NCBI GenBank assembly: GCA_944325885.1
Contig: CALVBT010000003.1
Location: 228,251 to 292,250 of the forward strand
Reading direction: 5' to 3'
Source: Candidatus Gastranaerophilales bacterium
GTDB taxonomy: Bacteria; Cyanobacteriota; Vampirovibrionia; Gastranaerophilales; Gastranaerophilaceae
Length of the DNA: 64,000 nucleotides
In this document: positions 1 through 64,000 of the stretch, in pieces
How positions within the stretch are numbered: position 1 is the first letter of the stretch
How the letters are laid out: every line of letters starts with the position of its first letter
Notes under the pieces: generated by a model
The model's database searches: none
Told to the model about the DNA's origin: nothing
The model's input: the letters and a program-made list of their open reading frames with translations, nothing else
Program-made: the position numbers and the translations under genes

Positions 1-651
1 CTCAAAACGTTTTAAAATAGCAGCACGCCTGATGTATGTAAGTTCTTCAACAACGTCTGATACGGATTTTGAAGAATATTCCAGCTCAAGCAAAATATTC
101 TTTACACCGTTGTTTAAAGCCTGCTGAGATTTTTCAACAAGCTGTTCTATACTGCCAGACGAAACTATTGAATAGTTTTCATTGTCAGAAATAACAGCAA
201 GACCGGCCTCTGTCACTTTTTTGCAATGCTCGGGAGTAACCTTCCCAGTCAAATACAAGGCATCGACTTTAAAAATCTCGCCGATTCTCTCTATTTCATA
301 GTTTTTTATCTGCTCTAATTTTTTATCAAAATCCTTATCCCCGCAATCCAGAGCAACAGCAATAACAGTGCGGTTTACAAAAGTTTTGTCGTGTCTGAAC
401 ATAACAGTCTCGCCGCCTGTGACAAGATTTTGGGAAAGTTTTATTTCGTGCTGCTGTATTTTTGCAGCCTCGCCAAATTTTTCTTTCAACTCTTCAGGAA
501 CATAAGGGCATTTTTCTATATCGACCTGTTTTTTGGCAAGCTTTAGCGCAAACGCCATACAGGTAGGACAGCCGCATTGTTTGCAATTTGTGCCTTCTGC
601 CTTTTTTGCCCCCGGCAGGTATTTAAAAATTTGTAATCCGGTTAATTCCAC
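1..651 (-). CDS. acsC: Corrinoid iron-sulfur protein large subunit (acetyl-CoA synthase/CODH gamma subunit), truncated by window edge
   Basis: The first 217 codons are present and the rest lies beyond base 1. The start is GTG at 651, which overlaps the acsD stop (TAGTG), so the two are translationally coupled. The N-terminus carries Cys23, Cys26, Cys31 and Cys48, i.e. CX2CX4CX16C. This is the 4Fe-4S cluster signature of AcsC/CdhE, whose cluster keeps the cobamide in the reduced Co(I) state. In the family the protein takes a methyl group from methyl-tetrahydrofolate and hands it to acetyl-CoA synthase in the Wood-Ljungdahl pathway (cytoplasmic). After the cluster domain the TIM-barrel part begins (GGETVMFRHDKTF region). 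The cobalamin-binding C-terminus is not in the window. The family call is firm; whether the pathway runs towards acetate or serves C1/glycine metabolism cannot be seen here. Confidence 0.93.
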   Translation of the reverse strand, partial: MELTGLQIFKYLPGAKKAEGTNCKQCGCPTCMAFALKLAKKQVDIEKCPYVPEELKEKFGEAAKIQQHEIKLSQNLVTGGETVMFRHDKTFVNRTVIAVALDCGDKDFDKKLEQIKNYEIERIGEIFKVDALYLTGKVTPEHCKKVTEAGLAVISDNENYSIVSSGSIEQLVEKSQQALNNGVKNILLELEYSSKSVSDVVEELTYIRRAAILKRFE

Positions 652-1571
652 TACAACAGCCCCTTTATTACCTGAACACTCTTTGGATTCCACAAAACAA
701 CAATATCAGCACCTGCACTAATCATCGCAGATGCACCTGAAATTTCCCACATCACAGCCCTTTCGTCAAAGCTGCCCCAGTTTTTGGAAAAAGTATCAGA
801 CTTTGCTTCTTTTGCTCTGTAAGATTCTTCACCTATAAAGGCAATAACAGGCATATTGAGCATTTTATCCCCGTCAAAAGCAGCCTGTTTAATCTTTTCA
901 ATGATACTGTAGCCATAATCCAAGCCGTATCCCAGCCCGCCCATATCAGGGTCAATCAAAATCCTATCTGCATTTTGTCCTTTATCAATTGATAAAATGT
1001 TCAGCTCTTTGGCCAGATTTATATCTATAGGAGAGCGCAAAACAAGGATGTGATTGTATTTTGCAGTATAAGGCACAATTTTTTCATAAGTAGTATCCTG
1101 TGCAAAAGAAATTATGCACTCTTTTGGTGCAAATTCCGCAAGCACCGGCAGCAGTTTCAAATCCACCGCATCGTTATTAGCCCCTCTCAAAATTAACGGT
1201 TTTGTTATTTTGGAAAGCACATTTTTCAAAAAAGATTTTACTTCTTCTATCTTTTTATCAACATTTTCTTCTGTAAGGTTGAACTTTACGGAAACTATAT
1301 CAGCACAAGAATCCTGAGCCTTTTTACAAAAGTCTTCCTCTGTGCAGCAGCCGCTTTCATCACATATCCCCCATTCTTTTCGCAGAATCTCAGGATACGA
1401 AGAATCAACAATATAAGGGATTTCTATTGCAACAACAGGCTTAAAACGGTTGTTATTTTCTTTCATAAAAGAAAGAGCCTTATTCCCGCCGATTTTCAAT
1501 CCCGAAATTTCTATCTGCCTGATATTTTCTTTTACAGGCCAGTCCAAAAGTGACAAGTCTAATTTATCCAT
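651..1571 (-). CDS. acsD: Corrinoid iron-sulfur protein small subunit (acetyl-CoA synthase/CODH delta subunit)
   Basis: 306 aa, the usual size for AcsD/CdhD. It is a TIM-barrel protein that pairs with AcsC to form the corrinoid methyl carrier. Typical features are VAIEIPYIVDSSYPEILR near residue 46, the LILRGANN strand, the ILIDPDMGGLGYGLDYGY segment and the C-terminal ADIVVLWNPKSV. It is first in an operon with acsC, and other Wood-Ljungdahl genes probably follow to the left of the window. No Shine-Dalgarno precedes the ATG. A good promoter ends 6 bases upstream, so the message may be leaderless. Confidence 0.92.
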   Translation of the reverse strand: MDKLDLSLLDWPVKENIRQIEISGLKIGGNKALSFMKENNNRFKPVVAIEIPYIVDSSYPEILRKEWGICDESGCCTEEDFCKKAQDSCADIVSVKFNLTEENVDKKIEEVKSFLKNVLSKITKPLILRGANNDAVDLKLLPVLAEFAPKECIISFAQDTTYEKIVPYTAKYNHILVLRSPIDINLAKELNILSIDKGQNADRILIDPDMGGLGYGLDYGYSIIEKIKQAAFDGDKMLNMPVIAFIGEESYRAKEAKSDTFSKNWGSFDERAVMWEISGASAMISAGADIVVLWNPKSVQVIKGLL

Positions 1572-1577
1572 AGACTT

Positions 1578-1606
1578 ATCTTAAAAATTAAACACAACAA
1601 AGTCAA
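1578..1606 (-). promoter_or_regulatory. Promoter of acsDC
   Basis: On the minus strand TTGACT (1606-1601) is followed after 17 bases by TAAGAT (1583-1578). Only six bases (AAGTCT) separate the -10 box from the acsD ATG, which puts the expected transcription start at or next to the start codon. Confidence 0.55.
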
Positions 1607-1642
1607 TTATTTTTCACACAGGCAACCGGCTGCAAACACATT

Positions 1643-1834
1643 TTACCCTATGATATGAGGTTTAAAGGCAAACGGATTGTCATAAATTCCTGGGAAATTA
1701 TCCGAGGCACTGGCAATTTTTTTAACAGACTGCATTTTTTGCAGCTGTTTGTCTATTTGAGCCATTGCTCTTCTTGCATTTTGTTCAAGAGCCTTTCCGG
1801 AAGGGATATACAGGGAAACACGCTTCAAATTCAT
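1643..1834 (-). CDS. Small hypothetical protein (63 aa)
   Basis: I do not recognise a family. The protein is basic in its first half (MNLKRVSLYIPSGKALEQNARRA region), with a short amphipathic stretch around residues 18-40 and a polar tail. A strong AAAAAGGAG lies 9 bases before the ATG at 1834. A GTG at 1837 is an alternative start. A TATAAT box lies on the minus strand at 1879-1874, so the gene probably has its own promoter. It stands alone between the acsDC promoter and a terminator. Confidence 0.6.
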   Translation of the reverse strand: MNLKRVSLYIPSGKALEQNARRAMAQIDKQLQKMQSVKKIASASDNFPGIYDNPFAFKPHIIG

Positions 1835-1897
1835 CACAGTAAACTCCTTTTTGATTCTTCAGCGCTTGAGTACATTATAAAGAATCGTGAAATAAAC

Positions 1898-1930
1898 AAA
1901 AAGTGTCAACCTTTAAAATTGACACTTTTC
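1898..1930 (-). terminator. Intrinsic terminator after the 107-aa gene
   Basis: An 11-bp stem AAAAGTGTCAA/TTGACACTTTT (1899-1909 with 1919-1929) has a 9-base loop. On the minus strand it ends in a U-rich run just downstream of the stop at 1969. Confidence 0.8.
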
Positions 1931-1968
1931 GTAACAATATTTACAAATATTTATATACAATGAACTGA

Positions 1969-2292
1969 TTAGCCAAGGAACATGCTAGCATGAACAACAG
2001 GTGATTCTGCTGCAGCTTCTGCTGCCATAGTACCCATAGGCTGTCTTTGAATAAACGGATTTGTTTTTGCATATTGTTCTGCTGCAATTCTTTCTTTGAT
2101 TTTTATCATTTTGCTCTGGAGTTTCGTATTGTTAGCAAATTCAAAATATCCGTGAGCAGCTTTGATAGAAGTTCCTACAGGGTCTTGTTTTGAAGCTTGT
2201 GCAATAACTTTTCTTTCTTCTCTTGCAGCTTTTCTTAATTTAGCAGGAATTTCCTTAATCATAGTTTGTGCTGCTACTCTGTTAATTGTCAT
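1969..2292 (-). CDS. Small hypothetical protein (107 aa)
   Basis: No family recognised. It is a mainly helical, charged protein: a basic helix around residues 15-35 (IPAKLRKAAREERKVIAQA), a second Lys-rich helix around 55-75, and a low-complexity Ala-rich tail (MAAEAAAESP). A strong GGAG sits close before the ATG (AAAAAGGAGAAAAAA). Terminators bound it on both sides, so it forms its own transcription unit. There is no signal peptide or membrane segment. Confidence 0.7.
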   Translation of the reverse strand: MTINRVAAQTMIKEIPAKLRKAAREERKVIAQASKQDPVGTSIKAAHGYFEFANNTKLQSKMIKIKERIAAEQYAKTNPFIQRQPMGTMAAEAAAESPVVHASMFLG

Positions 2293-2335
2293 TTTTTTCT
2301 CCTTTTTAATAAATTGGTTTGGTTGTATGAGGTGT

Positions 2336-2368
2336 AAAAAGCGTCAACAAAAATTTTGACGCTTTTTA
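2336..2368 (-). terminator. Intrinsic terminator of gpmI
   Basis: A 12-bp stem AAAAAGCGTCAA/TTGACGCTTTTT (2336-2347 with 2356-2367) has an 8-base loop. It lies 33 bases past the gpmI stop on the minus strand. Confidence 0.8.
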
Positions 2369-2400
2369 TTTGTAATATTTACAATTCTTATTAATTTAAT

Positions 2401-3933
2401 TTACTTTATCAAAGAATGTCCTGTCATTTCTTCGGGCTGTTTTATACCAAGCAGCTGAAGTACTGTCGGTGCTACATCACACAATGCACCTGTTTCTTTC
2501 AATTCATACTTGCCCTGACCGTTGATAAGAAGGAACGGAACAGGATTTGTAGTATGAGCCGTAAACGGAGCGTGTGTTTTTGCATCTTCCATATATTCAG
2601 AATTTCCATGATCAGCAGTCAAAAGCATAACAACATTGTTTTCTTTTGCTTTTTGTGCAATTTTGCCGACACAGGTATCTACTGTTTCACAGGCTTTTAC
2701 TGCTGCATCGAACACGCCTGTGTGTCCTACCATATCAGGGTTTGCAAAGTTAACAAGTATAAAGCCGTATTCCGGATTGTCCAGAGCTTTTAAAACATTT
2801 TCACAAACCTCAGGTGCGCTCATTTCCGGCTGAAGGTCATAAGTTGCAACCTTTGGAGAAGCAACCAAGGCTCTTGTTTCCAGTTTTCCTGATTTTTCTT
2901 CACCGCCGTTAAAGAAGAATGTAATGTGAGCGTATTTTTCTGTTTCTGCTGTTCTGAACTGTTTTACTCCGTTTGCATCAAGCACATCGCCGAGAATGTT
3001 TGTCAATTTTTCCGGCGGATAAGCTATCGGCAGAGGGAAAGTTTCGTCATACTGAGCCATGCAGACATAGTAGAGATTTTTTCTTACAGCTTTTCTTTCA
3101 AAACCGTCAAATTTTTCAAAAGTCATTGCTCTTGTAAGTTCTCTGGCTCTATCCGGTCTGTAGTTGAAGAAAATAATTGCATCGTTATCTTTGATTCTGG
3201 AATCAGCATCAGCATTTGTTATTGTCGGTTCAACAAACTCGTCTGTCACATCTTTTTCATAAGAAGCTTTGATTGCCTCATCAGAGTTTACTGCTTTTTC
3301 TCCTTCGCCCAAGAGCAGTGCGTTATAAGCCTTTTCAACTCTTTCCCAGCGGTTATCTCTGTCCATTGCCCAGTATCTGCCGGAAATTGTTGCAATCTGA
3401 GGAAGACCGTATTTTTTGAGTTCTTCTTCCAGTTCAGCAAGGAAGTTAACAGCACTCTTTGGAGGAGTATCTCTTCCGTCCAAAAATGCGTGAACATAAA
3501 CTTTTTTGAGTCCGTTTTCTGCAGCCATTTTCACAAGTGCTTTTACATGGTCAAAAGAACTATGGACACCGCCTGTAGAAACAAGTCCGTACAAATGAAG
3601 AGCGGAATCATTTTTCTTCACGTGTTCGATTGCTGCCTTAAACTCTTTGTTTTCAAAGAATTTTCCTTCTCTGATTTCTTTATTGATTCTTGTCAAATCC
3701 TGATAAACTACTCTGCCTGCGCCGAGGTTGAGGTGGCCTACTTCAGAGTTGCCCATCTGTCCGTCAGGCAGACCTACGTATTCTCCAGAGGCATTTATTT
3801 GTGTATATTTTTCTGTTTCTTTTAATTTGTCAAAATTCGGTGTATTAGCAGTTTTTACAGCATTTTTAGAGCTGTCGTTGCTAATGCCCCATCCATCCAT
3901 AATACATAAAAGGACTCTTTTGTTATCTGTCAT
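2401..3933 (-). CDS. gpmI: 2,3-bisphosphoglycerate-independent phosphoglycerate mutase
   Basis: 510 aa, full length for the cofactor-independent, Mn-dependent enzyme of the alkaline phosphatase superfamily that interconverts 3- and 2-phosphoglycerate in glycolysis. The N-terminus has LLCIMDGWG with the first metal Asp. GNSEVGHLNLGAGR (about residues 61-74) holds the catalytic Ser. HAFLDGRDTPP, GRYWAMDRDNRW and FFNYRPDRAREL belong to the transferase domain. LTADHGNSEYM and THAPFTAHTTNPVPF supply the C-terminal metal ligands. AAGGGAG lies 5 bases before the ATG. It is divergent from fba across about 170 bases, and both are glycolytic. Confidence 0.97.
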   Translation of the reverse strand: MTDNKRVLLCIMDGWGISNDSSKNAVKTANTPNFDKLKETEKYTQINASGEYVGLPDGQMGNSEVGHLNLGAGRVVYQDLTRINKEIREGKFFENKEFKAAIEHVKKNDSALHLYGLVSTGGVHSSFDHVKALVKMAAENGLKKVYVHAFLDGRDTPPKSAVNFLAELEEELKKYGLPQIATISGRYWAMDRDNRWERVEKAYNALLLGEGEKAVNSDEAIKASYEKDVTDEFVEPTITNADADSRIKDNDAIIFFNYRPDRARELTRAMTFEKFDGFERKAVRKNLYYVCMAQYDETFPLPIAYPPEKLTNILGDVLDANGVKQFRTAETEKYAHITFFFNGGEEKSGKLETRALVASPKVATYDLQPEMSAPEVCENVLKALDNPEYGFILVNFANPDMVGHTGVFDAAVKACETVDTCVGKIAQKAKENNVVMLLTADHGNSEYMEDAKTHAPFTAHTTNPVPFLLINGQGKYELKETGALCDVAPTVLQLLGIKQPEEMTGHSLIK

Positions 3934-4101
3934 TATTTTATCTCCCTTAATTGTTTCGGTATTTATATTATCAACGCTGAAGAAAAAACTTAAACCCCCC
4001 TAAAAAATATAAAAATAATCCTTGTAAAACATCTTTTTTTGCGCTATTTTGATGTTAAATATGCAATTAACTGCATTAAGTACAAAAGAGGAGAACTCAA
4101 A

Positions 4102-5061
4102 ATGGCAGAAAGAAAATTAGTTGGAACAGGCGAAATGTTCAAAAAAGCACTTGCCGGCAAATATGCTATCGGTGCTTACAACGTAAACAACATGGAAATT
4201 TTGCAAGGTATTGCAGAAGCTGCTGAAGAAACAAGATCACCTATCATTCTTCAAGTTTCAGCAGGTGCAAGAAAATATGCAAACCAAACATACCTCATCA
4301 AGCTTGTTGAAGCTGCACTGGCTACAACAACAGTACCTATAGCACTTCACTTAGACCACGGTGCTGATTTTGAAATTTGTAAAGCTTGTATCGACGGCGG
4401 TTTTTCTTCAGTTATGATTGACGGTTCAAGATTCCCGCTCGAAGAAAACATTGCTTTGACAAAACAGGTTGTTGAATACGCACACGCAAGAGGCGTTTCT
4501 GTAGAAGCAGAACTCGGTAAACTTGCAGGTGTTGAAGACGATGTTAAAGTTGCTGCTCACCACGCAACTTATACAGATCCTGAAGAAGCAGCAAGATTCG
4601 TTAAAGAAACAGGCTGTGACTCTCTGGCTATTGCAATCGGTACTTCTCACGGTGCTTACAAATTCAAAGGCGAAGCTAAACTCGACTTTGAAAGATTGGC
4701 TGAATGTAAAAAAGCTATCTATGACGTAGTTGGTTACGATTATCCTATCGTTCTTCACGGTTCATCTTCCGTACCTAAAGAATTTGTTGAAAAATGCAAC
4801 AAATACGGCGGCAAATTGCCTGATGCTCAAGGTGTTCCGGAAGATATGCTCAACTACGCTTCTAAACACGGTGTAGCTAAAATCAATATCGATACAGACT
4901 TGAGATTGGCTATGACATCTACTATCAGAGAATTCTTTATAGAACATCCTGACAAATTTGACCCACGTGAATATATGGGTCCTGGCAGAACAGCCGTTAA
5001 AGAAATGGTTATTCACAAAATGAGAGATGTATTAGGCACAGCCGGTCACGCTGATGACTAA
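4102..5061 (+). CDS. fba: Class II fructose-bisphosphate aldolase
   Basis: 319 aa. A zinc-dependent aldolase that cleaves fructose-1,6-bisphosphate to DHAP and glyceraldehyde-3-phosphate. HLDHGADFEICKACIDGGF (about residues 82-100) has the zinc His and catalytic Asp. SVMIDGSRFPLEENI, AELGKLAGVEDDV, IAIGTSHGAYKF and IVLHGSSSVP (a zinc His) follow, and KINIDTDLRLA ends the phosphate-binding part. The start at 4102 is chosen for GAGGAG at 4088-4094; an upstream in-frame ATG would add 21 unsupported residues. Codon use is cleaner than in neighbouring hypothetical genes, as expected for a highly expressed enzyme. A strong terminator follows. Confidence 0.96.
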   Translation: MAERKLVGTGEMFKKALAGKYAIGAYNVNNMEILQGIAEAAEETRSPIILQVSAGARKYANQTYLIKLVEAALATTTVPIALHLDHGADFEICKACIDGGFSSVMIDGSRFPLEENIALTKQVVEYAHARGVSVEAELGKLAGVEDDVKVAAHHATYTDPEEAARFVKETGCDSLAIAIGTSHGAYKFKGEAKLDFERLAECKKAIYDVVGYDYPIVLHGSSSVPKEFVEKCNKYGGKLPDAQGVPEDMLNYASKHGVAKINIDTDLRLAMTSTIREFFIEHPDKFDPREYMGPGRTAVKEMVIHKMRDVLGTAGHADD

Positions 5062-5080
5062 TAAAAAATCATAAAGCGAA

Positions 5081-5119
5081 AAAAAATCCCTCTGCTCAAC
5101 ATCGACAGAGGGATTTTTT
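5081..5119 (+). terminator. Bidirectional terminator between fba and the transglycosylase-like gene
   Basis: A 14-bp stem AAAAAATCCCTCTG/CAGAGGGATTTTTT with an 11-base loop ends in a T run on both strands. It serves the converging genes. Confidence 0.9.
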
Positions 5120-5121
5120 CC

Positions 5122-5901
5122 TTATTTTTGTCCGCTTTTTCTCAATTGCGGAGAGTATTTTTTAATATCTGCAAACACATCTGATGCATACTTATATCTT
5201 ATAGGCGAGCCGTTATAATTTATCAGTGCTGTTCTGATATTGCCTTTTGCTTCATTCAATCTGGCCTGATACAATATAACGCCGACTCTCATATTCAGCT
5301 GAGGGTTTGTTTGCAAAGCTTTATACAGTTCTTTATAATTTTTGTATTTTGATGTAATTTCTTTCAATTTTTTGTGAAAAAATTGTGGACGTTGATACAT
5401 ATCCTTTATTGTTATACTTGTAATTTGCATCATTCCTTTGCCGAACTCACCATTTCTGTTTTCTGTAAAATGGGTTTCTTGTTTTGCAATACAGGCAATT
5501 TGTACCGGATCAACGCCGTATTCTCTTGAAATTTTTACAATATAATCTGCCACTTTATTTTTATTGACCGTATCATTACAGCTTTTATCCTCATTCATGA
5601 TAGTGAGAATTTTGGCTTTTTGGCGTTTAAATAAAAGCGAATCCATCTTTTTTTGAATTATTCCTGCGTTTAGTTCTGCTATTTTCTTTTCTGCAGTTTC
5701 CCAGTTAATAGATTTTGGCTTATTTTTATGCGCTGTTTTGAAAGGATTTGCTACATTTTCAACAGGCTCAAAATATCTTGAACCAGCCGAAGACAAACTA
5801 CTCATAAGTCCTACCAGCTCTACGCCGATTGCGCATTTTTTTACAGTTTTTTTAATTGGGATTTTTCTCAAAACATGACATCCCGGAATTCTTCTTATCA
5901 T
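5122..5901 (-). CDS. Lytic transglycosylase-like (SLT/lysozyme fold) protein
   Basis: 259 aa. The C-terminal half (about 115-245) matches the SLT fold that cleaves the MurNAc-GlcNAc bond of peptidoglycan. IAKQETHF carries the catalytic Glu142, GKGMMQIT (155-161) is the GxMQ motif, and ALINYNGSP matches the AYN(A/G)G motif. The first 110 residues are basic and not recognisable. A weak hydrophobic stretch at 24-38 is not a convincing signal peptide, so the export route is unclear. AAGGA lies 9 bases before the ATG at 5901. The gene is monocistronic, sharing a terminator with fba. Confidence 0.75.
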   Translation of the reverse strand: MIRRIPGCHVLRKIPIKKTVKKCAIGVELVGLMSSLSSAGSRYFEPVENVANPFKTAHKNKPKSINWETAEKKIAELNAGIIQKKMDSLLFKRQKAKILTIMNEDKSCNDTVNKNKVADYIVKISREYGVDPVQIACIAKQETHFTENRNGEFGKGMMQITSITIKDMYQRPQFFHKKLKEITSKYKNYKELYKALQTNPQLNMRVGVILYQARLNEAKGNIRTALINYNGSPIRYKYASDVFADIKKYSPQLRKSGQK

Positions 5902-5996
5902 TGTTATTAATCCTTAGTGTTTAAACCTTAATAAAATAATGGCAAATAGTATATTAGCACCACGGATTTTAGAATTCAATATATATAAATAAAATC

Positions 5997-6025
5997 TTGT
6001 CTTTATTACATAAAGAGCCTATAAT
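5997..6025 (+). promoter_or_regulatory. Promoter of the histidine kinase gene
   Basis: TTGTCT (5997-6002), 17-base spacer, TATAAT (6020-6025), then nine bases to the ATG. No Shine-Dalgarno is present, so a leaderless or near-leaderless message is likely. Confidence 0.6.
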
Positions 6026-6034
6026 TAAATAATT

Positions 6035-7330
6035 ATGAATGATGTTTACAAAAATCTCTTGGGGAACATTCCGGAAATACTCGCATCTGACGATGATTTG
6101 GACAAAAATTTTGCAAAAGCAATAATGGAATTCAAAAATTCCGTAAATTTTGACAGCGCATATATCTGTTATCTGAATGTAGGCTGTGCAAATATTCAAT
6201 ACAGATTGAGCAACATTATGAGCGCACCTGTTGCAGAAACAGAATCCGTTATCAATTTTCCGGAAATATTAAAATCAAAGCTTTATGAAAATGCAGTATT
6301 TGTATTTGACGAAAAATCAAAATTCTTTAATGCATTAGATATAAACAAAACAAACTCACACTACCTGATAGCAAAACTCAATATAAGAGAAACTGTTTTC
6401 GGGTTTATTCTGCTGACCAGACCAGCAGCTATGCCGTTCAGCAAAGAGGATGAGTTTTTGGCAAAGTCACTGGCTGCGCTTGTTTCGTACTCCATAAAGG
6501 ATTCTGAATTATCAAATGTTTTTAAGTTGCAGTTAAGAGCCTTGCAAGACAGCATAATAGACAAAACACAGGCCTATGCAACAATCAAAAAACAAAATGA
6601 AAAAATTCTGGAAGCCGACAAACTGAAAAATGAATTTCTTGCAAATATTTCTCACGAATTGAGAACTCCGCTGAATGCAATAATAGGTTTTTCAGAAGCA
6701 CTTTCTATGAAAATTTTCGGCCCGCTGAATGAAAAGCAGGAAGAATACGTTACAGACATTCATGTGTCCGGGCTGCATCTTCTCGGAATGATTAACGAAA
6801 TACTTGAGCTTTCTAAGATAGAAGCAAAAGCCGTAAAACTTGCGCTTTCAAAATTCAACCTGCAAACATCACTCAATGAAGTAGTAAATATTGTAAGGCC
6901 GCTCGCAAACAAAAAACACATAAAGCTCGAAAAGGTAACAAATGATTTTCTTGAAATCGAAGCTGATTATCAAAAAATTCAGCAGATACTCTACAACCTT
7001 TTGAGCAATGCAATAAAATTTACGCCTGAAAACGGTGAAATACAAATCGGCTACAACATTAACAAAAAAGATGTTGTTATGTTTGTAAAAGACAACGGCA
7101 CAGGCATTGACAAAAAATATGAAGGCAAAATTTTCGGCAAATTTGTCCAGCTGAACAATGTTTATTCAAAAAAAGAAAGCTCCACAGGACTCGGGCTAAC
7201 CATTACAAAAGAGCTGACAGAACTCCACGGCGGAAAAATCTGGTTTGAAAGCACTGTCGGCAAAGGGACAACGTTCTTTGTACGCCTGCCTTTATTACAG
7301 CCAAAAAATAAGGACAAAAATCAGTCATGA
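6035..7330 (+). CDS. Cytoplasmic sensor histidine kinase with GAF-like input domain
   Basis: 431 aa with no membrane segment. Residues about 20-155 look like a GAF-type sensory domain. A coiled linker (about 165-200) leads to the dimerisation domain with the phospho-acceptor His207 in NISHELRTPLNAIIGFSEAL. The ATPase part has the N box (NLLSNAIKFTPENG), the G1 box (VKDNGTGIDKKY) and the G2 box (TGLGLTITKELTELHGG). The gene overlaps the receiver gene by 4 bases (ATGA), so the pair is coupled. What it senses cannot be told. Confidence 0.92.
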   Translation: MNDVYKNLLGNIPEILASDDDLDKNFAKAIMEFKNSVNFDSAYICYLNVGCANIQYRLSNIMSAPVAETESVINFPEILKSKLYENAVFVFDEKSKFFNALDINKTNSHYLIAKLNIRETVFGFILLTRPAAMPFSKEDEFLAKSLAALVSYSIKDSELSNVFKLQLRALQDSIIDKTQAYATIKKQNEKILEADKLKNEFLANISHELRTPLNAIIGFSEALSMKIFGPLNEKQEEYVTDIHVSGLHLLGMINEILELSKIEAKAVKLALSKFNLQTSLNEVVNIVRPLANKKHIKLEKVTNDFLEIEADYQKIQQILYNLLSNAIKFTPENGEIQIGYNINKKDVVMFVKDNGTGIDKKYEGKIFGKFVQLNNVYSKKESSTGLGLTITKELTELHGGKIWFESTVGKGTTFFVRLPLLQPKNKDKNQS

Positions 7331-7671
7331 AAAAAATCCTTATTATAGAAGACAATGAGCTGAATTTAAAACTGATGAAGGATATTCTTGATTCTCAAGG
7401 ATATGACACAGACACGGCAACAGACGGTCAGCAGGGTCTGGACAAAGCTCAAAACAACGACTATGACCTTATTCTGCTGGATATACAGATGCCTGTGGTT
7501 TCAGGATACGATTTTTTGAAGCAATACAAAAAAGACACGCCAATCATTGTTGTGTCTGCCTGTGCAATGGATGTTGAGATAAACAAGGCAAAAGAACTCG
7601 GCTGTGCTGATTACATTTCAAAACCAATACAGATTGTTTCGTTTTTAAGCACAATCCAAAAATATGTTTAA
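7327..7671 (+). CDS. Single-domain response regulator (DivK/CheY-like)
   Basis: 114 aa, just a receiver domain with no output domain. The acidic pocket is in IIEDNE, the phosphorylated residue is Asp52 in LILLDIQMPVVSG, the Thr/Ser switch is in IIVVSACAM, and the conserved Lys is in ISKPIQ. The partner is presumably the kinase just upstream. Without a DNA-binding part it must act by protein contact or as a phosphorelay intermediate. Confidence 0.92.
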   Translation: MKKILIIEDNELNLKLMKDILDSQGYDTDTATDGQQGLDKAQNNDYDLILLDIQMPVVSGYDFLKQYKKDTPIIVVSACAMDVEINKAKELGCADYISKPIQIVSFLSTIQKYV

Positions 7672-7718
7672 CATATTTTATATAATCAACCGACTCCGAC
7701 GCTTGTTAAAACCAAGCC

Positions 7719-9524
7719 TTAATCGTCGCTCAAGGACAACACGGCCATAAACGCTTCTTGCGGAACTTCCACACGGCCGACCGCTTTCATACGTTTTTTA
7801 CCCTTTTTCTGTTTTTCCAAAAGCTTACGTTTACGGGAAATATCACCGCCGTAACATTTATCAAGAACGCTTTTTCTCAACGCTTTAATGTTTGTACGTG
7901 CGATAATTCTGCCGCCGACTGCTGCCTGAATAGGAACCTCAAACATCTGACGTGGGATTATGTCTTTTAGTTTTGCGGTCAATTTTTGTCCGACATAAAA
8001 AGCGTTATCCTTATGAACAATTGCGCTCAAAGCGTCAACAACTTCGCCGGCAAGCATAACATCGAGTTTTACAAGGTCAGAGCGTTTGTATTCCTTAAAC
8101 TCGTAATCCATACTTGCATAGCCTTTTGTACGAGATTTTAGCTGGTCATAAAAATCAACAATAACTTCGCTCAAGGGCATTTCATATTCCAAATCCACAC
8201 GCACCTTATCTATGTAGTGCATATTGACGAAAATTCCCCTCTTGCTCTGGCACAAATCCATTAATGTGCCTGTATAATCATTCGGAGCAATAATATTTAC
8301 TTTTACATACGGTTCCTCAATATACTCTCTGTACTGAGGGTCAGGGAGATTTGCAGGGTTGTCTATCTCAACAACAGAGCCGTCTGTCTTATGCACTCTA
8401 TAAACTACGGAAGGTGCCGTTGTAACAAGAGAAAGGTCATACTCTCTTTCCAGACGCTCCTGAGCGATTTCCATGTGCAGCATACCCAAAAAGCCGCATC
8501 TAAAGCCAAACCCAAGAGCAGAAGAAGTTTCCGGCTCAAAAGTAATTGAAGAGTCATTGAGTTTTAGTTTTTCCAAAGATTCTTTTAAATCCTGATAATC
8601 GTCGTTGTCTACAGGATACAGACCTGAAAACACAACGGGCAACGCTTCTTTATACCCCGGCAGCGGTTCTGCAGCAGGGAACTCGGAATGTGTAACTGTA
8701 TCCCCCACAAACCTTGTCAATTCTTTTATAGAACACGCCATATACCCTACATCGCCTGTTACAAGTTCATTTACGGGGACTCTATTCGGGTTCAGATATC
8801 CGAGTTCAACAACCTCATATTTATTGCCTGACGCCATAAATTTAATCTTATCTCCGACTTTAATGCTTCCGTCAACAATTTTAAAGAAACACAATGTACC
8901 GAGATAAGGGTCATAAGCACTGTCAAAAACCAACGCTCTCAATGGTTTGTCCGAGGTATCCTCAGGCGGCGGAACAAATTTTACTATTGCTTCGAGAATA
9001 TCTTCGATACCTATACCTGCTTTTGCACTGGCGGGGATAGCATGTTCTGCGTCTATTCCGAGTATTTCTTCTATCTCGTCTTTTACTCTGTCCACGTCTG
9101 CTGACGGCAGGTCAATTTTGTTGATGACAGGGATAATTTCCAAATCCTGTTCAATTGCGAGATAAGCATTAGCCAGAGTTTGCGCCTCTACGCCCTGAGT
9201 GGAATCAACGATAAGCAAAGCTCCTTCACAAGCGGCAAGTGAGCGGGAAACTTCATAAGAAAAATCCACGTGACCCGGGGTATCAATAAGGTTAAGCTCA
9301 TACTCCTGCCCGTCTTTTGCTTTGTATTTCATACGGGCAGCGTTCAATTTTATTGTAATACCACGTTCTCTTTCGATATCCATGGAGTCCAAAAGCTGAT
9401 TTTGCATATCACGCTGGGCTACCGTGCCAGTGTATTCAAGCAATCTGTCAGCCAGTGTAGATTTACCATGGTCAATATGGGCTATGATACAAAAATTTCT
9501 TACGTTTTTAATGTCCCTTGTCAT
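7719..9524 (-). CDS. lepA: Elongation factor 4 (back-translocating ribosomal GTPase LepA)
   Basis: About 601 aa from the ATG at 9524. G1 is [15 protein letters not shown]2 is RERGITIK, G3 is DTPGHVDF, G4 is NKIDLPSAD. Domain II, the EF-G-like domains ([16 protein letters not shown]) and the LepA-specific C-terminal domain ([19 protein letters not shown]) are all present. The [15 protein letters not shown] linker is typical of LepA. The start lacks a Shine-Dalgarno, and a TATACT sits 6 bases upstream. It lies 21 bases after the XRE gene on the same strand, so it may be co-transcribed or have its own start. Confidence 0.96.
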
Positions 9525-9545
9525 AACCACAGTATATATGAAAGA

Positions 9546-9866
9546 TTATTCTTTTAAAAGCCCTTTGACAACCTTGTATGCTATTTCGAGTTTTTCTCCG
9601 TCTAGCTGCGGCAATGATGAGGCTATTTCTTTTCTTAAATCGCTTTCCTGTTTTATATGGTCAAGGGCAAACAGTTCTTCTGCAGTTGTATCCAGCGCCG
9701 CTATTATTTTATCAAGGGTTTCTGCCGTACAAAAATTTTCGCCGATTTCTATTCCGCTAAGTGTCCTTTGCGATATTTCCACGGCTTCAGCGAGTGCTTC
9801 TTGCGTAAGCCCGCGTTTTACACGCATTCTTTTTATTTTTTTGCCTAAATCTTTTTTTATGCCCAT
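9546..9866 (-). CDS. XRE-family helix-turn-helix regulator
   Basis: 106 aa. The N-terminal HTH_3 domain (residues about 7-65) contains MRVKRGLTQEALAEAVEISQ as turn and recognition helix, followed by RTLSGIEIGENFCTAETLDKI. The C-terminal 40 residues form a short helical tail of unknown use. It is upstream of lepA on the same strand. No clear Shine-Dalgarno. The target is unknown; the AT-rich region upstream has short dyads that could be its own operator, but none is convincing. Confidence 0.85.
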   Translation of the reverse strand: MGIKKDLGKKIKRMRVKRGLTQEALAEAVEISQRTLSGIEIGENFCTAETLDKIIAALDTTAEELFALDHIKQESDLRKEIASSLPQLDGEKLEIAYKVVKGLLKE

Positions 9867-9968
9867 GTTGAATTTGTTGAAATTTAACTGCTTAATAAGA
9901 AAAAATTAGATACTAAATGTATTTTATATTAAGTTTTGTAAATCCAAAATGAGGCGATATTGCTATAA

Positions 9969-10112
9969 TTTTAGGTAATATGAAATTTAGTTTCATAAAA
10001 ATACGCAATTATATAAAAACAAAAAACTTTATAAAAGAGTAAGGAGTTTACACAAAGTAAGTTACTTAAAAAGCCTAAACTCCACCTACATCCGGTTTAG
10101 GCTTTTTCTTTT
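9969..10112 (+). ncRNA. Candidate small RNA or attenuator leader
   Basis: An extended -10 (TGCTATAAT, about 9969-9977) is followed by about 130 bases without a convincing reading frame. The stretch ends in an excellent intrinsic terminator at 10068-10108. It could be a free small RNA, or a leader that controls the 10153 gene 40 bases further on. GGAGTTTA (10043-10050) is perfectly complementary to TAAACTCC (10076-10083). That sequence overlaps the left arm and loop of the terminator, so an alternative fold would break the terminator. The terminator loop contains CTCCACCT, which resembles an anti-Shine-Dalgarno. Confidence 0.5.
10068..10108 (+). terminator. Intrinsic terminator of the candidate small RNA
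   Basis: Stem AAAAAGCCTAAAC/GTTTAGGCTTTTT with a 14-base C-rich loop, then a T run. It lies upstream of, not behind, an open reading frame. Confidence 0.85.
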
Positions 10113-10152
10113 AAACATACAAAATTAGTAAGACAAAGGAAGGACGGTTAGT

Positions 10153-10683
10153 ATGACAAATTTTGCAGTTCAAGCAACATTGGGAGCAGCAGCTCCGTTG
10201 GTATCAAAAGAAAAAGGAACCATGGGCAACAGAATGGATTGTGCTGGCGAGCAAATCAAAAACAATGTAAAAACTGGTCTGCAAGGCAGCGCAGTTGCAG
10301 CAGGAGCCATCGGCACAACCTATGGCATTGTTCATAATAAAACAATGGCAAATGCCGCAGCAAAAGTATTTGACAAAACTCTAAACGGTATAGGCAAATT
10401 ATTTGGCAAAAAGGATTTGGCTCAAATAGTAGACAATAAACTCTTAAAAACTGTATCCAAATATCTGACTAAAGACAATGCAAAGCTTAATACAAAGGGT
10501 TTCTATAAAACTATGGCGTTTGACCCAAAGACTTTAAGCAAAATCAAAACAGCAAAAGGTATAGCTCTTGTTTCAGCAATTGCGCTCCCTGTTTTGGGTT
10601 ACATCCGTGACAAACACATTTACAAAATGGGTCAAATTGATCAGAAATATACAGACAAAGCAAGTCTGCAAAAAACATTATAA
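10153..10683 (+). CDS. Hypothetical protein with glycine/alanine-rich hydrophobic segments (176 aa)
   Basis: No family recognised. Two hydrophobic stretches, about residues 50-65 (SAVAAGAIGTTYGIVH) and about 137-152 (ALVSAIALPVLGYI), flank a Lys-rich middle. They may span the membrane or pack as a hairpin. The start at 10153 is preceded by AAGGAAGGACGG. A terminator lies in front (candidate small RNA) and another closes the gene at 10704-10733. It resembles in style the hypotheticals at 18387, 24689 and 58105. Confidence 0.7.
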   Translation: MTNFAVQATLGAAAPLVSKEKGTMGNRMDCAGEQIKNNVKTGLQGSAVAAGAIGTTYGIVHNKTMANAAAKVFDKTLNGIGKLFGKKDLAQIVDNKLLKTVSKYLTKDNAKLNTKGFYKTMAFDPKTLSKIKTAKGIALVSAIALPVLGYIRDKHIYKMGQIDQKYTDKASLQKTL

Positions 10684-10703
10684 TCCCCTATCTGAAATAA
10701 TAG

Positions 10704-10733
10704 AAAGAGCGATAAATATTTATCGCTCTTTTT
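10704..10733 (+). terminator. Intrinsic terminator of the 176-aa gene
   Basis: A 13-bp nearly perfect stem around GCGATAAA/TTTATCGC with a 2-base loop, followed by T5. Confidence 0.85.
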
Positions 10734-10778
10734 GTGTTGATAATATTTATTATGTAAGAATTTTGTTTTTATTTTTTA

Positions 10779-10993
10779 TACAGATAATTATTAAAAGTCG
10801 ACCTGCTGCTTCGTTCAAACAGAAAGTAGCATATACCAGACTCGGCAACTCGGCACGTCAAAATTGCTAAAGTACAAATATTATTTGTGGTTCAAGTAAT
10901 TTCCCCGTGCCTCGAACAATACCTCGTTTGCAGTTGTATATGCAACATTCTGTAATTCACTATGCAAAGGTCTTTTTTTAACAATTATCTGTA
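10779..10993. repeat. Inverted-repeat module A (215 bp)
   Basis: The left end TACAGATAATTATTAAAA (10779-10796) and right end TTTTAACAATTATCTGTA (10976-10993) are inverted with a single mismatch. The interior is not coding. The same right end recurs at 34297-34314 beside the second copy of module B. Confidence 0.6.
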
Positions 10994-11209
10994 TGCAGTG
11001 AAATTTGATTTTGAAACCTTTTACGAAGCTTTGTACAACAACTTATCAAAACATCTGCAGGGCGAGTGTGTCTGAGGGCTGGGTAATTATAACAAACACT
11101 TTTATTTTTTGTTAGAAAATCTATTTTGACAGCCCGAGTTGCGAGCCTTGGGTTTTGATTAGTTGATGTAAAAGCGTAGTATCAGGTTGAAAAATCAAAT
11201 TCCACTGCA
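10994..11209. repeat. Dispersed 216-bp element (module B), copy 1
   Basis: Starts TGCAGTGAAATTTGATTTT and ends AAAATCAAATTCCACTGCA, so the ends are inverted repeats of about 19 bp with one mismatch. Nearly identical over its whole 216 bp to 34053-34268. No transposase or convincing reading frame inside, as in MITE-like non-autonomous elements. No clear target duplication was found. Confidence 0.75.
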
Positions 11210-11288
11210 ACAAAAAAAGAAAAGAAATGAACATATTAAACAACAATTAAAAAAAACAATAAATAAAACAAAACTTACATAATAAATA

Positions 11289-12068
11289 TTATCGCAACGC
11301 AGATTTGGCCCGCTTCCACAGGTCATCATACTCTTCAAAAGAGTATTCCTCAAGCGGCTTTTCCCCATCCGCCTGCGCAAGTTCTTCCATCTTTCGGAAC
11401 CTTGCCATAAATTTTCTATTAGCTTTTAACAGTGCCTGCTCTGCATCGATTTTGTTCCATCTGGCCAGATTAACCGCAGCAAACAAAATATCGCCGAACT
11501 CCTCTTCTGCGTTTTCTTTATCATTATTAGCCAGAGCCTGTTTAAACTCATCTATTTCAGAATAAAAACATTCCCACAGAGTTTCTTCATCCGGCCACTC
11601 AAACCCCTTTTTCACAGCATTTTTGCTGATTTTTTGCGCACTCATCAAAGCTGACTGAGCCTTAGAAATCCCGTCCATCGCAGATTTGCGATGTTTTTTC
11701 TCTTCGGCCTTCAATTTTTCCCAGTTGTCGAGAATATCCTGTGTCCCGTTTACATGCACATTGCCAAAAACATGCGGATGGCGATGAACCAGCTTGTCTG
11801 CTATACCTTTTGCAACATCTTCTATCGTAAACTCATTTTCTTCCTTGGCAATTTGAGAATGCAAAACAACCTGCAAAAGCACATCACCCAGTTCCTCTTG
11901 CAAATGTTTAGCGTCCCCGTCTTCTATTGCATCAACAGCCTCGTAGGCTTCTTCTATCATATTCTTTTTCAATGAATAATGAGTCTGTTCTCTATCCCAC
12001 GCACAGCCGTTTTCGCCTCTCAGGGTTTCTAATATACCGATTAATCTTTCTAAATTAGGATAATTCAT
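11289..12068 (-). CDS. mazG: Nucleoside triphosphate pyrophosphohydrolase MazG
   Basis: 259 aa, the two-domain form. It hydrolyses NTPs/dNTPs to monophosphate and pyrophosphate, a house-cleaning role. The N-terminal repeat has LRGENGCAWDREQTHYSLKK and EEAYEAVDAIEDGD with EELGDVLLQVVLHSQIA (metal-binding EExxE...ExxD). The second repeat has EEEFGDILFAAVNLARW. The start ATG shares one base with the hisG stop (TAATG), so it is coupled to hisG. The 3' end runs into the inverted-repeat block. Confidence 0.94.
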   Translation of the reverse strand: MNYPNLERLIGILETLRGENGCAWDREQTHYSLKKNMIEEAYEAVDAIEDGDAKHLQEELGDVLLQVVLHSQIAKEENEFTIEDVAKGIADKLVHRHPHVFGNVHVNGTQDILDNWEKLKAEEKKHRKSAMDGISKAQSALMSAQKISKNAVKKGFEWPDEETLWECFYSEIDEFKQALANNDKENAEEEFGDILFAAVNLARWNKIDAEQALLKANRKFMARFRKMEELAQADGEKPLEEYSFEEYDDLWKRAKSALR

Positions 12069-12940
12069 TATCTCACCATCTGATCAACAGTCATTATCAA
12101 AATCCCCTGCCCGCCCAGTGCTTTCAAATGTTCTACACTGTCAAAGACCTTGTCCGCATCCACAACAACATGTATAACGACATTTTTGTCATCACCCATC
12201 ATTGTCATCACTGTCGGAGCAGTAAACCCGGGCAAAAATGTACGGATTTCATCCAGTTTGTCTTTTGGAACATTGGCCATCAAATACTTTTTCTCTCTTG
12301 CTTCAAGAACAGATTTCAAAGCAACAAGCAGAGTTTCCGTTCTTTTTTGCAATGTCTGAGATAACCCTTTTCTTGCGACAACAATTGCACAGGAGTCCAA
12401 AATTTTGTCTATAACTTTCAATTTATTGGATTTTAGCGTAGAACCCGAGGACGTAATATCCACAACAACATCGGACAGTCCGAGTCTGGGAGTGATTTCT
12501 GTTGCGCCAGTTACTTCAATAATTTTAGGTTTTTTGCCGGCTTTTTCCAAAAACTGCTTTGCTATATTAGGAAAAGATGTTGCAACATTAATATGCTCCG
12601 GCAAATCCTTTGTGCTGTTATAAGGGTCTTCTTCTTTGACAGCGACAACCATTTCACAATTGCCAAAGTCCAAATTCATAATCTTATCAACATCAGCACC
12701 GAGTTCTGTAACTATATCAAAGCCGGTAAACCCGATATCAGCCACTCCAGCTTCCAAAAATCTCGGGATATCTGCTGTTCTTACATAAATCAGTTTATGT
12801 TTTTTATCTTTTGTTGTGACCTGCAGAGTTCTTTCATCCTTTGCAGGAAAATTCAAACCTGCTGCACTCAAAAGCCCGTAGATTTTTTCCGACATTCTTC
12901 CCTTATTCGGGATAGCAATTTTTAAAATTTCATCTGACAT
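12068..12940 (-). CDS. hisG: ATP phosphoribosyltransferase, long form
   Basis: 290 aa. It catalyses the first step of histidine synthesis, joining ATP and PRPP. LKIAIPNKGRMSEKI begins the periplasmic-binding-like catalytic fold. DIGFTGFDIVTELGADV and DVVVDITSSGSTLKSN (PRPP loop) follow. The last 80 residues (APTVMTMMGDDKNVVIHVVVDADKVFDSVEHLKALGGQGILIM) are the regulatory ACT-like domain of the long form, which does not need HisZ and is feedback-inhibited by histidine. It sits between the LCP gene and mazG in one operon; no other his gene is nearby. Confidence 0.95.
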   Translation of the reverse strand: MSDEILKIAIPNKGRMSEKIYGLLSAAGLNFPAKDERTLQVTTKDKKHKLIYVRTADIPRFLEAGVADIGFTGFDIVTELGADVDKIMNLDFGNCEMVVAVKEEDPYNSTKDLPEHINVATSFPNIAKQFLEKAGKKPKIIEVTGATEITPRLGLSDVVVDITSSGSTLKSNKLKVIDKILDSCAIVVARKGLSQTLQKRTETLLVALKSVLEAREKKYLMANVPKDKLDEIRTFLPGFTAPTVMTMMGDDKNVVIHVVVDADKVFDSVEHLKALGGQGILIMTVDQMVR

Positions 12941-12942
12941 TT

Positions 12943-14247
12943 TTAACTTCCTGAAACAATTATTGTAAAGTCACTGTGAACACAGTACATTCTGACAGGG
13001 TCATACACAAACTGAGAGGACTTGATTTCCGGCACCTGTTTTTTCAACCAGCCGATAAAATCACTTGTCACAGCTGCATTGTGACCGATAATCTGAGAAT
13101 GCGGCAAATGCGCTCTGCCCACACAGTTGACTTCGTAACCGGAAGCCGTAAGCTGGTCTTTTATTTTCATTGCTTCTTCTTCCTTGTCAAAAGCATACAT
13201 AATACCTGCGACAAGTTTTTTGTCAGAAGGTGTGGGTTTGTCCCTGTAGACCATTCTGTCTATTACTTCCTGAGTTTTTTCAGGGTCAAGAATCCAGTAG
13301 CTAATATATCCTTTTTTGGAAGGAGAACCCGGAAGAGTAGCAAACTCTACATCACTCATATTTATGTTTCTTAAAGCTGCTGCTATATGTGACATTTCAT
13401 ACAAAGACAGGTTTGTTTTTACATAAGTGGACGCTATATTCAGCACTTCCGGAATTTTTGAAATAACAGAAGGTGACTGCAGTTTTTCTAAAACGGCTTT
13501 TACAAACCACTGCTGTCTTGAAGTTCTGCCGATATCGCCCAGACCGTCTTTTCTGAATCTCAAATATCCTTCCACCTGTTCGCCGTTAAGCACATGCAAA
13601 CCTTTTGAAAGATTGATATGCAAACCGCCTGAGTTGTCGTTATAGTACATATCTTTTTCTATATAAACAGGGACACCGCCCAGTGCATCCACGAGTTTTT
13701 TTACACCCTCATTGTTAATTACAACATATTTGTTGATTTTAACGCCAAGAGTTTCTTCTACAGTTTTTACTGTCAAATCAATACCGCCAAGAGCGTGAGC
13801 AGCATTGATTTTTTGTACACCGTAATCTCCTGCCAGATAAACCTTGCTGTCACGAGGGATAGATATTGCATTAACAGAATGGCTGGCAGGGTCAAGATTT
13901 ACAAGAATCATTGTATCGGAACGTGTGCCTTTAAACGGGTCTGTCGCTTTTCCGTTTGAATCTACACCGACAATCAATATATTCTGTCTAGGCATCAAAA
14001 CAGGCAGGTTAAATCCCTTTTGCTCTTTTGGATTGAGTTCAAATTTTTTAACCAGTTTTTCTGCAAGTTTAGAGTACTTGTTGTCTATTCCTGCTGTACC
14101 GAGATACGCAAAAGCAGCCGCAACAACCACTATTATTGTAATCAAAAAGCTTATTATCAAACGGCCGAAACCGCTTTTTGCCTTTGAAGGTTTATGTTTA
14201 TACAGATATTGATTGTACTGCTCATCTTTATCTTTCAATTCATTCAT
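12943..14247 (-). CDS. LytR-CpsA-Psr (LCP) family cell-wall glycopolymer ligase
   Basis: 434 aa. A basic cytoplasmic tail (1-28), one membrane helix (about 30-52), then an extracytoplasmic LCP domain with GVDSNGKATDPFKGTRSDTMILVNLDP and SIPRDSKVYLAGDYG, whose Asp and Arg residues bind the pyrophosphate lipid. The last 110 residues resemble a LytR_C domain. LCP enzymes transfer undecaprenyl-linked polymers onto peptidoglycan or other acceptors. It is first in an operon with hisG (2-base gap) and mazG, and divergent from proB. WecG, WecB and a glycosyltransferase elsewhere in the window could supply the polymer, which is only an inference. Confidence 0.88.
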   Translation of the reverse strand: MNELKDKDEQYNQYLYKHKPSKAKSGFGRLIISFLITIIVVVAAAFAYLGTAGIDNKYSKLAEKLVKKFELNPKEQKGFNLPVLMPRQNILIVGVDSNGKATDPFKGTRSDTMILVNLDPASHSVNAISIPRDSKVYLAGDYGVQKINAAHALGGIDLTVKTVEETLGVKINKYVVINNEGVKKLVDALGGVPVYIEKDMYYNDNSGGLHINLSKGLHVLNGEQVEGYLRFRKDGLGDIGRTSRQQWFVKAVLEKLQSPSVISKIPEVLNIASTYVKTNLSLYEMSHIAAALRNINMSDVEFATLPGSPSKKGYISYWILDPEKTQEVIDRMVYRDKPTPSDKKLVAGIMYAFDKEEEAMKIKDQLTASGYEVNCVGRAHLPHSQIIGHNAAVTSDFIGWLKKQVPEIKSSQFVYDPVRMYCVHSDFTIIVSGS

Positions 14248-14348
14248 TGATATTCTATCCTTGCAAATCTTCCATTCTTTTATTAAATATCTTACTGCAA
14301 AAAATTTTTTTTAATACACGATTTGTTTTAATTTAATCATTTTTTACG

Positions 14349-14354
14349 TATAAT
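14349..14354 (+). promoter_or_regulatory. -10 box of proBA-hemW, seven bases from the ATG
   Basis: TATAAT at 14349-14354 and ATG at 14362, with no Shine-Dalgarno between. The -35 region is poor (TTTTAA at 17-base spacing). Confidence 0.45.
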
Positions 14355-14361
14355 TTTTGTT

Positions 14362-15522
14362 ATGGAAAACAACGAAATAAAAGACATAATAACAAAAGCA
14401 AAACGTATAGTTTTCAAGTTCGGAACAAATATATTAAGAAACGAGGATAAAGAAATTTCTCTGTCCCGTATCTATACATTTATAGAAGATATTGCAAAAT
14501 TAAAAAAACACGGCAAAGAGCCTATCATTGTTACATCAGGTGCTGTCGGACTCGGAGCCAAACGCCTGAACGTAGATTCTTCTGAAAGTATGTCCGTAAA
14601 ACAGGCCTGTGCTGCAGTAGGGCAGAGCCGTCTGATGTCTATTTACGAAGACGGTTTTGACAAATACGGAATAATAACAGCCCAAATTCTCTTAACAGAA
14701 GAGGATTTTACCCACCGCAGAAAATACCTCAGCCTGCACGACACATTAAACACACTGATTAATCTCGGAACAATCCCCGTAATAAACCAGAATGACACTG
14801 TTTCTACAGAAGAGCTGGATTTTTATCAGGATGCATTTCAGGTATGTTTTTCCGACAACGACAAGCTTTCTGCCCTTGTAGCAAGCGAACTGGATGCGGA
14901 TTTGCTGGTCATTCTCTCCGACATAAACGGGCTTTATGACGACAATCCGAAACAAAATCCAAACGCAAAAAAAATCTCTGTAGTAAAAGAAATTAATGAA
15001 GAAATAATCCAATACGCCCGTGAAGCCTCTCAAGGCGGCCGAGGCGGAATGAAAACAAAATTAAAAGCAATGCAGGTGATTACCCGCTCCGGTGCAACAG
15101 GTATTATTGCCAACGGAAAAGAGCCTCATATTATACAAAGACTGTTCAATCCCGAGGACAAAGAGCAGCTGGGTACTACATTTTTGCCTACGGAAAATCT
15201 GGCAAACAAAAAACGCTGGATTGCTTATGCAACTAACATTCAGGCACAAATAACAGTAAATGACGGCGCAAAAAAAGCTCTGACACAAGAATACAAAAGC
15301 CTTTTGCCTATCGGGGTGCTGAATATCGAAGGCGACTGCCAGAAAGGCGATATAGTCAGCATTTTAGACATACAGGGCAATGAGTTTGCCAGAGGAATGG
15401 TAAATTATAACTGCTCTGACTGCAAAAGAATCATCGGCCACCACTCTGATGACATTCTCGGTATTCTGGGCTACAAAAACTATGATGCCATAATCACCAG
15501 AGATAACATTGCATTATTATAA
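14362..15522 (+). CDS. proB: Glutamate 5-kinase with PUA domain
   Basis: 386 aa. It phosphorylates glutamate in the first step of proline synthesis. The amino-acid kinase domain (1-260) has VFKFGTNILRN, IVTSGAVGLGAKRL, VINQNDTVSTEELDF, FSDNDKLSALVA and GGMKTKLKAMQVITRSG. The C-terminal 100 residues form the PUA domain (GDIVSILDIQGNEFARGMVNY). It begins the proB-proA-hemW operon. Feedback inhibition by proline is known for the family. Confidence 0.95.
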   Translation: MENNEIKDIITKAKRIVFKFGTNILRNEDKEISLSRIYTFIEDIAKLKKHGKEPIIVTSGAVGLGAKRLNVDSSESMSVKQACAAVGQSRLMSIYEDGFDKYGIITAQILLTEEDFTHRRKYLSLHDTLNTLINLGTIPVINQNDTVSTEELDFYQDAFQVCFSDNDKLSALVASELDADLLVILSDINGLYDDNPKQNPNAKKISVVKEINEEIIQYAREASQGGRGGMKTKLKAMQVITRSGATGIIANGKEPHIIQRLFNPEDKEQLGTTFLPTENLANKKRWIAYATNIQAQITVNDGAKKALTQEYKSLLPIGVLNIEGDCQKGDIVSILDIQGNEFARGMVNYNCSDCKRIIGHHSDDILGILGYKNYDAIITRDNIALL

Positions 15523-15540
15523 AAAACAAGGACAAATACC

Positions 15541-16845
15541 ATGGTCACAACACTAGAAACAATGGCACAAAATGCCAAACTTGCATCTTACACATTAGCA
15601 TCACTAAACTCTTTAACAAAAGACAAAGCCCTGCTGGCTATAGCGGACAAGCTGGAGCAAAACAAACCGCTCATTCTTGAAGAAAATAAAAAAGATTTGG
15701 AAGAAGCAAAAACACTCCTTGAATCAGGAGAAATAAACCAAAGCACTTACAATCGTCTGAAACTCGATGACAACAAAATGAGAGATATGATACAGGGCAT
15801 TAGAGATGTAAAAAAACTGGAAGACCCTGTAAATAAAAAATTGTGGGCAATGGGGCTTGATACGGGGCTTGATTTGTACAGAGTAAGCTGCCCAATCGGG
15901 GTTATCGGCGTTATTTTTGAAGCAAGACCGGATGTTATCCCCCAAATTTGTTCTCTTGCAATAAAAAGTGCAAATGCTGTCCTTTTAAAAGGCGGAAAAG
16001 AAGCCTATCACACAAATGTCATTCTGACAAAACTCATCAAAGAATCCCTTCTTGATATGGAAGAAATACCGCAAGACGCAATAAACCTTTTCTTTTCAAG
16101 AGAAGATGTTGCAGAAATGCTGACTCTGGACAAATACATTGACCTTATCATCCCTCGTGGCGGCAATGCTCTTGTTCAGTACATAAAAAACAACACAAAA
16201 ATCCCTGTTATGGGCCACGCAGACGGAATCTGCCATATTTATATAGACGAGCAGGCCGATGTAAAAAAAGCGACAGACATTTGTATTGATGCAAAGACAC
16301 AATACCCGAGTGCCTGCAACACAGTAGAAACAGTTCTTGTTCACGAAAGCTTGCTCGAAAACTACCTGCCGCAGCTGGTATTGGAGTTTGAAAAGGCAGG
16401 AGTAAAAGTCAAAGGCTGCGAAAAATGCAAAGAATTTGTACCTCATCTTGAAAAAGCCACAAAAGAAGACTGGGCAACAGAATACGGGGACAAGATTATT
16501 TCCATAAAAGCTGTAAAAGACCTTTTTGATGCGGTTGCGCACATAAATATTTACGGCTCCGGACATACTGACTGTATCATCTCAGAGGACAAACAGGCTG
16601 TTGATACATTTATGAATCTTGTAGATTCGGCAGGAGTGTTTGCAAATGTATCCACACGTTTTGCGGACGGCTACAGATACGGGCTGGGTGCCGAAGTCGG
16701 CATTTCTACAGCAAAAACACATGCCAGAGGGCCTGTGGGATTAGAGGGGCTTGTTATCTACAAATACAAACTCTACGGCTCAGGACAAACTGTTGCACCT
16801 TATGCTGACGGGAAAAAGACCTTTATCCACCAGAGAATTATTTAA
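15541..16845 (+). CDS. proA: Glutamate-5-semialdehyde dehydrogenase (gamma-glutamyl phosphate reductase)
   Basis: 434 aa. It reduces glutamyl phosphate with NADPH. IGVIFEARPDVIPQICSLAIKS, LLKGGKEAYHTN, IPRGGNALVQYIKNNTKIPVMGHADGICH and the catalytic Cys segment TQYPSACNTVETVLVH are all intact. The start follows AAGGA by 8 bases, 18 bases after proB. ProB and ProA normally form a complex that protects the labile acyl phosphate. Confidence 0.96.
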   Translation: MVTTLETMAQNAKLASYTLASLNSLTKDKALLAIADKLEQNKPLILEENKKDLEEAKTLLESGEINQSTYNRLKLDDNKMRDMIQGIRDVKKLEDPVNKKLWAMGLDTGLDLYRVSCPIGVIGVIFEARPDVIPQICSLAIKSANAVLLKGGKEAYHTNVILTKLIKESLLDMEEIPQDAINLFFSREDVAEMLTLDKYIDLIIPRGGNALVQYIKNNTKIPVMGHADGICHIYIDEQADVKKATDICIDAKTQYPSACNTVETVLVHESLLENYLPQLVLEFEKAGVKVKGCEKCKEFVPHLEKATKEDWATEYGDKIISIKAVKDLFDAVAHINIYGSGHTDCIISEDKQAVDTFMNLVDSAGVFANVSTRFADGYRYGLGAEVGISTAKTHARGPVGLEGLVIYKYKLYGSGQTVAPYADGKKTFIHQRII

Positions 16846-17942
16846 TGGTTCAAAGCGCATATATTCACATACCTTTTTGCAAAAGCAAATGCGGCTACTG
16901 TTCGTTTGTATCGTATACGGGCAGTGATTCTTCCCTGCGCAAAAAATATGTGGAAGAACTGATTCTGGAAATTAAAGCAGAATACAAAAGTGAAGACTTA
17001 AAAACACTCTACTTTGGCGGAGGAACACCCTCTCTAACAGAGCCTGAGGGCATAAAAAAAATAATACAAAACATCTCTCTGCAGCCGGATGCAGAAGTGA
17101 CACTGGAAATAAATCCGGAAACAGTTGACAAAAGCCGTCTGACACAATACAAAAAAGCAGGCATAAACAGGCTCTCTATCGGCGTACAGAGTTTTGACGA
17201 CGATATACTAAAGGCAATAGGAAGAATCCACACCGCAGACAAAGCTATAAAAACAATCACGGATGCAAAAGACGCAGGATTTAAAAACATAAGTCTGGAT
17301 TTTATATACGGGCTGCCTTCTCAAAGTCTTCAAAGTTTTACAAACGACCTAAAAACAGCCGTACAATTAGATATAGAACACATTTCTCTTTACGGGTTAA
17401 AAATAGAAGAGGGCAGCAAATTTTTCCAAAACCCGCCTGAAAATATTGCAGACGACGACCTGCAGGCGGATATGTATCTGGCTGCGATTGAACTGCTGGA
17501 ACAAGCAGGGTTTAAGCATTATGAAATAAGCAATTTTTCAAAAGAAGGATTTGAATCCCAACACAATCTAAATTACTGGAATGCAAATGAATACTACGGA
17601 TTTGGCGCAGCTGCACACGGATACACAAACAACACACGATACTCAAACTACTGCGATTTAAAAAACTATTTTGAAAAAAGCTCAAAAAAACAATATCTGC
17701 ACTCACAAACAAAACAAGAAAAGCTGGAAGAAGCAATATTTCTCGGGTTCAGAAAAGCCGAAGGCATAAATACAAACGAACTCAACCGTAATTTTGATAT
17801 AGATTTTGAAAAAGAATACAAAAGTATTTTAGAAAAGTTTACCAAAACAAAACACCTTCTAAAAACCCCCTCAGGCTACTGCCTGAGCAATGAAGGTTTT
17901 CTAATTTCAAACATTATTCTGTCAGATTTTATTTGTTGTTAA
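16845..17942 (+). CDS. hemW: Radical SAM heme chaperone HemW (HemN-like)
   Basis: 365 aa. AYIHIPFCKSKCGYCSF holds CX3CX2C for the 4Fe-4S cluster. A Phe follows where true coproporphyrinogen oxidase HemN has the extra Cys, which points to HemW. LYFGGGTPSL, EINPETVD, IGVQSFDDDILKAIGR and LDFIYGLPSQSL are standard. The ATG shares one base with the proA stop (TAATG). HemW is thought to insert heme into proteins; a heme role in this fermentative host is uncertain. Confidence 0.9.
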   Translation: MVQSAYIHIPFCKSKCGYCSFVSYTGSDSSLRKKYVEELILEIKAEYKSEDLKTLYFGGGTPSLTEPEGIKKIIQNISLQPDAEVTLEINPETVDKSRLTQYKKAGINRLSIGVQSFDDDILKAIGRIHTADKAIKTITDAKDAGFKNISLDFIYGLPSQSLQSFTNDLKTAVQLDIEHISLYGLKIEEGSKFFQNPPENIADDDLQADMYLAAIELLEQAGFKHYEISNFSKEGFESQHNLNYWNANEYYGFGAAAHGYTNNTRYSNYCDLKNYFEKSSKKQYLHSQTKQEKLEEAIFLGFRKAEGINTNELNRNFDIDFEKEYKSILEKFTKTKHLLKTPSGYCLSNEGFLISNIILSDFICC

Positions 17943-17980
17943 GGATTGTTTACAAATCTTGAAAAATCATACAAAAACAT

Positions 17981-18008
17981 TAAAGTTTTTGTATAGACAT
18001 TCCGATAT
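17981..18008 (+). promoter_or_regulatory. Sigma-28-type promoter before the 63-aa gene
   Basis: TAAAGTTT (17981-17988), 12 bases, TCCGATAT (18001-18008). It matches the flagellar sigma consensus TAAA-N15/16-GCCGATAT in all but one of the -10 positions. Same spacing as the flagellin promoter at 27089-27062. Confidence 0.7.
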
Positions 18009-18039
18009 TTATAGTGTGAAGTAAAAAAGGGAAAACAAC

Positions 18040-18231
18040 ATGACAGCAAGCTTTTTCTCCAACAAAGACCCCGATCTGCCGAATCTGAACCTAAAGTCTC
18101 TTCCAAAAATCAAAAAAGGTCTGCCCAAAATTCAAATGAACGGTGACAATTTGCTATTTGAAATTGACGGAAAAAATGTTCTCATGGATGACATTGCCGA
18201 CAAATTCAGCAACATTTATTTCAACTCATAA
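18040..18231 (+). CDS. Small hypothetical protein (63 aa), likely in the flagellar regulon
   Basis: No family recognised. MTASFFSNKDPDLPNLNLKS starts a polar N-terminus rich in Leu/Pro/Lys, followed by a short beta-like stretch (NNLLFEIDGKNVLMDDI type) and an acidic tail. No signal peptide or membrane helix. AAAAAAGGG lies about 9 bases upstream of the ATG. The sigma-28-type promoter 30 bases upstream is the main reason to take it seriously. Family-size considerations would allow an anti-sigma factor or a chaperone, but it shows no FlgM, FliS or CsrA motif. Confidence 0.65.
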   Translation: MTASFFSNKDPDLPNLNLKSLPKIKKGLPKIQMNGDNLLFEIDGKNVLMDDIADKFSNIYFNS

Positions 18232-18233
18232 TT

Positions 18234-18370
18234 TTCATATAGTCAACTGACTCCGACTACTTATTGAACCTGTGCATTTGACAAGTCCATTTTGTTCAAT
18301 AAGTCCGGCACAGGCAAAAAGTCCATGGGGTCACTTCACAAGATATAAGCAAAGGAATCTCAGACAATTT
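18234..18370. repeat. Composite intergenic repeat, copy R1
   Basis: Begins TTCATATAGTCAACTGACTC and contains blocks GAACCTGTGCA, AAGTCCGGCACAGGCAA, CATGGGGTCACTT and TCAGACAA. The same blocks occur in the same order in the longer copy at 36745-37039. No reading frame. Confidence 0.65.
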
Positions 18371-18386
18371 CCTATATACGGAATGT

Positions 18387-19106
18387 CTATGCCATGAGTT
18401 TATTTGATTCTCTTGTTTCAAAAAACTCTTTTTCGTAATCGTCCATTTCGTCTTTATTTAAAACAGCAGCTTTTTTGTCGTTTTTAACATCAGTTTTGGC
18501 TGTTACATTATTTTGTTTGTCTGTTTTATCTGCATCTTTAATTTCTGCAGTTTTTTCAGATTTTTTAACTTTTTTGTCAGGATACAATTCTGAACCTATT
18601 TTGTAACCTACAGTGCTGCCTGCAATAGAACCGCAAACAAAGCCTACGCCCTCTAAAATAGAAAGAGCTATTTTTGCATATTTATTTTTGATTCCTGCTC
18701 TGAAATTTTTCATATAATTTGACTGCAGAGCTTCTTTCATTGCACCTTCGACAGCGAACATAGAAGTCATCCCGAGAACTTCTCTTTTTAAAGCCTGCTC
18801 TTTGTCATCAGCAACAATTACACGGTATCCTGCAGCACCTATCAAAAGCGGATTTACATTTTTAGATGCCCAGTTTGCACCTTTAGCTATTGTATCAAGA
18901 GCTTTATTCCCCTTTGCTGCTTCTGTCATAACATTGATTGCAGCCTGTGCGCCTTTGCCGAGCGCATTATCCAATTGTGCAGCAGCCTTTGCAGCATTTG
19001 TAAACTGACCTACGTCAGCAAATATTCTGCCTTTGTCGTCTGTATTAGCTACTTTATCGGCATTTCTTATACCAAATATAGCTGATTTACAAAACACATC
19101 GTACAT
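18387..19106 (-). CDS. Hypothetical glycine-zipper protein (239 aa)
   Basis: No family recognised. Ala-rich helices (about residues 35-80) are followed by a hydrophobic patch near 85-97 (NPLLIGAAGYRVIV) and a glycine zipper near 150-172 (GFVCGSIAGSTVGYKIGSE) that could enter or span the membrane. The last 65 residues are very Lys/Asp-rich and disordered (KKSEKTAEIKDADKTDKQNN). AAGGTG lies 7 bases before the ATG. It shares the zipper-plus-charged-tail layout with the 24689 gene. Confidence 0.7.
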   Translation of the reverse strand: MYDVFCKSAIFGIRNADKVANTDDKGRIFADVGQFTNAAKAAAQLDNALGKGAQAAINVMTEAAKGNKALDTIAKGANWASKNVNPLLIGAAGYRVIVADDKEQALKREVLGMTSMFAVEGAMKEALQSNYMKNFRAGIKNKYAKIALSILEGVGFVCGSIAGSTVGYKIGSELYPDKKVKKSEKTAEIKDADKTDKQNNVTAKTDVKNDKKAAVLNKDEMDDYEKEFFETRESNKLMA

Positions 19107-19253
19107 GCGACCACACCTTTATACTAATCACTTCCATTTATATAAAAACAATTTCTGCAAAAAAATTGCTAGTTTTTTCAAAAATTTTACACTCGTAATA
19201 TAATGTTTTATGTAGTCTTTTGTATCAAAAACTTACAACATTTTGCCCATAAT

Positions 19254-19463
19254 ATGATAAAAAAATTTTTAATAAAAATAATCGAAATATATCAAAAAAT
19301 CTCATCACTAAAACCGCCCGTATGCAGATTTTATCCCACCTGCTCGGAATATACAAAACAGGCAATAAAAAAATACGGCATTCTAAAAGGCGGCTGGCTG
19401 GGAATAAAACGTATCTGCCGCTGTCATCCGCTCAACCCCGGCGGATATGACCCTGTGCCTTAA
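19254..19463 (+). CDS. yidD: Membrane protein insertion efficiency factor YidD
   Basis: 69 aa. [23 protein letters not shown] and [17 protein letters not shown] are the hallmark of the family, with the conserved Cys residues. YidD is a small amphipathic membrane-associated protein helping YidC. The start is set at 19254 (MIKKFLIK) by family length; a frame upstream would add 17 unlikely residues. No Shine-Dalgarno is visible. No rpmH, rnpA or yidC is adjacent, unlike the usual arrangement. Confidence 0.93.
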
Positions 19464-19641
19464 TCATTTCATTTAGTCAACTAATTAATTTCATATAGTC
19501 CACTTTATGTACGATTTTCACGCTCAGGCTGGATTTTTAATTGTTTTTTTTATAAAATTTTAGTCATAATCGATAATAGAGAGTCCTTCTTCTCAATAAA
19601 TTGTCACCCCATAACAATAAAGGACTCAAACGAGGAATAAG
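19464..19641. repeat. Intergenic stretch with fragments of the composite repeat
   Basis: Two degenerate copies of the repeat core lie in tandem (CATTTAGTCAACTAATT and TCATATAGTCCACTT), followed by GATTTTCACGCTCAGG. The last block resembles TTTTCTTCACGCTCGG of the copy at 36745. The remainder is the leader of the glycosyltransferase, with GAGGAATAAG as ribosome binding site. Confidence 0.45.
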
Positions 19642-21219
19642 ATGGTTAACTTTTTAATTTTTTTACTGGCATTACTGTTCTTGTACGTAATCATTTTTAC
19701 GCTCTATTACACACTGTGCGTGTTTAAAAGCACAAGAGCAAAAAAATTTCTGCAAACACAAAAATACAATGCAGCAGCAATGCCGCACAACATAATCGTT
19801 ATAATCTATGCAAGAAATAACGAATCAACAATCGTTCCCCTGCTCGAAGCATTGAACAAACAAAACTACAACAAAGAACACTACCAGACACATATTATTC
19901 TCGACCACTGCACAGACAATTCTTCTAACATACTGGAATTTATAGGCGGTGCAAAAATATGGCGTGTGGGCGAAAATGCGCCTATCGGCCGTGACGAGGC
20001 TATTTCATGGATTCTTGAAGGACTTTTATCCTACCAGAATGTTGATGCGTTTGTATTTTTGAGCGCAGACAGATATATAAACGAAAACTTTATATCTTCA
20101 ATTAATGCAAACCTGTATACAGAAAAAATCCTTGTCGGTTCAACAGATTATCTGGTAAAAACAAAAACTCTCCTAAACGCAATAAAAACAACCTACCACT
20201 CATACATTAACAGAATCATCGACTGCGGACGCTCTCTGTCAGGGCTGGCCAGTGTGGTTGACTCGGATATATTTGTAATAAAAAAAGAAGTGCTGGATAA
20301 AATAAAATGTGTGGATTTTAAAGACACAAACAGCGAGCTGAAATATACAACCCTTCTTGTAAGAAACGGTTTTATTCCAAAATTCTGCCCGCTAATTAAA
20401 ACCTACACATCAATAGACAATTTCAAATCAAGAAAACCTGCTATATCTTTTAAGATTTCTCTTGTTTGGAACTGTCTTCCGTTATTTATAAAATCCACTC
20501 CAAAATTCGGAGAATTTTTGCTCAGCACTTTATCCCCGAATTTCTGGATGCTTATACTTATTTATGCAGGGCTTTTGAGCTTTACCAGCACCTATGAACT
20601 CACAAGTTTTCCGATAATCAATTTTAATTCGGTATTCTTGTTCTTCGGATTGCTTGTACTGGCATTTGCCGCATCATTATTCACTTCTAAAATCGGTGCA
20701 AAAAACTTTATATACCTGTTTATGTTCCCGATTTATTCTCTATTAAAAATCTTTACCCATGTTCCGGTAATAAATGCAATAACCAACAAACTCACAAACA
20801 AAAAAACAGACGAAGACAAAGAAATGTCTACTGTTGATGTGCTTGTGACAGACGGAAAAAACAACCTCAAATGCAAACTCGACCTGATATCAGAAAGCGG
20901 GCTTGTGAAAGCTGTTTTCCGTTTCAAAAAGAAAAAATATTCCTCATCATCTCAGATAAGAATGGTCGACGCAATAAAAGAAGTCTGCGACAAACTGAAC
21001 GAACACGGATTCAGAATAAAAATCTGTCAGTCCTGCGGATACTTTAACCTCAAAATGGACGGCTCCACAAATATGGTCAAAGGCTATTGCAACAGGCTGG
21101 TCGCTCAAAGAGAAAGCGACGTGCCTATGGACACTATCCTGTGGAATGCTTGCCCTTACTATGTTCCTCAGGAAGTAAACAAAATTATAGACATAAATTC
21201 GTTTAGAGAAAATCCGTAA
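19642..21219 (+). CDS. Membrane glycosyltransferase family 2 protein with a C-terminal four-cysteine domain
   Basis: 525 aa. One N-terminal membrane helix (3-25), then a GT-A fold (50-260) with IIVIIYARNNESTI and ILDHCTDNSS. Three or four membrane helices follow at about 290-390. The usual metal-binding DxD is replaced by LSADRY (141-144), keeping one Asp. Residues about 400-525 form a separate soluble domain with Cys462, Cys465, Cys483 and Cys504, which look like a zinc site. I do not know this fusion. The substrate is probably a lipid- or nucleotide-linked sugar for an envelope polymer. dprA follows after one base. Confidence 0.75.
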   Translation: MVNFLIFLLALLFLYVIIFTLYYTLCVFKSTRAKKFLQTQKYNAAAMPHNIIVIIYARNNESTIVPLLEALNKQNYNKEHYQTHIILDHCTDNSSNILEFIGGAKIWRVGENAPIGRDEAISWILEGLLSYQNVDAFVFLSADRYINENFISSINANLYTEKILVGSTDYLVKTKTLLNAIKTTYHSYINRIIDCGRSLSGLASVVDSDIFVIKKEVLDKIKCVDFKDTNSELKYTTLLVRNGFIPKFCPLIKTYTSIDNFKSRKPAISFKISLVWNCLPLFIKSTPKFGEFLLSTLSPNFWMLILIYAGLLSFTSTYELTSFPIINFNSVFLFFGLLVLAFAASLFTSKIGAKNFIYLFMFPIYSLLKIFTHVPVINAITNKLTNKKTDEDKEMSTVDVLVTDGKNNLKCKLDLISESGLVKAVFRFKKKKYSSSSQIRMVDAIKEVCDKLNEHGFRIKICQSCGYFNLKMDGSTNMVKGYCNRLVAQRESDVPMDTILWNACPYYVPQEVNKIIDINSFRENP

Positions 21220-21220
21220 A

Positions 21221-22342
21221 ATGACCAACGACGATGCAAAATACTGGCTGGCTTTTGCCTCAATCGAAAAAATAGGAAGCGTCTTTATTCAGACACTTTT
21301 TAATCACTTCGGTTCTATAAAATCCGCCTGGTGCGCTGATGCACAGGAATTGTACGAGGTAGAAAGTCTTACCAAAAGGCAGATTGCAGATTTTCTGCAG
21401 ATTAGAAACGACACAAATCCGGATGACTGTCTGAATTTTATAAAAAAAAGAGGCATAAAATTCATAAATTTTACGGACGAAAACTATCCAAAACTGCTGA
21501 AACAGATATACAATCCGCCAATGACACTTTTTTACAAAGGGGATTTGGCACGCTGCAATTTTGACAGAACGCTTGCCGTTGTGGGGTCAAGAAAAGCCAG
21601 CGAAGCCGCAAAAACAGTTTTAACAAAAATTATTTCAGAATTTAAAGGCACTGATATCTGTATAGTTTCGGGGCTGGCACTCGGGATTGATACCTGCGCA
21701 CACAGAGCCGCCGTAAACAACGAAATAAGCACCATAGGCGTAATTGCCAGCGGGTTCGATTTTATTTATCCGTCCCAGAACAAAGACCTCTACAAAAAGA
21801 TTGAAGACTCTTCAGGCGTAATCTTTAGTGAATACTGGCCGACCTTTCAGCCCATGCAATGGAGATTCCCGCACCGAAACAGAATAGTGACAGGCCTTTC
21901 CAAAGGCACGCTCGTTGCAGAAGCAGCAATAAAAAGCGGGGCTTTGATAAGTGCAAATCTGTGTCTGGAGCAGAACAGAGAGCTTATGTGCATGCCGGGG
22001 CTTTTAACAAACCCGAACACGGAAGGAATCTACAAACTTATAAAAAACGGTGCTGCTGTTGTGACAAGAGCGCAGGATATTTTAGATACCCTTGAGTGGC
22101 AAATAGAAGTAAACCAAAACACGCCCCAAAATCAAGGCACAATAGAATCGCTCAATTTGACAGAGCAGGAAGAAAAAATTTTCAAACTCGTTGCTACAGA
22201 AGCAAAAACCATAGACGAACTCAGCCTGCAGACAAATTATGACTTTGCTGATTTGACAATGCTTTTAACAACACTGGAAATCAAAGGCTGCATAAAAATG
22301 ACTGACGGCGGAAAATATATGTCCGTAATCAACGTAGGCTAA
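21221..22342 (+). CDS. dprA: DNA processing protein DprA
   Basis: 373 aa. The Rossmann-like domain has AVVGSRKAS, IVSGLALGIDTCAHRAA, GVIASGFDFIYP, GVIFSEY, WRFPHRNRIVTGLSKGTLVAEA and SGALISANLCLEQNRELMCMPG. These bind single-stranded DNA and load RecA during natural transformation. A C-terminal winged helix (about 310-373) and an N-terminal HhH/SAM-like part are present. It is coupled to the glycosyltransferase. With the pilin-like genes it raises the possibility of competence, but no comEC or comEA is in the window. Confidence 0.95.
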   Translation: MTNDDAKYWLAFASIEKIGSVFIQTLFNHFGSIKSAWCADAQELYEVESLTKRQIADFLQIRNDTNPDDCLNFIKKRGIKFINFTDENYPKLLKQIYNPPMTLFYKGDLARCNFDRTLAVVGSRKASEAAKTVLTKIISEFKGTDICIVSGLALGIDTCAHRAAVNNEISTIGVIASGFDFIYPSQNKDLYKKIEDSSGVIFSEYWPTFQPMQWRFPHRNRIVTGLSKGTLVAEAAIKSGALISANLCLEQNRELMCMPGLLTNPNTEGIYKLIKNGAAVVTRAQDILDTLEWQIEVNQNTPQNQGTIESLNLTEQEEKIFKLVATEAKTIDELSLQTNYDFADLTMLLTTLEIKGCIKMTDGGKYMSVINVG

Positions 22343-22343
22343 A

Positions 22344-23150
22344 TTACAGATAGCATTTTCTTTCCTGACCGGCGACACCTGCATACAATTCCACAAACTC
22401 TTTAGCCGGACTGGAGTCGATTTTTGTGAGCAGAACTTCTTCTATCTGGAAAAATCCTACATCACCGGACATTTCAACATCAATTTTTATAGGTTTGCGC
22501 TCTCCGTGGTGGATACCTATTCTGTTTATGGCATTTGCAGAATATTTGTGGATATCCCCGACTCTCGGTGCATGATTTATAGAAAGAGGAATCCTAGCCC
22601 TGCCTTTTGTCATATCACATCCATCCGCAATAAGTATTATACCCGCTTCTATCGAATGAATTTTTCGAGAAGACATATGACCGATAATAGACTCTATTGC
22701 CACTGATTTTATAACAACACGTCTGTGCAAATCATCAGGGAACAAATGCAGCAAAGTCCTGTCAATAATAGGCTGTGCCAGCATAACAGACATTTCCTCA
22801 TGGCCCTGTCTGCCTATTGCCATACCCAGATCATGCATCATGCCGGCAAGGATTACCGCACACATACTGTCTTCAAAGGTGCCTATTTCTTCTTTTTCAA
22901 GAGAGGTCTTTATGCCGCAATCGTGTAAAATATTGAGCATTTTTATGGCATTGCCCACCACCTGACGCATGTGTACCGGCCCGTGGTCATTATAGCCCAG
23001 CCTTCTTATGGAAACATTGTTTGCATACTCCTGCAGCTCTTGCAGCTCTTCATCAGCGAACAAATAATTCACCAGCTCAAGGCACTGAGGATTGTTTTTT
23101 AATCTTTCCTGTATTTTTGCTTCTGTATTTACTTCTTTTATTGATTTCAT
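22344..23150 (-). CDS. HD-domain phosphohydrolase
   Basis: 268 aa. The metal-binding HD motif is complete: His56 and His60 in YNDHGPVHMRQV, and HisAsp at 106-107 in LAGMMHDLGMAIGRQGHEE. The substrate could be a nucleotide or cyclic nucleotide; the sequence does not say. The last 90 residues (GCDMTKGRARIPLS onward) are conserved-looking but not recognised. One base separates its stop from the dprA stop, so the genes converge. Confidence 0.8.
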   Translation of the reverse strand: MKSIKEVNTEAKIQERLKNNPQCLELVNYLFADEELQELQEYANNVSIRRLGYNDHGPVHMRQVVGNAIKMLNILHDCGIKTSLEKEEIGTFEDSMCAVILAGMMHDLGMAIGRQGHEEMSVMLAQPIIDRTLLHLFPDDLHRRVVIKSVAIESIIGHMSSRKIHSIEAGIILIADGCDMTKGRARIPLSINHAPRVGDIHKYSANAINRIGIHHGERKPIKIDVEMSGDVGFFQIEEVLLTKIDSSPAKEFVELYAGVAGQERKCYL

Positions 23151-23270
23151 TTTATTTTATTTACCTTTTTATTCCTAAACATATTATACACTATCAAAAT
23201 ATTTTCATGATATAATGACAATCGGAAAAGTGGCTTGTACAGCCGAAAGACAAGGGGAATAAAAAACAAC

Positions 23271-24647
23271 ATGTTCGACAGCTTATCAGACAAATTGCAA
23301 GAAATTATAAGAAAAACCTCCGGCAGCGACAAACTGACAGAAGAAAATATGTCCGATGCCTTAAGAGAAATCCGTCGTGCCTTGCTCGAGGCAGACGTAA
23401 ACCTCAGAGTGGTAAAGGCATTTGTTTCTTCTATACGTGAAAGAGCAGAAGGTGAACACGTTACACAGGGCGTAGACCCCGCTCAACAGCTAATAAAAAT
23501 TGTAAACGATGAGCTGGTCAAACTTCTGGGTTCAAAAAACGAACCCCTGAACCTGTCCGGTCACCCGTCAGTAATTATGATGCTGGGGCTGCAAGGCTCA
23601 GGTAAAACGACATCAAGTGCAAAACTCGCAATAAAACTGAAAAAAGAAGGCAAAAATCCCCTGCTCGTAGCATGTGACGTATACAGACCTGCTGCGATTG
23701 CGCAGTTAAAAACGCTGGGTGAGCAAACAAAAACAGAAGTTTTTACAATAGAAGACTGCACTGATGTACAAAGAATTGCAACAGAAGCACTCGAATATGC
23801 AAAAAACAACGGTTTTAACGTAGTGATACTCGATACTGCCGGCCGTCTGCAGATAGATACACAGATGATGGCAGAGCTGTTGATTTTGGACAGGACAATT
23901 CATCCGCAGGAAAAATTGCTTGTTATCGATGCAATGACAGGGCAAGAAGCTGTTAACGTAGCAGAAAACTTTAACGAACAGCTCGAAATAACAGGTCTTG
24001 TGCTAACAAAACTTGACGGCGATTCCAGAGGCGGTGCAGCATTGAGCGTTGTTTACTGCACACAAAAGCCTATAAAACTAACCGGTGTAGGCGAAAAACT
24101 CGATGCTCTTCAGGATTTTTATCCTGACCGTATGGCCACCCGCATACTGGGTATGGGTGACATTGTTTCGCTTGTTGAAAAAGCCCAGCAGAACTTTGAT
24201 GCAAAACAGGCAGAAGAACTTGAAAAGAAAATGAGAAAAGCAGAATTTTCTTTCAACGACTTTTTAAATATGCAAAAGACAATGAAAAACCTCGGCTCAA
24301 TGGATCAGATACTCGGAATGCTGCCTATCCCCGGACTGAAAAAAGATGACAGACAGATGCTGGCTCACGAAGGCGAAAAACAGCTCAAAAAAATAGAAGC
24401 CTTTATCCAGAGTATGACACCGGAAGAAAGGGACAACCCGTCCATCATAAACACAAGCAGAAAAAAACGTATTGCAAAAGGCTGCGGAATGGAGCTTGCG
24501 CAAATAAACCAATACATTTCCCAATTTGAGCAAATGCGCCAGATGATGAAAGGGTTCACAAAAATTTCCGACAAAGTAAAATCAGGAAAAATGAAGCTGC
24601 CAAAGCTTCCCAAAGGTTTTGGAAAACACAGCAAACTCCCGTTTTAA
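23271..24647 (+). CDS. ffh: Signal recognition particle GTPase Ffh
   Basis: 458 aa. The N domain helices precede the G domain: GLQGSGKTTSSAKLA (G1), DVYRPAAIAQL, DTAGRLQIDTQMMAEL (G3), TKLDGDSRGGAALS (G4). The Met-rich M domain binds 4.5S RNA and signal peptides (about 300-458), with MTPEERDNPSIINTSRKKRI and GCGMELAQIN. The start is the ATG at 23271 by family alignment; an ORF extension to 23235 is unlikely. AGGGG is 13 bases upstream, rather far. FtsY, its receptor, is at 49236. Confidence 0.96.
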   Translation: MFDSLSDKLQEIIRKTSGSDKLTEENMSDALREIRRALLEADVNLRVVKAFVSSIRERAEGEHVTQGVDPAQQLIKIVNDELVKLLGSKNEPLNLSGHPSVIMMLGLQGSGKTTSSAKLAIKLKKEGKNPLLVACDVYRPAAIAQLKTLGEQTKTEVFTIEDCTDVQRIATEALEYAKNNGFNVVILDTAGRLQIDTQMMAELLILDRTIHPQEKLLVIDAMTGQEAVNVAENFNEQLEITGLVLTKLDGDSRGGAALSVVYCTQKPIKLTGVGEKLDALQDFYPDRMATRILGMGDIVSLVEKAQQNFDAKQAEELEKKMRKAEFSFNDFLNMQKTMKNLGSMDQILGMLPIPGLKKDDRQMLAHEGEKQLKKIEAFIQSMTPEERDNPSIINTSRKKRIAKGCGMELAQINQYISQFEQMRQMMKGFTKISDKVKSGKMKLPKLPKGFGKHSKLPF

Positions 24648-24688
24648 GTGCATGTGGTCACTTTATCAAAATTTATGCTTTTGCGTCG

Positions 24689-25606
24689 CTACCTCTCATA
24701 ATCTTTCATATCGTTGAAACGGCCTTTAAATGCACGTTTAAAATCAATGTTTTGAAAATCGATTGAATCGATTGTTTCATCCAGTTTGTCCTGATACAAA
24801 TCAGCAACCTCACGGCCGGCATACGCTCCGCCAATCAGGGCCGCCAGCAGCGCAGGATATTTTATATAATTTTTCTTGTTTTCAACAGCCAGAGATACAC
24901 CTGCAACGAGCAAGGACGGAATAAGAGAATTTGCTATCAATTCTTTTGAGGTTCGTTTTATCTTGTTGTTGTATCCGTCGAGTTTTGCAACAGACATGCC
25001 TGTCAGCGCAATCATAGGAACCGCAGTAAACACGCTCATGCCGGGAAGCGAAAGCATTGCGCTCGCTGTATTTACGGCAGTTTTGTTTACGTAGTTAAAG
25101 TTTTTGAAAACATTACTTTCTTTTAAGAAGGCAATGTTTTGCACAAGCTTTTGTTTTTCTTCGTTTTCAACGGCTTCTTTTTGTGCGTCCTGTTTGGATT
25201 TTGCTTTTTTAGACTTTGCCTTATCCGAAGCAGTGTTGTTTGTAAAATACGGCTTGTTAAGTACATATTTGTGAACAAATTCGTTTCCGCAAACAGCACC
25301 AGCAATACCGCCGAAAGTGTTCAATACACCGGCAATACTCTGTGTCAGGACATACTGCATAGATTTTAAGTAGGTTTTGTGTACCTCGCTGCTTTTGCAA
25401 ATTTTTCTGGAAATCGGATTCATCAATAAGAATCCGGCAAGAGAACCCAGCAGCATTGCGCTGTCTTTTGCCAGTATGCGGCTTTTTTTCTCAGGCTTTG
25501 CCTTTTCATAATCCAGCATTGTTTTCCCTGTCCCTACTGCCAGAAAAACAGTAGGAGCAAGGACCCTTGGTCTTGTTAATGCTGTTGCGATTCTTTTGAT
25601 GTTCAT
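24689..25606 (-). CDS. Hypothetical membrane-associated glycine-zipper protein (305 aa)
   Basis: No family recognised. Several hydrophobic or glycine-zipper segments lie at about 12-25, 48-62 (AMLLGSLAGFLLMNP), 90-106 (LNTFGGIAGAVCGNEF), 180-205, 225-240 and 250-265 (LLAALIGGAYAGREV). A Lys-rich disordered insert (SDKAKSKKAKSKQDAQ) sits at about 125-150. The pattern suggests a multi-pass or peripheral membrane protein. It converges with ffh. No Shine-Dalgarno is evident before the ATG. Confidence 0.7.
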   Translation of the reverse strand: MNIKRIATALTRPRVLAPTVFLAVGTGKTMLDYEKAKPEKKSRILAKDSAMLLGSLAGFLLMNPISRKICKSSEVHKTYLKSMQYVLTQSIAGVLNTFGGIAGAVCGNEFVHKYVLNKPYFTNNTASDKAKSKKAKSKQDAQKEAVENEEKQKLVQNIAFLKESNVFKNFNYVNKTAVNTASAMLSLPGMSVFTAVPMIALTGMSVAKLDGYNNKIKRTSKELIANSLIPSLLVAGVSLAVENKKNYIKYPALLAALIGGAYAGREVADLYQDKLDETIDSIDFQNIDFKRAFKGRFNDMKDYER

Positions 25607-25779
25607 GAACTTTAATAAGTGTTTTTTACGTAAACTAATCTAAATTTCCTGAGCAAATATTATTAAACCTCTAAATCAAAAAAATTGCCTCATTTAATTA
25701 GATTGTAAAGTTTTGTAACAGTATATACTAAAAAGTGAAATTTTGAAGTTTGTATATACTTTATATATATGTAAGACAA

Positions 25780-25930
25780 AATCAAACAAAACATTAAATA
25801 AACACAAAGCATAAAATAAACAAATTAAATAAGATGAGACTTTCACACTAACACTAACTAACCTACCTAACTTCCTAACCTTCCCTTCCTATTAAAAGTA
25901 TTGCTCTAATGATAAATTAGAGCTTTTTTT
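25780..25930 (+). ncRNA. Candidate pyrimidine-rich small RNA
   Basis: A 560-base gap between two minus-strand genes holds a plus-strand intrinsic terminator (25903-25930) with no open reading frame before it. AT-rich promoter-like sequence (TATACT at 25754-25759, TATATAT near 25762) lies upstream. The candidate transcript contains an unusual run without G, from about 25846 to 25890, built of CTAAC, CCTACC, TTCCTAACC and TTCCCTTCC. It could pair with AGGAAGG-type ribosome binding sites. The 5' end is a guess. Confidence 0.4.
25903..25930 (+). terminator. Intrinsic terminator of the candidate small RNA
   Basis: Stem GCTCTAAT/ATTAGAGC, 5-base loop GATAA, then nine T. Confidence 0.85.
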
Positions 25931-26041
25931 TTGACAAAATGAACAGGCGCAGCGAAGCGAGCCTTGTGAACTTGTCTGCGAAACGGAGTGTAGCTGCTTC
26001 TTTTTCGGCTGAGCTTAGGAAAAGCCTCAAAAACTAGAGAG

Positions 26042-26067
26042 GCGTCGATTGCATACACAATCGACGC
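26042..26067 (-). terminator. Hairpin downstream of flagellin, probable terminator
   Basis: A perfect 10-bp stem GCGTCGATTG/CAATCGACGC with a 6-base loop lies about 100 bases past the flagellin stop. On the minus strand it is followed by CTCTCTAGTTTTTGAGGC, a modest T run. The rest of 25931-26169 holds no gene that I can support. Confidence 0.5.
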
Positions 26068-26169
26068 TAGAGAGACATTGAGTCTTTTTATACGTAAACT
26101 AATATATAGTTAGGGTATATATATTTGTCCTTCTTTCACAGAACGCTTATTTGTATCAGCTCAGGGGTA

Positions 26170-27015
26170 CTATTGGCCAAGGAGCTGTAAAGCGATAGAA
26201 GGAATGTTGTTAGCCTGTGACAACATCGCTGCAGAAGTTTGTTGCAGTACCTGATATTTAACCATGTTGGCACTTTCTTCCGCCATATCACAGTCCATAA
26301 TTTGTGACTTAGACTGTTCGTAGTTTTCGTTCATAACAGTCAGGTTGTTAGCTGCTGATTGAAGTCTGTTCTGATAAGCACCTAACATAGATCTGTTTTC
26401 AGAAATCAAGTTAATAGCTTCATCAAGCTTAGCAATATAAGCTCTGATTTCATCACCGGTTGATGTACCATTCAACGTAGACTCAACACCAAGAGCAGAA
26501 ACGTTCATATCAGTCAATGCTCCCGTGATATCAATAGAGTTGTTTGGGGTATCAGAACCGCAGCCTGATTGCAAAGTTACTGCTTTTTGTATCTCACCAT
26601 TACTTAAATTTAGACCGTTAAAGATAGTTGTATTTGCAATAACGTCGATGTCTTCAAGTCTTTGGTCAACTTCGTTGAACAGTGTTTGCTGCTGGTCTTC
26701 GCTGTAAACTCCGTTTGCTGCTTGAATACACAACTCACGAATTCTCTGTAAATCCTCTGTAACACCTGACATACCACCTTCTGCGATGTACATCATGTTC
26801 AAACCGTCTTGAATGTTCAATAAGGCTCTTTTGTTACCTCTGATTTGTGTATCCAATCCCTGGGCTACACAAAGACCTGCAGCGTCATCACCTGCCTGGT
26901 TAACTCTGTAACCGGTTGATAACCTTTTGATTGCACTTTGCAATCCGCTACTAGCTGTGTTCAAGCTTCTCTGCGCAATCAAAGAGTTAATGTTTGTGTT
27001 TACGAATAAACTCAT
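26170..27015 (-). CDS. fliC: Flagellin
   Basis: 281 aa, a short flagellin with D0/D1 domains and almost no variable centre. The N-terminus (NTNINSLIAQRSLNTASSGL, then RLSTGYRVNQAGDDAAGLCV) and C-terminus (SQIMDCDMAEESANMVKY, ending IPSIALQLLGQ) are canonical. It is exported by the flagellar type III system and polymerises into the filament. No other flagellar structural gene is in the window. A sigma-28-type promoter precedes it. Cysteine residues (Cys48, several more) are unusual for a flagellin. The ribosome site is a weak purine-rich GAGAGAAAGAGAGAAAG. Confidence 0.95.
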   Translation of the reverse strand: MSLFVNTNINSLIAQRSLNTASSGLQSAIKRLSTGYRVNQAGDDAAGLCVAQGLDTQIRGNKRALLNIQDGLNMMYIAEGGMSGVTEDLQRIRELCIQAANGVYSEDQQQTLFNEVDQRLEDIDVIANTTIFNGLNLSNGEIQKAVTLQSGCGSDTPNNSIDITGALTDMNVSALGVESTLNGTSTGDEIRAYIAKLDEAINLISENRSMLGAYQNRLQSAANNLTVMNENYEQSKSQIMDCDMAEESANMVKYQVLQQTSAAMLSQANNIPSIALQLLGQ

Positions 27016-27061
27016 GTCTTTCTCTCTTTCTCTCGTTATACTAACTCTGTGAACATTTCAT

Positions 27062-27089
27062 ATATCGAACAAGAGAGTTTACGACTTTA
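27062..27089 (-). promoter_or_regulatory. Sigma-28-type promoter of flagellin
   Basis: On the minus strand TAAAGTCG (27089-27082), 12 bases, TTCGATAT (27069-27062). This is the known regulatory class for flagellin. It serves here as the reference for the other three sites. Confidence 0.75.
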
Positions 27090-27217
27090 GTATAATTTTT
27101 TACAAATTTCCAAGAAAAATACACCGCAAACGCTTGTTATTATTTGTTTTAACTGCTATTATACTTAAGTATAACAAATCCACCAAACGGTGTAGACGAC
27201 AACGGGGAATTCCTTTA

Positions 27218-27958
27218 ATGCCGCATTTTTTCATCTCATCTAACAGCGTAAACAAAGATATAATAACAGTTTCGGACAAAGAAAATTTTCACCATATTGT
27301 CAGAGTTTTAAGGGCAAAAATCGGTGAAACGCTTCTGCTTGTTGACGAAAACGGCACAAGCTACAAAACGGTAATAGAAAATATCGACTCAAATGCAATT
27401 ACAACTAAAGTTGTACAAACCGAAAAATCCAATCACAGACTAAATCTCAGCCTTTATCTTGTACAAAGTGTGTTAAAAACAGATGCTCAGAATTTTGTCA
27501 TGCAAAAAGCAACCGAACTCGGAGTCAAAGGAATAATCCCCATTGCTACGGACAACTGTGTAATAAAGCCCTCTGTCATCGATTCTAAAGCAGAAAAATG
27601 GCAAAAAATAGCAAACGAAGCCGCAAAACAGTGTGAAAGGACAGATTTTCCCGTTGTCATGCCGCGCATGGCGTTTAAGGATTTTCTTGAGGACAAAAGT
27701 TTTGATATAAAAATAGCATGCGTTGAAAGAGAACAAAAAGAAACGCTAAAAGCATGCCTGAAGAATCTAAAATACACCCCCGAAACCAAAATTGCTGTTA
27801 TAATAGGACCTGAAGGCGGTTTTAGTGCCGCAGAGCTAAAACAGCTAAAAGAACATGACGAAATATACAAAGTCAGCCTCGGGAATCTTATTTTGAGAGC
27901 AGAAACAGCTGTAATTTGTGCAATTTCAAATATAATTTACGAACTGGAAAATGATTAA
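27218..27958 (+). CDS. rsmE: 16S rRNA (uracil-1498-N3)-methyltransferase
   Basis: 246 aa from ATG 27218 (MPHFFISSNSV). N-terminal PUA-like barrel (HHIVRVLRAKIGE, LLLVDENGTSY), then a SPOUT fold with QKATELGVKGIIPIATDNCV, AAKQCERTDFPVVMP, IIGPEGGFSAAEL and SLGNLILRAETAV forming the knot that binds SAM. The reading frame continues 28 codons upstream, but family length favours the internal ATG. It overlaps the next gene by 8 bases. Confidence 0.93.
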   Translation: MPHFFISSNSVNKDIITVSDKENFHHIVRVLRAKIGETLLLVDENGTSYKTVIENIDSNAITTKVVQTEKSNHRLNLSLYLVQSVLKTDAQNFVMQKATELGVKGIIPIATDNCVIKPSVIDSKAEKWQKIANEAAKQCERTDFPVVMPRMAFKDFLEDKSFDIKIACVEREQKETLKACLKNLKYTPETKIAVIIGPEGGFSAAELKQLKEHDEIYKVSLGNLILRAETAVICAISNIIYELEND

Positions 27959-29360
27959 ACAAAAAATCAACAACAATGAAACAATCCGCATAATCAGACC
28001 GTTTTTTACAAAAAAAAATGAGCCTGCATATATCGTAGGCGGTTTTTTAAGGGATTGTCTTACAGACACAAACAAAAAATACTCGGATATTGATATTGTC
28101 ACAGAAAAAGGCCATGCCAAAAATCTCTCAGTAGAGCTGTCTGACAGCATAAACGGATACTTTATAGAGCTTGATGATATAAATAAAATTTATCGTGTAG
28201 TTTTCCCTGACAAAATTAACTATGTCGACATAGCAGACTGTACAGGCTCCTGCATAGAAGATGACCTCAAAAGACGTGATTTCACAATAAATGCGCTTGC
28301 TTATGAAATAAAAAATGACACGCTCATTGACGTCGCAGGCTCTGTAGAGGACATAAAAAAACACCTTATAAGGGAAATCTCACCGCAAAATATCCTCGAT
28401 GACCCTATCAGAATTTTAAGGGCTTTCAGGTTCCAAAGCACGCTGGGGTTTGAGTTTTCAGACGATTTAAAACAGATTGTAAAAGAGCATGCCATGCTTT
28501 TAAACAACACCGCAAAAGAGCGCATAAATGTTGAACTGGTAAAACTCTTTGGCGGAAAAAATATAATAAAAACTTTGTATGCCTTAGATGAGGTAAAGCT
28601 TCTCGAGCTGCTGTTTCCACAAGTCACGGAAATAAAAAAGATTCCGCCAAACTCTCATCACCATCTGGATTTGTTTAATCATTCAATAGAAACAGTAAAA
28701 CAGGTGCAATGTTTTTATGACAACGCATGTGATGAGGTAAAAAGCCACCTTGATGAAGAAATTTTTGGAGCCGCAAGCAGACTCTCGTATCTAAAAATCG
28801 GAGCCTTTTTGCACGATGTGGGAAAACCATCTACGTGGCAAATAGAACCCGAAACAGGCCGTCACAGGTTCATTATGCATGACAGTGCAGGTGCAAAAAT
28901 CATAGAACCGACTTTAAAAAATTTAAAATTTTCAAAAAAACAAACCGCCTACATACAAAAAATAATCAAAAACCACATTTATCCTGCAGGGGTAGTGACA
29001 GCAGACGGGGCAAATGAAAAGACCTACCTTCGTTTTTACAGAAAAATGGGTGACGAAGTAATTGATCTCATTGCTGTTGCATACGCCGACAGAATGTCTG
29101 CTCTCGGGCCTGAAATTACGCAAGAAATGATACAAAAGAACATAAACGGGCTAAAAGGACTGCTGGACGGATATTTAAAAGAAAAAAGCAAACTGGCTCC
29201 GCTGCCAAAACTGCTGGACGGAAACGAGATAATGGAAATCCTCAACATTCCAGCATCGCCTGTTCTTGGTGAGATTATAGAAAAATTAAAAGAGGCGCAG
29301 ATTTCTTCTGACGTTAACACAAAAGAAGAAGCAATTGAGTTTATTAAAAATTTAATATAG
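27951..29360 (+). CDS. cca: tRNA nucleotidyltransferase / poly(A) polymerase family protein with HD domain
   Basis: 469 aa. The class II nucleotidyltransferase core has YIVGGFLRDCLTD and SDIDIVTEKG (metal-binding DxD), DDLKRRDFTINALAYE, and DPIRILRAFRFQSTLGF for nucleotide and tRNA binding. The middle carries an HD domain (GAFLHDVGKPSTWQ with HDVGK). It adds CCA to tRNA 3' ends, or one part of CCA if the host has a split pair. The last codons and stop (AATTTAATATAG) coincide with the start of the dispersed repeat core. Confidence 0.9.
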   Translation: MIKQKINNNETIRIIRPFFTKKNEPAYIVGGFLRDCLTDTNKKYSDIDIVTEKGHAKNLSVELSDSINGYFIELDDINKIYRVVFPDKINYVDIADCTGSCIEDDLKRRDFTINALAYEIKNDTLIDVAGSVEDIKKHLIREISPQNILDDPIRILRAFRFQSTLGFEFSDDLKQIVKEHAMLLNNTAKERINVELVKLFGGKNIIKTLYALDEVKLLELLFPQVTEIKKIPPNSHHHLDLFNHSIETVKQVQCFYDNACDEVKSHLDEEIFGAASRLSYLKIGAFLHDVGKPSTWQIEPETGRHRFIMHDSAGAKIIEPTLKNLKFSKKQTAYIQKIIKNHIYPAGVVTADGANEKTYLRFYRKMGDEVIDLIAVAYADRMSALGPEITQEMIQKNINGLKGLLDGYLKEKSKLAPLPKLLDGNEIMEILNIPASPVLGEIIEKLKEAQISSDVNTKEEAIEFIKNLI

Positions 29361-29394
29361 TCACCTGAGCTACAGCCGCAAGCAATACAGCCTG

Positions 29395-29814
29395 CTAGCC
29401 TTTAATCTGAAAAGGACATTTTGTGCAGCGTGCTTTTGGCACAAGAACGAGGTTGTCCTCTAAGTCATACATTTTTGCTATACGGGTAATCAGCTTTGAC
29501 CCGCACACAGGACACTCCAAATCTGCCACATCATTAGCAAGAATTTGATTTTTGATAAACAATGTAGCCTCTGTATCAGGCAAAAGTGACAAATCAGGAT
29601 GTTTTTCGTACTGTTTTATGTCAGCAGGCTTTAGTTTCAATCCGTTAGCCAGTTTCTGACGTATTGTCGAAGCCAAAAACAGCTCCTGACCTGATTCTAT
29701 ATCTTCAATAGTTTTTAAAGGCAGAGCTGACTTTTTAGCCAGCCCTGTCTGTGATAAACCTAGTTTTTCTCTTAATTCCGATACAAATTGCGCAAGAGCC
29801 TTTTGCTGTGTCAT
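29395..29814 (-). CDS. HTH regulator with C-terminal zinc ribbon
   Basis: 139 aa. XRE-type HTH (residues about 8-60: LREKLGLSQTGLAKKSALPL, then TIEDIESGQELF) followed by a zinc-ribbon-like end with Cys pairs in LECPVCGSKL and ARCTKCPF. The target is unknown. It is two bases behind secF, so the operon is secD-secF-HTH. A link to export is only positional. Confidence 0.75.
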   Translation of the reverse strand: MTQQKALAQFVSELREKLGLSQTGLAKKSALPLKTIEDIESGQELFLASTIRQKLANGLKLKPADIKQYEKHPDLSLLPDTEATLFIKNQILANDVADLECPVCGSKLITRIAKMYDLEDNLVLVPKARCTKCPFQIKG

Positions 29815-29816
29815 TG

Positions 29817-30806
29817 TTAAGCTTTAGCTCCTTTTGCATCCTGTTTTTCTCTCCACCAGTCAAGCAGTGTAGAAGCGAAGAAAATACTGGAATATGTACC
29901 GATAGCAATACCGACTATCATTGCAAGTACGAATTCTTTTGTTGTTTCGCCGCCGAACAAATACAATGCGCAAAGTGTAATCAATGTTGTCAAAGAAGTG
30001 TTGATACTTCTTGCAAGAGTCTGGTTTACACTCGCATTGACTATCTCGGGGAAAGATGCCTTTTTGGCAAGGAATCTTGAATTTTCTCTGATTCTGTCAA
30101 AAACAACGATTGTATCGTGGTTTGAAAAACCTATAACAGTAAGCACCGCAGTGATAAACAGTGCGTCTATGTGTACATCAAAGAAAATACCGAGTATTGC
30201 AAAGAATCCAAGTACAAAAAACGCATCGTGCGCTAATGATATCAATGCAATAACAGCATAATCAAGCTGGAATCTAAATGAAAGATAAACAACAATCGCA
30301 AGAAATGCCAGCGCAAGTGCATACATAGAATTTACAAACAACTCTTTACCCAAAGAAGGGCCGATAGAGCTGACCTGCACGAGTTCTGCTTTTGGATAGT
30401 CAGATCTGATTACACTGCCTATCTTTTGCTCAGAAGCTTTGTCATTACTTTTAAAAGCTGTTTTTATTGAAATTACTGTAGAAGGGTCTACTTTTTCCGC
30501 TTTTGAAATCGCGTTATTGGATTTCAAAACCTGAATAACAGGGTTTTCAATACCTGATTTAACAAGTTTATTTCTCAAAACTTCAACTTCGTCATTGGAA
30601 ACGTCTTTTGTCACAGAATACTGTGTAATAGTACCGCCCGTAAAATCAATACCGACTTTTACCGGCAAGTGCTGCGGTGATTTGACCATAAGATAGCCCA
30701 TTGCAACTATCCCCGGAATAATCAACAACAGTGACAGGCCGAACCATACCCATCTATATTTGACGACATCAATCCATTTATGTTGATGCAAAATTGTTTC
30801 ACTCAT
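29817..30806 (-). CDS. secF: Protein translocase subunit SecF
   Basis: 329 aa from ATG 30806, preceded by AAGGAG at 8 bases. First membrane helix (about 20-40), periplasmic part with GIDFTGGTITQYSV, then five helices with SSIGPSLGKELFVNSMYALALA, AVLTVIGFSNHDTIVVFDRIREN and NTSLTTLITLCALYLFGG. SecDF uses the proton gradient to help pull proteins across the membrane. Confidence 0.96.
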   Translation of the reverse strand: MSETILHQHKWIDVVKYRWVWFGLSLLLIIPGIVAMGYLMVKSPQHLPVKVGIDFTGGTITQYSVTKDVSNDEVEVLRNKLVKSGIENPVIQVLKSNNAISKAEKVDPSTVISIKTAFKSNDKASEQKIGSVIRSDYPKAELVQVSSIGPSLGKELFVNSMYALALAFLAIVVYLSFRFQLDYAVIALISLAHDAFFVLGFFAILGIFFDVHIDALFITAVLTVIGFSNHDTIVVFDRIRENSRFLAKKASFPEIVNASVNQTLARSINTSLTTLITLCALYLFGGETTKEFVLAMIVGIAIGTYSSIFFASTLLDWWREKQDAKGAKA

Positions 30807-30848
30807 TATATTTCTCCTTAACAAATTTTTATTATTCGCATTACATTG

Positions 30849-32156
30849 TTAGTCCAAAATTCCGAATTTTGCCTTTTCTTTCTTTGTTTCGGTAGCTTCG
30901 TATGCTTTGCCGATTTCAGACTGTTTTATACCGAACCAGCCCGGATGTTTCAACTGTCCGGCACCGAACAACAGGTGCATAAAGTTTTTGGTTACTGTGA
31001 TAGCAGTAAACATACTAATCAATACACCTATAATCAATGTAAGAGCAAAACCCTTAATAATGCTTGTTCCTAGGAAGTAAAGGATTACACAGGTAATGAT
31101 TGTTGTCATATTAGAGTCAAAAATAGAAGTAAATGCTCTGTCAAAACCTGCATTGATGGCAGTAAACAGTGTTCTGCCGGCTTTCAATTCTTCTTTTGTT
31201 CTTTCAAAAATAAGAATGTTGGCATCAACCGCCATACCGATACTCAGGATAAAACCTGCAATACCAGCCAGTGTCAGTGTAACAGGTACAATCTTGAACA
31301 CTGCAAAAACCAGAATAGAATAAATAATCAAAGCCACGTCAGCAATTGCACCGGGCAAGCGATAATATAAAAGCATAAATATCATAACAAGTCCGATACC
31401 GACAAAACCTGCTGTTTTACTTTTCTGGATACTGTCAGCACCCAATGTCGGGCCTACAAGGCTTTCTTCAATGATTTTAGCCGGAACAGGCAATGCGCCT
31501 GCGTTGAGCAGGTCTACCATTTTTTTAGCTTCTTCATAAGCAAAACCTGAGTCACCGCCTGAGATTTGAGCATGTCCGCCGAGGATAGGCTCCTGTATAA
31601 CAGGTGCTGACTGGAGTTCGCCGTTAAAGAAGATTGCCATCGGTTTGCCTACGAGTTCCTGTGTAAGTTTGCCGAATTTTTTTGTACCTTTATCATTAAA
31701 TTCTAATGAAACAACCCACTGTCCGCCGGGGTTTGTAGAAATTAATGCCTTTCTGACATCTTTACCTGTCAAACCTGTAGATGCCCAGCCTGTAGCTCCA
31801 TACTGGCCGTCCAACGGTTTTTTGAATTCAAGCTCTGCTGTTTCACCCAAAAATTCTTTTGCTTTTGCCGGATCAGAAATATTAGGAATTTCTACCAGCA
31901 ATCTTTTTTCTCCTGCCTGCTGAACAACAGTTTCTGCAACACCGAGAGCGTTTACTCTGTTTTCGATAGCAAATTGCAAACTGCTCATCATATCAGGTGT
32001 AATCTTTGCAATTGTGTCTGTTGTCTGTGCTTCAAGAACAATTCTCGAACCGCCTACAAGGTCCAAACCCAGTTTTGTAGGCTTTTTGATGATTACAACA
32101 ACTGCTACGATAACAAGCAGGATAATCATCCAAAACATTAATTTCTTGTTTTTCAT
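30849..32156 (-). CDS. secD: Protein translocase subunit SecD
   Basis: 435 aa. Signal-anchor helix (about 7-25), GLDLVGGSRIVLEAQ, periplasmic P1 domain, then membrane helices with VGPTLGADSIQKSKTAGFVG, GFILSIGMAVDANILIFERTKEEL and FDSNMTTIITCVILYFLGT. The large P1 subdomain is shorter than in E. coli, as in many non-proteobacteria. secF follows after 42 bases. Confidence 0.96.
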   Translation of the reverse strand: MKNKKLMFWMIILLVIVAVVVIIKKPTKLGLDLVGGSRIVLEAQTTDTIAKITPDMMSSLQFAIENRVNALGVAETVVQQAGEKRLLVEIPNISDPAKAKEFLGETAELEFKKPLDGQYGATGWASTGLTGKDVRKALISTNPGGQWVVSLEFNDKGTKKFGKLTQELVGKPMAIFFNGELQSAPVIQEPILGGHAQISGGDSGFAYEEAKKMVDLLNAGALPVPAKIIEESLVGPTLGADSIQKSKTAGFVGIGLVMIFMLLYYRLPGAIADVALIIYSILVFAVFKIVPVTLTLAGIAGFILSIGMAVDANILIFERTKEELKAGRTLFTAINAGFDRAFTSIFDSNMTTIITCVILYFLGTSIIKGFALTLIIGVLISMFTAITVTKNFMHLLFGAGQLKHPGWFGIKQSEIGKAYEATETKKEKAKFGILD

Positions 32157-32298
32157 TTTTTTGCCTCTCTATACCCCTTAAGATAATAATTAGTCAAATT
32201 TACAGCATTATTGTAACAAAAAAACAACTCTTAATGTAAAAAAAATCATAAATAACCCGCCTGTATATTAACCTTTGTAACAATATAGAGGTTTTTTC

Positions 32299-32325
32299 TA
32301 AAACTAATCTCTAATATGCCGATAT
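32299..32325 (+). promoter_or_regulatory. Sigma-28-type promoter before the calpain-like protease gene
   Basis: TAAA (32299-32302), 15 bases, GCCGATAT (32318-32325). The -10 element is the perfect consensus; the -35 continues ACT instead of GTTT, and the spacing is one base shorter than at the other three sites. Confidence 0.55.
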
Positions 32326-32346
32326 ACAAAACAAGGAAGGCTGTAT

Positions 32347-33654
32347 ATGAAAATACCGGATATTGGAAAGACTATTTTTCATAACAACAATAAAAACTCT
32401 GTACCAATAGAGCCAAACGAGGGTTCGGAAAAATTTTTTGATGCAAAATTTAATGACATGGAAGGTCTTGAACTGGAAAAATCAGACACAACTCCGCCTC
32501 AAGACAAAGTCACTGTATCAACTACAGAAAACAGCCGCAGCATAACCAAAACAAAATATATTGGAGAAGAGCCTGTAGAATCCACGGAAACACGAAAAAA
32601 CGGAACGATAAAATCCACCACAAAACAGCTTGAAAACGGGGATTTTGAAGTTGTTGTCTACAGAGAAAACGGCAGCGTTTACTCAAAAAGCATTTACAAA
32701 GATTTTTATCAGGTGTTTTTGATGGACGAAGTCCGATACGATGAAGACGGCAACATTGAAAACAAAATATACAGAAACGAAGAAGGCCAGATGGTCAATG
32801 AAGGCTACAAAGACGGCAAAATATACCTAAAAGACCAAACAGACGGGATGAGCGTAACCCGGCTGGAAGAAAGAACAGTCTACAACAAAGACGGGAGTAT
32901 ATACATTCACACAAAATACGCATCTGACGGGAGTATAACAGAATCCAAAAAAAACAAAAGGACTGATGACCCCGATTATGACAAGTTCTACAAAGAAAAC
33001 CTTGACGGTGATTTTGATGACGGGTTTGTTCAAGGTATGTCAGGCAGCTGCTATTTTGTCAGCACAATACAGAGCCTTTTGAACACTGAAAAAGGCCGTG
33101 AAGTTCTAAAAAACAGCATAGATTATGACAAAGAGAAAGGGCTTGTGACAATAAAATTTTTAGGTGCAGAAAAAGAATACACTTTTAGTGAACAAGAAAT
33201 TCAAGAAGCAACAGGCAGACTGAGTTCCGGTGATCCTGATTTTGCTGCACTTTCGTTAGGTTATGAAAAATACAGAGCAGAAGCGCAAGGCAAAGTCATT
33301 GACGGCGGCTTTCCCACTGAGGTTATGAAAGCTCTTACAGGGGATGAAGGCACATCAAACATAATATTCGGGGTTGCTATGCCTATAGACAAAAAAATGC
33401 TGGACACAATGGCAAAAAATCTCCTTACAGGAAACCATGCCATGGTGGTTAACACAGTAGAAAGCTCTGTGGATACAGAATTTTCAAAAGAAGATAAAGC
33501 TCTCGGACTGGAAAATTCCCACGCATATTCGCTCAAAGACATTGATGATGATTTTGTTTATGTAACGAACCCGAGTACACAAAAGACAATAAAGCTTAGC
33601 AGAGAAAAATTCCTCAAGTCGTTTATAACGTTTGCTGATTTAGAGTTGAAATAG
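32347..33654 (+). CDS. Calpain-like (family C2) cysteine protease
   Basis: 435 aa. The C-terminal half has the calpain catalytic layout: Gln229 and Cys235 in VQGMSGSCYFVSTIQSLL, His392 in LENSHAYSLKDID and Asn408 in FVYVTNPSTQ. The N-terminal 200 residues are polar, with repeated short YN/YxxDG units (YDEDGNIENKIYRNEEG, YNKDGSIYIHTKYASDGSIT) resembling toxin-type or surface beta repeats. There is no signal peptide and no membrane helix. The Cys-protease role is predicted from residues only. AAGGAAGG precedes the ATG by about 6 bases. The sigma-28-type promoter suggests co-expression with flagella. Confidence 0.72.
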   Translation: MKIPDIGKTIFHNNNKNSVPIEPNEGSEKFFDAKFNDMEGLELEKSDTTPPQDKVTVSTTENSRSITKTKYIGEEPVESTETRKNGTIKSTTKQLENGDFEVVVYRENGSVYSKSIYKDFYQVFLMDEVRYDEDGNIENKIYRNEEGQMVNEGYKDGKIYLKDQTDGMSVTRLEERTVYNKDGSIYIHTKYASDGSITESKKNKRTDDPDYDKFYKENLDGDFDDGFVQGMSGSCYFVSTIQSLLNTEKGREVLKNSIDYDKEKGLVTIKFLGAEKEYTFSEQEIQEATGRLSSGDPDFAALSLGYEKYRAEAQGKVIDGGFPTEVMKALTGDEGTSNIIFGVAMPIDKKMLDTMAKNLLTGNHAMVVNTVESSVDTEFSKEDKALGLENSHAYSLKDIDDDFVYVTNPSTQKTIKLSREKFLKSFITFADLELK

Positions 33655-33714
33655 GGGTTTTGAGAATGTTTGTTATGTAAGAATAAAAAATATATTATTT
33701 ATCTAAACGGGGGT

Positions 33715-33735
33715 AATAGGGGGTATCCCCCTATT
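33715..33735. repeat. GC-rich hairpin in an intergenic island
   Basis: A perfect 9-bp stem AATAGGGGG/CCCCCTATT with a 3-base loop. No T run follows, so it is not an obvious terminator. The 707-base gap 33655-34361 holds only hairpins and repeats and no gene that I can support. Confidence 0.55.
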
Positions 33736-33751
33736 GGGCGAAGCTCTTTTG

Positions 33752-33897
33752 ATTTAGCGTGTTTTTCTTTTTTCATCGCAACAAAAAGAAAAAATGAACA
33801 AATAAAAAAGATAAATGTTTTTTCTTACGTTCATTTTCTTTCTTTTTTGCGATAAAAAGAAAGAAAACGAACCAAAAGAAAGAAAAGAACGCTAAAT
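33752..33897. repeat. Large imperfect palindrome (146 bp)
   Basis: The outer arms are ATTTAGCGT (33752-33760) and ACGCTAAAT (33889-33897). An inner pair of about 25 bp (33775-33799 with 33829-33853) shares ATCGCAA and AAATGAAC with few mismatches. The rest is purine tracts against pyrimidine tracts. Confidence 0.6.
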
Positions 33898-33901
33898 AAT
33901 A

Positions 33902-33977
33902 AAACACAGTAAATTTTTAGAACGAATTTTGCATCCACAAGGTCTGTCAAAATTCATTCTAAAAACAAACTGTGTTT
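33902..33977. repeat. 30-bp inverted repeat with 16-base loop
   Basis: Arms 33902-33931 and 33948-33977 share AAACACAGT and a second block of the TTTTTAGAAYGAATTTTG type, with about four mismatches. It directly follows the larger palindrome. Confidence 0.65.
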
Positions 33978-34052
33978 AGTCAAAGTTACAACGGCAGAGC
34001 CGTAAGACACTTCGTGTGCAGCTTCGCTGCAAAATAATTATTTGTATTTATG

Positions 34053-34268
34053 TACAGTGAAATTTGATTTTGAAACCTTTTACGAAGCTTTGTACAACAA
34101 CTTATCAAAACATCTGCAGGGCGAGTGTGTCTGAGGGCTGGGTAATTATAACAAACACTTTTTATTTTTGTTAGAAAATCTATTTTGACAGCCCGAGTTG
34201 CGAGCCTTGAGTTTTGATTAGTTGATGTAGAAGCGTAGTATCAGGTTGAAAAATTAAATTCCACTGCA
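34053..34268. repeat. Dispersed 216-bp element (module B), copy 2
   Basis: Same length as 10994-11209 and nearly identical throughout, with scattered single-base changes and a one-base shift in a T tract. Right flank 34297-34314 is the TTTTAACAATTATCTGTA end of module A, and the left flank has a degenerate form of it (AATAATTATTTGTA at 34033-34046). So A and B are associated in both places. Confidence 0.75.
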
Positions 34269-34361
34269 GAATCTAAGAATTAAGCAGCAGGTCTGATTTT
34301 AACAATTATCTGTATTAAACAAAAACAAAATAAAAAACTACAAAAAATACATTCCAAACAA

Positions 34362-35117
34362 TTAACCTCTGGAGGAAATATACAGAACAATAGACCCTGC
34401 GCTGCTGAGATTCAACGATTCTGCCTTGTTTGTCATAGGTATTGTTGTCTTTATATCAGCGCACTCAACAGCCTCATCGCTCAACCCGTCAGCTTCTGAA
34501 CCCAGCATAATCACAAATGGAGAAGAAAAATCTATTGACTCGGGATTGACAATATCTCCATGATTTACAACAGTTGCAACAAATTTTGACTCTTTAAAAA
34601 TCTCTCTTGCCTTTTGCAGCTGCATCTTCACTATCGGAATCTTAAAAAGGCAGCCAACAGTAGAGCGGACAACTTTTGGATTATAAATATCCACTGTTTC
34701 TCCGCACAAAACAACAGCCCCGATGCCAAAAGCACAGGCAGACCGTATCAAAGTACCCAAATTGCCTGCATCTTTTACATTTTCTATTAAAAGGACTCTT
34801 TTTTCTGCCTTAATATCCTCTGCGCAATAGTCTTTTTGCACTGCAACGGCAACTGCTTCCGGCACGCTGTCAGTTGTAGAAATCTTTTTCAAAACCGCAT
34901 CATTAACAAGCACGGTTTTATCCTCTAAAAACTTAAACTTTTCAAGATATTTTTCGGTCACATAAAGAGTTTTTATCTCTACACCGGAATTATAAGCTTC
35001 AAAAACAGGCTTGTATCCCTCGAGCAAAAAAAGCCCAGTTTCTGTCCTGTGTTTTTTTTGCTGAAGCTTGACAGTTTCTTTTATCTTTTCATTATTCACA
35101 CTGGTAATTTCTAACAT
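34362..35117 (-). CDS. TrmH/SpoU-family RNA 2'-O-methyltransferase
   Basis: 251 aa from ATG 35117, which overlaps the stop of the upstream peptidase gene by 7 bases. N-terminal L30e-like substrate-binding part (1-95), then the SPOUT knot with motif 1 ENVKDAGNLGTLIRSACAFG, motif 2 VIMLGSEADGLSDE and motif 3 IPMTNKAESLNLSSAGSIVLY. The target is probably a ribosomal or transfer RNA ribose; the exact site is not predictable. Confidence 0.9.
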   Translation of the reverse strand: MLEITSVNNEKIKETVKLQQKKHRTETGLFLLEGYKPVFEAYNSGVEIKTLYVTEKYLEKFKFLEDKTVLVNDAVLKKISTTDSVPEAVAVAVQKDYCAEDIKAEKRVLLIENVKDAGNLGTLIRSACAFGIGAVVLCGETVDIYNPKVVRSTVGCLFKIPIVKMQLQKAREIFKESKFVATVVNHGDIVNPESIDFSSPFVIMLGSEADGLSDEAVECADIKTTIPMTNKAESLNLSSAGSIVLYISSRG

Positions 35118-36742
35118 TTGCCGGCCTGCCAGTCTTTTAGCCATTCTTTTTCCTGTTCATTCAACAGGTCAAAATCAATTGCACTCTCCTGAAAAGGAAC
35201 GTGAGAAAACGATTTTATCCTCAACTCACCATCTTCTTTGGTCAGATAGACAGTGTTTTCGAGTCTTACACCGCCAAAGCCCTCTTTATACAGCCCCGGC
35301 TCTATAGTAAAGACCATATTCTCTTTTAAAATTCTTCTGCCTGCTGCCCCGCAAGAAATTGTCGGCGGGTTTTCATGCACATTTATACCCACACCGTGAC
35401 CCAGTCCGTGATTAAAATTAAAATCTGACAGTCCGGATTTTTGATGAATTTTTCTCGCTGTTTTATCCAGCGTAAACCCTGTTGTACGTGCGGTTATCCT
35501 GTGATGATAAACATTCAAAAACATTTTCATAACAGTTGTATAAACCTTTTTTTGCAAAGCAGAAGCCTTGCCTTTGACAAAAGTTCTTGTGATATCGGTA
35601 GAATATCCGCCCTCAAAATGTCCGCCGCAATCGAGCAGAACAAAATCACCCTCATTTATTTTCACATCTTTTGACGGATGAGAATAATGGATTATAGAAG
35701 AATTCTTCCCCGCAGCCAGAATCGTTTTAAAGCTCAGCTGTCTTGCACCCTGAGAAAGAAACTCTTTTTCCACCGCCTCAGACAGTGCAAACTCCGACAG
35801 GTCTTTTTGTTTCTTGACAAGCTCAAACGCTCTGTTCACCACTGCGTCCGTTCTTTTAAAATTCTTTTTAAAATGAGCAATCTCAGCCTCATTTTTTACG
35901 GACTTCATCTCTTTTATAAAATCTTTTTGCGATTCTACAGCTTTTGATTTTATCAGCTGGTAGTCATAGCAGTTTATTGTAGACGGATTAAAAAAGACCG
36001 TTTTAAAAGCTTTTACAGCCCTGTCGAACTCACTTAGCGGTTTTATTTCAAAATATTTTCCGATTTTGGTTTCAAATTTTTCATCCGTAAAAACAAAAGC
36101 CTTTTGTTTTGTCAAAACTATTTTTGCCTTAAATGTAGAGGAAAAAGGCGTCTTGTACTGTCTGCAATTTGTGAGATATGCAATATTTTCAAGATGAGTA
36201 TCCAAATACGACTCATCTTTTTTCAACCTTCTGACAAGCTTTTTGAACTTTTCATCAGCACTCAAACCTGCAATACCCGTATCAATTTGTCTGACAGGCT
36301 CGCCGTTGTCGCTTGGTTTTAATTCTGTAAACAATGACACGGGGTCAAAATCGAGTTTTTTAATTTTGCAATGTTTTTTGTCAAGTTTTGATTTCAAAAT
36401 TTTATAGAAATTAAGAGAAATTTTCTTTGAAACAACGCCTATCACACTATCAGGCTCGATTCTATCCGCCAGTTCCGACAAAAAAGTCTGCCCCAGCTGC
36501 AGTTTTACGACCTCGGTAGTTTTGTGGTCTACCTCGCTGTCTGCCTGCTCGTGGTATCTTCCGTCCGCAAACTGCCACATTCTGTCTTTGGAAACCAGCA
36601 CATCACCTGTTGAGCCGGAAAATCCCGTGACAAAATATCTTGCGCAATTGCACAGTTCATTGTATTCCACGAGGAACTCGTCTGTTGTATTGACAAGCAA
36701 GTAATCAAGCTTGTTCTCAATCAAAAATTCTCTTAATTTCAT
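35111..36742 (-). CDS. pepP: Xaa-Pro aminopeptidase (M24B)
   Basis: 543 aa, with the long creatinase-like N-terminal regions (1-290) and a pita-bread catalytic domain. Metal ligands: Asp in LLDCGGHFEGG and YSTDITRTF, His in FNHGLGHGVGINVHENPP, Glu in FTIEPGLY and GVRLENTVYL. It removes N-terminal residues ahead of proline. It lies upstream of and overlapping the RNA methyltransferase gene, and just downstream of a repeat block. Confidence 0.93.
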   Translation of the reverse strand: MKLREFLIENKLDYLLVNTTDEFLVEYNELCNCARYFVTGFSGSTGDVLVSKDRMWQFADGRYHEQADSEVDHKTTEVVKLQLGQTFLSELADRIEPDSVIGVVSKKISLNFYKILKSKLDKKHCKIKKLDFDPVSLFTELKPSDNGEPVRQIDTGIAGLSADEKFKKLVRRLKKDESYLDTHLENIAYLTNCRQYKTPFSSTFKAKIVLTKQKAFVFTDEKFETKIGKYFEIKPLSEFDRAVKAFKTVFFNPSTINCYDYQLIKSKAVESQKDFIKEMKSVKNEAEIAHFKKNFKRTDAVVNRAFELVKKQKDLSEFALSEAVEKEFLSQGARQLSFKTILAAGKNSSIIHYSHPSKDVKINEGDFVLLDCGGHFEGGYSTDITRTFVKGKASALQKKVYTTVMKMFLNVYHHRITARTTGFTLDKTARKIHQKSGLSDFNFNHGLGHGVGINVHENPPTISCGAAGRRILKENMVFTIEPGLYKEGFGGVRLENTVYLTKEDGELRIKSFSHVPFQESAIDFDLLNEQEKEWLKDWQAGKC

Positions 36743-36744
36743 AA

Positions 36745-37039
36745 TTTCATATAGTCAACTGACTCCGACTACTTCTTGGATTTTCTTCACGCTCGGACAG
36801 TTTCGCCTTTTGTGCTTTGCACAAGCCGGCTCTATGTCCTCGCTCCCCGGGTTTCACCCGTCCGAAAATCCGCTTGTAGAACCTGTGCAATTGGTAAGTC
36901 CGTTTTGTTAAACAAGTCCGGCACAGGCAACACCAGGTAGGGGCATAAAATCTCGTTTCGACTTTGTCTCAACGGATTTTGCAGCCAGTGCATGGGGTCA
37001 CTTTAATAAACACAAGCGAAGCCGCCTCAGACATAATAA
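36745..37039. repeat. Composite intergenic repeat, long copy R2
   Basis: Fills the whole 300-base gap between pepP and the parvulin gene. It shares with R1 (18234) the blocks TTCATATAGTCAACTGACTC, GAACCTGTGCA, AAGTCCGGCACAGGCAA, CATGGGGTCACTT and CTCAGACA in the same order. Unlike R1 it has about 100 extra bases in the first third (TTCTTCACGCTCGGACAG onward, including a TCGGAC/GTCCGA pair) and about 60 extra before the last block. Confidence 0.65.
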
Positions 37040-37042
37040 AAA

Positions 37043-37327
37043 CTAGTCTTTTTTATCTGTCAAATAAAGCAAATGCCAGCCAAACTGTGTCTGGATAGGT
37101 TCGGAAAGGTCGCCGACATTCATAGAAAATGCTGCATCTTCAAACTCTTTTACCATTACACCTTTGCCAAAAAAGCCCAAATCACCGCCGTTTGCGCCTG
37201 ACGGGCAAAGAGAAACCTCTGCTGCAACATCTTCAAACTTTTTGCCGTTTAAGATTTCTTCTCTCAATTTTTTTGCTTCTTCTTCTGTTTGTACAAGCAG
37301 GTGGCTTGCTCTTACTTCTGTTGTCAT
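37043..37327 (-). CDS. Parvulin-type peptidyl-prolyl isomerase
   Basis: 94 aa from ATG 37327, with AGGG about 8 bases upstream. A single PpiC domain: VRASHLLVQTEEEAKKLREEI, FEDVAAEVSLCPSGANGGDLGFFGKGVMVKEFEDAAF and GDLSEPIQTQFGWHLLYL. No signal sequence, so it is a free cytoplasmic parvulin. A longer frame to 37378 would add 17 residues without a good start. Confidence 0.93.
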   Translation of the reverse strand: MTTEVRASHLLVQTEEEAKKLREEILNGKKFEDVAAEVSLCPSGANGGDLGFFGKGVMVKEFEDAAFSMNVGDLSEPIQTQFGWHLLYLTDKKD

Positions 37328-37382
37328 AACAAAATCCCTTATTTTTCTTACAAATAAAATTATAACAGCTTTGTCCATTCTC

Positions 37383-37411
37383 TTGCAATCGTGAAATAAA
37401 AAGATTAAAAT
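37383..37411 (+). promoter_or_regulatory. Promoter of the glycine-rich protein gene
   Basis: TTGCAA (37383-37388), 17 bases, TAAAAT (37406-37411), nine bases to the ATG, no Shine-Dalgarno. Confidence 0.5.
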
Positions 37412-37420
37412 TTTTTTGTT

Positions 37421-38107
37421 ATGCCGGGTATAAAAAAATTCTCTATTATTTTATTTTTCGTAATTCTTGGACTGGCACTGTTTTTCGTAGTGCTAAAGCC
37501 CTATCTCACGGCAAAATACATATTTATTGCAAAAAAATATGCAAAAGGACAATACACCTGCACCCTCGACAACAACGGCAGACACGTAGGCAGGTTATAC
37601 AAAATTTCCAACGGCAAAAAGAAACTGCTAAAAACCTATATAAGCAACAGCTGTATTTTTGCACGGCCAAAGGTAAATGCAGGATTTTTTGTTTTTGCTA
37701 TAGGCGGTGGCGGCGGCGCAACCCCCTATGAAAGCGGCCATGCCGGCCAAATTATCTCAAAATTCAAAAACATACCCCAGTCTATTGTTGTGATAAAAAT
37801 CGGCAAAGGCGGCCACGGAACCTTTGTCGGTGAGGACGGAACTTTTATTGATGCACAAGACGGCTACCCTACAATCATTGATGATTTGAATATGGTTGCA
37901 ATGGGCGGGTCAAAATCCACAAGGATGACCCCGCTCGGGCATGAACCGGTTATTGTGGACTATCACATTCCGGAAAAATATCATTTTCTTTATGATATTT
38001 CAAAATCGGCAAAATACGGAGCCGGCGGCCAATACAACCTGCACACAAAAGGCTCGAGTGCAAAAGCCGAAAGCGGCCACTCAGGAGCCGTCATCATACA
38101 ATGGTAG
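37421..38107 (+). CDS. Hypothetical membrane-anchored glycine-rich protein (228 aa)
   Basis: N-terminal membrane helix (about 8-28, IILFFVILGLALFFVVL). The rest is outside the membrane, with glycine-rich loops (FAIGGGGGATPYESGHAGQI, KIGKGGHGTF, GAGGQYNLHTKGSS). The ending SGHSGAVIIQW recalls glycine-rich receptor-binding or pilin-like domains, but I cannot name the family. No FTLAE signal, so it is not a pilin of the neighbouring type. It converges on the pilin-like gene at 38154. Confidence 0.65.
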   Translation: MPGIKKFSIILFFVILGLALFFVVLKPYLTAKYIFIAKKYAKGQYTCTLDNNGRHVGRLYKISNGKKKLLKTYISNSCIFARPKVNAGFFVFAIGGGGGATPYESGHAGQIISKFKNIPQSIVVIKIGKGGHGTFVGEDGTFIDAQDGYPTIIDDLNMVAMGGSKSTRMTPLGHEPVIVDYHIPEKYHFLYDISKSAKYGAGGQYNLHTKGSSAKAESGHSGAVIIQW

Positions 38108-38153
38108 ATATTTCATATAACCTACCTGTTGAGCCTGTGGTCTGTGCTGATAA

Positions 38154-38822
38154 CTACCAGCTGATTTTACCTTCTCTAATCAGCTTTGCAGTACAACCCC
38201 AGCCATTTCCGCCTTCACCTGATTTACAATCATCTTCATTGCACCCCGGACATCCGCCGAGAGGATAAACCTGACCATCGCCGTTAACTGTAAAAGCAAA
38301 AGTATCAACACCCACCATATTAGGCTCTTTTTGTCCGTTCACATCTACTTCAAAATATGCACAACTGTTTTTTACATAATTGCTTTCTGTTCTGTTACAG
38401 CCATTAAATGCTTTTGCAGCCCACAGCATACCATCAGCAGTTGCAAAGGTGTACCAGCCTTTATCTGTTTGATATTTGTTTCCTGCCTGTCCTGCCAGTG
38501 TTTTTTGAGCATATTCATTACCAAAACATCCGCCATTATTTTTACAGTTCTGGGCAATATTAAATTTTTTCATATACATATTAGTAAAAACTTCTTCTGT
38601 ATTAGCCCATGGCCAGAGTTTTATTGGTCCGTATTCCTGTCTTAACTCTTTTGTAGCTGTAGAAACAGTATTGTAAGCCTTTAATACACGAGGGGGAATA
38701 GAACGTTCCTCCGAAACCTTTTGAAGTCCAGGAATTGTCATAGCTGCAATTACACCGATTATCATAAGGGTCACAAGCGTTTCTGCCAGTGTAAACGCTT
38801 TTATCATATTAAATTTTTTCAT
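38154..38822 (-). CDS. Type IV pilin / type II pseudopilin-like protein
   Basis: 222 aa. MKKFNMIKA then FTLAETLVTLMIIGVIAAM: class III signal with Glu5 and a hydrophobic N-terminal helix. The cleavage site has Ala at -1, not the usual Gly. The globular part contains DVNGQKEPNMVGVDTFAF, the same DxNG...PN..G.D motif as the 54-57 kb cluster, and ends WGCTAKLIREGKISW. It is closest to the 56463 protein, sharing IPGLQK, SEER, KAYNTVSTATKELR and EYGPIKLWP. AAAGGAG precedes the ATG. It follows wecB by 18 bases, probably in one operon. Confidence 0.88.
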   Translation of the reverse strand: MKKFNMIKAFTLAETLVTLMIIGVIAAMTIPGLQKVSEERSIPPRVLKAYNTVSTATKELRQEYGPIKLWPWANTEEVFTNMYMKKFNIAQNCKNNGGCFGNEYAQKTLAGQAGNKYQTDKGWYTFATADGMLWAAKAFNGCNRTESNYVKNSCAYFEVDVNGQKEPNMVGVDTFAFTVNGDGQVYPLGGCPGCNEDDCKSGEGGNGWGCTAKLIREGKISW

Positions 38823-38840
38823 ATAAACTCCTTTAAAATC

Positions 38841-39968
38841 CTATTTGCTCAAATTATTTTCAAACTCTTTTTTGATAATATCAGCAATTCTTCTGCTTGC
38901 AAGACCGTCGCCATAAGGATTTACAGCAGCAGACATTTTTTTGTATTCTTCTTCATTGTCGAGAAGTGTCTGTACCTCATTCACAATATTTTGGGTATCG
39001 GTACCGGCAAGCTTAACAGTACCATATTGCACAGCCTCAGGACGTTCTGTCGTAGTCCTCAAGACAAGCACCGGTTTGCCCAGAGAAGGGGCTTCTTCTT
39101 GCACTCCGCCTGAATCTGTCATAATAAGATACGAATCCTTCATCAATGTACAAAACGGAGCATATTCCATAGGCTCTATCAAATGTATTCTTTCTTTGTT
39201 TCCGAGCAATTCATGCACAGGCTCTTGTATATTCGGATTCAAATGCACAGGATAAACAACCTGAATATCTTTATTTTTTTCAACAAGCTCTAAAACGGCT
39301 CTACAAATATTTCTTATCGGCTCGCCAAAATTTTCTCTTCTGTGAGAGGTTAGCAAAATCGTCTTCAACTCCGGCTTAAGCCCGATATATGACAAGTCAG
39401 CCTTATTATTTTCTACTGTATGCAAAAGCGCATCTATAACAGTGTTGCCTGTTTTGTAGATATGTTCATGCGGAATAGACGATTTTTTTAGATTATCCAC
39501 GCTTGTATCTGTCGGTGCAAAGTGATAAGAAGAAACAGCATCGGCAAAGACTCTGTTGATTTCTTCAGGGAACGGATAAAACTTGTTGAATGTTCTAAGT
39601 CCTGCTTCCACATGTCCGACAGGAACACGTGAATAAAAAGCAGACAACGCTGCTGCCATAGAGGTCGTTGTATCTCCGTGAACAAGCACGATATCCGGTT
39701 TGCTCTCTTCTATTACATCCTTCATCAAAAGAAGGACTTCTGCCGTAACTTTCCACAAATCCTGATTAGGTTTCATTATATTAAGGTCAAAATCAGGTTT
39801 TATTTCAAACAGCTTAAGCACCTGATCTAACATCTGCCTGTGCTGTGCTGTTACGCAGACCACACTTTTAAACACATCAGGCTGTTTTTCAAACTCTTTT
39901 ACAAGAGGTGCCATCTTTATTGCTTCGGGTCTTGTACCAAAAACCGTTAAAACTCTGATTTTAGACAT
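38841..39968 (-). CDS. wecB: UDP-N-acetylglucosamine 2-epimerase (non-hydrolysing)
   Basis: 375 aa. VLTVFGTRPEAIKMAPLV, CVTAQHRQMLDQVL, VLVHGDTTTSMAAALSAFY, PVGHVEAGLRTFNKFYPFPEEINR, LLTSHRRENFGEP and LIMTDSGGVQEEAPSLGKPVLVLRTTTERPEA are the classical sites. It interconverts UDP-GlcNAc and UDP-ManNAc. ManNAc is the substrate of the WecG/TagA-type transferase at 51136, so the two may act in the same envelope polymer pathway. AAGGAT precedes the ATG by 9 bases. Confidence 0.95.
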   Translation of the reverse strand: MSKIRVLTVFGTRPEAIKMAPLVKEFEKQPDVFKSVVCVTAQHRQMLDQVLKLFEIKPDFDLNIMKPNQDLWKVTAEVLLLMKDVIEESKPDIVLVHGDTTTSMAAALSAFYSRVPVGHVEAGLRTFNKFYPFPEEINRVFADAVSSYHFAPTDTSVDNLKKSSIPHEHIYKTGNTVIDALLHTVENNKADLSYIGLKPELKTILLTSHRRENFGEPIRNICRAVLELVEKNKDIQVVYPVHLNPNIQEPVHELLGNKERIHLIEPMEYAPFCTLMKDSYLIMTDSGGVQEEAPSLGKPVLVLRTTTERPEAVQYGTVKLAGTDTQNIVNEVQTLLDNEEEYKKMSAAVNPYGDGLASRRIADIIKKEFENNLSK

Positions 39969-40071
39969 AAAAATAATATCCTTAAATTTTAAGATTCAAT
40001 AAACCGTAATAACTTAAGGATATTATATTGCAAATTTAAATTTTACACAATTTTATATAGTCGACTGACAT

Positions 40072-40878
40072 TTAGCTATTTTTTGGTGCAAACCAGTCGC
40101 AGGACTCTTCAGAGCAAAATGCTTTTTCCAAATCCTTAATAATGCTCTGGTGAGTCATTTCAAAAGTAATCGGCGTGATAGAAACCTTATTCATACGAAC
40201 AGCATTTATATCAGTTCCGTCGTTTTCATCATATTCAATAAGTTCGCCTGCCAGCCAGTAGTATGTTTTGCCTCTCGGGTCGATACGTTTGTCGTATTTG
40301 CTTGTAAACATTCTTGTTCCGAGTTTTGTAATAGCAATACCGGCAATATCATCTTCCTCAAGCGAAGGAAAATTAATATTCAAAATAGATTTTTGAGGGA
40401 AGTTTATATCCTTGATTTTATGTACAAATTTTGCCATAAAGTTTGCGGCAAAAGAAAAATCCTCTACCTCATAATGCAAACCTGCAAGCGATGTTGCAAT
40501 AGCAGGGAACCCGAGCATTGCCCCCTCAAGCGCACAGCTTACAGTGCCGGAATACAAAATATCAGCACCCAAATTCGGCCCGTGGTTTATACCTGAGATA
40601 ACAAGGTCAGGCATTTCGTGAGGTTCGAGTATTGCGCTCAGACCGATTTTTACACAGTCACCGGGTGTGCCTGTTGTTACCCAGTTTCTTTTTGCTCCGA
40701 ATTTCGGGTCAAGTTCTTCTACCCTCAATGGTGTATGAAGTGTCAATGAATGACCGGCAGCACTGCGCTCTCTGTCCGGTGCTATTACATACACATCATG
40801 TTCACAGCTCAATGCCTCTGTCAAAGCTCTGATACCGTTGGCCATCAATCCGTCATCATTTGAAAGTAATATATTCAT
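40072..40878 (-). CDS. surE: 5'/3'-nucleotidase SurE
   Basis: 268 aa. MNILLSNDDGLMANGIRAL carries the acidic metal site (Asp8-Asp9). VIAPDRERSAAGHSLTLHTP, VTTGTPGDCVKIGL, VISGINHGPNLGADILYSGTVSCALEGAMLGFPAIATS complete the active site. AGGAG lies 6 bases before the ATG. It is monocistronic, with a degenerate repeat core (TTTTATATAGTCGACTGAC) just past the stop. Confidence 0.95.
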   Translation of the reverse strand: MNILLSNDDGLMANGIRALTEALSCEHDVYVIAPDRERSAAGHSLTLHTPLRVEELDPKFGAKRNWVTTGTPGDCVKIGLSAILEPHEMPDLVISGINHGPNLGADILYSGTVSCALEGAMLGFPAIATSLAGLHYEVEDFSFAANFMAKFVHKIKDINFPQKSILNINFPSLEEDDIAGIAITKLGTRMFTSKYDKRIDPRGKTYYWLAGELIEYDENDGTDINAVRMNKVSITPITFEMTHQSIIKDLEKAFCSEESCDWFAPKNS

Positions 40879-40961
40879 TACACACTCCTGTATTATGTCT
40901 TCCTACATGTTTTATTCCACATTTTGGAGATTTATAAACACTATAACCAAAATTTTTCAAA

Positions 40962-42572
40962 TTATTTTTTATTTTTATTTATAGCATTTATCAAACCTTT
41001 GAACAAGGGGTGCGGATGCTCAGGTCTGGATTTAAATTCCGGATGGAACTGACAAGCCACAAACCAGTCATTTTTCGGATATTCAACAATCTCGCACAGC
41101 TGGCCGTCAGGCGACATTCCCGAGAACACAAGCCCTGCTTTTTCTATCTGGTCTTTATATTCATTATTAACTTCGTATCTGTGTCTGTGACGTTCCGAAA
41201 TTGTTTTAACTTTTCCGTAAGCATCATAAGCTTTTGTGCCTTTTTTCAGCACGCAGTCGTATTTACCCAGACGCATTGTGCCGCCCATATTTTCGATATT
41301 TTTTTGCTCAAGCATGATATCGATAACAGGATAAGGCGTGCCTTCGTTAAACTCCATGGAGTTTGCGTTTTTCAATCCGACAACGTTTCTTGCATACTCA
41401 ATTACAGAACACTGCATACCGAGGCACAAACCTAAAAATGGCAGATTGTTTTCTCTTGCGTATCTGATAGCATTCAATTTGCCCTCGATACCTCTTACCC
41501 CAAATCCGCCCGGTACAACCAGACCATCAACATCGCTCAAAATCTCAGCAGTCTTTTTCATATCTGTACATTCTTCCGAGTTTATCCATTTGATATCGAT
41601 TTTTGCATGCTGGTCATATCCTGCGTGTTTCAGGGCTTCTACAACAGAAATATAAGCATCTGAAAGACCTGTGTATTTTCCGGCAATAGCTATTTTAAAA
41701 GTTTTTGTCGGATTTTTAATCACGTCAACGAGTTTTTTCCAGTTTTCAAGATTCGGTTTTCTATCCAGAAGCTGCAGCCTCTGCAGTACAACATGAGCCA
41801 TATTCTGGGCTTCGAGTGCCAGAGGGACTTCATAAATTGATTTTAAATCCTTGCATTCTATTACTGCATCAACAGGCACAGAGCAGAACAGAGCGAGTTT
41901 TTCTCTTTCTTTTTTTGGAATAGGTCTTGTTGTTCTGCACACCAGCACCTCTGGTTGAAGCCCGTAGCTGCGCAATACTGCTACACTGTGCTGAGAGGGC
42001 TTTGTTTTGAGTTCGCCTGAAGTAGGCAGATAAGGTATCAATGTAACGTGTATGTTTATACTGTTGCCAAAGCCTATTTCTGTTTTGAACTGTCTAATAG
42101 CTTCGATAAAAGGCAAACTCTCGATGTCGCCTATTGTACCGCCAACTTCTATTATCAAAAAGTCAGGCTTGAACTGCGAAGCGGCTTTTTTGATTCTTGA
42201 TTTAATTTCATTTGTGATATGAGGAATCGTCTGAACAGTAGCACCAAGGTACTCGCCTCTTCTTTCTTTTTTGATAACAGTCTGGTAGATACTACCCGAA
42301 GTAACATTATTTACCTTGCCCAATGACGTGTCTGTAAATCTCTCATAATGGCCCAAATCAAGGTCTGTTTCCGCACCGTCATCCGTAACAAAAACTTCGC
42401 CGTGCTGGAAAGGACTCATTGTGCCGGGGTCGACGTTGATATAGGGGTCAAATTTTTGGATAACTACAGAAAATCCTCTTGATTTTAACAATTTGCCGAG
42501 TGATGCAGCCACAATCCCCTTCCCCAGTGAAGAAACTACACCGCCTGTAACAAAAATATATTTGGTTGCCAT
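40962..42572 (-). CDS. pyrG: CTP synthase
   Basis: 536 aa. It amidates UTP to CTP. Synthase domain with [58 protein letters not shown]. The C-terminal class I glutamine amidotransferase has [21 protein letters not shown] (nucleophile Cys) and [12 protein letters not shown] (His and Glu). AAGGGG precedes the ATG. It lies downstream of gatC but a terminator intervenes. Confidence 0.97.
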
Positions 42573-42618
42573 TTTTTACCCCTTATCTAGCTTTTACTCA
42601 ACTTTTTTCTTATAAGTT

Positions 42619-42654
42619 AAAAAGCTTAGAGGGTTGTTCCTCTAAGCTTTTTTT
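42619..42654 (-). terminator. Intrinsic terminator of gatC
   Basis: A 14-bp stem AAAAAGCTTAGAGG/CCTCTAAGCTTTTT with a 6-base loop, T runs on both strands. It sits 8 bases past the gatC stop. Confidence 0.88.
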
Positions 42655-42661
42655 GAAATCT

Positions 42662-42943
42662 TTAATTTATTTTCGGAACCCTGAAAAATCCGTTTTCCTC
42701 AGCCGGTGCGTTAGCCATCAGCTCCTCTTTTGTTTGTTCGCTGACAACAACGTCTTCTCTCATCACATTGACTATCGGAATAGCATGACTCATCGGTTCA
42801 ACATTTGTGGTATCGACTTCGTTCATCTGTTCCACATATTTTAAAATATCACCTAGCTGTTTTGAAAATTTTTCTTTTTCAGCTTCTGTAAGCTCCAAAC
42901 GTGCAAGTTTTGCAACGTGTTCTACATCTTTTATTGTAATCAT
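42662..42943 (-). CDS. gatC: Glutamyl/aspartyl-tRNA amidotransferase subunit C
   Basis: 93 aa. VEHVAKLARLELTEAEKEKF, LGDILKYVEQMNEVDTTNVEPMSHAIPIVNVMREDVV and the ending GFFRVPKI are typical. GatC wraps around GatA and GatB and stabilises the complex that converts Glu-tRNA(Gln) to Gln-tRNA(Gln). gatA and gatB are not next to it. GGAG lies 7 bases before the ATG. Confidence 0.95.
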   Translation of the reverse strand: MITIKDVEHVAKLARLELTEAEKEKFSKQLGDILKYVEQMNEVDTTNVEPMSHAIPIVNVMREDVVVSEQTKEELMANAPAEENGFFRVPKIN

Positions 42944-43119
42944 CTTTTACTCCAAAAAAATATTTATATACATTTGTACCATGTATAAACTATTTTTTCC
43001 ATGGTTTGTTGTAATTATTTACACATTTGTTTTTCATATAAAGTTTTTATAAAGGTATAATTTAAGAGTGGTAAAATTATAAACATGATTAGGAAAGTAT
43101 GAGGAAAAAGGAGATTTAT

Positions 43120-44244
43120 ATGATTCCTATAGTTGATTTAAAAAGACAGTACAAACAAACAGGTGCTGAAATTGAAAAAGCAGTTGTTGAAGTATTACGT
43201 TCCGGCGCATACATTCTGGGTCCGAACACAAAAGCTTTAGAGCAGGAATTTGCTCAATACTTAGGCACAAAACACGCTATCGGTCTGAACTCAGGTACTG
43301 ATGCGCTGCATCTGGCTTTGAGAGCATTAGATATAGGCAAAGGCGACGAAGTTATTACTGTAGCTTTCACATTTGTTGCAACTACGGAATCTATTGAAAT
43401 AGTTGGTGCTACTCCTGTATTTGTGGACATCGACCCTGATACTTTCAACATGGATGTTACTCAGATTGAGGCAAAAATCACTCCACGTACAAAAGCTATC
43501 ATGCCTGTCCACCTCTACGGCCAGCCTGCTGACATGGATGCAATCATGGATATTGCAAAACGCCACAACCTCTATGTAATCGAAGACTGCTGTCAGGCTA
43601 TCGGTGCAGAATACAAAGGCAAAAAGGTAGGCTCTTTCGGTGACATCGGCTGCTACAGCTTCTTCCCGACCAAAAACCTCGGCGGTATGGGTGACGGCGG
43701 TATGGCTGTAACTAACAGCGATTACCTCAAAGACAGAATGACTGCTCTGAGAAACCACGGCGGTGCTGTAAGATATCACCACGACGAAATCGGTGTTAAC
43801 AGCCGTCTGGACGAAATTCAATCAGCTATTCTCCGTGTAAAAATGAACTACATTGACGAATGGAACAAGATGAGAAGAGAAGTTTCTCACAGATACACAG
43901 AGCTTTTCAAAGGTTATGCGGATGTTCAAACTCCAAAAGAACTCGACAACACCTACTGTGTATACCACCAGTACACTATCAAGGTTCCTAACCGTGATGC
44001 TGTACAAAAAATGCTTCAGGAAAACGGTGTGGGTGCTATGCTCTATTATCCGATTCCTTTGCACATGCAAAAAGTTCACGCTCACCTCGGCTACAAAATG
44101 GGCGATCTGCCAAAAACAGAATACAACACCCAGCACGTTATGAGTTTGCCGATGTTTGCAGAATTGACTTTCGAAGAACAAAAAGAAATCGTTGAAAAAG
44201 TCAAAGATGCAATCGAAAAATGCAAAACAACAGCTGCTTGCTAG
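43120..44244 (+). CDS. DegT/DnrJ/EryC1/StrS-family sugar aminotransferase
   Basis: 374 aa from ATG 43120, chosen for AAAAGGAGA at 6 bases; an upstream in-frame ATG has no such site. PLP fold type I: ALNSGTDALHLAL, VAFTFVATTESIEIVGATPVFVDID, VHLYGQPADMD, EDCCQAIGAEYKGKKVGSFGDIGCYSFFPTKNLGGMGDGGM (the Lys in PTKN binds PLP) and NSRLDEIQSAILRVKM. It makes amino-sugars for glycans, possibly flagellin glycosylation or surface polymer, which is not shown. Its sequence is high-expression style. A strong terminator follows. Confidence 0.93.
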   Translation: MIPIVDLKRQYKQTGAEIEKAVVEVLRSGAYILGPNTKALEQEFAQYLGTKHAIGLNSGTDALHLALRALDIGKGDEVITVAFTFVATTESIEIVGATPVFVDIDPDTFNMDVTQIEAKITPRTKAIMPVHLYGQPADMDAIMDIAKRHNLYVIEDCCQAIGAEYKGKKVGSFGDIGCYSFFPTKNLGGMGDGGMAVTNSDYLKDRMTALRNHGGAVRYHHDEIGVNSRLDEIQSAILRVKMNYIDEWNKMRREVSHRYTELFKGYADVQTPKELDNTYCVYHQYTIKVPNRDAVQKMLQENGVGAMLYYPIPLHMQKVHAHLGYKMGDLPKTEYNTQHVMSLPMFAELTFEEQKEIVEKVKDAIEKCKTTAAC

Positions 44245-44263
44245 GTTAGCCACAACAAAGATT

Positions 44264-44301
44264 AAAAAAGCAGGGCCTTAAACAATTAGGCCCTGTTTTT
44301 A
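44264..44301 (+). terminator. Intrinsic terminator of the aminotransferase gene
   Basis: Stem CAGGGCCT/AGGCCCTG with a 9-base loop, flanked by AAAAAAG and GTTTTTATTTT. Confidence 0.9.
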
Positions 44302-44432
44302 TTTTGAAAAACACACCGTACGGACAAAACCACGACCTCACGCCTTAAAAAAAATTTAAAAATTAGGCAATTATTTTCTCCAAAATGTTTTTATATATAA
44401 GTAAGGTTAGAATAAAATTTTGGAGTGTCTTT

Positions 44433-45011
44433 ATGAGTCAAGGCTATAACGCAAATGTCCATGCAAACTACGTACAATACGGTCAGGCACCTGCAGGCAT
44501 GATGCCCAATATGGCACCGCCTGTTGTTCCGCCGCAAATGAACGTATCTCATAACACATACAACACGACTGTACAACAGCCGCAAACCCCGCCACCGGCT
44601 CAACTGCCGGCAGCTCCCCCGCCGCAGATGCACGCTCAGCCAGAGCATGACAGTTTTATAAAAAGCGACACTGCAGCAGTCACGGCAGGGATTTTAGTTT
44701 CTACAGCAGCACTTTTAATGTGCTTATTTGCTCCGGCAAAAACAGCAAAACCCGGATTCTGGGCAAAATTCAAAGCAAAAAGAAATGCTGACCCTATCAG
44801 GGCAATGAAAAAAGCTGCAAAACAAAAACGAACCGAAACAAAACTAAAAGCAAAACAAGAAGCTCTTGAAGCAACACAAAAGGTTGAACAAGAAATTCTG
44901 GAATCAAAACTAAAAACCCAGCAAGAACAACTTGAGGCAAAATTAAAAGCCCAGCAGGAAAAACTGGAAGCAAAACTGGAGAAAAAGCGAAACAAAATAA
45001 AAAACAAATAA
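44433..45011 (+). CDS. Hypothetical proline-rich membrane protein with Lys/Glu coiled-coil tail (192 aa)
   Basis: No family recognised. Start ATG 44433 with GGAG 8 bases upstream. Residues 1-80 are Gln/Pro/Met-rich and disordered (PPVVPPQMN, QPQTPPPAQLPAAPPPQM). A single membrane helix lies at about 88-104 (AGILVSTAALLMCLFAP). Residues 105-192 form a long Lys/Glu/Gln helix with an 8-residue-like repeat (KLKTQQEQLEAKLKAQQEKL). It might be an envelope spacer or scaffold; the layout alone does not say. Confidence 0.65.
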   Translation: MSQGYNANVHANYVQYGQAPAGMMPNMAPPVVPPQMNVSHNTYNTTVQQPQTPPPAQLPAAPPPQMHAQPEHDSFIKSDTAAVTAGILVSTAALLMCLFAPAKTAKPGFWAKFKAKRNADPIRAMKKAAKQKRTETKLKAKQEALEATQKVEQEILESKLKTQQEQLEAKLKAQQEKLEAKLEKKRNKIKNK

Positions 45012-45014
45012 TCA

Positions 45015-45053
45015 AAAAAGCCCCTTCAAATCAAAAAAGGGGGCTTTTATTTT
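45015..45053 (+). terminator. Intrinsic terminator of the proline-rich gene
   Basis: Stem AAAGCCCCTT/AAGGGGGCTTT (one bulged G), A-rich loop, T-rich tail. Confidence 0.75.
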
Positions 45054-45122
45054 GCGCACAACGTAAGCTCAAAACAGCAAAAAACATAAAAAGCGAAGCC
45101 GCCACAATGATCTCAATGATAA

Positions 45123-46103
45123 TTACATTGCATTAAAAAATGCTGCTGCTTTGTCCGCTCTAATAAACTCCTGATTCGGGAACCTTTTTGCCAGATCGTC
45201 AATAATATTGTAATAAGCGTCATTGACTATTACATATTTGATTCCGTCATTCTGGATAAGTTTGTTTTTGGCACCGACTACTATAAAAGAGCCGTCACGA
45301 TAAGCGTGTCCGCCTGCCGTACCCAGCCCTGCGCCTGCACCTGCGCTCTCTGTGACAGCCAGCGGTGCTGTAAAAAACGCTCTGTTTTTGTCTATCCCTT
45401 TTGACAAAAGGGTATTCAGCTGTGCCAGCTGGTCTGCCACACCGATTTTTGCCAGTCCGTGTGCATCGAATTTTGATGCAATTTCAGGATTCAAATCATT
45501 CAAATATACAAATGCGTCGTAGTTTACGCCGGAGGGAACCTTAGAAGAGCCAAACGCCTTTTGATAAAGATTTTTCAATTCCTCTTTAGAAAAAGACGCT
45601 GCCTTTTGTTCAGGCTGTACAAACTTTTGGAAAATACTGTTTTTCCATCCGTTCAAGGCTGTATTTTCCTTTTTCAAGCCTGCAATTGCACTACCTGCGG
45701 TTCCTGTTATGTTTTTGAGTGCTTTTGTCAAAAACACGCTGAACAAGCCGTTCTCGCCGGTTTTAGAAAAAACGTTGTACAAATCTTTAAGATTATTTTT
45801 TTCAAGATAAATTTTTAATTCCTGAGGCGGCATATTAGTCTTTAATGCATTAAAGACCTCTGTCACGGTATTTGTTTTGTTAGATATTTCATCAAGAACA
45901 TTTGCTGCATCAACAACAGGTTTGTTTCCCAGATATTTTTGGACTTTTCCTTTATTTTTCAAAACAATTTCGTCACACCCGTCAAGTATATGCGGGTTGG
46001 ACATAGAAAAATTCACGTTTTCAACCTTATGCACCCCTTTTAGATTATACGGTGTGCTTTTTAACACAGATTGGAGAATTTTTTTACCTATTGCTAAAGA
46101 CAT
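45123..46103 (-). CDS. Hypothetical protein (326 aa)
   Basis: No family recognised. The N-terminal 230 residues are helical and polar. A glycine-rich turn (TESAGAGAGLGTAGGHAYRDGSF) sits at about 253-275, followed by a compact alpha/beta end (KYVIVNDAYYNIIDDLAKRF). There is no signal peptide, and nothing hydrophobic enough for a membrane helix. It converges with the proline-rich gene. No clear ribosome site. Confidence 0.65.
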   Translation of the reverse strand: MSLAIGKKILQSVLKSTPYNLKGVHKVENVNFSMSNPHILDGCDEIVLKNKGKVQKYLGNKPVVDAANVLDEISNKTNTVTEVFNALKTNMPPQELKIYLEKNNLKDLYNVFSKTGENGLFSVFLTKALKNITGTAGSAIAGLKKENTALNGWKNSIFQKFVQPEQKAASFSKEELKNLYQKAFGSSKVPSGVNYDAFVYLNDLNPEIASKFDAHGLAKIGVADQLAQLNTLLSKGIDKNRAFFTAPLAVTESAGAGAGLGTAGGHAYRDGSFIVVGAKNKLIQNDGIKYVIVNDAYYNIIDDLAKRFPNQEFIRADKAAAFFNAM

Positions 46104-46205
46104 AAAATTTCTTAAAAACTAACCTTATATATATAAACACAAAACACTAAAAAAAATTGCCAACTGTCACCGCCGTTGATTAAAATGCCCCTGCGGCAGA
46201 AAATA

Positions 46206-46214
46206 TGATATAAT
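46206..46214 (+). promoter_or_regulatory. Extended -10 promoter of lpd-lipA, seven bases from the ATG
   Basis: TGATATAAT at 46206-46214 matches the extended -10 form. ATG at 46222, no Shine-Dalgarno between. Confidence 0.5.
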
Positions 46215-46221
46215 TCTGGTT

Positions 46222-47580
46222 ATGATTTACGATTTATACGATTTAGGAATAATAGGCGGAGGGCCTGCCGGATACAGTGCAGCAATAAGAGCCGCACAAA
46301 AGGGTTTAAAGGTAATTTTGTTTGAAAAAGAGGCGATGGGAGGAGCGTGTCTGAACAAAGGCTGCATTCCGACAAAAACCATTCTCCACTGCACAGACCT
46401 GTACAAAAGCCTGAAAAAAGCTGACAAATTCGGAATAAACATATCAGACTGTTCTTATGATTATACAAAGATTTTTAATCGCAAAAATGAAATAGTTGAA
46501 AAACTCCAAAAATCATTAACAAAACTTGTCCTAAGCCACGGAGTAGAGATAGTTTTTGCAGAAGCAACAATAAAGGAACCGCACAAAATAGAAGTTGACA
46601 AAAATATTTATCAATGCAAAAACATTCTTCTATGCACAGGCGCAAGACCTATGAAAATTAACGGACTAGAGCCTGACGGAAAATTTATACTAACCTCGGA
46701 TGATATTTTGCAAATGCAGGAACCCGGGCAAAATATTTTAATCATAGGTTCAGGCGCAATCGGCACTGAATGGGCAAGAATCTTCAGCGCACTGGACAAA
46801 ACAGTAACCGTGATAGAACTTGCTGACAGGCTGCTGCCCGCTGCTGATACGGATGTTTCTCAAAGGCTGGAGCGATTATTCAAAAAAAGCAGGATAAAAT
46901 TCTTTACCGGCTGCAAAGTAGAAAGTGTTGAAAACAAAACAGTAACACTCTCAAACGGACAAACTCTCAGCCCTGACGTTATCCTTTGCGCTGCAGGCAG
47001 AGAGCCTGTTCTTCCAAAAAATGCGGAAATATTTGAAACCAACGGTAAGTTTATTAAAGTTGATAAAAATTTCAGGACAAATTTGCCTGATGTTTTTGCA
47101 ATCGGCGACATAAACGGAACCGTACAGCTGGCGCACAGTGCCGTGCATCAGGCAATCGGCGTGGTTGATTTTATAGCGGACAAAACACCCGTACATTTTG
47201 AAAAAGACAAAGTTCCGTCAGTAATTTACGGAAATCCTGAAATTGCCTGGGTAGGAAAAAGAGAACAAGACCTGACAGGCACTGAATACACTGTGTCGAA
47301 CTTTCCTGTTTCGGCTCTGGGAAAAGCTTTTGCAGATGATGAGATTGACGGATTTGTCAAAGTAATCTCCGTTGACGGCCGCATTGCAGGTGCGCACATT
47401 GTTTGTCCGGAGGCCTCGTCTTTGATTCACCAATTTGCACTGATGATTAACAACAAAATGACTGTTGATGAGGCTCTGGCCACTGTATTTGCTCATCCGA
47501 CATATTCCGAAGCCGTATTTGAATCCCTTCTCGGCTTGAAAAATCTGAGTTTGAGTCTGCCGGCTTCTAATACCAAATAG
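46222..47580 (+). CDS. lpd: Dihydrolipoyl dehydrogenase
   Basis: 452 aa. FAD site DLGIIGGGPAGYSAAIRAAQKG. Redox disulfide in GACLNKGCIPTKT. NAD site NILIIGSGAIGTEWARIFSALDKTVTVIE. FAIGDINGTVQLAHSAVHQAI, and the catalytic His-Glu pair in VFAHPTYSEAVFESL. It reoxidises lipoyl groups of 2-oxoacid dehydrogenases or of the glycine cleavage system; which one applies is not visible. lipA follows after 10 bases. Confidence 0.94.
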   Translation: MIYDLYDLGIIGGGPAGYSAAIRAAQKGLKVILFEKEAMGGACLNKGCIPTKTILHCTDLYKSLKKADKFGINISDCSYDYTKIFNRKNEIVEKLQKSLTKLVLSHGVEIVFAEATIKEPHKIEVDKNIYQCKNILLCTGARPMKINGLEPDGKFILTSDDILQMQEPGQNILIIGSGAIGTEWARIFSALDKTVTVIELADRLLPAADTDVSQRLERLFKKSRIKFFTGCKVESVENKTVTLSNGQTLSPDVILCAAGREPVLPKNAEIFETNGKFIKVDKNFRTNLPDVFAIGDINGTVQLAHSAVHQAIGVVDFIADKTPVHFEKDKVPSVIYGNPEIAWVGKREQDLTGTEYTVSNFPVSALGKAFADDEIDGFVKVISVDGRIAGAHIVCPEASSLIHQFALMINNKMTVDEALATVFAHPTYSEAVFESLLGLKNLSLSLPASNTK

Positions 47581-47590
47581 AGAAAAAACT

Positions 47591-48457
47591 ATGGAAAGAA
47601 AAAGATTACCTGATTATTTAAAAAGAGGAATTGTAGACACAGAGAAAACAAAACTCGTGCGCTCAATTTTGAAAAACAGATGCCTCAACACCGTATGCGA
47701 AGCAGCAAGATGCCCGAACAAAGCAGAATGCTATGCCAAAAACACTGCTACATTTTTGATTCTCGGCAACGTTTGCACAAGAAATTGCCGCTTTTGCAAT
47801 ATTTCAGGAGGAACCCCTCAGCCTCCGGACCCTTTAGAGCCGCAGCACGTTGCACAGGCAATAAAAGATTTGAATCTCAAATATGCGGTAATAACCTCTG
47901 TTACCCGTGATGACCTGCCTTTGCAGGGGGCTGATGTTTTCAGGGATGTGATTATACAAACAAAAAAACTTGTTCCGCAAATAAAGATAGAAGTATTGAC
48001 TCCTGATTTTGAAGGGGTGCATGACCTTATTGATATTGTTGTTGATGCAAAGCCAGATGTCCTTAACCACAACATAGAAACAGTCAGAAGGCTCTATCCC
48101 AAAGCCAGACCCATGGCTAAATATCACCGCTCACTCGACTTTTTGGCACATGCAAAAGAGCGTGACCCTTCAATGATTACAAAATCAGGGCTTATGGTAG
48201 GTCTTGGCGAAACTTTTGAAGAGCTTGAGCAAACATTTTTTGACTTAGATGCGGTAGGCTGTGACATTGTCACGGTCGGGCAGTACATGCAGCCGTCTAA
48301 AAAGCATCTTGAAGTTGAAAAGTATTACACAGAAGAAGACTTTGAAAAAATAAAATCACTTGCAAAAAAAGCAGGCATAAAAAATATTATTGCCTCAGGG
48401 CTGGTGCGCAGCTCCTACAGAGCCTTTGACTCATACTCATCCGCAACAACAATATAA
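47591..48457 (+). CDS. lipA: Lipoyl synthase
   Basis: 288 aa. CEAARCPNKAEC gives the auxiliary cluster cysteines. CTRNCRFCNI gives the radical SAM CX3CX2C. DLNLKYAVITSVTRDDLPLQGAD, HNIETVRRLYPKAR, KSGLMVGLGET, TVGQYMQPSKKHLEV follow, and the essential C-terminal Ser is in GLVRSSYRAF. It inserts two sulfurs into protein-bound octanoyl groups. Paired with lpd, it supports a lipoylated enzyme somewhere in the genome, plausibly glycine cleavage feeding the Wood-Ljungdahl folate pool (inference). Confidence 0.95.
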   Translation: MERKRLPDYLKRGIVDTEKTKLVRSILKNRCLNTVCEAARCPNKAECYAKNTATFLILGNVCTRNCRFCNISGGTPQPPDPLEPQHVAQAIKDLNLKYAVITSVTRDDLPLQGADVFRDVIIQTKKLVPQIKIEVLTPDFEGVHDLIDIVVDAKPDVLNHNIETVRRLYPKARPMAKYHRSLDFLAHAKERDPSMITKSGLMVGLGETFEELEQTFFDLDAVGCDIVTVGQYMQPSKKHLEVEKYYTEEDFEKIKSLAKKAGIKNIIASGLVRSSYRAFDSYSSATTI

Positions 48458-48541
48458 AAACTTCCGGCTGTTGACTATGTATAATACTTTAATTTAGAAT
48501 ATAATCAAGGCGTGTAAGTTTTAAGTATTGTGAGTTAAAAA

Positions 48542-49189
48542 TTGGATATTGCAACAAAAGCTGCTATAAGAAAAAGTCTGCTAGAGTACAACGAGCTTAT
48601 AGAAACCATTGCAAAAATTGAGTTTAAAAAGCTTTCCTCATCTTATCTTATTGATTTTTCAGAGCTTGTGAATATCGGTACACAGGTTGTGCATCATCTG
48701 TGTACAACGACAGAAGACATGTCAAAGTACAACAATTCTTACATCTCAACAGCAATAAAATGGGCAATAAGAAACGAAGTACGCCGCCGCTACAAATGGT
48801 ACTCACAAAAAACAAAAAGAGAAGTCATGCCAGAGGAAAACACCTCTTTTGACGTACAAACCGCCCACTCGGATATCAGAGAAGCTGTTTATAAAACAAT
48901 TTTGTCTATAGAAGAAATGGCTGACGCCGAAAATCCGACACAAATCAAAGACGATGCAAAAACGCCGGAGGAACTTGCCGACTTTAGCGAGATGAGCAAA
49001 GCTATAAAAGAAGCTATGAAGCACATTCCGCAAAGAGAACGTGACCTTATTGAGGCAAAATTCTTTCAAGACAAAAAACTCAGAGAACTGTCCGAGGATT
49101 TTGATATCTCGCCATCTCGTATCTCAAGAATAATTCAATCCGGCCTCAACAAAATAAGAAAAGAACTCGAAAAAAACAATTTAATATAG
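48542..49189 (+). CDS. Sigma-70 family RNA polymerase sigma factor, possibly flagellar sigma-28
   Basis: 215 aa with a TTG start (MDIATKAAIRK). A weak region 2 (IDFSELVNIGTQVVHHL... STAIKWAIRNEVRRRYKWYSQKTKRE) has the shape of the core-binding and -10 helices. Region 4 is clear: IPQRERDLIEAKFFQDKKLRELSEDFDISPSRISRIIQSGLNKIRKEL. The SPSRISRI recognition helix is close to the SESRVSQI of FliA-type factors. Regions 1 and 3 are short or absent. The identity as FliA is only a suggestion, but the window holds at least four sigma-28-type promoters. The last codons and stop lie in the repeat core. Confidence 0.8.
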   Translation: MDIATKAAIRKSLLEYNELIETIAKIEFKKLSSSYLIDFSELVNIGTQVVHHLCTTTEDMSKYNNSYISTAIKWAIRNEVRRRYKWYSQKTKREVMPEENTSFDVQTAHSDIREAVYKTILSIEEMADAENPTQIKDDAKTPEELADFSEMSKAIKEAMKHIPQRERDLIEAKFFQDKKLRELSEDFDISPSRISRIIQSGLNKIRKELEKNNLI

Positions 49190-49236
49190 TCAACTGACTC
49201 AGACTTGTATTAGATTTTCTTCACGCCCGAATAGAT
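49183..49236. repeat. Composite intergenic repeat, short copy R3
   Basis: AATATAGTCAACTGACTCAGACT followed by GATTTTCTTCACGCCCGA, the first two blocks of R2. The TAG of ATATAG is the stop codon of the sigma factor gene. Confidence 0.6.
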
Positions 49237-50255
49237 TAAGAAAACAGTGCTTTTACAAATTCCTGTGAGTCAAAGTCTTTTAAATCATCAATTTTTTCGC
49301 CGACACCGATTAATTTTACTGGCAGCTTCATCTCTTTTGCAATAGAAAGAATAATGCCGCCTTTTGCAGAACCGTCAAGTTTTGTCAGTGCAACGCAGGT
49401 CAAATTTACACATTCAGTAAACACCTGTGCCTGAGACAAACCGTTCTGTCCCGTGTTTGCATCAAGAACAAGAATAGATTCTCTCAAACTTTCCGGTGCA
49501 TTTTTGTCTATGACGGATTTGATTTTTGACAGTTCCTGCATAAGGTTGAACTTGTTTTGCAGCCTGCCTGCCGTATCAACAAGAATCACATCATAGTGTT
49601 CGTCTTTAGCTTTTTTTATTGCATCAAATACGACAGAAGCAGGATCCGCACCGTCATTGCGTACAATGTCAGCACCTGCTCTTTTGCTCCAGATGTCTAA
49701 TTGTTCTTCTGCGGCAGCACGGAAAGTATCACCAGCTGCAACAAGAACTCTCTTGCCCTGCTGTCTGAAACGGTTTGCCAGCTTCCCTATCAGGGTAGTT
49801 TTTCCGGCACCGTTTACGCCGACTATAAAATAAATATTTAATTCGTTTTCTCTGTAATTTAAAACATTGCTGCCGGCCTCATCAAGAATGCGGGAAAATT
49901 CGTTTTGCAAATATTCACGAACCTGAGAAGGTTTCATTTTATTTTGTTTTCTCAATTTGTCCACAATATCTGCAGCAGTGTTTACCCCGAGGTCTGCTTT
50001 TATGAGCAGCTCTTCCATGTCGTCCAGAATAAATTCATCAAACTCTTCTTCCTGTTCAATATGCTGCACAACATTGCCGACAAGCGACTGAGAGGTGTTT
50101 GCGATGGTATTTTTCAACGCATCAAAAGTAAGCGAAAATATATTCTTTTTCGGGGCAGGGGATTGCTCTTGCGCAGGTTCTTGCTGCGGCTGATTTTGAA
50201 CATCAGCTTCCATGTTTTGATTGTTTTCTGTTTTTTTCTTAAAAAAATCAAACAT
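49236..50255 (-). CDS. ftsY: Signal recognition particle receptor FtsY
   Basis: 339 aa. An acidic, Gln/Pro-rich N-terminal tail (10-40) precedes the N domain and the G domain: GVNGAGKTTLIGKLANRFRQQGKRVLVAAGDTFRAAAEEQL, VDTAGRLQNKFNLMQEL, TKLDGSAKGGIILSIA and the ending VKLIGVGEKIDDLKDFDSQEFVKALF. It brings SRP-ribosome complexes to the membrane. nusB is upstream with a 37-base gap. Confidence 0.97.
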   Translation of the reverse strand: MFDFFKKKTENNQNMEADVQNQPQQEPAQEQSPAPKKNIFSLTFDALKNTIANTSQSLVGNVVQHIEQEEEFDEFILDDMEELLIKADLGVNTAADIVDKLRKQNKMKPSQVREYLQNEFSRILDEAGSNVLNYRENELNIYFIVGVNGAGKTTLIGKLANRFRQQGKRVLVAAGDTFRAAAEEQLDIWSKRAGADIVRNDGADPASVVFDAIKKAKDEHYDVILVDTAGRLQNKFNLMQELSKIKSVIDKNAPESLRESILVLDANTGQNGLSQAQVFTECVNLTCVALTKLDGSAKGGIILSIAKEMKLPVKLIGVGEKIDDLKDFDSQEFVKALFS

Positions 50256-50292
50256 ATCCTGTCCCCGCCGGAAATCTTAACAAGACAACCGG

Positions 50293-50949
50293 TTAGTCTT
50301 TGTTTTCGTCAATAACTTTTCCTAAAATACCGTTGATAAACGAAGCAGAGTCATCTGTCGAATATTTTTTTGCAAGCTCAAGAGCCTCGTCCACAACTAC
50401 TTTAGAAGGAACACCTTCTATAAAAAGAAGTTCCGTAATAGCTATGCGCAAAATATCCTTGTCAATTTTAACAAGTCTGTCAATATCCCAGCCTCTGGCA
50501 AATTTCTGGATAAGAGCATCTACTTCTGAAGAATGTTCCTTAAAAGCAGAAGCTATCTGCAATACATAGCTCTTAACATCGCCTGTTTGCTCCAGAGCGG
50601 TCATTTCCGCAATCTCGAGTGCCAGCACAACTTTTTCTGAAATATTTAAAAGCTCTTCCAATCTGCCTGAAAGGTCAGATGTCATAGGCAGAGGAACAGG
50701 CACATTCTGTGCGTGCATAGGACGGGAAAGGTTTGTTTCGCTTTCAGCCTCATAAGTGTCAACATATTCTTTCATTGCATTTATGGAGCCTACGCATACC
50801 TTTAGCTCGTCAATAGCGTTGTTTGTCAGTGTTCTTACAGATTTCAAAATTATATCTTCAAATTCTGCCTGATTGTACTGGGCAAATTTTTTGTCAAACT
50901 GAGAAAATAATATTAAAGCGAGTTCTCTTGCAGCTCTTCTTGCTTGCAT
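50293..50949 (-). CDS. nusB: Transcription antitermination factor NusB, long form
   Basis: 218 aa, against about 140 in most bacteria. QARRAARELALILFSQFDKK starts the fold. The C-terminal half has IQKFARGWDIDRLVKIDKDILRIAITELLFIEGVPSKVVVDEALELAKKYSTDDSASFINGILGKV. The insertion at about 55-135 (VDTYEAESETNLSRPMHAQN, MTSDLSGRLEELLNISEK) lengthens it. My memory is that cyanobacterial NusB proteins are similarly long, which would fit the proposed host. AAGGATT precedes the ATG. Confidence 0.92.
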   Translation of the reverse strand: MQARRAARELALILFSQFDKKFAQYNQAEFEDIILKSVRTLTNNAIDELKVCVGSINAMKEYVDTYEAESETNLSRPMHAQNVPVPLPMTSDLSGRLEELLNISEKVVLALEIAEMTALEQTGDVKSYVLQIASAFKEHSSEVDALIQKFARGWDIDRLVKIDKDILRIAITELLFIEGVPSKVVVDEALELAKKYSTDDSASFINGILGKVIDENKD

Positions 50950-51135
50950 ATTTCAATCCTTTATTTAAATCATACTTGTATTTATTATAGACACAAAAAA
51001 ATCTTAAAAGAAACATTAAATTTGCAAGAAAATAAATATTTATATAAAATAATGTTTGCAAAGATTTCAAATAGTAGTCTGACAGTGTCGGCAATCACAA
51101 AATCTTGAGGATAAAAAGGAATAAAAAAAATTAAT

Positions 51136-51894
51136 ATGGAAGGTTTACAGAGTAAAAAAGAGCCTGTTCTGGGGTTTGAGGTAGATTTATTTACTTTTGA
51201 AGAAGCATTGCAGTGTGTTCACAACGCATTAAAAGAAAACCGCTCAATGCATATTGTGACAATAAATCCCGAAATGATAACAAACGGAAACAAAAATGAC
51301 GAATTCGGCAGAGTGCTGAATGAGGCAGACCTCACCATACCTGACGGCGTCGGGATAAAACTCGCCCTGAAAGTCAAAGGGATAAACCAAGAAGTTGTAC
51401 CCGGGGTCGATTTTTCAAAAAGGCTGATAGGAATTTGTGCCTTAGAAGGCTATACAATAGGTCTGCTCGGCGCAAAAGAAGAAATTGTACAAAAAGCTGC
51501 AGCAAATTTAAGAAACGAGTTTGAAAATCTTAATATTACTTATATAAGAAACGGATATTTTGACGAACAGCAAGAAGATATTATCCGGGGCGAGCTGACA
51601 GAAATCGCCCCCAGAGTGCTGTTTGTTGCACTGGGTTCACCCAAACAGGAGCTGTTTATTTCAAAACTCAAACAAAAAATGCCGCGCACTATTTTTATAG
51701 GAGTCGGCGGAAGTTTTGATGTATGGTCAGGGTGCGTAAAACGTGCGCCCGAGATTTATCAAAAAATGGGTCTGGAATGGTTGTACAGAACAGTAAAAGA
51801 GCCGTCGAGATTCAAAAGAATTTTCCCTGCTTTGCCTTTGTTCTTAATTCAGGTTATAATAGAAACAATCCAACAAAAAATCAAACAGGCTTAA
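51136..51894 (+). CDS. WecG/TagA/CpsF-family glycosyltransferase
   Basis: 252 aa. HIVTINPEMITNGNKNDEFG, LTIPDGVGIKLALKVKG, VVPGVDFSKRLI, IGLLGAKEEIVQKA, VLFVALGSPKQELFI and FIGVGGSFDVWSGCVKRAPEIYQKMGLEWLYRTVKEPSRFKR are family signatures. Members add N-acetylmannosamine (or its acid) to undecaprenyl-PP-GlcNAc. The wecB product would provide UDP-ManNAc, and the LCP protein could attach the finished polymer. It lacks true membrane helices. Start ATG 51136 with AAGGAAT 13 bases upstream. Confidence 0.9.
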   Translation: MEGLQSKKEPVLGFEVDLFTFEEALQCVHNALKENRSMHIVTINPEMITNGNKNDEFGRVLNEADLTIPDGVGIKLALKVKGINQEVVPGVDFSKRLIGICALEGYTIGLLGAKEEIVQKAAANLRNEFENLNITYIRNGYFDEQQEDIIRGELTEIAPRVLFVALGSPKQELFISKLKQKMPRTIFIGVGGSFDVWSGCVKRAPEIYQKMGLEWLYRTVKEPSRFKRIFPALPLFLIQVIIETIQQKIKQA

Positions 51895-51954
51895 CCGCCT
51901 GATACACACAAAACGGGGGAGTGTTTACCCGTCATATAAAAAGACTGGAAAATT

Positions 51955-52629
51955 ATGATACAACTAAGAGGCGTTACAAAAAAATATAAAAACAATTATG
52001 CACTGAAAAACATCAACCTTGACATTATGTCGGGCGAGTTTGTTTTTATCACGGGTTCATCCGGTGCAGGAAAATCCACCCTGATGAAGCTTTTGTATAA
52101 AGAAGAAACTCCGACCTCAGGCAGTGTAATGATTGGCGGAATAAATATTGCAAACCTGCCTTCAGAAAAAGTTCCGAACCTGAGAAGATGCATGGGGATT
52201 GTTTTTCAGGATTACAAACTGCTGATGAATCAGAGTGTCTATGACAACTGTGCATACGTAATAAGAACTCTCGGTATGAGTTCAAAAGAAATAGAAGCCC
52301 GTGTTACCGGTGCGCTGAAAGTCGTTGGACTTTTAGAAAAAATGAAAGCAAAACCGACAGAACTTTCAGGCGGTGAGCAGCAAAGAGTGTCCATTGCCCG
52401 TGCTATTGTAAACGGCCCGCCGCTTTTGATTGCGGATGAACCGACAGGCAACCTTGACCCCAAAAACTCCATGGAAATTATGCAGATTTTGGAACAGATT
52501 AACCAGAAAGGCATTACTGTCCTTGTGTCCACACACGACCACACAATGGTTAACTATTTTAGAAAAAGGGTGCTGACACTCGAGGACGGACAGATAATAA
52601 GAGATGTGCAGGCCGGAACCTATGAATAA
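51955..52629 (+). CDS. ftsE: Cell division ABC transporter ATP-binding protein FtsE
   Basis: 224 aa. Walker A GSSGAGKSTLMKLL, Q-loop GIVFQDYKLL, signature LSGGEQQRVSIARAI, Walker B LLIADEPTGNLD, His-switch VSTHDH. With FtsX it activates periplasmic peptidoglycan hydrolases at the septum. The ftsE-ftsX-HDOD order is probably one operon. Confidence 0.95.
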   Translation: MIQLRGVTKKYKNNYALKNINLDIMSGEFVFITGSSGAGKSTLMKLLYKEETPTSGSVMIGGINIANLPSEKVPNLRRCMGIVFQDYKLLMNQSVYDNCAYVIRTLGMSSKEIEARVTGALKVVGLLEKMKAKPTELSGGEQQRVSIARAIVNGPPLLIADEPTGNLDPKNSMEIMQILEQINQKGITVLVSTHDHTMVNYFRKRVLTLEDGQIIRDVQAGTYE

Positions 52630-52665
52630 TCATAGCCCCTCAGCCGCATTAACAGGAAGAAATAT

Positions 52666-53580
52666 ATGAGTGACGAGTCTACTAAAGCATTAATAAAAAA
52701 GAAAGTAAAAGCCCATATTCCAAAAGACTGGCTGAAAGAACTCAGAATAGTCTATCGCATCAGTCTGGAAACTATCTACGGAATAAAAAGAACAGGCTGG
52801 ATAAATCTAGCAATCATTACCACAATGGCTGCTATTTTAACGATTTTTGGCTCGCTGTTTCGCTTTACGCTTTCTTTAAACTCCTTTGTACACGAACTCG
52901 GCAACGTGCTTGAGATTTCTGTTTATGTAAAATCAGATACAAACACTGAAAATCTGGCAAAAGAAATAAGACAGCTCGAACACGTTGAAAGGGTAAAAAT
53001 CATACCAAAAGAAAAATCCTGGTCTGATTTAAAAAGAGAGTTTGATGTTCCGAATATAGAAAACCCTCTGCCTGATACACTGCACGTCAAGGTAGACAAA
53101 CCGGAAAATATAAACGCTGTATTTACAAAAATAAAGACCTACAACGGAGTAGAAGACCTCAATTACGCACAGGATATTGCAAAGAAAATGCAGTTCTTTA
53201 ACAACGTAATACACACAATAACTCTTGTTGTAGTCATACTTGTAGCTATTTTGACAATTACAATAATTAATAATACAATACAATTAGTTATTCAGTCCCG
53301 AAAAGAGGAAATAGAGATAATGCGCCTTATGGGTGTAAGCAACTGGTATATCAAGATTCCATTGATTATGCAGGGCGCAATTTACGGATTTTTGGGAGCA
53401 TTGATATCACTCGTGCCTTTAAATGCCGTAAACAACGGGTTAATAAATGTCCACAAGTTCTTTATGGTTCCGGCTCCGGTACTGGCTAACAATACTGTTA
53501 TACTGGTATTATTTATTATTGCAGTCGGCTTTGGTGCAGGCGGCAGTATGTTATCAATTAAAAAGCACTTACAGGTATAG
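52666..53580 (+). CDS. ftsX: Cell division ABC transporter permease FtsX
   Basis: 304 aa. Four membrane helices: about 45-70 (INLAIITTMAAILTIFGSLF), 185-208 (ITLVVVILVAILTITIIN), 235-260 and 275-295. The extracytoplasmic loop with EISVYVKSDTNTENLAKEIRQLEHVERVKIIPKEKSW is typical. IQSRKEEIEIMRLMGVSNWYIKIPLIMQGAIYGFLGALI is the coupling region. AGGAAG precedes the ATG. Confidence 0.94.
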   Translation: MSDESTKALIKKKVKAHIPKDWLKELRIVYRISLETIYGIKRTGWINLAIITTMAAILTIFGSLFRFTLSLNSFVHELGNVLEISVYVKSDTNTENLAKEIRQLEHVERVKIIPKEKSWSDLKREFDVPNIENPLPDTLHVKVDKPENINAVFTKIKTYNGVEDLNYAQDIAKKMQFFNNVIHTITLVVVILVAILTITIINNTIQLVIQSRKEEIEIMRLMGVSNWYIKIPLIMQGAIYGFLGALISLVPLNAVNNGLINVHKFFMVPAPVLANNTVILVLFIIAVGFGAGGSMLSIKKHLQV

Positions 53581-53585
53581 GGAAT

Positions 53586-54389
53586 ATGGCAATAAACGCA
53601 CAAGAAGTATTAGATAAAATCAAAGAAATTCCGGCAATGCCTAACGTAATCGTAAAGGCACTGGGTATTATAAAAGACGATACATCAGGAACAAAAGAAT
53701 TATCCGAAATTATGGCTTATGATCAGGCTTTGACATCTCAGGTATTAAAGCTTGTAAACTCCGCTTATTACGGTTTTGCACAGGAGATTACATCTGTAAA
53801 CAAAGCACTGGCACTGCTCGGTATGACACAGACAAAAAACATCATCATCGCAGTAGCAATGAAGCCGATGCTCACTTCCCAAGGCGGAAGAGATATGTGG
53901 AAGCACTCTCTAAAATGTGCGGTTGCAGCTGAAGCTCTGGCACAAAAATTAGGAATAATCGATCCGGGTGATGCTTTTACAGTCGGATTTTTACACGATA
54001 TAGGGAAAATTTTGCTGAATATTGTTGACACAATGACTTATCAAAAGGTAAGAACAGCTGTCAAAAACGGTATGGACGTAATTGATGCGGAAAATGATGA
54101 ATTTGAAACAAACCATTGTGATATGGGATTCTTGCTTGCAAAAAAATGGAAACTATCTGTATTGCTGGCAAATTGCATAAAATATCACCATGACCCGCTG
54201 TCATCATCTATGCCGCAGGTCAGCACTCTTGCTTATCTGGCAAACAAAATCTCTCACGAAGAACCCGATGTTTACGACGAAGAAATGGTCAAAGAACAGC
54301 TGGGTATCGAAGTAAGTGAGGTAATGAAAATAAGAGAAGATATTGAAGAAAAAGCAAATGTTCTGTTTTCTCAGCTCAATGCAGGCTAA
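53586..54389 (+). CDS. HDOD-domain protein
   Basis: 267 aa. The HDOD domain (about 10-210) has MPNVIVKALGIIKDDTSGTKELSEIMAYDQALTSQVLKLVNSAYYGF, LLGMTQTKNIIIAVAM, FLHDIGKILLNIV and LLAKKWKLSVLLANCIKYHHDP. HDOD proteins are signalling scaffolds or degenerate HD hydrolases; here the FLHDIGK motif keeps the HD pair. It starts 5 bases after ftsX, so it is co-transcribed. A specific role is not known. Confidence 0.88.
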   Translation: MAINAQEVLDKIKEIPAMPNVIVKALGIIKDDTSGTKELSEIMAYDQALTSQVLKLVNSAYYGFAQEITSVNKALALLGMTQTKNIIIAVAMKPMLTSQGGRDMWKHSLKCAVAAEALAQKLGIIDPGDAFTVGFLHDIGKILLNIVDTMTYQKVRTAVKNGMDVIDAENDEFETNHCDMGFLLAKKWKLSVLLANCIKYHHDPLSSSMPQVSTLAYLANKISHEEPDVYDEEMVKEQLGIEVSEVMKIREDIEEKANVLFSQLNAG

Positions 54390-54427
54390 AAAACCTGTTA
54401 AGAAATAACATAATGGATGGAAATTAT

Positions 54428-55102
54428 ATGAAAAAGACGGTCACTTTATGTGTTAAAAAGAACAAACATTCAAAAGGAGTTTCTAAAGCATTTACTTTAG
54501 CAGAAACACTAATTACTCTGGTTGTAATTGGTGTTGTTGCGGCAATGACAGTTCCTGCTGTAAAAAATCATACAGAAGAAGTTCGATATGTTGCTCAGGT
54601 AAAAAAGGCCTATGCTGATATCAGCAACGCAACAGGTGTACTGGAAACAAAATACGGCGATTGCAGATTCTGGAGCTTCGGAAAAGCAGGCTCATATACA
54701 CAAGACGGAAGTCAGGTCATTGACTGGTACAAACAGGCCATGAACGCAACGCCGACAACAAATTATACATCTAATGCACTTACAAATGAAGGCGGATCAA
54801 ATCCATCTTTTTCAACCGCAGACGGGATGGTATGGGCATTGTTCCCCGGCGGATACAGCTCAGGCGGAGTTGCCCTTGTTGATGTTAATGGAGATGAAGG
54901 ACCAAATGTCAGAGGCGTAGACATACACGGTTTTAGAATCGGTCAAAGCGTGGCTGATAACGAATCCGGAGTATTCGCTTTAGGTGATGGTGTTAATGAC
55001 ACAAATAGTGTCTGGGCATGCACTGCCTATGCATTAAATCACGGAAAAATGCCTTGGTTGTCTGGAGGGGATCCTGATTGCAAAAATTATTACAAAAAAT
55101 AG
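54428..55102 (+). CDS. Type IV pilin/pseudopilin-like protein 1 of the tandem cluster
   Basis: 224 aa from ATG 54428; the ATG at 54413 is an alternative start. A long basic leader (KKNKHSKGVSKA) precedes FTLAETLITLVVIGVVAAM. The mature part has GDCRFWSFGKAGSYTQDG, TADGMVWALFPGG, LVDVNGDEGPNVRGVDIHGF and WACTAYALNHGKMPWLSGGD near the end, with Cys residues able to pair. It is the first of four genes read in the same direction within 2.7 kb, just past the HDOD gene. Confidence 0.87.
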   Translation: MKKTVTLCVKKNKHSKGVSKAFTLAETLITLVVIGVVAAMTVPAVKNHTEEVRYVAQVKKAYADISNATGVLETKYGDCRFWSFGKAGSYTQDGSQVIDWYKQAMNATPTTNYTSNALTNEGGSNPSFSTADGMVWALFPGGYSSGGVALVDVNGDEGPNVRGVDIHGFRIGQSVADNESGVFALGDGVNDTNSVWACTAYALNHGKMPWLSGGDPDCKNYYKK

Positions 55103-55119
55103 AAATTACGGAAGTTTGT

Positions 55120-55764
55120 ATGAAAAAATCAAATAAACAAAAAGCATTTACCTTGGCAGAAACTCTTTTTACACTTGCAATTGTAGGAGTTGTTGCTGCG
55201 CTCACAGTTCCTACGTTAAAGCAGTCTGCTGACGAAGCTACTCACGTTGCTGCAGTAAAAAAGGCTTATGCCATAGCTAAAGAAGCCACAACAAATCTTG
55301 AACAAAAAGAAGGCGACCTCTCAACCTGGCCATGGAATAATACAACACAAATGAATAAGCTGTATCAAAGTGTAATGACAACCATTGGCGGAGATGCCTG
55401 GAAGGCTTATCAAACTTTCCAAATTGACGGGACTAACTGGTCATATATTGGGCCTGATTCATATTTTATGACATCAGACGGGATGACCTGGTATGTATAC
55501 AACTGGAACGCAGGCGCAAAATACGGCTCCGGAGCAACTGTATACGGATGTATTCACGTAGACACAAACGGACCCAAAGAACCTAATGCTCTGGGTGTAG
55601 ATGTACATGCGTTCACTGTTTCTTCTGACGGGGTAAACCCTATGGGCGACGGGCTTCATGACCAGAACAAAACCTGGGCATGCACAAACTATGCTATCAT
55701 GCACAGCAAAATGCCATGGTTAAAAGGAGGAGACACCAACTGTTACTCATATTATGAAGGCTAA
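55120..55764 (+). CDS. Type IV pilin/pseudopilin-like protein 2 of the tandem cluster
   Basis: 214 aa. Start ATG 55120 (MKKSNKQKA then FTLAETLFTLAIVGVVAAL), preceded by GGAAG at 6 bases. An in-frame start at 55078 overlaps the previous gene and is less likely. The body has WPWNNTTQMNKLYQSV, TSDGMTWYVYNW, VDTNGPKEPNALGVDVHAF and the ending WACTNYAIMHSKMPWLKGGD. The end region is clearly related to cluster protein 1, so these two are the closest pair. Confidence 0.87.
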   Translation: MKKSNKQKAFTLAETLFTLAIVGVVAALTVPTLKQSADEATHVAAVKKAYAIAKEATTNLEQKEGDLSTWPWNNTTQMNKLYQSVMTTIGGDAWKAYQTFQIDGTNWSYIGPDSYFMTSDGMTWYVYNWNAGAKYGSGATVYGCIHVDTNGPKEPNALGVDVHAFTVSSDGVNPMGDGLHDQNKTWACTNYAIMHSKMPWLKGGDTNCYSYYEG

Positions 55765-55792
55765 TCACTAAATAAATATAAAGGATAGGATT

Positions 55793-56449
55793 ATGAATAA
55801 AAAAATTAAAGCGTTCACTCTGGCAGAAACACTTGTTACATTAATGATTATCGGTGTAATTGCTGCTATTACAATACCGACATTAAAAGAAAATTCTGAC
55901 AAAGATGCAAACATAGCTCTGCTCAAAAAAGCAAACTCAACAGCAGGCAATATGTTTGCAGACCTCAGAGCAAAATACGGCCCTGCACCGTACTGGACTT
56001 ATAAAGATCAGAGAGTGTTTAAAACAGGACAGGATGCAACAGCAAGAGAACTGTACTCCACATCTTTGAGCCTTGCAAGCAACACACTCCCCTCCGGGTA
56101 CTCTGCAATGAACCTTAAAGGCGAAACTCTGGGCAAAGAAGCAGAAATAGACGGAACAAAAACAGACTTCACAAGACCGCTCATCACGGCTGACGGCATG
56201 ATGTGGTTCCCGTCACAAGGATATGGCAACTGCTCAGGTACAAACAAAAGATGCGGTTTGCTCGCTGTTGACGTAAACGGTGCAAAAAAGCCAAACCGTA
56301 TGGGTGTTGATTTATTTGTATTCAACATTACACCGGACGGTGCTGTTGCACTCGATGTTGATGACTGTAACAATTTATCCGGAGCAGGATATGGCTGCGG
56401 AAAAAAACTGCTCATAGACCCTGATGCATTGAACTTTATATATGAATAA
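55793..56449 (+). CDS. Type IV pilin/pseudopilin-like protein 3 of the tandem cluster
   Basis: 218 aa. MNKKIKA then FTLAETLVTLMIIGVIAAI. The mature part has NSTAGNMFADLRAKYGPAPYW, ITADGMMWFPSQGYGNCSG, LAVDVNGAKKPNRMGVDLFVF and ends YGCGKKLLIDPDALNFIYE, without the Trp-rich ending of the others. AAGGATAGGATT lies directly before the ATG. It overlaps the frame of gene 4 by a few codons if the longer start of gene 4 is used. Confidence 0.87.
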   Translation: MNKKIKAFTLAETLVTLMIIGVIAAITIPTLKENSDKDANIALLKKANSTAGNMFADLRAKYGPAPYWTYKDQRVFKTGQDATARELYSTSLSLASNTLPSGYSAMNLKGETLGKEAEIDGTKTDFTRPLITADGMMWFPSQGYGNCSGTNKRCGLLAVDVNGAKKPNRMGVDLFVFNITPDGAVALDVDDCNNLSGAGYGCGKKLLIDPDALNFIYE

Positions 56450-56462
56450 CAAGGAAAAACAT

Positions 56463-57122
56463 ATGAAGAATAAAAAAATTAAAGCGTTCACTTTAGCAGA
56501 AACACTTGTTACATTAATGATTATCGGTGTAATTGCTGCTATGACTATTCCGGGGCTGCAAAAAACTTCGGAAGAAAGAACTGTTCCTCCAAAAGTTCTT
56601 AAAGCATACAATACTGTTTCTACAGCGACAAAAGAGCTGAGAGCAGAATACGGACCGATAAAACTATGGCCGTTTAATAATGTCACAAAACTTATGGATG
56701 AAATGTACATCCCTAAGTTTAATGTAACGAAAAACTGTAAAACAGACGGAGGCTGTTATAAAGCAGGATACCAGCCAAAATCGCTGAATGGTGCGAACAA
56801 CAACGATTTTCAAAACGGCAGCGGTTGGTATACATTTGTGACTGCTGACGGTATGTATTGGGCTGTCGGCGGCGGCAATGGCACCTGTTCTTATACAGAA
56901 GGAACATATATCAAAAAAGGATGTATCCATTTTGAAGTAGATGTAAACGGGCCAAAAGACCCGAATATGATAGGTATTGATATATTTGGTTTTGAAGTTT
57001 CGCCTGACAGCGTATATCCATTTGGCGGATGCCCCGGATGTGACACATCCAGCTGCAGCTCAAGCGGCAACGGCTGGGGATGCACAGCAAGAATTATTAA
57101 AGAAGGCAAAATCAGCTGGTAA
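56463..57122 (+). CDS. Type IV pilin/pseudopilin-like protein 4 of the tandem cluster
   Basis: 219 aa from ATG 56463 (MKNKKIKA then FTLAETLVTLMIIGVIAAM), with AAGGA 7 bases upstream. TADGMYWAVGGGNGTC, FEVDVNGPKDPNMIGIDIFGF, GGCPGCDTSSCSSSGNGWGC and GKISW at the end. It is a near twin of the isolated protein at 38154 (shared SEER, PP.VLKAYNTVSTATKELR, EYGPIKLWP), so one probably arose by a copy of the other. A terminator follows. Confidence 0.88.
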   Translation: MKNKKIKAFTLAETLVTLMIIGVIAAMTIPGLQKTSEERTVPPKVLKAYNTVSTATKELRAEYGPIKLWPFNNVTKLMDEMYIPKFNVTKNCKTDGGCYKAGYQPKSLNGANNNDFQNGSGWYTFVTADGMYWAVGGGNGTCSYTEGTYIKKGCIHFEVDVNGPKDPNMIGIDIFGFEVSPDSVYPFGGCPGCDTSSCSSSGNGWGCTARIIKEGKISW

Positions 57123-57141
57123 CAGATATAAAAACAATAAT

Positions 57142-57174
57142 AAAAAGGAACAACTTATTTGTTGTTCCTTTTTT
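57142..57174 (+). terminator. Bidirectional terminator after the pilin-like cluster
   Basis: A 13-bp stem AAAAAGGAACAAC/GTTGTTCCTTTTT with a 6-base loop. It also serves the converging gene at 57209. Confidence 0.9.
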
Positions 57175-57208
57175 ATTTCAATATAATTTTATTTTACTTT
57201 TATCTTGA

Positions 57209-57955
57209 TTACTTGTCAGTCATAATAAAGAGGCTTATGAGGTCATTTAATGCAATAGCCTGTTTTTTATAATCCTGAACCTGTTTTTCAAGAGTTTTAA
57301 TATTGCTTTTGTATTCGTTGATTTTTGTCATGCATACTTTCGCGCTCTGCGTGAGGCTGTCTTGACCCTGCTGGGCTTCTTTAAGCACACTGTTCATAGA
57401 GATACCGAGAGCTTCCATAGTCTGGCGTATAATCTGTGCGCCTGTTTGTTTTGTGACACCTTGCGGGAGCTGCATAATCAACCTTTTTAGCACTGCAACA
57501 TTTGCAGGCATAGTATAATTTTTTTGTGGTGGTACACCTGGAATTCTTTGTTGTGCTGCGTTATTAAACATTTCTTTTTCGTCAAACATTGTTGTATCCG
57601 TTTCTTCAAAATTTAAGTTCTGTGTAATATTGGTCGGGAACGGTTCGTCAAAATCGCTCTCATTTGCATTGTCCAACTCAGTATCAAGGGAGTTGTCCAT
57701 GTAGTCTTCCAGCTGCTGAGGAGCATCCTCTTCGAGAGTAAAATCAGCAAAGTCACTGCCAAGACTAATATTGTCAGTAATAGTTTCGGAAATTTCTTCC
57801 GGTGCATCTGATTGTACAGGTACAGGTTCCGGTTCTTTTATTAAAGAACTGTTATCCGTACTGTCAGGTATAGGCTGTATTTCGATTTCAGCTTGTTTTT
57901 TCAGAGCCTCGACTATTTTTTTACCCACACCTGATGGAAGTTTGTTTTCTGCCAT
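57209..57955 (-). CDS. Hypothetical acidic protein with C-terminal coiled coil (248 aa)
   Basis: No family recognised. A short basic start (KLPSGVGKKIVEALKKQ) is followed by a very acidic, disordered stretch (about 25-130, rich in Asp/Glu/Pro). A helical domain at about 148-195 follows (NVAVLKRLIMQLPQGVTKQTGAQIIRQTMEALGISM), then a coiled coil to the end (KINEYKSNIKTLEKQVQDYKKQ). The layout is like an adaptor or polar scaffold. AAGGTTAG precedes the ATG. Confidence 0.68.
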   Translation of the reverse strand: MAENKLPSGVGKKIVEALKKQAEIEIQPIPDSTDNSSLIKEPEPVPVQSDAPEEISETITDNISLGSDFADFTLEEDAPQQLEDYMDNSLDTELDNANESDFDEPFPTNITQNLNFEETDTTMFDEKEMFNNAAQQRIPGVPPQKNYTMPANVAVLKRLIMQLPQGVTKQTGAQIIRQTMEALGISMNSVLKEAQQGQDSLTQSAKVCMTKINEYKSNIKTLEKQVQDYKKQAIALNDLISLFIMTDK

Positions 57956-58104
57956 TTTGCTAACCTTTTTTTTCTTTATTTATCTGAATTATATATAAAA
58001 TAGAAATATTTTTCAAAAAAACATTACGTTATATTAAGTATGATAAACAGTAGAAAATCAGACAATTAGCCCCATGGGCTTTTTATGTAACCACATACTA
58101 TAAA

Positions 58105-59850
58105 TTAATTTAAATAAGCACCAAAAGCCGCAAAAGTTTTTGTATCAGGCTCCAGAGGTTGAGCAAAAGGCTCTGCAGCAACCTTCATTGTCTGTTTTTC
58201 CTGCGGTTGTTTTGCTGATTTTTTGCCCTCAACAGCTTTTGTTATAGCGATATTGAGTTTTGGTATACCCCAGCCGAGTACAACACCTGAGTAGATATAG
58301 CCCAATAACTGAGCATAGTTTTTATACTTGAGCTGTTTTATTGCCTTCTGTGCAATTTCTTTATGCGCGCCGTCAGCTTTAGCTGCTTTTTTAACCTCAT
58401 TCATGAGTTTTTTGAACGGAATTTTCTTATCTCCGTCCATCACTTTGATATTGAGTTTTTCAAGTACCGGATAAAGAATTTCTTCGTGTGTTTTTTCTAC
58501 GGATTTTGTAATGTAATTCCAAAGACCTTTGCCGTGGATTTTTTCGGAATAGTTTACAATATTCTTATCCATTGCTTTTGCAGCAAGTTTTGAAACAAAA
58601 CCGCCCAGTATCAGCCAGTTTGCAAAGCCAAGAGTATCTTTAATAATTGATTCTCTTGTTTCGTTTTTGTCACGTGCTGCAAATATACGGCTCATAATAG
58701 TCATGCCGTAAATAAATTTGAACTGGTCTAAAGTAGGAACAGCACCTCTGTACTGAAGTTTTGACAACAGTTCCGGGCCTGCTTTTTTAAGGTTTGTATA
58801 AAGTTCTGAAGGATGTTTCAGAATAGTAGCAATCATTGCAGAGCCGATACCCACGCCCAGAACAGCTTTCATTACCTTAAAGCCGAAGGATTTGTCCGGT
58901 TCTCTGCCTTCTACTCCGACAAAACCGTCAGAGCCTGTACGTTTTTTGGTCAAATATCTGTTTATCGGCTGAACGCTCATACCGACACCCACAGGTATTG
59001 CCAAACCGGCAGCAACCGTAGCTACTTTTTTGTTTTTAACACCTTTGAGGAATTTATCCAAATCTTTTACAATGTCTGTTTTGTCATGAGCAGCTTTGTC
59101 CAGAACGGTTTTTCTTAAAGAAAATGCGTTGTGGATAAGATTTTCGATAGAACCTTCAACATTTGTTGCTACTTTTTCACCGTTTTGTGCTGATGCATAC
59201 ACTTTGAAGGTAGAGCCTGCACCTGTTTCTTTAGTAACGATTTCTACTGCTTTTGCCAGTGCTGATTTTGGTGTTTGATATTTTTCCGTACCGGCATCTA
59301 CCATGACTTTTGCAGCATCTTTAACAGCCTGTTCACTCAGCGTTTTCCAGCCTTCAGCACCGTTAGTTGTATTTAAGCCCTCGAGTCCTTTAAAGAAGGT
59401 TTCCCAGTATTTTGTTGCATCATATTTGCCGTTTTCGCCTACGCTGTTGGCCATAAATTTGCCAAAAGTATCGATAGTGTCGCTGTTAGCAAATACAAGA
59501 TGAGTTTTTACTCCGTTAGCTCTGTTAAAAGCAGAAGAAACAACATATCCTGCTCCCAACCCGACTATGCCGGCAAAAGCATGATTTAATGTACCAGAAG
59601 ATTCTCTGATACCTGTTTCCATACCTGCATCTTTTGAACGAGAAAAGTCAACAATAGTTCTTGGCATAACCATAGAGAAAAAGTCGACAAAACAAGCTCC
59701 TATTGCAGGGCTTGTATTCAACCAGTTCAGAGTTTGGGTACCCAGCTCTACGGGGCCTTTAAAACTCGGGTTGTTATTATGTTTATTCAAATTGTTTTTT
59801 TGTGATGACTGTGATGTTTTCGGTTGTAATTGTGTAATTCGGGAAATCAT
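58105..59850 (-). CDS. Large hypothetical FKG-motif protein 1 (581 aa)
   Basis: No known family. Polar Asn/Gln/Ser-rich N-terminus, then NPSFKG at residues about 27-32, followed by LNTSPAIGACFVDFFSMVMPRTIVDF and RESSGTLNHAF. Hydrophobic stretches at about 90-105, 275-293 and 330-350. Later blocks: MSVQPINRYLTKKRTGSDG, LDQFKFIYGMTIMSRIFAARDKNETRESI, WLILGGFVSKLAAKA. The Lys/Pro-rich end closes AFGAYLN. It is 14 bases behind its paralog (59865) in the same direction. AAGGCG lies just before the ATG. Membrane association is likely from the hydrophobic blocks. Confidence 0.75.
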   Translation of the reverse strand: MISRITQLQPKTSQSSQKNNLNKHNNNPSFKGPVELGTQTLNWLNTSPAIGACFVDFFSMVMPRTIVDFSRSKDAGMETGIRESSGTLNHAFAGIVGLGAGYVVSSAFNRANGVKTHLVFANSDTIDTFGKFMANSVGENGKYDATKYWETFFKGLEGLNTTNGAEGWKTLSEQAVKDAAKVMVDAGTEKYQTPKSALAKAVEIVTKETGAGSTFKVYASAQNGEKVATNVEGSIENLIHNAFSLRKTVLDKAAHDKTDIVKDLDKFLKGVKNKKVATVAAGLAIPVGVGMSVQPINRYLTKKRTGSDGFVGVEGREPDKSFGFKVMKAVLGVGIGSAMIATILKHPSELYTNLKKAGPELLSKLQYRGAVPTLDQFKFIYGMTIMSRIFAARDKNETRESIIKDTLGFANWLILGGFVSKLAAKAMDKNIVNYSEKIHGKGLWNYITKSVEKTHEEILYPVLEKLNIKVMDGDKKIPFKKLMNEVKKAAKADGAHKEIAQKAIKQLKYKNYAQLLGYIYSGVVLGWGIPKLNIAITKAVEGKKSAKQPQEKQTMKVAAEPFAQPLEPDTKTFAAFGAYLN

Positions 59851-59864
59851 AAATTCGCCTTAAA

Positions 59865-61556
59865 TTATTTTTTATCTGACATCATATTACCAAACGCCTG
59901 AAAAGTTTTTTTGTTGCTAGTTGAATTTATTTCAGGGAAGGAAATAAGATTTTTTAACCTTTCTCTAATTTTCATTTGTTCTTTTCGTTCGGTTTCCTTT
60001 CTTACATACCACGGAACAAGAATACCGAGTACCAGCATGGAGAATCCGAGTGAACTTACTTCGCATATCGCTCTGAGGCCTTTTGCAGACTTGCCGCCCG
60101 CATATTTTTTACCGTTTTGTGCAACGCCGTCCACTATAGCGTTTGCCTCATCAAAGCTCTTGAGTTTTGTATCTTTAACCCAGTATACAAACTTCTTGAG
60201 CGGGTTCTTGGTGTCCGGTCTGTCTTTCATATAATTCAGAAGAGGAACACCCTTCACTTTTTGCATTATAGTACCAACAGCTTTAGAAACATAGTCTCCT
60301 AAGAAATACAAACTGGAGAATGTTGCAATATCTCTCCAGGTAACTTCGTGGAGTTCATTTTCATCCTCAGAAGCAAGCATACGGCTGGCAAAAGTAGAAG
60401 TAGCAATCCATCTGCACTGGTCCATTGACGGCATATTTTTTGTAAACTGGAGCATTTTCAAGCTCGGCTTTTTCATCATAGAAAGGATTGCAACACCTAC
60501 CATAAGTCCTGCTGCGCCGAGTTTCTTTGTCCAGAAAGCAGATTTTTGAGCAGGTGTCATTTCTTCACGTTCTTTGCCTTTGCCAAAGTTTTTATAAATC
60601 GGTGCGCCTTCCTGACCTGAGGATTTTCTTGTTATCCATCTGTTGATAGACTGCATTGAAGCAGCAAGAGGAATAACTACAGCCAGACCGAGAAGGCTCT
60701 TTTTGTTGACAAATTTTATAGCCTTTTTAACAAATGCTTCGATTTTTGCATTGTCGCATTTGTAATCGTGTATGAACTTTTGACCTACATCAATACCATC
60801 TCTGAGCATTGTGGAGATAGAATCGTGGTAAACTTTTTCGCCTGTTCTTTCAAATGCCTTAACGCCGTTTTTAACAACGGTTTTATAATCACCGATTTTT
60901 ATGTGTTCTGCGCCGCCTGTAACCTGCAGAATTTTGTTATACAGGCCGTCACGTGCAGCTTTAACAACTTTTTTATCCTTAACGTTGTCCTGAATTACAC
61001 GTTTGTATTCGCTGATTTCTTTTTCGAGTTCTTTAGTGTTCAAAGGAATCCATGCGGCTTTATTTGCCTGACCTGCGCCCTTGCTGTTCAAGACCTTTGC
61101 GTCATTCAACAACAAATCAACAAACTGGTCAGCAGCTTTTGGAGAATTTTTTATATCATGGAAGTGCTGCTGGAATGTTTCCAGTGCATCCTGATTTGCC
61201 CACATGCCGGAAAGCCCTTTGCTGTTTTTATCAAACGCTTCCAGAAGTTTTGCTGCGCCCAAAACAATAAAACCTGGGATTAAGCAGTTTACAACAAGAC
61301 CGGAAGACTCACGGCGGAACGTTTCTGCAGCAGCGAACCCGTTTGTTTTTGCATCAACATAAGTACGGGGCAAAATAGCTGTCGCCATATCAATAAGCGA
61401 AACACCTGCCATCGGGTTTGTGTTGCAATATTGAAGCACTGCTGTTGTACCTTCGATAAGCCCTTTAAAATTCGGGTCTGAAGAATTTTTGTATGAAGGA
61501 GCGTTTTGTCCTTTTTTGTAAACTTCCTGATTGTTTAAACTTACTTTGTTTATCAT
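59865..61556 (-). CDS. Large hypothetical FKG-motif protein 2 (563 aa), paralog of 58105
   Basis: Start set at ATG 61556 (MINKVSLNNQEVYKKG). With it DPNFKG falls at the same offset as NPSFKG in protein 1, which supports the choice; an upstream frame to 61655 would add 33 residues. Shared blocks: NTNPMAGVSLIDMATAILPRTYVDA, RRESSGLVVN, SMQSINRWITRKSSGQEG, MDQCRWIATSTFASRMLASEDENELHEV, LGDYVSKAVG. Hydrophobic segments at about 95-110, 290-305, 355-370 and 500-520. The end, QAFGNMM, parallels AFGAYLN in protein 1. No clear ribosome site. Function unknown. Confidence 0.75.
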   Translation of the reverse strand: MINKVSLNNQEVYKKGQNAPSYKNSSDPNFKGLIEGTTAVLQYCNTNPMAGVSLIDMATAILPRTYVDAKTNGFAAAETFRRESSGLVVNCLIPGFIVLGAAKLLEAFDKNSKGLSGMWANQDALETFQQHFHDIKNSPKAADQFVDLLLNDAKVLNSKGAGQANKAAWIPLNTKELEKEISEYKRVIQDNVKDKKVVKAARDGLYNKILQVTGGAEHIKIGDYKTVVKNGVKAFERTGEKVYHDSISTMLRDGIDVGQKFIHDYKCDNAKIEAFVKKAIKFVNKKSLLGLAVVIPLAASMQSINRWITRKSSGQEGAPIYKNFGKGKEREEMTPAQKSAFWTKKLGAAGLMVGVAILSMMKKPSLKMLQFTKNMPSMDQCRWIATSTFASRMLASEDENELHEVTWRDIATFSSLYFLGDYVSKAVGTIMQKVKGVPLLNYMKDRPDTKNPLKKFVYWVKDTKLKSFDEANAIVDGVAQNGKKYAGGKSAKGLRAICEVSSLGFSMLVLGILVPWYVRKETERKEQMKIRERLKNLISFPEINSTSNKKTFQAFGNMMSDKK

Positions 61557-61868
61557 ATTTCTAAAGTCTAGTGCCGTTTCAAACCATACAAGCATCATTA
61601 TGTGGTGATTAATGCTCTTATATAATATGAAAGACCTGCTATAAATACAAATCACCTGAAAAAAAAAATTGCTAGCACCAAATGTTAAAAATTTTAAACG
61701 AGTTTTCTAAATAGTGATTTTTTATTTAATAATACAAATATTTTTATAGCATATCTGTTTTTTGCACTTATTTTAAAATTTAGGGTCTCAAACTTTTTCT
61801 AAAATTCATATTTACAAATCTTAATATTTTTTGTTCTTCAAATTTCTTTACAAATGATAAGAAATCAT

Positions 61869-61896
61869 TAAAGTTTATACATCATCCGGTCGATAT
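61869..61896 (+). promoter_or_regulatory. Sigma-28-type promoter before the 85-aa gene
   Basis: TAAAGTTT (61869-61876), 12 bases, GTCGATAT (61889-61896). Spacing identical to the flagellin and 18040 promoters. The AT-rich region 61660-61860 shows nothing else I can support. Confidence 0.68.
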
Positions 61897-61936
61897 ACAG
61901 GTTAGGACAATAAGTAAAACAGGGGTATAGCAAAGA

Positions 61937-62194
61937 ATGGCTGACGATTTTTTAAATAAACCGTTCGGAATGAATATAAAAGTTCCGGTCAAGACAATAA
62001 AACAGATAGAAAAAACTGCACAGCAGCATACCGGCAATATTTTTGAGCCTCTGTTTAATTTCATCAATGAAAACCAGGATGTATTCACAGGCAGTGTTGC
62101 CAATCAGATAGAACAGTTCAACATCATGAGCTTTAACATAGGCTCCGAGCTGCGCAAAGGCAAAACAAACGGCAACTTTGATGTAAAGGGTTAA
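61937..62194 (+). CDS. Small hypothetical protein (85 aa), likely in the flagellar regulon
   Basis: No family recognised. MADDFLNKPFGMNIKVPVK starts a polar protein with one predicted helix (KTIKQIEKTAQQHTGNIFEPLFNFINEN, about 19-47) and a second half ending KGKTNGNFDVKG. No signal peptide or membrane helix. AGGGGTATAGCAAAG lies before the ATG, with the GGGG about 12 bases away. The sigma-28-type promoter links it to flagellar expression. Its size would fit an anti-sigma factor, chaperone or hook/filament-associated peptide, but no motif decides this. Confidence 0.65.
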   Translation: MADDFLNKPFGMNIKVPVKTIKQIEKTAQQHTGNIFEPLFNFINENQDVFTGSVANQIEQFNIMSFNIGSELRKGKTNGNFDVKG

Positions 62195-62199
62195 TTTTT

Positions 62200-62230
62200 C
62201 AAAAATTCCGCCACAAGTAACAGGCGGAAT
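62200..62230 (-). terminator. Intrinsic terminator of the CaCA exchanger gene
   Basis: An 8-bp stem ATTCCGCC/GGCGGAAT with a 10-base loop. On the minus strand it is followed by TTTTTGAAAAATT. Confidence 0.7.
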
Positions 62231-62236
62231 CACTTA

Positions 62237-63265
62237 TTATATCATTTTCCAGAAGATATATCCGAGATAAATCACATAGAACACACCGCAGGTAACAAGT
62301 ATGTGTGCGCTAAAATGTTTGTCCCTGTACAAATTAAAGAACAACAGCAATGTTGAACAATAAACGAGGACAATATTTATTATAGACTCCATACCAAAAA
62401 CCCACGGGGTCAAAAGTATGCCGATTGCTGTCGGAATACAGCTTTGAAAGACCATTGCACCTGTTATGTTTCCTAGTGCCAGTGTGTCTTTGTTCTGGCT
62501 TACCCACAGCACACTGTTGAATTTTTCCGGCAGCTCTGTTGCTATTGGTGCAAGTATCAGGCTCAGGACAAGAGGATTTATATGGAACAATGATGCAAAG
62601 AACTTTATCTGTCCGACAAACATGTGTGCAAAACAAATCAACGCCCCGATAGATACAACCACCTGAAGCCATACTAAAAATGTATTGTATTTTCTAAATA
62701 TTTTTTGAAACAAAAGCTCCTCAACCTCTGCACTTTCTCCGCACTGAGAATGAGAGCAGTTCAAAGTTCTGAAAACATAAACTATATAATACACAAACAG
62801 CCCTATTGCACAGGCATATTTTAACGGTTTTATGTGGATAAAACCTGCAATAATAGCGAGCGTGTAGCTAAAGAAAAAGAACTTCAAATCACGAAACATT
62901 ACTACATAGTTTGCGTTCATCTTGTGTTCACGTTTGCCCATACTTCTGAATATCACAACAGCAAGCCCTGTAACGAACATTGCCAGAGTAGAGAGCAAAA
63001 ACGGTGCGCCCAAAATCGCCCCGATACCGATTTCCTTACCCACGTTAACATCTGTATGAGCAAGATAAGCCCCGAGAATAGCGACCAGAGGCACTATTGT
63101 TTCGGGCAGTGCTGTCCCCACAGCAGCGAGTATACTGCCCACAGCCCCCTCATTCAGGTTATAAATTTTTCCGAGATGTTCCACTGCGTTGGTAAAAACT
63201 ACACAACATCCCACTATCAAACATAAATTAAGTATTGTCAAAAATCCGTGCAAAATTGTTTCCAT
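62237..63265 (-). CDS. CaCA-family cation (calcium/sodium) exchanger
   Basis: 342 aa, about ten membrane helices. Both alpha repeats are visible: GAVGSILAAVGTALPETIVPLVAILGAYL near residue 40, and PLVLSLILAPIATELPEKFNSVLWVSQNKDTLALGNITGAMVFQSCIPTA near 235-285. The GTALPE and ATELPE acidic residues bind the cation. Members exchange Ca2+ for Na+ or H+. AGGTG precedes the ATG by 4 bases. Monocistronic. Confidence 0.88.
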   Translation of the reverse strand: METILHGFLTILNLCLIVGCCVVFTNAVEHLGKIYNLNEGAVGSILAAVGTALPETIVPLVAILGAYLAHTDVNVGKEIGIGAILGAPFLLSTLAMFVTGLAVVIFRSMGKREHKMNANYVVMFRDLKFFFFSYTLAIIAGFIHIKPLKYACAIGLFVYYIVYVFRTLNCSHSQCGESAEVEELLFQKIFRKYNTFLVWLQVVVSIGALICFAHMFVGQIKFFASLFHINPLVLSLILAPIATELPEKFNSVLWVSQNKDTLALGNITGAMVFQSCIPTAIGILLTPWVFGMESIINIVLVYCSTLLLFFNLYRDKHFSAHILVTCGVFYVIYLGYIFWKMI

Positions 63266-63285
63266 AATTCACCTTTGTTATTTCA

Positions 63286-63352
63286 CATTCTCAACTGACG
63301 CAGCTGTGTCCCTGGGTTTCACAAGCCATAAATAAGGCTGCCTCAGACAAAT
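63286..63352. repeat. Degenerate composite repeat, copy R4
   Basis: TTCTCAACTGACGCAGCTG, then CCTGGGTTTCACAAGCC and GCTGCCTCAGACAAAT, three blocks of R2 in shortened form. It lies in the divergent gap before the DHH gene. Confidence 0.5.
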
Positions 63353-63375
63353 TATTCAAGTCATAATTTTTATAT

Positions 63376-63381
63376 TATAAT
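63376..63381 (+). promoter_or_regulatory. -10 box of the DHH phosphoesterase gene, six bases from the ATG
   Basis: TATAAT at 63376-63381 and ATG at 63388, with no Shine-Dalgarno. The -35 region is not recognisable. Confidence 0.4.
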
Positions 63382-63387
63382 ATCTTT

Positions 63388-64000
63388 ATGAATTTTAACT
63401 CATTTAAAGAAATGATAGAAACAGCCGCCAAAGAAGCCAAAAGGGTACTGATTTTTTCACACGTAAACCCTGACGGCGACACTCTTGGCACGATGTGTGC
63501 AATGTACAGCGCACTAAAAGACAATTTTAACCTCGAAGCGGATATGGTTTACAACGGAATTGTTCCTGAAATCTACAAATTCCTTCCGTATATAGAGCTG
63601 GCAAAAAAGCCCTCTCAACTCGGCGAAACCGTATATGATATAGCAATAGCAGTAGATATTGCGGCAAAAGACAGAATGGGCGACAGCCTTCCTTATTTTG
63701 AAAAAGCAAAACACACTGTCAATTTTGACCACCACAAAACTAATACAAATTTTGCCGCCACAAATTTTGTACAGGCAGAAGGAGCCTGCGCAGGAGAAGT
63801 TCTGCTGGCATTTTTGGAAAGTTCCGGCTTAAAAATTAGCAAAGACACAGCCTATGGGTTATATACAGCTCTTTTGACCGACACAGGCGGGTTCCGTTAC
63901 GAAAACACAAAAGCAGAAACCCTAAAAAAAGCCTCACGGCTCATAGAATACGGTGCTGAGCCTGCAAAAATTTCCAGATACTGTTACGAATCAAAACCCA
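63388..64000 (+). CDS. DHH-family phosphoesterase (NrnA/bifunctional oligoribonuclease-like), truncated by window edge
   Basis: The first 204 codons are present. VLIFSHVNPDGDTLGTMCAMYSAL has the HxNPDGD metal motif, AVDIAAKDRMGD provides the next Asp, and VNFDHHKTN is the DHH motif. YTALLTDTGGFRYENTKAETLKKA completes the DHH domain. The DHHA1 domain lies beyond base 64000. NrnA-type enzymes degrade short oligoribonucleotides or pAp; others act on cyclic dinucleotide products. No Shine-Dalgarno; a TATAAT sits 6 bases before the ATG. Confidence 0.9.
   Translation, partial: MNFNSFKEMIETAAKEAKRVLIFSHVNPDGDTLGTMCAMYSALKDNFNLEADMVYNGIVPEIYKFLPYIELAKKPSQLGETVYDIAIAVDIAAKDRMGDSLPYFEKAKHTVNFDHHKTNTNFAATNFVQAEGACAGEVLLAFLESSGLKISKDTAYGLYTALLTDTGGFRYENTKAETLKKASRLIEYGAEPAKISRYCYESKP

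Follow-up and report, generated by a model that had tools for sequence, protein, structure and literature searches.

Type IV pilins (PF07963/TIGR02532) are recognised by a basic leader that ends in a small residue, by Phe1 and Glu5, and by a hydrophobic helix carrying a strand-rich head. According to a passage of PMC10191384, the leader "invariably ends with" Gly or Ala at position −1; passages of PMC8179133 and PMC3244431 likewise give either residue, whereas those of two other papers name a conserved Gly alone. Ala at −1 is already a known alternative to Gly, and the premise of the initial annotation, that Gly is nearly universal at this position, was overstated in view of these papers. Type IV pilus genes have also been reported from a termite-gut Gastranaerophilales genome (PMC5877343).

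The window analysed here, a 64,000-nucleotide stretch of contig CALVBT010000003.1 from a Candidatus Gastranaerophilales bacterium, contains five prepilin genes, four in tandem on the forward strand (54428–57122) and a fifth on the reverse strand. All five proteins read KA/FTLAETL around the predicted cleavage site (slash), and all share the motif D(V/T)NG...PN..G(V/I)D, both as initially annotated; the motif begins with DVNG in four proteins and DTNG in gene 2, and ends with GVD in four and GID in gene 4. Gene 1 (54428–55102, 224 aa) has the leader MKKTVTLCVKKNKHSKGVSKA/FTLAETL and the motif DVNGDEGPNVRGVD at 54881–54922, and its product scored over the cut-off of TIGR02532 and just under that of PF07963 (20.3 bits against 21.2). 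The products of the next three genes exceeded both cut-offs: gene 2 (55120–55764, 214 aa; leader MKKSNKQKA/FTLAETL; motif DTNGPKEPNALGVD at 55561–55602), gene 3 (55793–56449, 218 aa; leader MNKKIKA/FTLAETL; motif DVNGAKKPNRMGVD at 56270–56311) and gene 4 (56463–57122, 219 aa; leader MKNKKIKA/FTLAETL; motif DVNGPKDPNMIGID at 56940–56981). Gene 5 (38154–38822, reverse strand, 222 aa; motif DVNGQKEPNMVGVD at 38304–38345) shares 66% identity with gene 4 in the mature portion, and its product exceeded the cut-off of TIGR02532 but not that of PF07963 (17.8 bits). Thus, TIGR02532 was exceeded by all five proteins and PF07963 by three. From gene 1 to gene 5, the products contain 4, 3, 4, 8 and 8 Cys residues.

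Upstream of the cluster, genes for an ABC ATPase (FtsE-like by its place), FtsX and an HDOD-domain protein (51955–54389, forward strand) end 38 bases before gene 1 and possibly share one transcript with the pilin genes. Just 3′ of gene 4, a terminator-like inverted repeat of 13 pairs (57142–57173, listed on the reverse strand, with T following on either strand) is a weak call, as the region contains 7 such sites against 5.3 ± 2.0 in shuffled sequences. The pilin relatives retrieved from two genomes of the genus (G182 and G130, one place each) stand alone, at other places.

A class III signal peptide, that is, a basic leader ending in Gly or Ala, a hydrophobic stretch and Glu5, was present in all five proteins. 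The one protein modelled with AlphaFold2, the mature product of gene 4 (pLDDT 92.2, pTM 0.85), was predicted to have the architecture of a type IV pilin, with a long N-terminal helix (residues 3–55) on a strand-rich globular head (strands within residues 80–178). Foldseek with this model returned none of 229 entries at E 0.001. The top two rows of the VIA comparison were pilins, namely Thermus thermophilus PilA4 (Z 4.8, rmsd 4.7 over 109) and the PAK pilin (Z 4.5, rmsd 4.0 over 123), although pilin rows (Z 2.4–4.8) were mixed with unrelated ones. As these structural matches are weak, what identifies the proteins as pilins is their signal peptide, long helix and overall architecture. Naming a closer structural family for the head was abandoned, given the empty Foldseek result at E 0.001 and VIA Z-scores under 5. 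Taken as a whole, including assembly into a pilus by the mechanism described below, the reading of the five genes as type IV prepilins of a gut, non-photosynthetic Gastranaerophilales-type cyanobacterium is probable. In themselves, the window genes resemble genes for ordinary type IV pilus subunits.

The heads differ from those of described type IV pilins in carrying the DxNG...PN..GxD motif, and no Pfam family was found for them in a Pfam search with the five proteins. Of 49 relatives, 12 matched DUF6613 (PF20318) at E 0.1, the best at E 2.1e-9, and one of them (L059) exceeded the cut-off over residues 25–84, but the two relatives inspected aligned to only the first third of the model, and none of the five window proteins matched it at E 1. 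When the phylum sample of 292 genomes was scanned with a head-region profile (42 rows without the signal peptide, window sequences included), 131 genomes gave E ≤ 0.001, and all 131 belong to the order Gastranaerophilales; as at most 12 candidates were scored per genome, this indicates presence and not copy number. The window genes matched at approximately 1e-50, being part of the profile, so that the weight against chance comes from the many genomes outside it. The window pilins add members to an order-restricted pilin family. Within this wider group the motif is not universal, since pattern counts found it in 16 of 20 pilins of the host genome and in 14 of 22 of a related genome (G069). In a 49-row alignment, D152, N154, N160 and D165 were invariant, as was C199 near the C-terminus, where C190 was conserved in at least 90% of rows; most rows of this and the other alignments (A1, A2 and A3) were chosen for the motif, and the invariance is partly due to that selection.

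In the model, D152–D165 form the loop of a hairpin that joins strands 147–152 and 166–171. The major pseudopilin GspG carries a calcium site, and the loop might similarly bind calcium and lock the head. The four invariant residues, their acidic and amide side chains, which suit a metal, and the placement of the loop between two strands are in keeping with such a role, whereas the invariant Pro and Gly would suit a purely structural turn equally well, the conservation was seen mostly in rows selected for the motif, and calcium-binding Pfam families gave no match at E 1 with the five window proteins. A calcium site is thus possible but somewhat doubtful. A rival view, which is unlikely, assigns these proteins to a type II secretion system as pseudopilins and not to a pilus as its subunits. 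They share the N-terminal helix with GspG/PulG (TIGR01710), but their scores of 17.7–23.2 bits, largely confined to that helix, fall far below the equivalog cut-off of 88.85. Similarly, the competence minor pilin ComGE (NF041013) was the top NCBIfam model for four of the five, at 25.3–31.3 bits, but the scores of the window proteins (17.4–31.3 bits) were below the cut-off of 49 and only the first 40–60 positions were matched. The assembly genes point both ways. As initially noted, no such gene is near the cluster, and genome-wide matches of PilC, PilB/PilT and PilD type all lay outside the window; genes for a secretin, a PilB-like and a PilC-like protein adjoin on contig C18. All three products scored below the equivalog cut-offs of the secretin, PilB and PilC models. 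The secretin and the platform protein were closer to type II models (GspD 212 against PilQ 172; GspF 308 against 262 for PilC models), although each of these four scores is under the cut-off of its model, and the assembly ATPase closer to PilB (542) than to GspE (493). However, three PilT-family proteins of the host genome exceeded the TIGR01420 cut-off, and a passage of PMC10191384 states that type II systems no longer have this motor. The PilB-like score of the assembly ATPase, the PilT-family proteins and the low GspG scores favour type IV pilus subunits over pseudopilins.

The host genome contained 21 prepilin-like genes, 18 with Ala and three with Gly at −1, and the head motif occurred in some form in two of the three Gly-type prepilins. 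The search for prepilin peptidases yielded one (A24_N_bact, PF06750, E 3.8e-36; Peptidase_A24, PF01478, 31.8 bits over a cut-off of 26.5). It has the two domains of bacterial PilD, two CxxC pairs and two catalytic Asp residues, one of them in a GEGD motif, and differs from PilD in that it apparently handles both Ala and Gly prepilins within one cell. A scan of 136 family genomes found one peptidase in 125 and two in none. Two genomes that are 99% complete, G037 (36 Ala and 66 Gly sites) and G063, gave no match, so the scan misses divergent enzymes, and a second, divergent peptidase is possible in any genome, the host included.

Across 130 family genomes, DNA patterns detected 3304 AFTLAE and 1898 GFTL[AVITM]E sites, with at least five of each kind in 64 genomes and at least 20 of each in 31. 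These fixed patterns miss variants such as FSLAE, and at +4 they accept A, V, I, T or M after Gly but A alone after Ala, so that any resulting bias lowers the Ala share. The 84 open reading frames at the named loci (66 Ala, 18 Gly) came from a search with the AFTLAE pattern and do not represent a frequency. The two residues also replace each other in closely related pilins: at one conserved place, proteins 62%–69% identical read LG/FTLAEVL in G003, KA/FTLAEVL in G012 and CA/FTLAEVL in G006, and a relative of gene 4 in a sister species (G182, 59% identical) reads LG/FTLAETL. A quick tree of 152 pilins implied at least 21 changes between Ala and Gly among 126 rows; one row (L139, state F) reflects a mis-set motif and, although within the 152, lies outside the Ala/Gly count. 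Since 21 is below the number in all 300 shuffles (23–31), Ala and Gly are clustered, and their exchange is frequent but not free.

The initial annotation had suggested that the host peptidase shifted its preference from Gly to Ala. The predominance of Ala in the host and the Ala:Gly ratios of the sister genera g3 (25:1) and g12 (399:25), with nearly all Gly in g14 (3:76), might be read in this way, as might the second catalytic motif, which is GEAD and not GxGD in all eight peptidases of g14 and also in genome G228, compared with GxGD in 74 of the 85 peptidases aligned (39 from known loci and 46 additional, an uneven sample of the family). GEAD, however, represents a few events at most, and GxAD-type peptidases are known in archaea, according to a passage of PMC4307647. 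As a determinant of Gly-only substrates GEAD was rejected, because G148, G267 and G288, which are Gly-only or Gly-rich, read GxGD and the motif is confounded with ancestry; we retain it only as a lead. For the host, a peptidase shifted to Ala was rejected on the three Gly prepilins beside the one peptidase found. The initial annotation had itself named Gly at −1 in further host pilins as a finding that would refute its reading, and 3 of 21 prepilin-like genes show it. The 64 genomes rich in both kinds of site, the Ala/Gly switch at a single conserved place and the acceptance of Ala in the papers cited at the outset also argue against a shift, which we consider very unlikely. Another explanation would leave the Ala prepilins uncut, as membrane-anchored surface proteins. 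For PilD of Pseudomonas aeruginosa, Ala at −1 is a poorer substrate than Gly, which would agree with this idea; yet a 27-row alignment showed no variation at Phe1 (column F2) or Glu5 (column E6), the great majority of genomes scanned yielded a peptidase, and Gly and Ala are exchanged among close relatives. Uncut prepilins are accordingly highly improbable. Overall, the data are consistent with a peptidase that accepts small residues, both Ala and Gly.

If the window genes encode type IV prepilins processed by such a peptidase, the most likely course is that each prepilin would enter the membrane via Sec with its basic leader kept in the cytoplasm. The peptidase would then cleave immediately behind the small −1 residue, irrespective of whether this is Ala or Gly, and methylate Phe1. 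Mature pilins may be incorporated into a type IV filament capable of retraction and powered by the secretin, PilB-like and PilC-like proteins encoded on C18 together with the PilT-family ATPases. The paralogous heads, with their shared DxNG...PN..GxD hairpin and C-terminal Cys pair, could vary the chemistry of the surface, in the service of adhesion or DNA binding.

Other members of the family extend the variation at −1. A related genome, G230, seems to use Ser or Thr instead: 59 sites had Ser or Thr codons at this position, against one Ala and four Gly sites, and all 26 open reading frames read had Ser or Thr, having been chosen around Ser/Thr-pattern sites, with the Ala and Gly sites outside the selection. 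Pilin repertoires can also be large: AFTLAE sites number as many as 190 in one family genome of 2.3 Mb; other relatives had more than 100 prepilin sites, and some leaders were tandemly duplicated. In the open-access literature, we met neither large pilin repertoires nor Ser/Thr at −1 in print, and found no papers on DUF6613 or on pilin expansion. Tentatively, residue −1 of dozens of prepilins may have drifted across the family together with the peptidase, or been freed by it, so that g14 (with GEAD) would have come to use Gly, g3, g5 and g12 Ala, g1 and g2 both residues, and G230 Ser/Thr; we regard this as a serious possibility, if somewhat short of an even one.

The window alone is of small import, its main contribution being to show that Ala at −1 is nothing out of the ordinary; the survey of its relatives weighs more. 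No explanation for the large pilin repertoires of gut Gastranaerophilales turned up in the open-access literature searched. If the proposed drift at −1 is real, it would contradict the published statement that Gly or Ala always terminates the leader, and would offer a natural series from which to read the pocket for this residue. With Gly, Ala, Ser and Thr varying between genera, the specificity of prepilin peptidases would become testable by comparison and by enzyme swaps.

The five pilin-like genes in the window are pilins with a clade-specific head and an accepted residue at −1, the position just before the prepilin cut site. ORF translations confirmed the initial annotation for all five, namely genes 1–4, in tandem on the + strand (54428–57122), and gene 5 on the − strand (38154–38822): in each, a basic leader precedes the site KA|FTLAETL and a hydrophobic segment, followed by a head of ca. 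180 residues with the motif D(V/T)NG...PN..G(V/I)D and then a tail bearing Cys. All five exceeded the cut-off of the TIGR02532 prepilin domain and three exceeded that of PF07963; apart from one chance-level viral match (E 0.18), no other Pfam family was found in them at E 1. Genes for an ABC ATPase, FtsX and an HDOD protein lie 5′ of gene 1 on the + strand with short gaps between, and the terminator scan listed no + strand terminator-like site between the HDOD gene and gene 1. Genes 1–4 may therefore share this upstream transcript or have their own promoter, and a terminator-like inverted repeat was listed 3′ of gene 4. The promoter and terminator calls are weak because site numbers were about equal to those in shuffled sequence. 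A gene for a glycine-rich protein (PF21722; 37421–38107, +) adjoins gene 5, and this domain also follows a prepilin signal in locus L026 of the same genome.

The host, by inference from the titles of its named relatives (below) a non-photosynthetic gut cyanobacterium, is represented by a 2.17 Mb draft in 19 contigs; the window is positions 228251–292250 of contig C3. The search for prepilin peptidases returned one, an ordinary-looking enzyme encoded on contig C5 that combines the methylase-type and peptidase domains. On contig C18, genes for a secretin, a PilB-like ATPase and a PilC-like platform protein lie side by side; contig C3 has a second platform-like gene at 87 kb, and three proteins exceeded the PilT/PilU family cut-off. 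The peptidase, secretin, PilB-like, platform-like and PilT-family genes are all outside the window, in agreement with the earlier statement that no assembly gene is nearby. A flagellin gene is also present. An earlier study reported type IV pilus genes in a termite-gut member of Gastranaerophilales (PMC5877343).

A permissive TIGR02532 scan of the host (E up to 10) identified 21 prepilin-like ORFs, 17 of them above the cut-off. Ala occupied −1 in 18 and Gly in three (15 and two above the cut-off, three and one below), and Ala is not over-counted because the profile favours Gly. Two of the three Gly prepilins (L001 and L003) carry a version of the head motif, and a pattern scan of the host for FTLAE preceded by Ser, Thr, Cys or Arg found nothing. 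These Gly prepilins and the single peptidase found argue against the proposal that the host enzyme has shifted to Ala. Its premise, that Gly at −1 is nearly universal, is overstated: published texts give Gly or Ala as the last residue of the leader (PMC10191384, PMC8179133, PMC3244431), though two others mention a conserved Gly alone (PMC6497953, PMC4471445). Ala is an accepted −1 residue, exchanged with Gly in these bacteria.

Mature gene 4, modelled with 48 relatives (pLDDT 92.2, pTM 0.85), comprised a helix at residues 3–55, a second helix and strands; structure searches with this model returned only weak pilin neighbours. The segment D152-V-N-G...D165 forms a loop joining strands 147–152 and 166–171. 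Residues D152, N154, P159, N160, G163, D165 and C199 were invariant in the 49-row alignment, partly by selection, since the motif was the criterion for including most of the rows. The loop may be a calcium site, as first suggested, but a structural turn fits it equally well. By pattern, 16 of 20 host pilins and 14 of 22 in genome G069 contained the motif, which is usual but not universal. When a profile was built from the head only, with the signal peptide removed, it matched 131 of the 292 genomes in the phylum sample, comprising all 130 of the host's family and one other of the order; it matched none of five genomes from another family of the class and none of 156 others of the phylum. The head therefore counts as a real domain, restricted to Gastranaerophilales within the phylum sampled. 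Among 80 named relatives, 46 were titled Candidatus Gastranaerophilales and eight Cyanobacteria or Melainabacteria; three titled Fusobacterium sp. CAG:439, Heliobacteriaceae and Muribaculaceae were taken for misnamed bins.

The same 292 genomes were scanned for AFTLAE and GFTL[AVITM]E, with the reversed patterns as controls. The 130 family genomes contained 3304 AFTLAE sites versus 1898 GFTL[AVITM]E sites, with at least five of each kind in 64 genomes and at least 20 of each in 31; AFTLAE was absent from 15. Outside the order (161 genomes), no genome had more than two AFTLAE sites, and the reversed control gave up to eight per genome. At one conserved place in three genomes of genus g2, the same pilin (62%–69% identical) has Gly, Ala and Ala at −1, the adjoining pilin has Gly in all three, and the neighbours, compared between G003 and G012, are 95% and 79% identical. 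Among the relatives fetched from a sister species (G182), the closest to gene 4 (59% identical) has Gly. In a quick tree of 152 pilins from which the −1 column had been left out, at least 21 Ala/Gly changes were needed among 126 rows (31 Gly), compared with 23–31 in 300 shuffles, which suggests some clustering by descent, although change is nonetheless frequent. Of 136 family genomes scanned for the peptidase, 125 yielded a single match and none yielded two. No Peptidase_A24 match was found in G037 (36 Ala, 66 Gly sites) or G063, both 99% complete, indicating that the scan misses divergent enzymes; both genomes have prepilin sites of both kinds, and their peptidase is divergent or missing. Given these misses, one enzyme seems to handle both residues in many cells of the family.

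Residues other than Ala and Gly stand at −1 in G230 (genus g20; loci L261, L262, L270, L298–L317), where FTLAE is preceded by a Ser or Thr codon at 59 sites, by Ala at one and by Gly at four. In 26 ORFs taken around the Ser/Thr sites, Ser occupied −1 in 22 and Thr in four, and 25 carried the head motif; these predicted prepilins would depart from the printed Gly-or-Ala rule. By our count, the codons were 50 TCN, seven ACN and two AGY; TCN and ACN each differ from the Ala codons GCN by a single base, suggesting descent from Ala. Five other g20 genomes searched had zero or one such site each. The G230 peptidase shares contig C6 with four Ser/Thr sites, which argues against binning error. Eight identical TGCTTCACGCTCGCAGAG sites in G136 (contigs C3, C5, C8, C33, C35, C39 and C49) probably belong to a repeated element; if coding, they would have Cys at −1.

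Peptidases also vary. Of 85 aligned, 74 had the catalytic motif GxGD and two had EVGD (L224 and L249, from G040 and G049). In genus g14, whose prepilin sites nearly all have Gly, all eight peptidases (L084, L087, L088, L097, L102, L103, L104, L222) have GEAD in place of GxGD, as does that of G228 (L218); Ala in this position has been described for archaeal enzymes (PMC4307647).

At least 100 AFTLAE sites were found in four of the 130 family genomes, all ca. 2 Mb (G069, 190 in ca. 2.3 Mb; G090, 129; G059, 114; and G128), which are predicted to encode a very large set of pilins. In G069, reading around the first 30 sites gave 22 distinct full pilin ORFs, seven of which contained two or three AFTLAE units; therefore, sites outnumber genes. 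Paired sites lay 54 bases apart, behind long upstream frames in repetitive DNA. Among the G069 loci L049–L078, AFTLAE sites form tandem series with a 54-base spacing, including a run of four on contig C16 (e.g. 14316–14495), and some g12 genomes have pairs 60 bases apart. Many pilin ORFs in these loci extend upstream through similar sequence reading CHPEL(V/A)..., which looks like a dispersed repeat family beside pilin genes.

As predicted from gene sequence, the novel case would comprise the scale of the repertoire, Ser or Thr at −1 and the GEAD peptidases. The interest of the window genes lies in the family-wide variation reached from them.

What the first reader, a model, noticed from the sequence alone, without database searches (positions are those of the whole stretch)
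58105..61556. Tandem pair of large paralogs with an FKG motif at a fixed position near the N-terminus
The two proteins (581 and 563 aa) share about six blocks, among them PRT.VD, RESSG, the QxINR....R.(S/T)G block and the DQ......SR..A..D.NE block. In each, a polar N-terminus ends in (N/D)P(S/N)FKG at residue 27-32. The short polar leader plus FKG looks like a sorting or processing tag, and I recall similar tags in gut Melainabacteria proteins. The function is undescribed as far as I can tell.
Basis: partly seen in the sequence, partly recalled or inferred. Interest (0 to 1): 0.65.

Follow-up and report, generated by a model that had tools for sequence, protein, structure and literature searches.

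The report
Lineage-wide FKG leader on paired proteins
Two neighbouring, related proteins of a gut bacterium start with a short polar stretch ending in Phe-Lys-Gly, and dozens of unrelated proteins of the same bacterial group carry the same ending, so it looks like an undescribed address label, perhaps for export through a little-noticed second secretion machine.

Summary
The two ORFs are true paralogues (26% identity, 2e-33) at the stated place, each with FKG at residues 30-32. They form a syntenic tandem pair in one non-photosynthetic cyanobacterial order (Gastranaerophilales), with no Pfam, NCBIfam or PDB sequence relative and no clear fold match. In 21-25 orthologues of each, the leader drifts and slides but the Phe is invariant.

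The tag idea is supported. Across 1.25 Mb of the host genome, [IVLP][SN]FK[GAS] occurs 21 times in residues 3-62 (1.7 in shuffles) and 6 times elsewhere. A related form was absent near N-termini of 338 cyanobacterial genes. Tagged proteins rarely have a Sec-type N-terminus (2/47 against 222/1069); most are unknown, plus nucleotidases, a PLD nuclease and a dGTPase.

The function is not shown. Best guess: a leader for non-Sec export, probably through a second type III export core found in 39/40 genomes of the family, flagellated or not. For it: leader chemistry, Ile at position 3, missing Sec signals, some gene neighbourhoods. Against it: spacing is often too short for known type III signals, the sister family has the core but showed no tag in a small sample, and some tagged enzymes look cytosolic.

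The parts
59865..61556 (-). P0002, 563-aa first gene of the tandem pair (transcribed first), mostly helical, several hydrophobic stretches, no known family
58105..59850 (-). P0001, 581-aa second gene of the pair, paralogue of P0002, no known family
61461..61475 (-). PNFKG (residues 28-32) of P0002; F30 and G32 invariant in 21 orthologues; predicted helix starts at residue 33
61476..61556 (-). polar leader of P0002, residues 1-27, variable in orthologues, low confidence (disordered) in the model
59755..59769 (-). PSFKG (residues 28-32) of P0001; F30 invariant in 25 orthologues; predicted helix starts at residue 33
59770..59850 (-). polar leader of P0001, residues 1-27; no acidic residue in residues 1-29; low confidence in the model
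59889..59909 (-). C-terminal KTFQAFG of P0002 (residues 550-556), conserved in an otherwise variable tail
58123..58140 (-). C-terminal KTFAAF of P0001 (residues 571-576), conserved in an otherwise variable tail
57209..57955 (-). 248-aa gene just downstream of the pair, conserved in that place in relatives; its homologues lie beside the second type III export operon in three other genera (E 1e-44 to 2e-33)

Best explanation
Shown: the pair belongs to an order-specific protein family, and both members carry a lineage-wide N-terminal leader: a short, polar, Asn/Ser-rich, acid-poor and probably unfolded stretch, often with Ile at residue 3 and Ile/Val at residue 6, ending in (I/V/L/P)(S/N)F(K/G)(G/A/S) just before the folded part. 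Inferred: the leader is an address label read by a protein machine, with the Phe as the main contact. Inferred with less certainty: the label directs proteins lacking a Sec signal out of the cytoplasm through the second type III export core (FlhA2, FlhB2, FliP2, FliI/FliH/FliF/FliE-like proteins) kept by nearly every genome of the family, working in the manner of the two-part export signals of early flagellar subunits (a non-polar extreme N-terminus plus a downstream Phe motif). On this view P0002 and P0001, with several hydrophobic helices, would be exported proteins that insert into a membrane. The last step is a guess.
For: Tag real and protein-level: 21 observed against 1.7 in shuffles and 6 in the rest of the proteins; codons of the motif vary and ribosome sites lie upstream of the leader start; Phe invariant in both ortholog sets; 5'-nucleotidase orthologues keep the motif in 4 of 5, behind different leaders. 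Not Sec: N-terminal hydrophobic stretch in 2/47 tagged against 222/1069 others. Leader chemistry: acid-poor, Asn/Ser-rich; hydrophobic at residue 3 in 51% against 29%. Machine: FlhA-type protein in 39/40 genomes; a distinct second copy of 78-82% identity between genera, present also where the flagellar copy is missing, 38% identical to the flagellar copy of the same genome; its operon has FliE, FliF, FliH and a type III ATPase, with a second FlhB and FliP elsewhere. Links: the gene downstream of the pair has homologues beside that operon in three genomes; 5'-nucleotidases without a Sec signal lie next to the second FlhB in two genomes, and a third has one about 0.9 kb from it. Published two-part signal: PMC8983047.
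Against: Known early-subunit signals need at least about 26 residues between the two parts (PMC8983047); here the Phe lies anywhere from about residue 6 to 55. Hydrophobic at Phe+4 is only weakly raised (39% against 29%, p = 0.085). The sister family in the class has the export core but no tag in a small sample (165 genes). Some tagged enzymes (dGTPase, radical-SAM-like, glycogen-synthase-like) are usually cytosolic. Nucleotidases beside the second FlhB have polar leaders but no Phe motif. No secretin beyond one per genome. Tagged genes are not clustered.
Confidence: 0.33

Rival explanations
1. Intracellular docking label: the Phe motif binds a scaffold, chaperone or membrane hub inside the cell and gathers a set of proteins in one place, with no export.
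For: Several tagged proteins look like cytosolic enzymes: dGTPase with an untagged paralogue in the same genome, glycogen-synthase-like, radical-SAM-like. The variable distance from the start fits a short linear binding motif better than a secretion signal. A second Phe motif, KTFxAF, sits at the C-terminus of the pair.
Against: The motif is tied to the N-terminus with a leader of its own composition and start (MKIN-like), and is not enriched at C-termini. 5'-nucleotidases and NucT/PLD-type nucleases are usually exported in other bacteria (general knowledge).
Confidence: 0.3
2. Processed leader: a dedicated protease cuts after the small residue, (S/N)F(K/G)(G/A/S), removing the leader, alone or as part of an export route of unknown type.
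For: A small residue at the end of the motif and a free, disordered leader in front of the first helix (residue 33) in both models.
Against: No clear preference at the position after the motif; no candidate protease was sought here.
Confidence: 0.2
3. Ordinary family-level feature: the motif in the pair is inherited within one family, and its presence on other proteins reflects low-complexity N-termini or start-site errors.
For: Gene starts were called by a simple script; the motif alphabet was refined after looking; one tagged case, a sigma factor, was chance since its orthologues lack the motif. In the stretches fetched last the strict motif alone was not significant (1 against 2).
Against: Composition-preserving shuffles give 1.7 against 21 observed; Tyr or Leu in place of Phe is not enriched; the broader motif holds in the later stretches (8 against 10, 4-fold, p = 0.0055) and in relatives (12 against 6, 7.4-fold, p = 4e-5); tagged proteins belong to many unrelated families.
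Confidence: 0.07
4. The leader is an internal Shine-Dalgarno or other DNA-level element (TTTAAAGG) with the true start downstream.
For: FKG can be encoded with AAAGG.
Against: Codons vary freely, SFGA and SFTG forms do not contain it, no start codon follows at the right distance in the pair, and annotated starts have ribosome sites upstream.
Confidence: 0.02

Closest known systems
Export signals of early flagellar rod/hook subunits (non-polar N-terminus plus gate recognition motif with Phe; PMC8983047)
   Same: A non-polar residue at position 3 to 7, an unfolded polar linker, a Phe motif downstream, no Sec signal.
   Different: The distance is often below 26 residues; Phe is followed by K/G and a small residue; carried by dozens of unrelated proteins; the fourth residue after Phe is only weakly hydrophobic.
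Short N-terminal host-export motifs of eukaryotic parasites (PEXEL, RxLR; from general knowledge)
   Same: A short motif at a loose distance from the N-terminus on many lineage-specific proteins.
   Different: Bacterial; no upstream Sec-type signal; another sequence; no evidence of a host target.
Type IV prepilin leader (KAFTLAE...), frequent in the same window
   Same: A short N-terminal element recurring on many proteins of this genome.
   Different: Prepilins have a following hydrophobic helix; the FKG proteins do not.
Flagellar gene remnants reported in non-motile Gastranaerophilales (PMC4040986, PMC3787301)
   Same: The export-core genes seen here are likely part of what those papers counted as incomplete flagellar sets.
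   Different: Here the second FlhA is near-universal and 78-82% identical between genera, so it looks maintained rather than decaying.

Membership tests
Early flagellar / type III export signal | Small non-polar residue within residues 3-7 | tested here: met
   Residue 3 hydrophobic in 51% of tagged against 29% of all; Ile most frequent; the pair has I2/I5 and I2/V5.
Early flagellar / type III export signal | Phe motif with hydrophobic residue four places on | tested here: inconclusive
   39% against 29% background, p = 0.085; both window proteins fit (V34, I34), many orthologues do not.
Early flagellar / type III export signal | At least about 26 residues between the two parts | tested here: not met
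   Phe ranges from about residue 6 to 55 across the tagged set; met in the window pair only approximately.
Early flagellar / type III export signal | Actual export | not testable with these tools
   Needs fractionation or a reporter.
Injectisome-type type III secretion system | Export gate, ATPase and inner ring proteins besides the flagellar set | tested here: met
   Second FlhA, FlhB, FliP, T3SS ATPase, FliH, FliF/YscJ, FliE.
Injectisome-type type III secretion system | A secretin of its own in the outer membrane | tested here: not met
   One secretin per family genome tested, not in the operon.
Sec / lipoprotein signal peptides | N-terminal hydrophobic core | tested here: not met
   2/47 tagged against 222/1069.
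Any Pfam or NCBIfam family, for the pair | Match over the curated cut-off | tested here: not met
Known fold, for the pair | Clear structural match | tested here: inconclusive
   Models of pLDDT 70-71; best Z 4.9 and 6.6 (rmsd 6.5 over 205, membrane pyrophosphatase), within the range of common helical arrangements.

The most novel reading that the evidence does not exclude
A large group of animal-gut, non-photosynthetic relatives of cyanobacteria exports a lineage-specific set of proteins (roughly 50-100 per genome) through an overlooked non-flagellar type III machine, using a readable Phe-based N-terminal label, with P0002/P0001 as membrane-inserting members of the set.
Probability: 0.2. Interest if true: 0.9.

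Novelty: new variant of a known kind. Interest (0 to 1): 0.62.

Why it matters
If the label is an export signal, it gives a sequence handle to read the secreted proteins of an uncultured gut lineage whose dealings with its host are unknown, and it suggests that genes described as leftovers of a flagellum belong to a maintained secretion machine. If it is an internal docking label instead, it points to an undescribed hub that organises dozens of proteins. Either way the claim can be tested with a reporter or a pull-down.

Tried and rejected
Sequence families: no Pfam, NCBIfam or PDB relative of the pair. Fold searches of both models gave no clear match: weak hits to membrane pyrophosphatases and other helical proteins only, so no function is drawn from them. 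Phage or viral origin: no match. Unsupervised motif search on all N-termini drifted to Sec signals and was dropped. DNA-level explanation (internal ribosome site): rejected on codons. Sigma-factor tag: chance, not kept in orthologues. Clustering of tagged genes: none, 3 adjacent pairs against 2.7 expected. C-terminal occurrence of the tag across the proteome: not enriched. Contractile injection as the route: Baseplate_J in only 8 of 40 genomes, so not general; not followed further. A FlhA tree was built, but its branch lengths look unreliable and only pairwise identities are used.

Full report
What is there. The two ORFs are real, on the minus strand, 14 bases apart, 563 and 581 aa. BLASTP aligns them over 479 residues at 26% identity, E = 2e-33. 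Each has FKG at residues 30-32 after a polar leader: no acidic residue in the first 29 of P0001, two in P0002. AlphaFold2 models from 25 and 21 orthologues (pLDDT 71 and 70, pTM 0.64 and 0.65) are mainly helical. The leader is unresolved and the first helix after it begins at residue 33 in both, right after FKG. Hydrophobic stretches occur in both (for example P0001 326-344 and P0002 87-105 and 496-514), so insertion into a membrane is plausible but not shown.

Relatives. A scan of one genome per species found 24 orthologous loci, nearly all titled Candidatus Gastranaerophilales. In all of them the two genes lie together in the same order. A profile search of 292 genomes of the phylum found the family in 125: 124 in the host's own taxonomic family and one in another family of the same order, with none seen elsewhere. 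The leader varies in sequence and length between orthologues while F30 is invariant in 25/25 and 21/21, and G32 in 21/21 of the P0002 group. Deep branches have FTG. So the position is not fixed, but the Phe is. A second element, KTFxAF, is nearly invariant at both C-termini.

Is the motif general? Stretches of the host genome were read in steps to 1.25 Mb of 2.17 Mb and genes called with a simple script. In the first 864 kb, [IVLP][SN]FK[GAS] was found 20 times in residues 3-60 and 4 times in the far larger remainder, 23-fold, p = 5e-12. In all 1.25 Mb it was 21 against 6, 16.6-fold, p = 1e-11. Shuffling each N-terminus 300 times gave a mean of 1.7 and a maximum of 6 against 21; replacing Phe by Tyr or Leu removed the effect. 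Caveats: the alphabet was refined after looking. In the 388 kb read last, the strict motif alone was too rare to test (1 against 2), but the broader [IVLP][SNAT]F[KGTR][GAS] held (8 against 10, 4.0-fold, p = 0.0055). In flanks of the relatives, [IVLP][SN]F[KG][GAS] was 12 against 6, 7.4-fold, p = 4e-5, though some of those genes are orthologues of one another. That pattern occurred in residues 3-60 of none of 273 genes from two cyanobacterial genomes and 65 genes from a third genome of the phylum, and of 1 of 165 genes in the sister family; 80-kb samples of other genera are too small to judge one by one.

What the label looks like. Codons of the motif vary and ribosome sites precede the leader start, so selection is on the protein. 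Aligned on Phe, tagged proteins show P/V/I at -2, S/N at -1, K/G at +1 and a small residue at +2; residue 3 is hydrophobic in 51% against 29% of all, mostly Ile, and residue 6 is often Ile or Val (the set was chosen by the motif, so only positions outside -1 to +2 are informative). The leader is rich in Asn and Ser and poor in Asp and Glu. Only 2 of 47 tagged proteins have an N-terminal hydrophobic stretch, against 222 of 1069 others.

Who carries it. Many tagged proteins match no Pfam family. Those that do include two 5'-nucleotidases, a PLD nuclease-like protein, a dGTPase, a glycogen-synthase-like protein, an amylase-like protein, an HNH protein, TPR proteins and, in a relative, an M2/M3-like peptidase. 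Orthologues of one 5'-nucleotidase keep the motif in 4 of 5 with unrelated leaders (NFKG, SFDG, SFGG, SFKG); the glycogen-synthase-like protein varies (SFGS, TFSA, SFKG). A sigma factor with SFKS does not keep it and is taken as chance. Tagged genes are scattered.

A candidate machine. FlhA-type proteins occur in 39 of 40 genomes of the family: a flagellar copy in about half, and a second full-length copy in nearly all. The second copy is 78-82% identical between genera, 38% identical to the flagellar copy in the same genome, and 46% identical to the copy in the sister family. Its operon holds FliE-, FliF/YscJ- and FliH-like proteins and a type III ATPase. Second copies of FlhB and FliP follow the same pattern: two in flagellated genomes, one in others. 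There is one secretin per family genome tested, so a classical injectisome is not indicated. Earlier papers described non-motile members as having incomplete flagellar gene sets (PMC4040986, PMC3787301); I found no paper describing this core as a secretion system, within a library that lacks most subscription journals. Links to the tag are modest. The gene just downstream of the pair (57209-57955) has homologues beside this operon in three genera. Sec-less 5'-nucleotidases lie next to the second FlhB in two genomes, and by coordinates within about 0.9 kb of it in a third, although the two that could be read have polar leaders without the Phe motif.

Reading. That the leader is a lineage-wide label is well supported, and I put that alone at about 0.9. 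What reads it is open. I prefer export through the second type III core because of the leader chemistry, the non-polar start, the lack of Sec signals, the presence of enzymes usually found outside the cytoplasm, and the neighbourhoods. Known two-part signals of early flagellar subunits combine a non-polar N-terminus with a Phe motif at least about 26 residues on (PMC8983047). The label here resembles that, but its spacing often fails the rule, so it is not filed as a member. An internal docking label is almost as likely, given the cytosolic-looking enzymes and the loose spacing. A cleaved leader is a third option.

Noticed in passing
L185:7889-15260 (G000 contig C12); L202:9675-10772: A second, strongly conserved type III export core in the host and 39/40 genomes of its family, including genomes without the flagellar FlhA; earlier papers count such genes as incomplete flagella.
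   Followed up: partly
L011:12383-13843: A third FHIPEP protein of about 490 aa with only the C-terminal FlhA part, next to a PSP1-domain gene and downstream of ribosomal protein genes; a similar ~490-aa FHIPEP fragment recurs in most genomes of the family searched.
   Followed up: no
L011:11501-11833: A small gene starting MSINPVSFGK sits inside the ribosomal protein operon.
   Followed up: no
window 54413-57122 and 38154-38822: Several prepilin-like genes with a KAFTLAE leader, four of them in a row on the plus strand beside the pair; the genome has many more.
   Followed up: no
L174:13121-14518 and C3a 66206-67420: Two dGTPase-like genes in one genome, one with the Phe label and one without.
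   Followed up: partly
window 58123-58140 and 59889-59909: Conserved C-terminal KTFxAF element in both proteins of the pair, of unknown role.
   Followed up: partly
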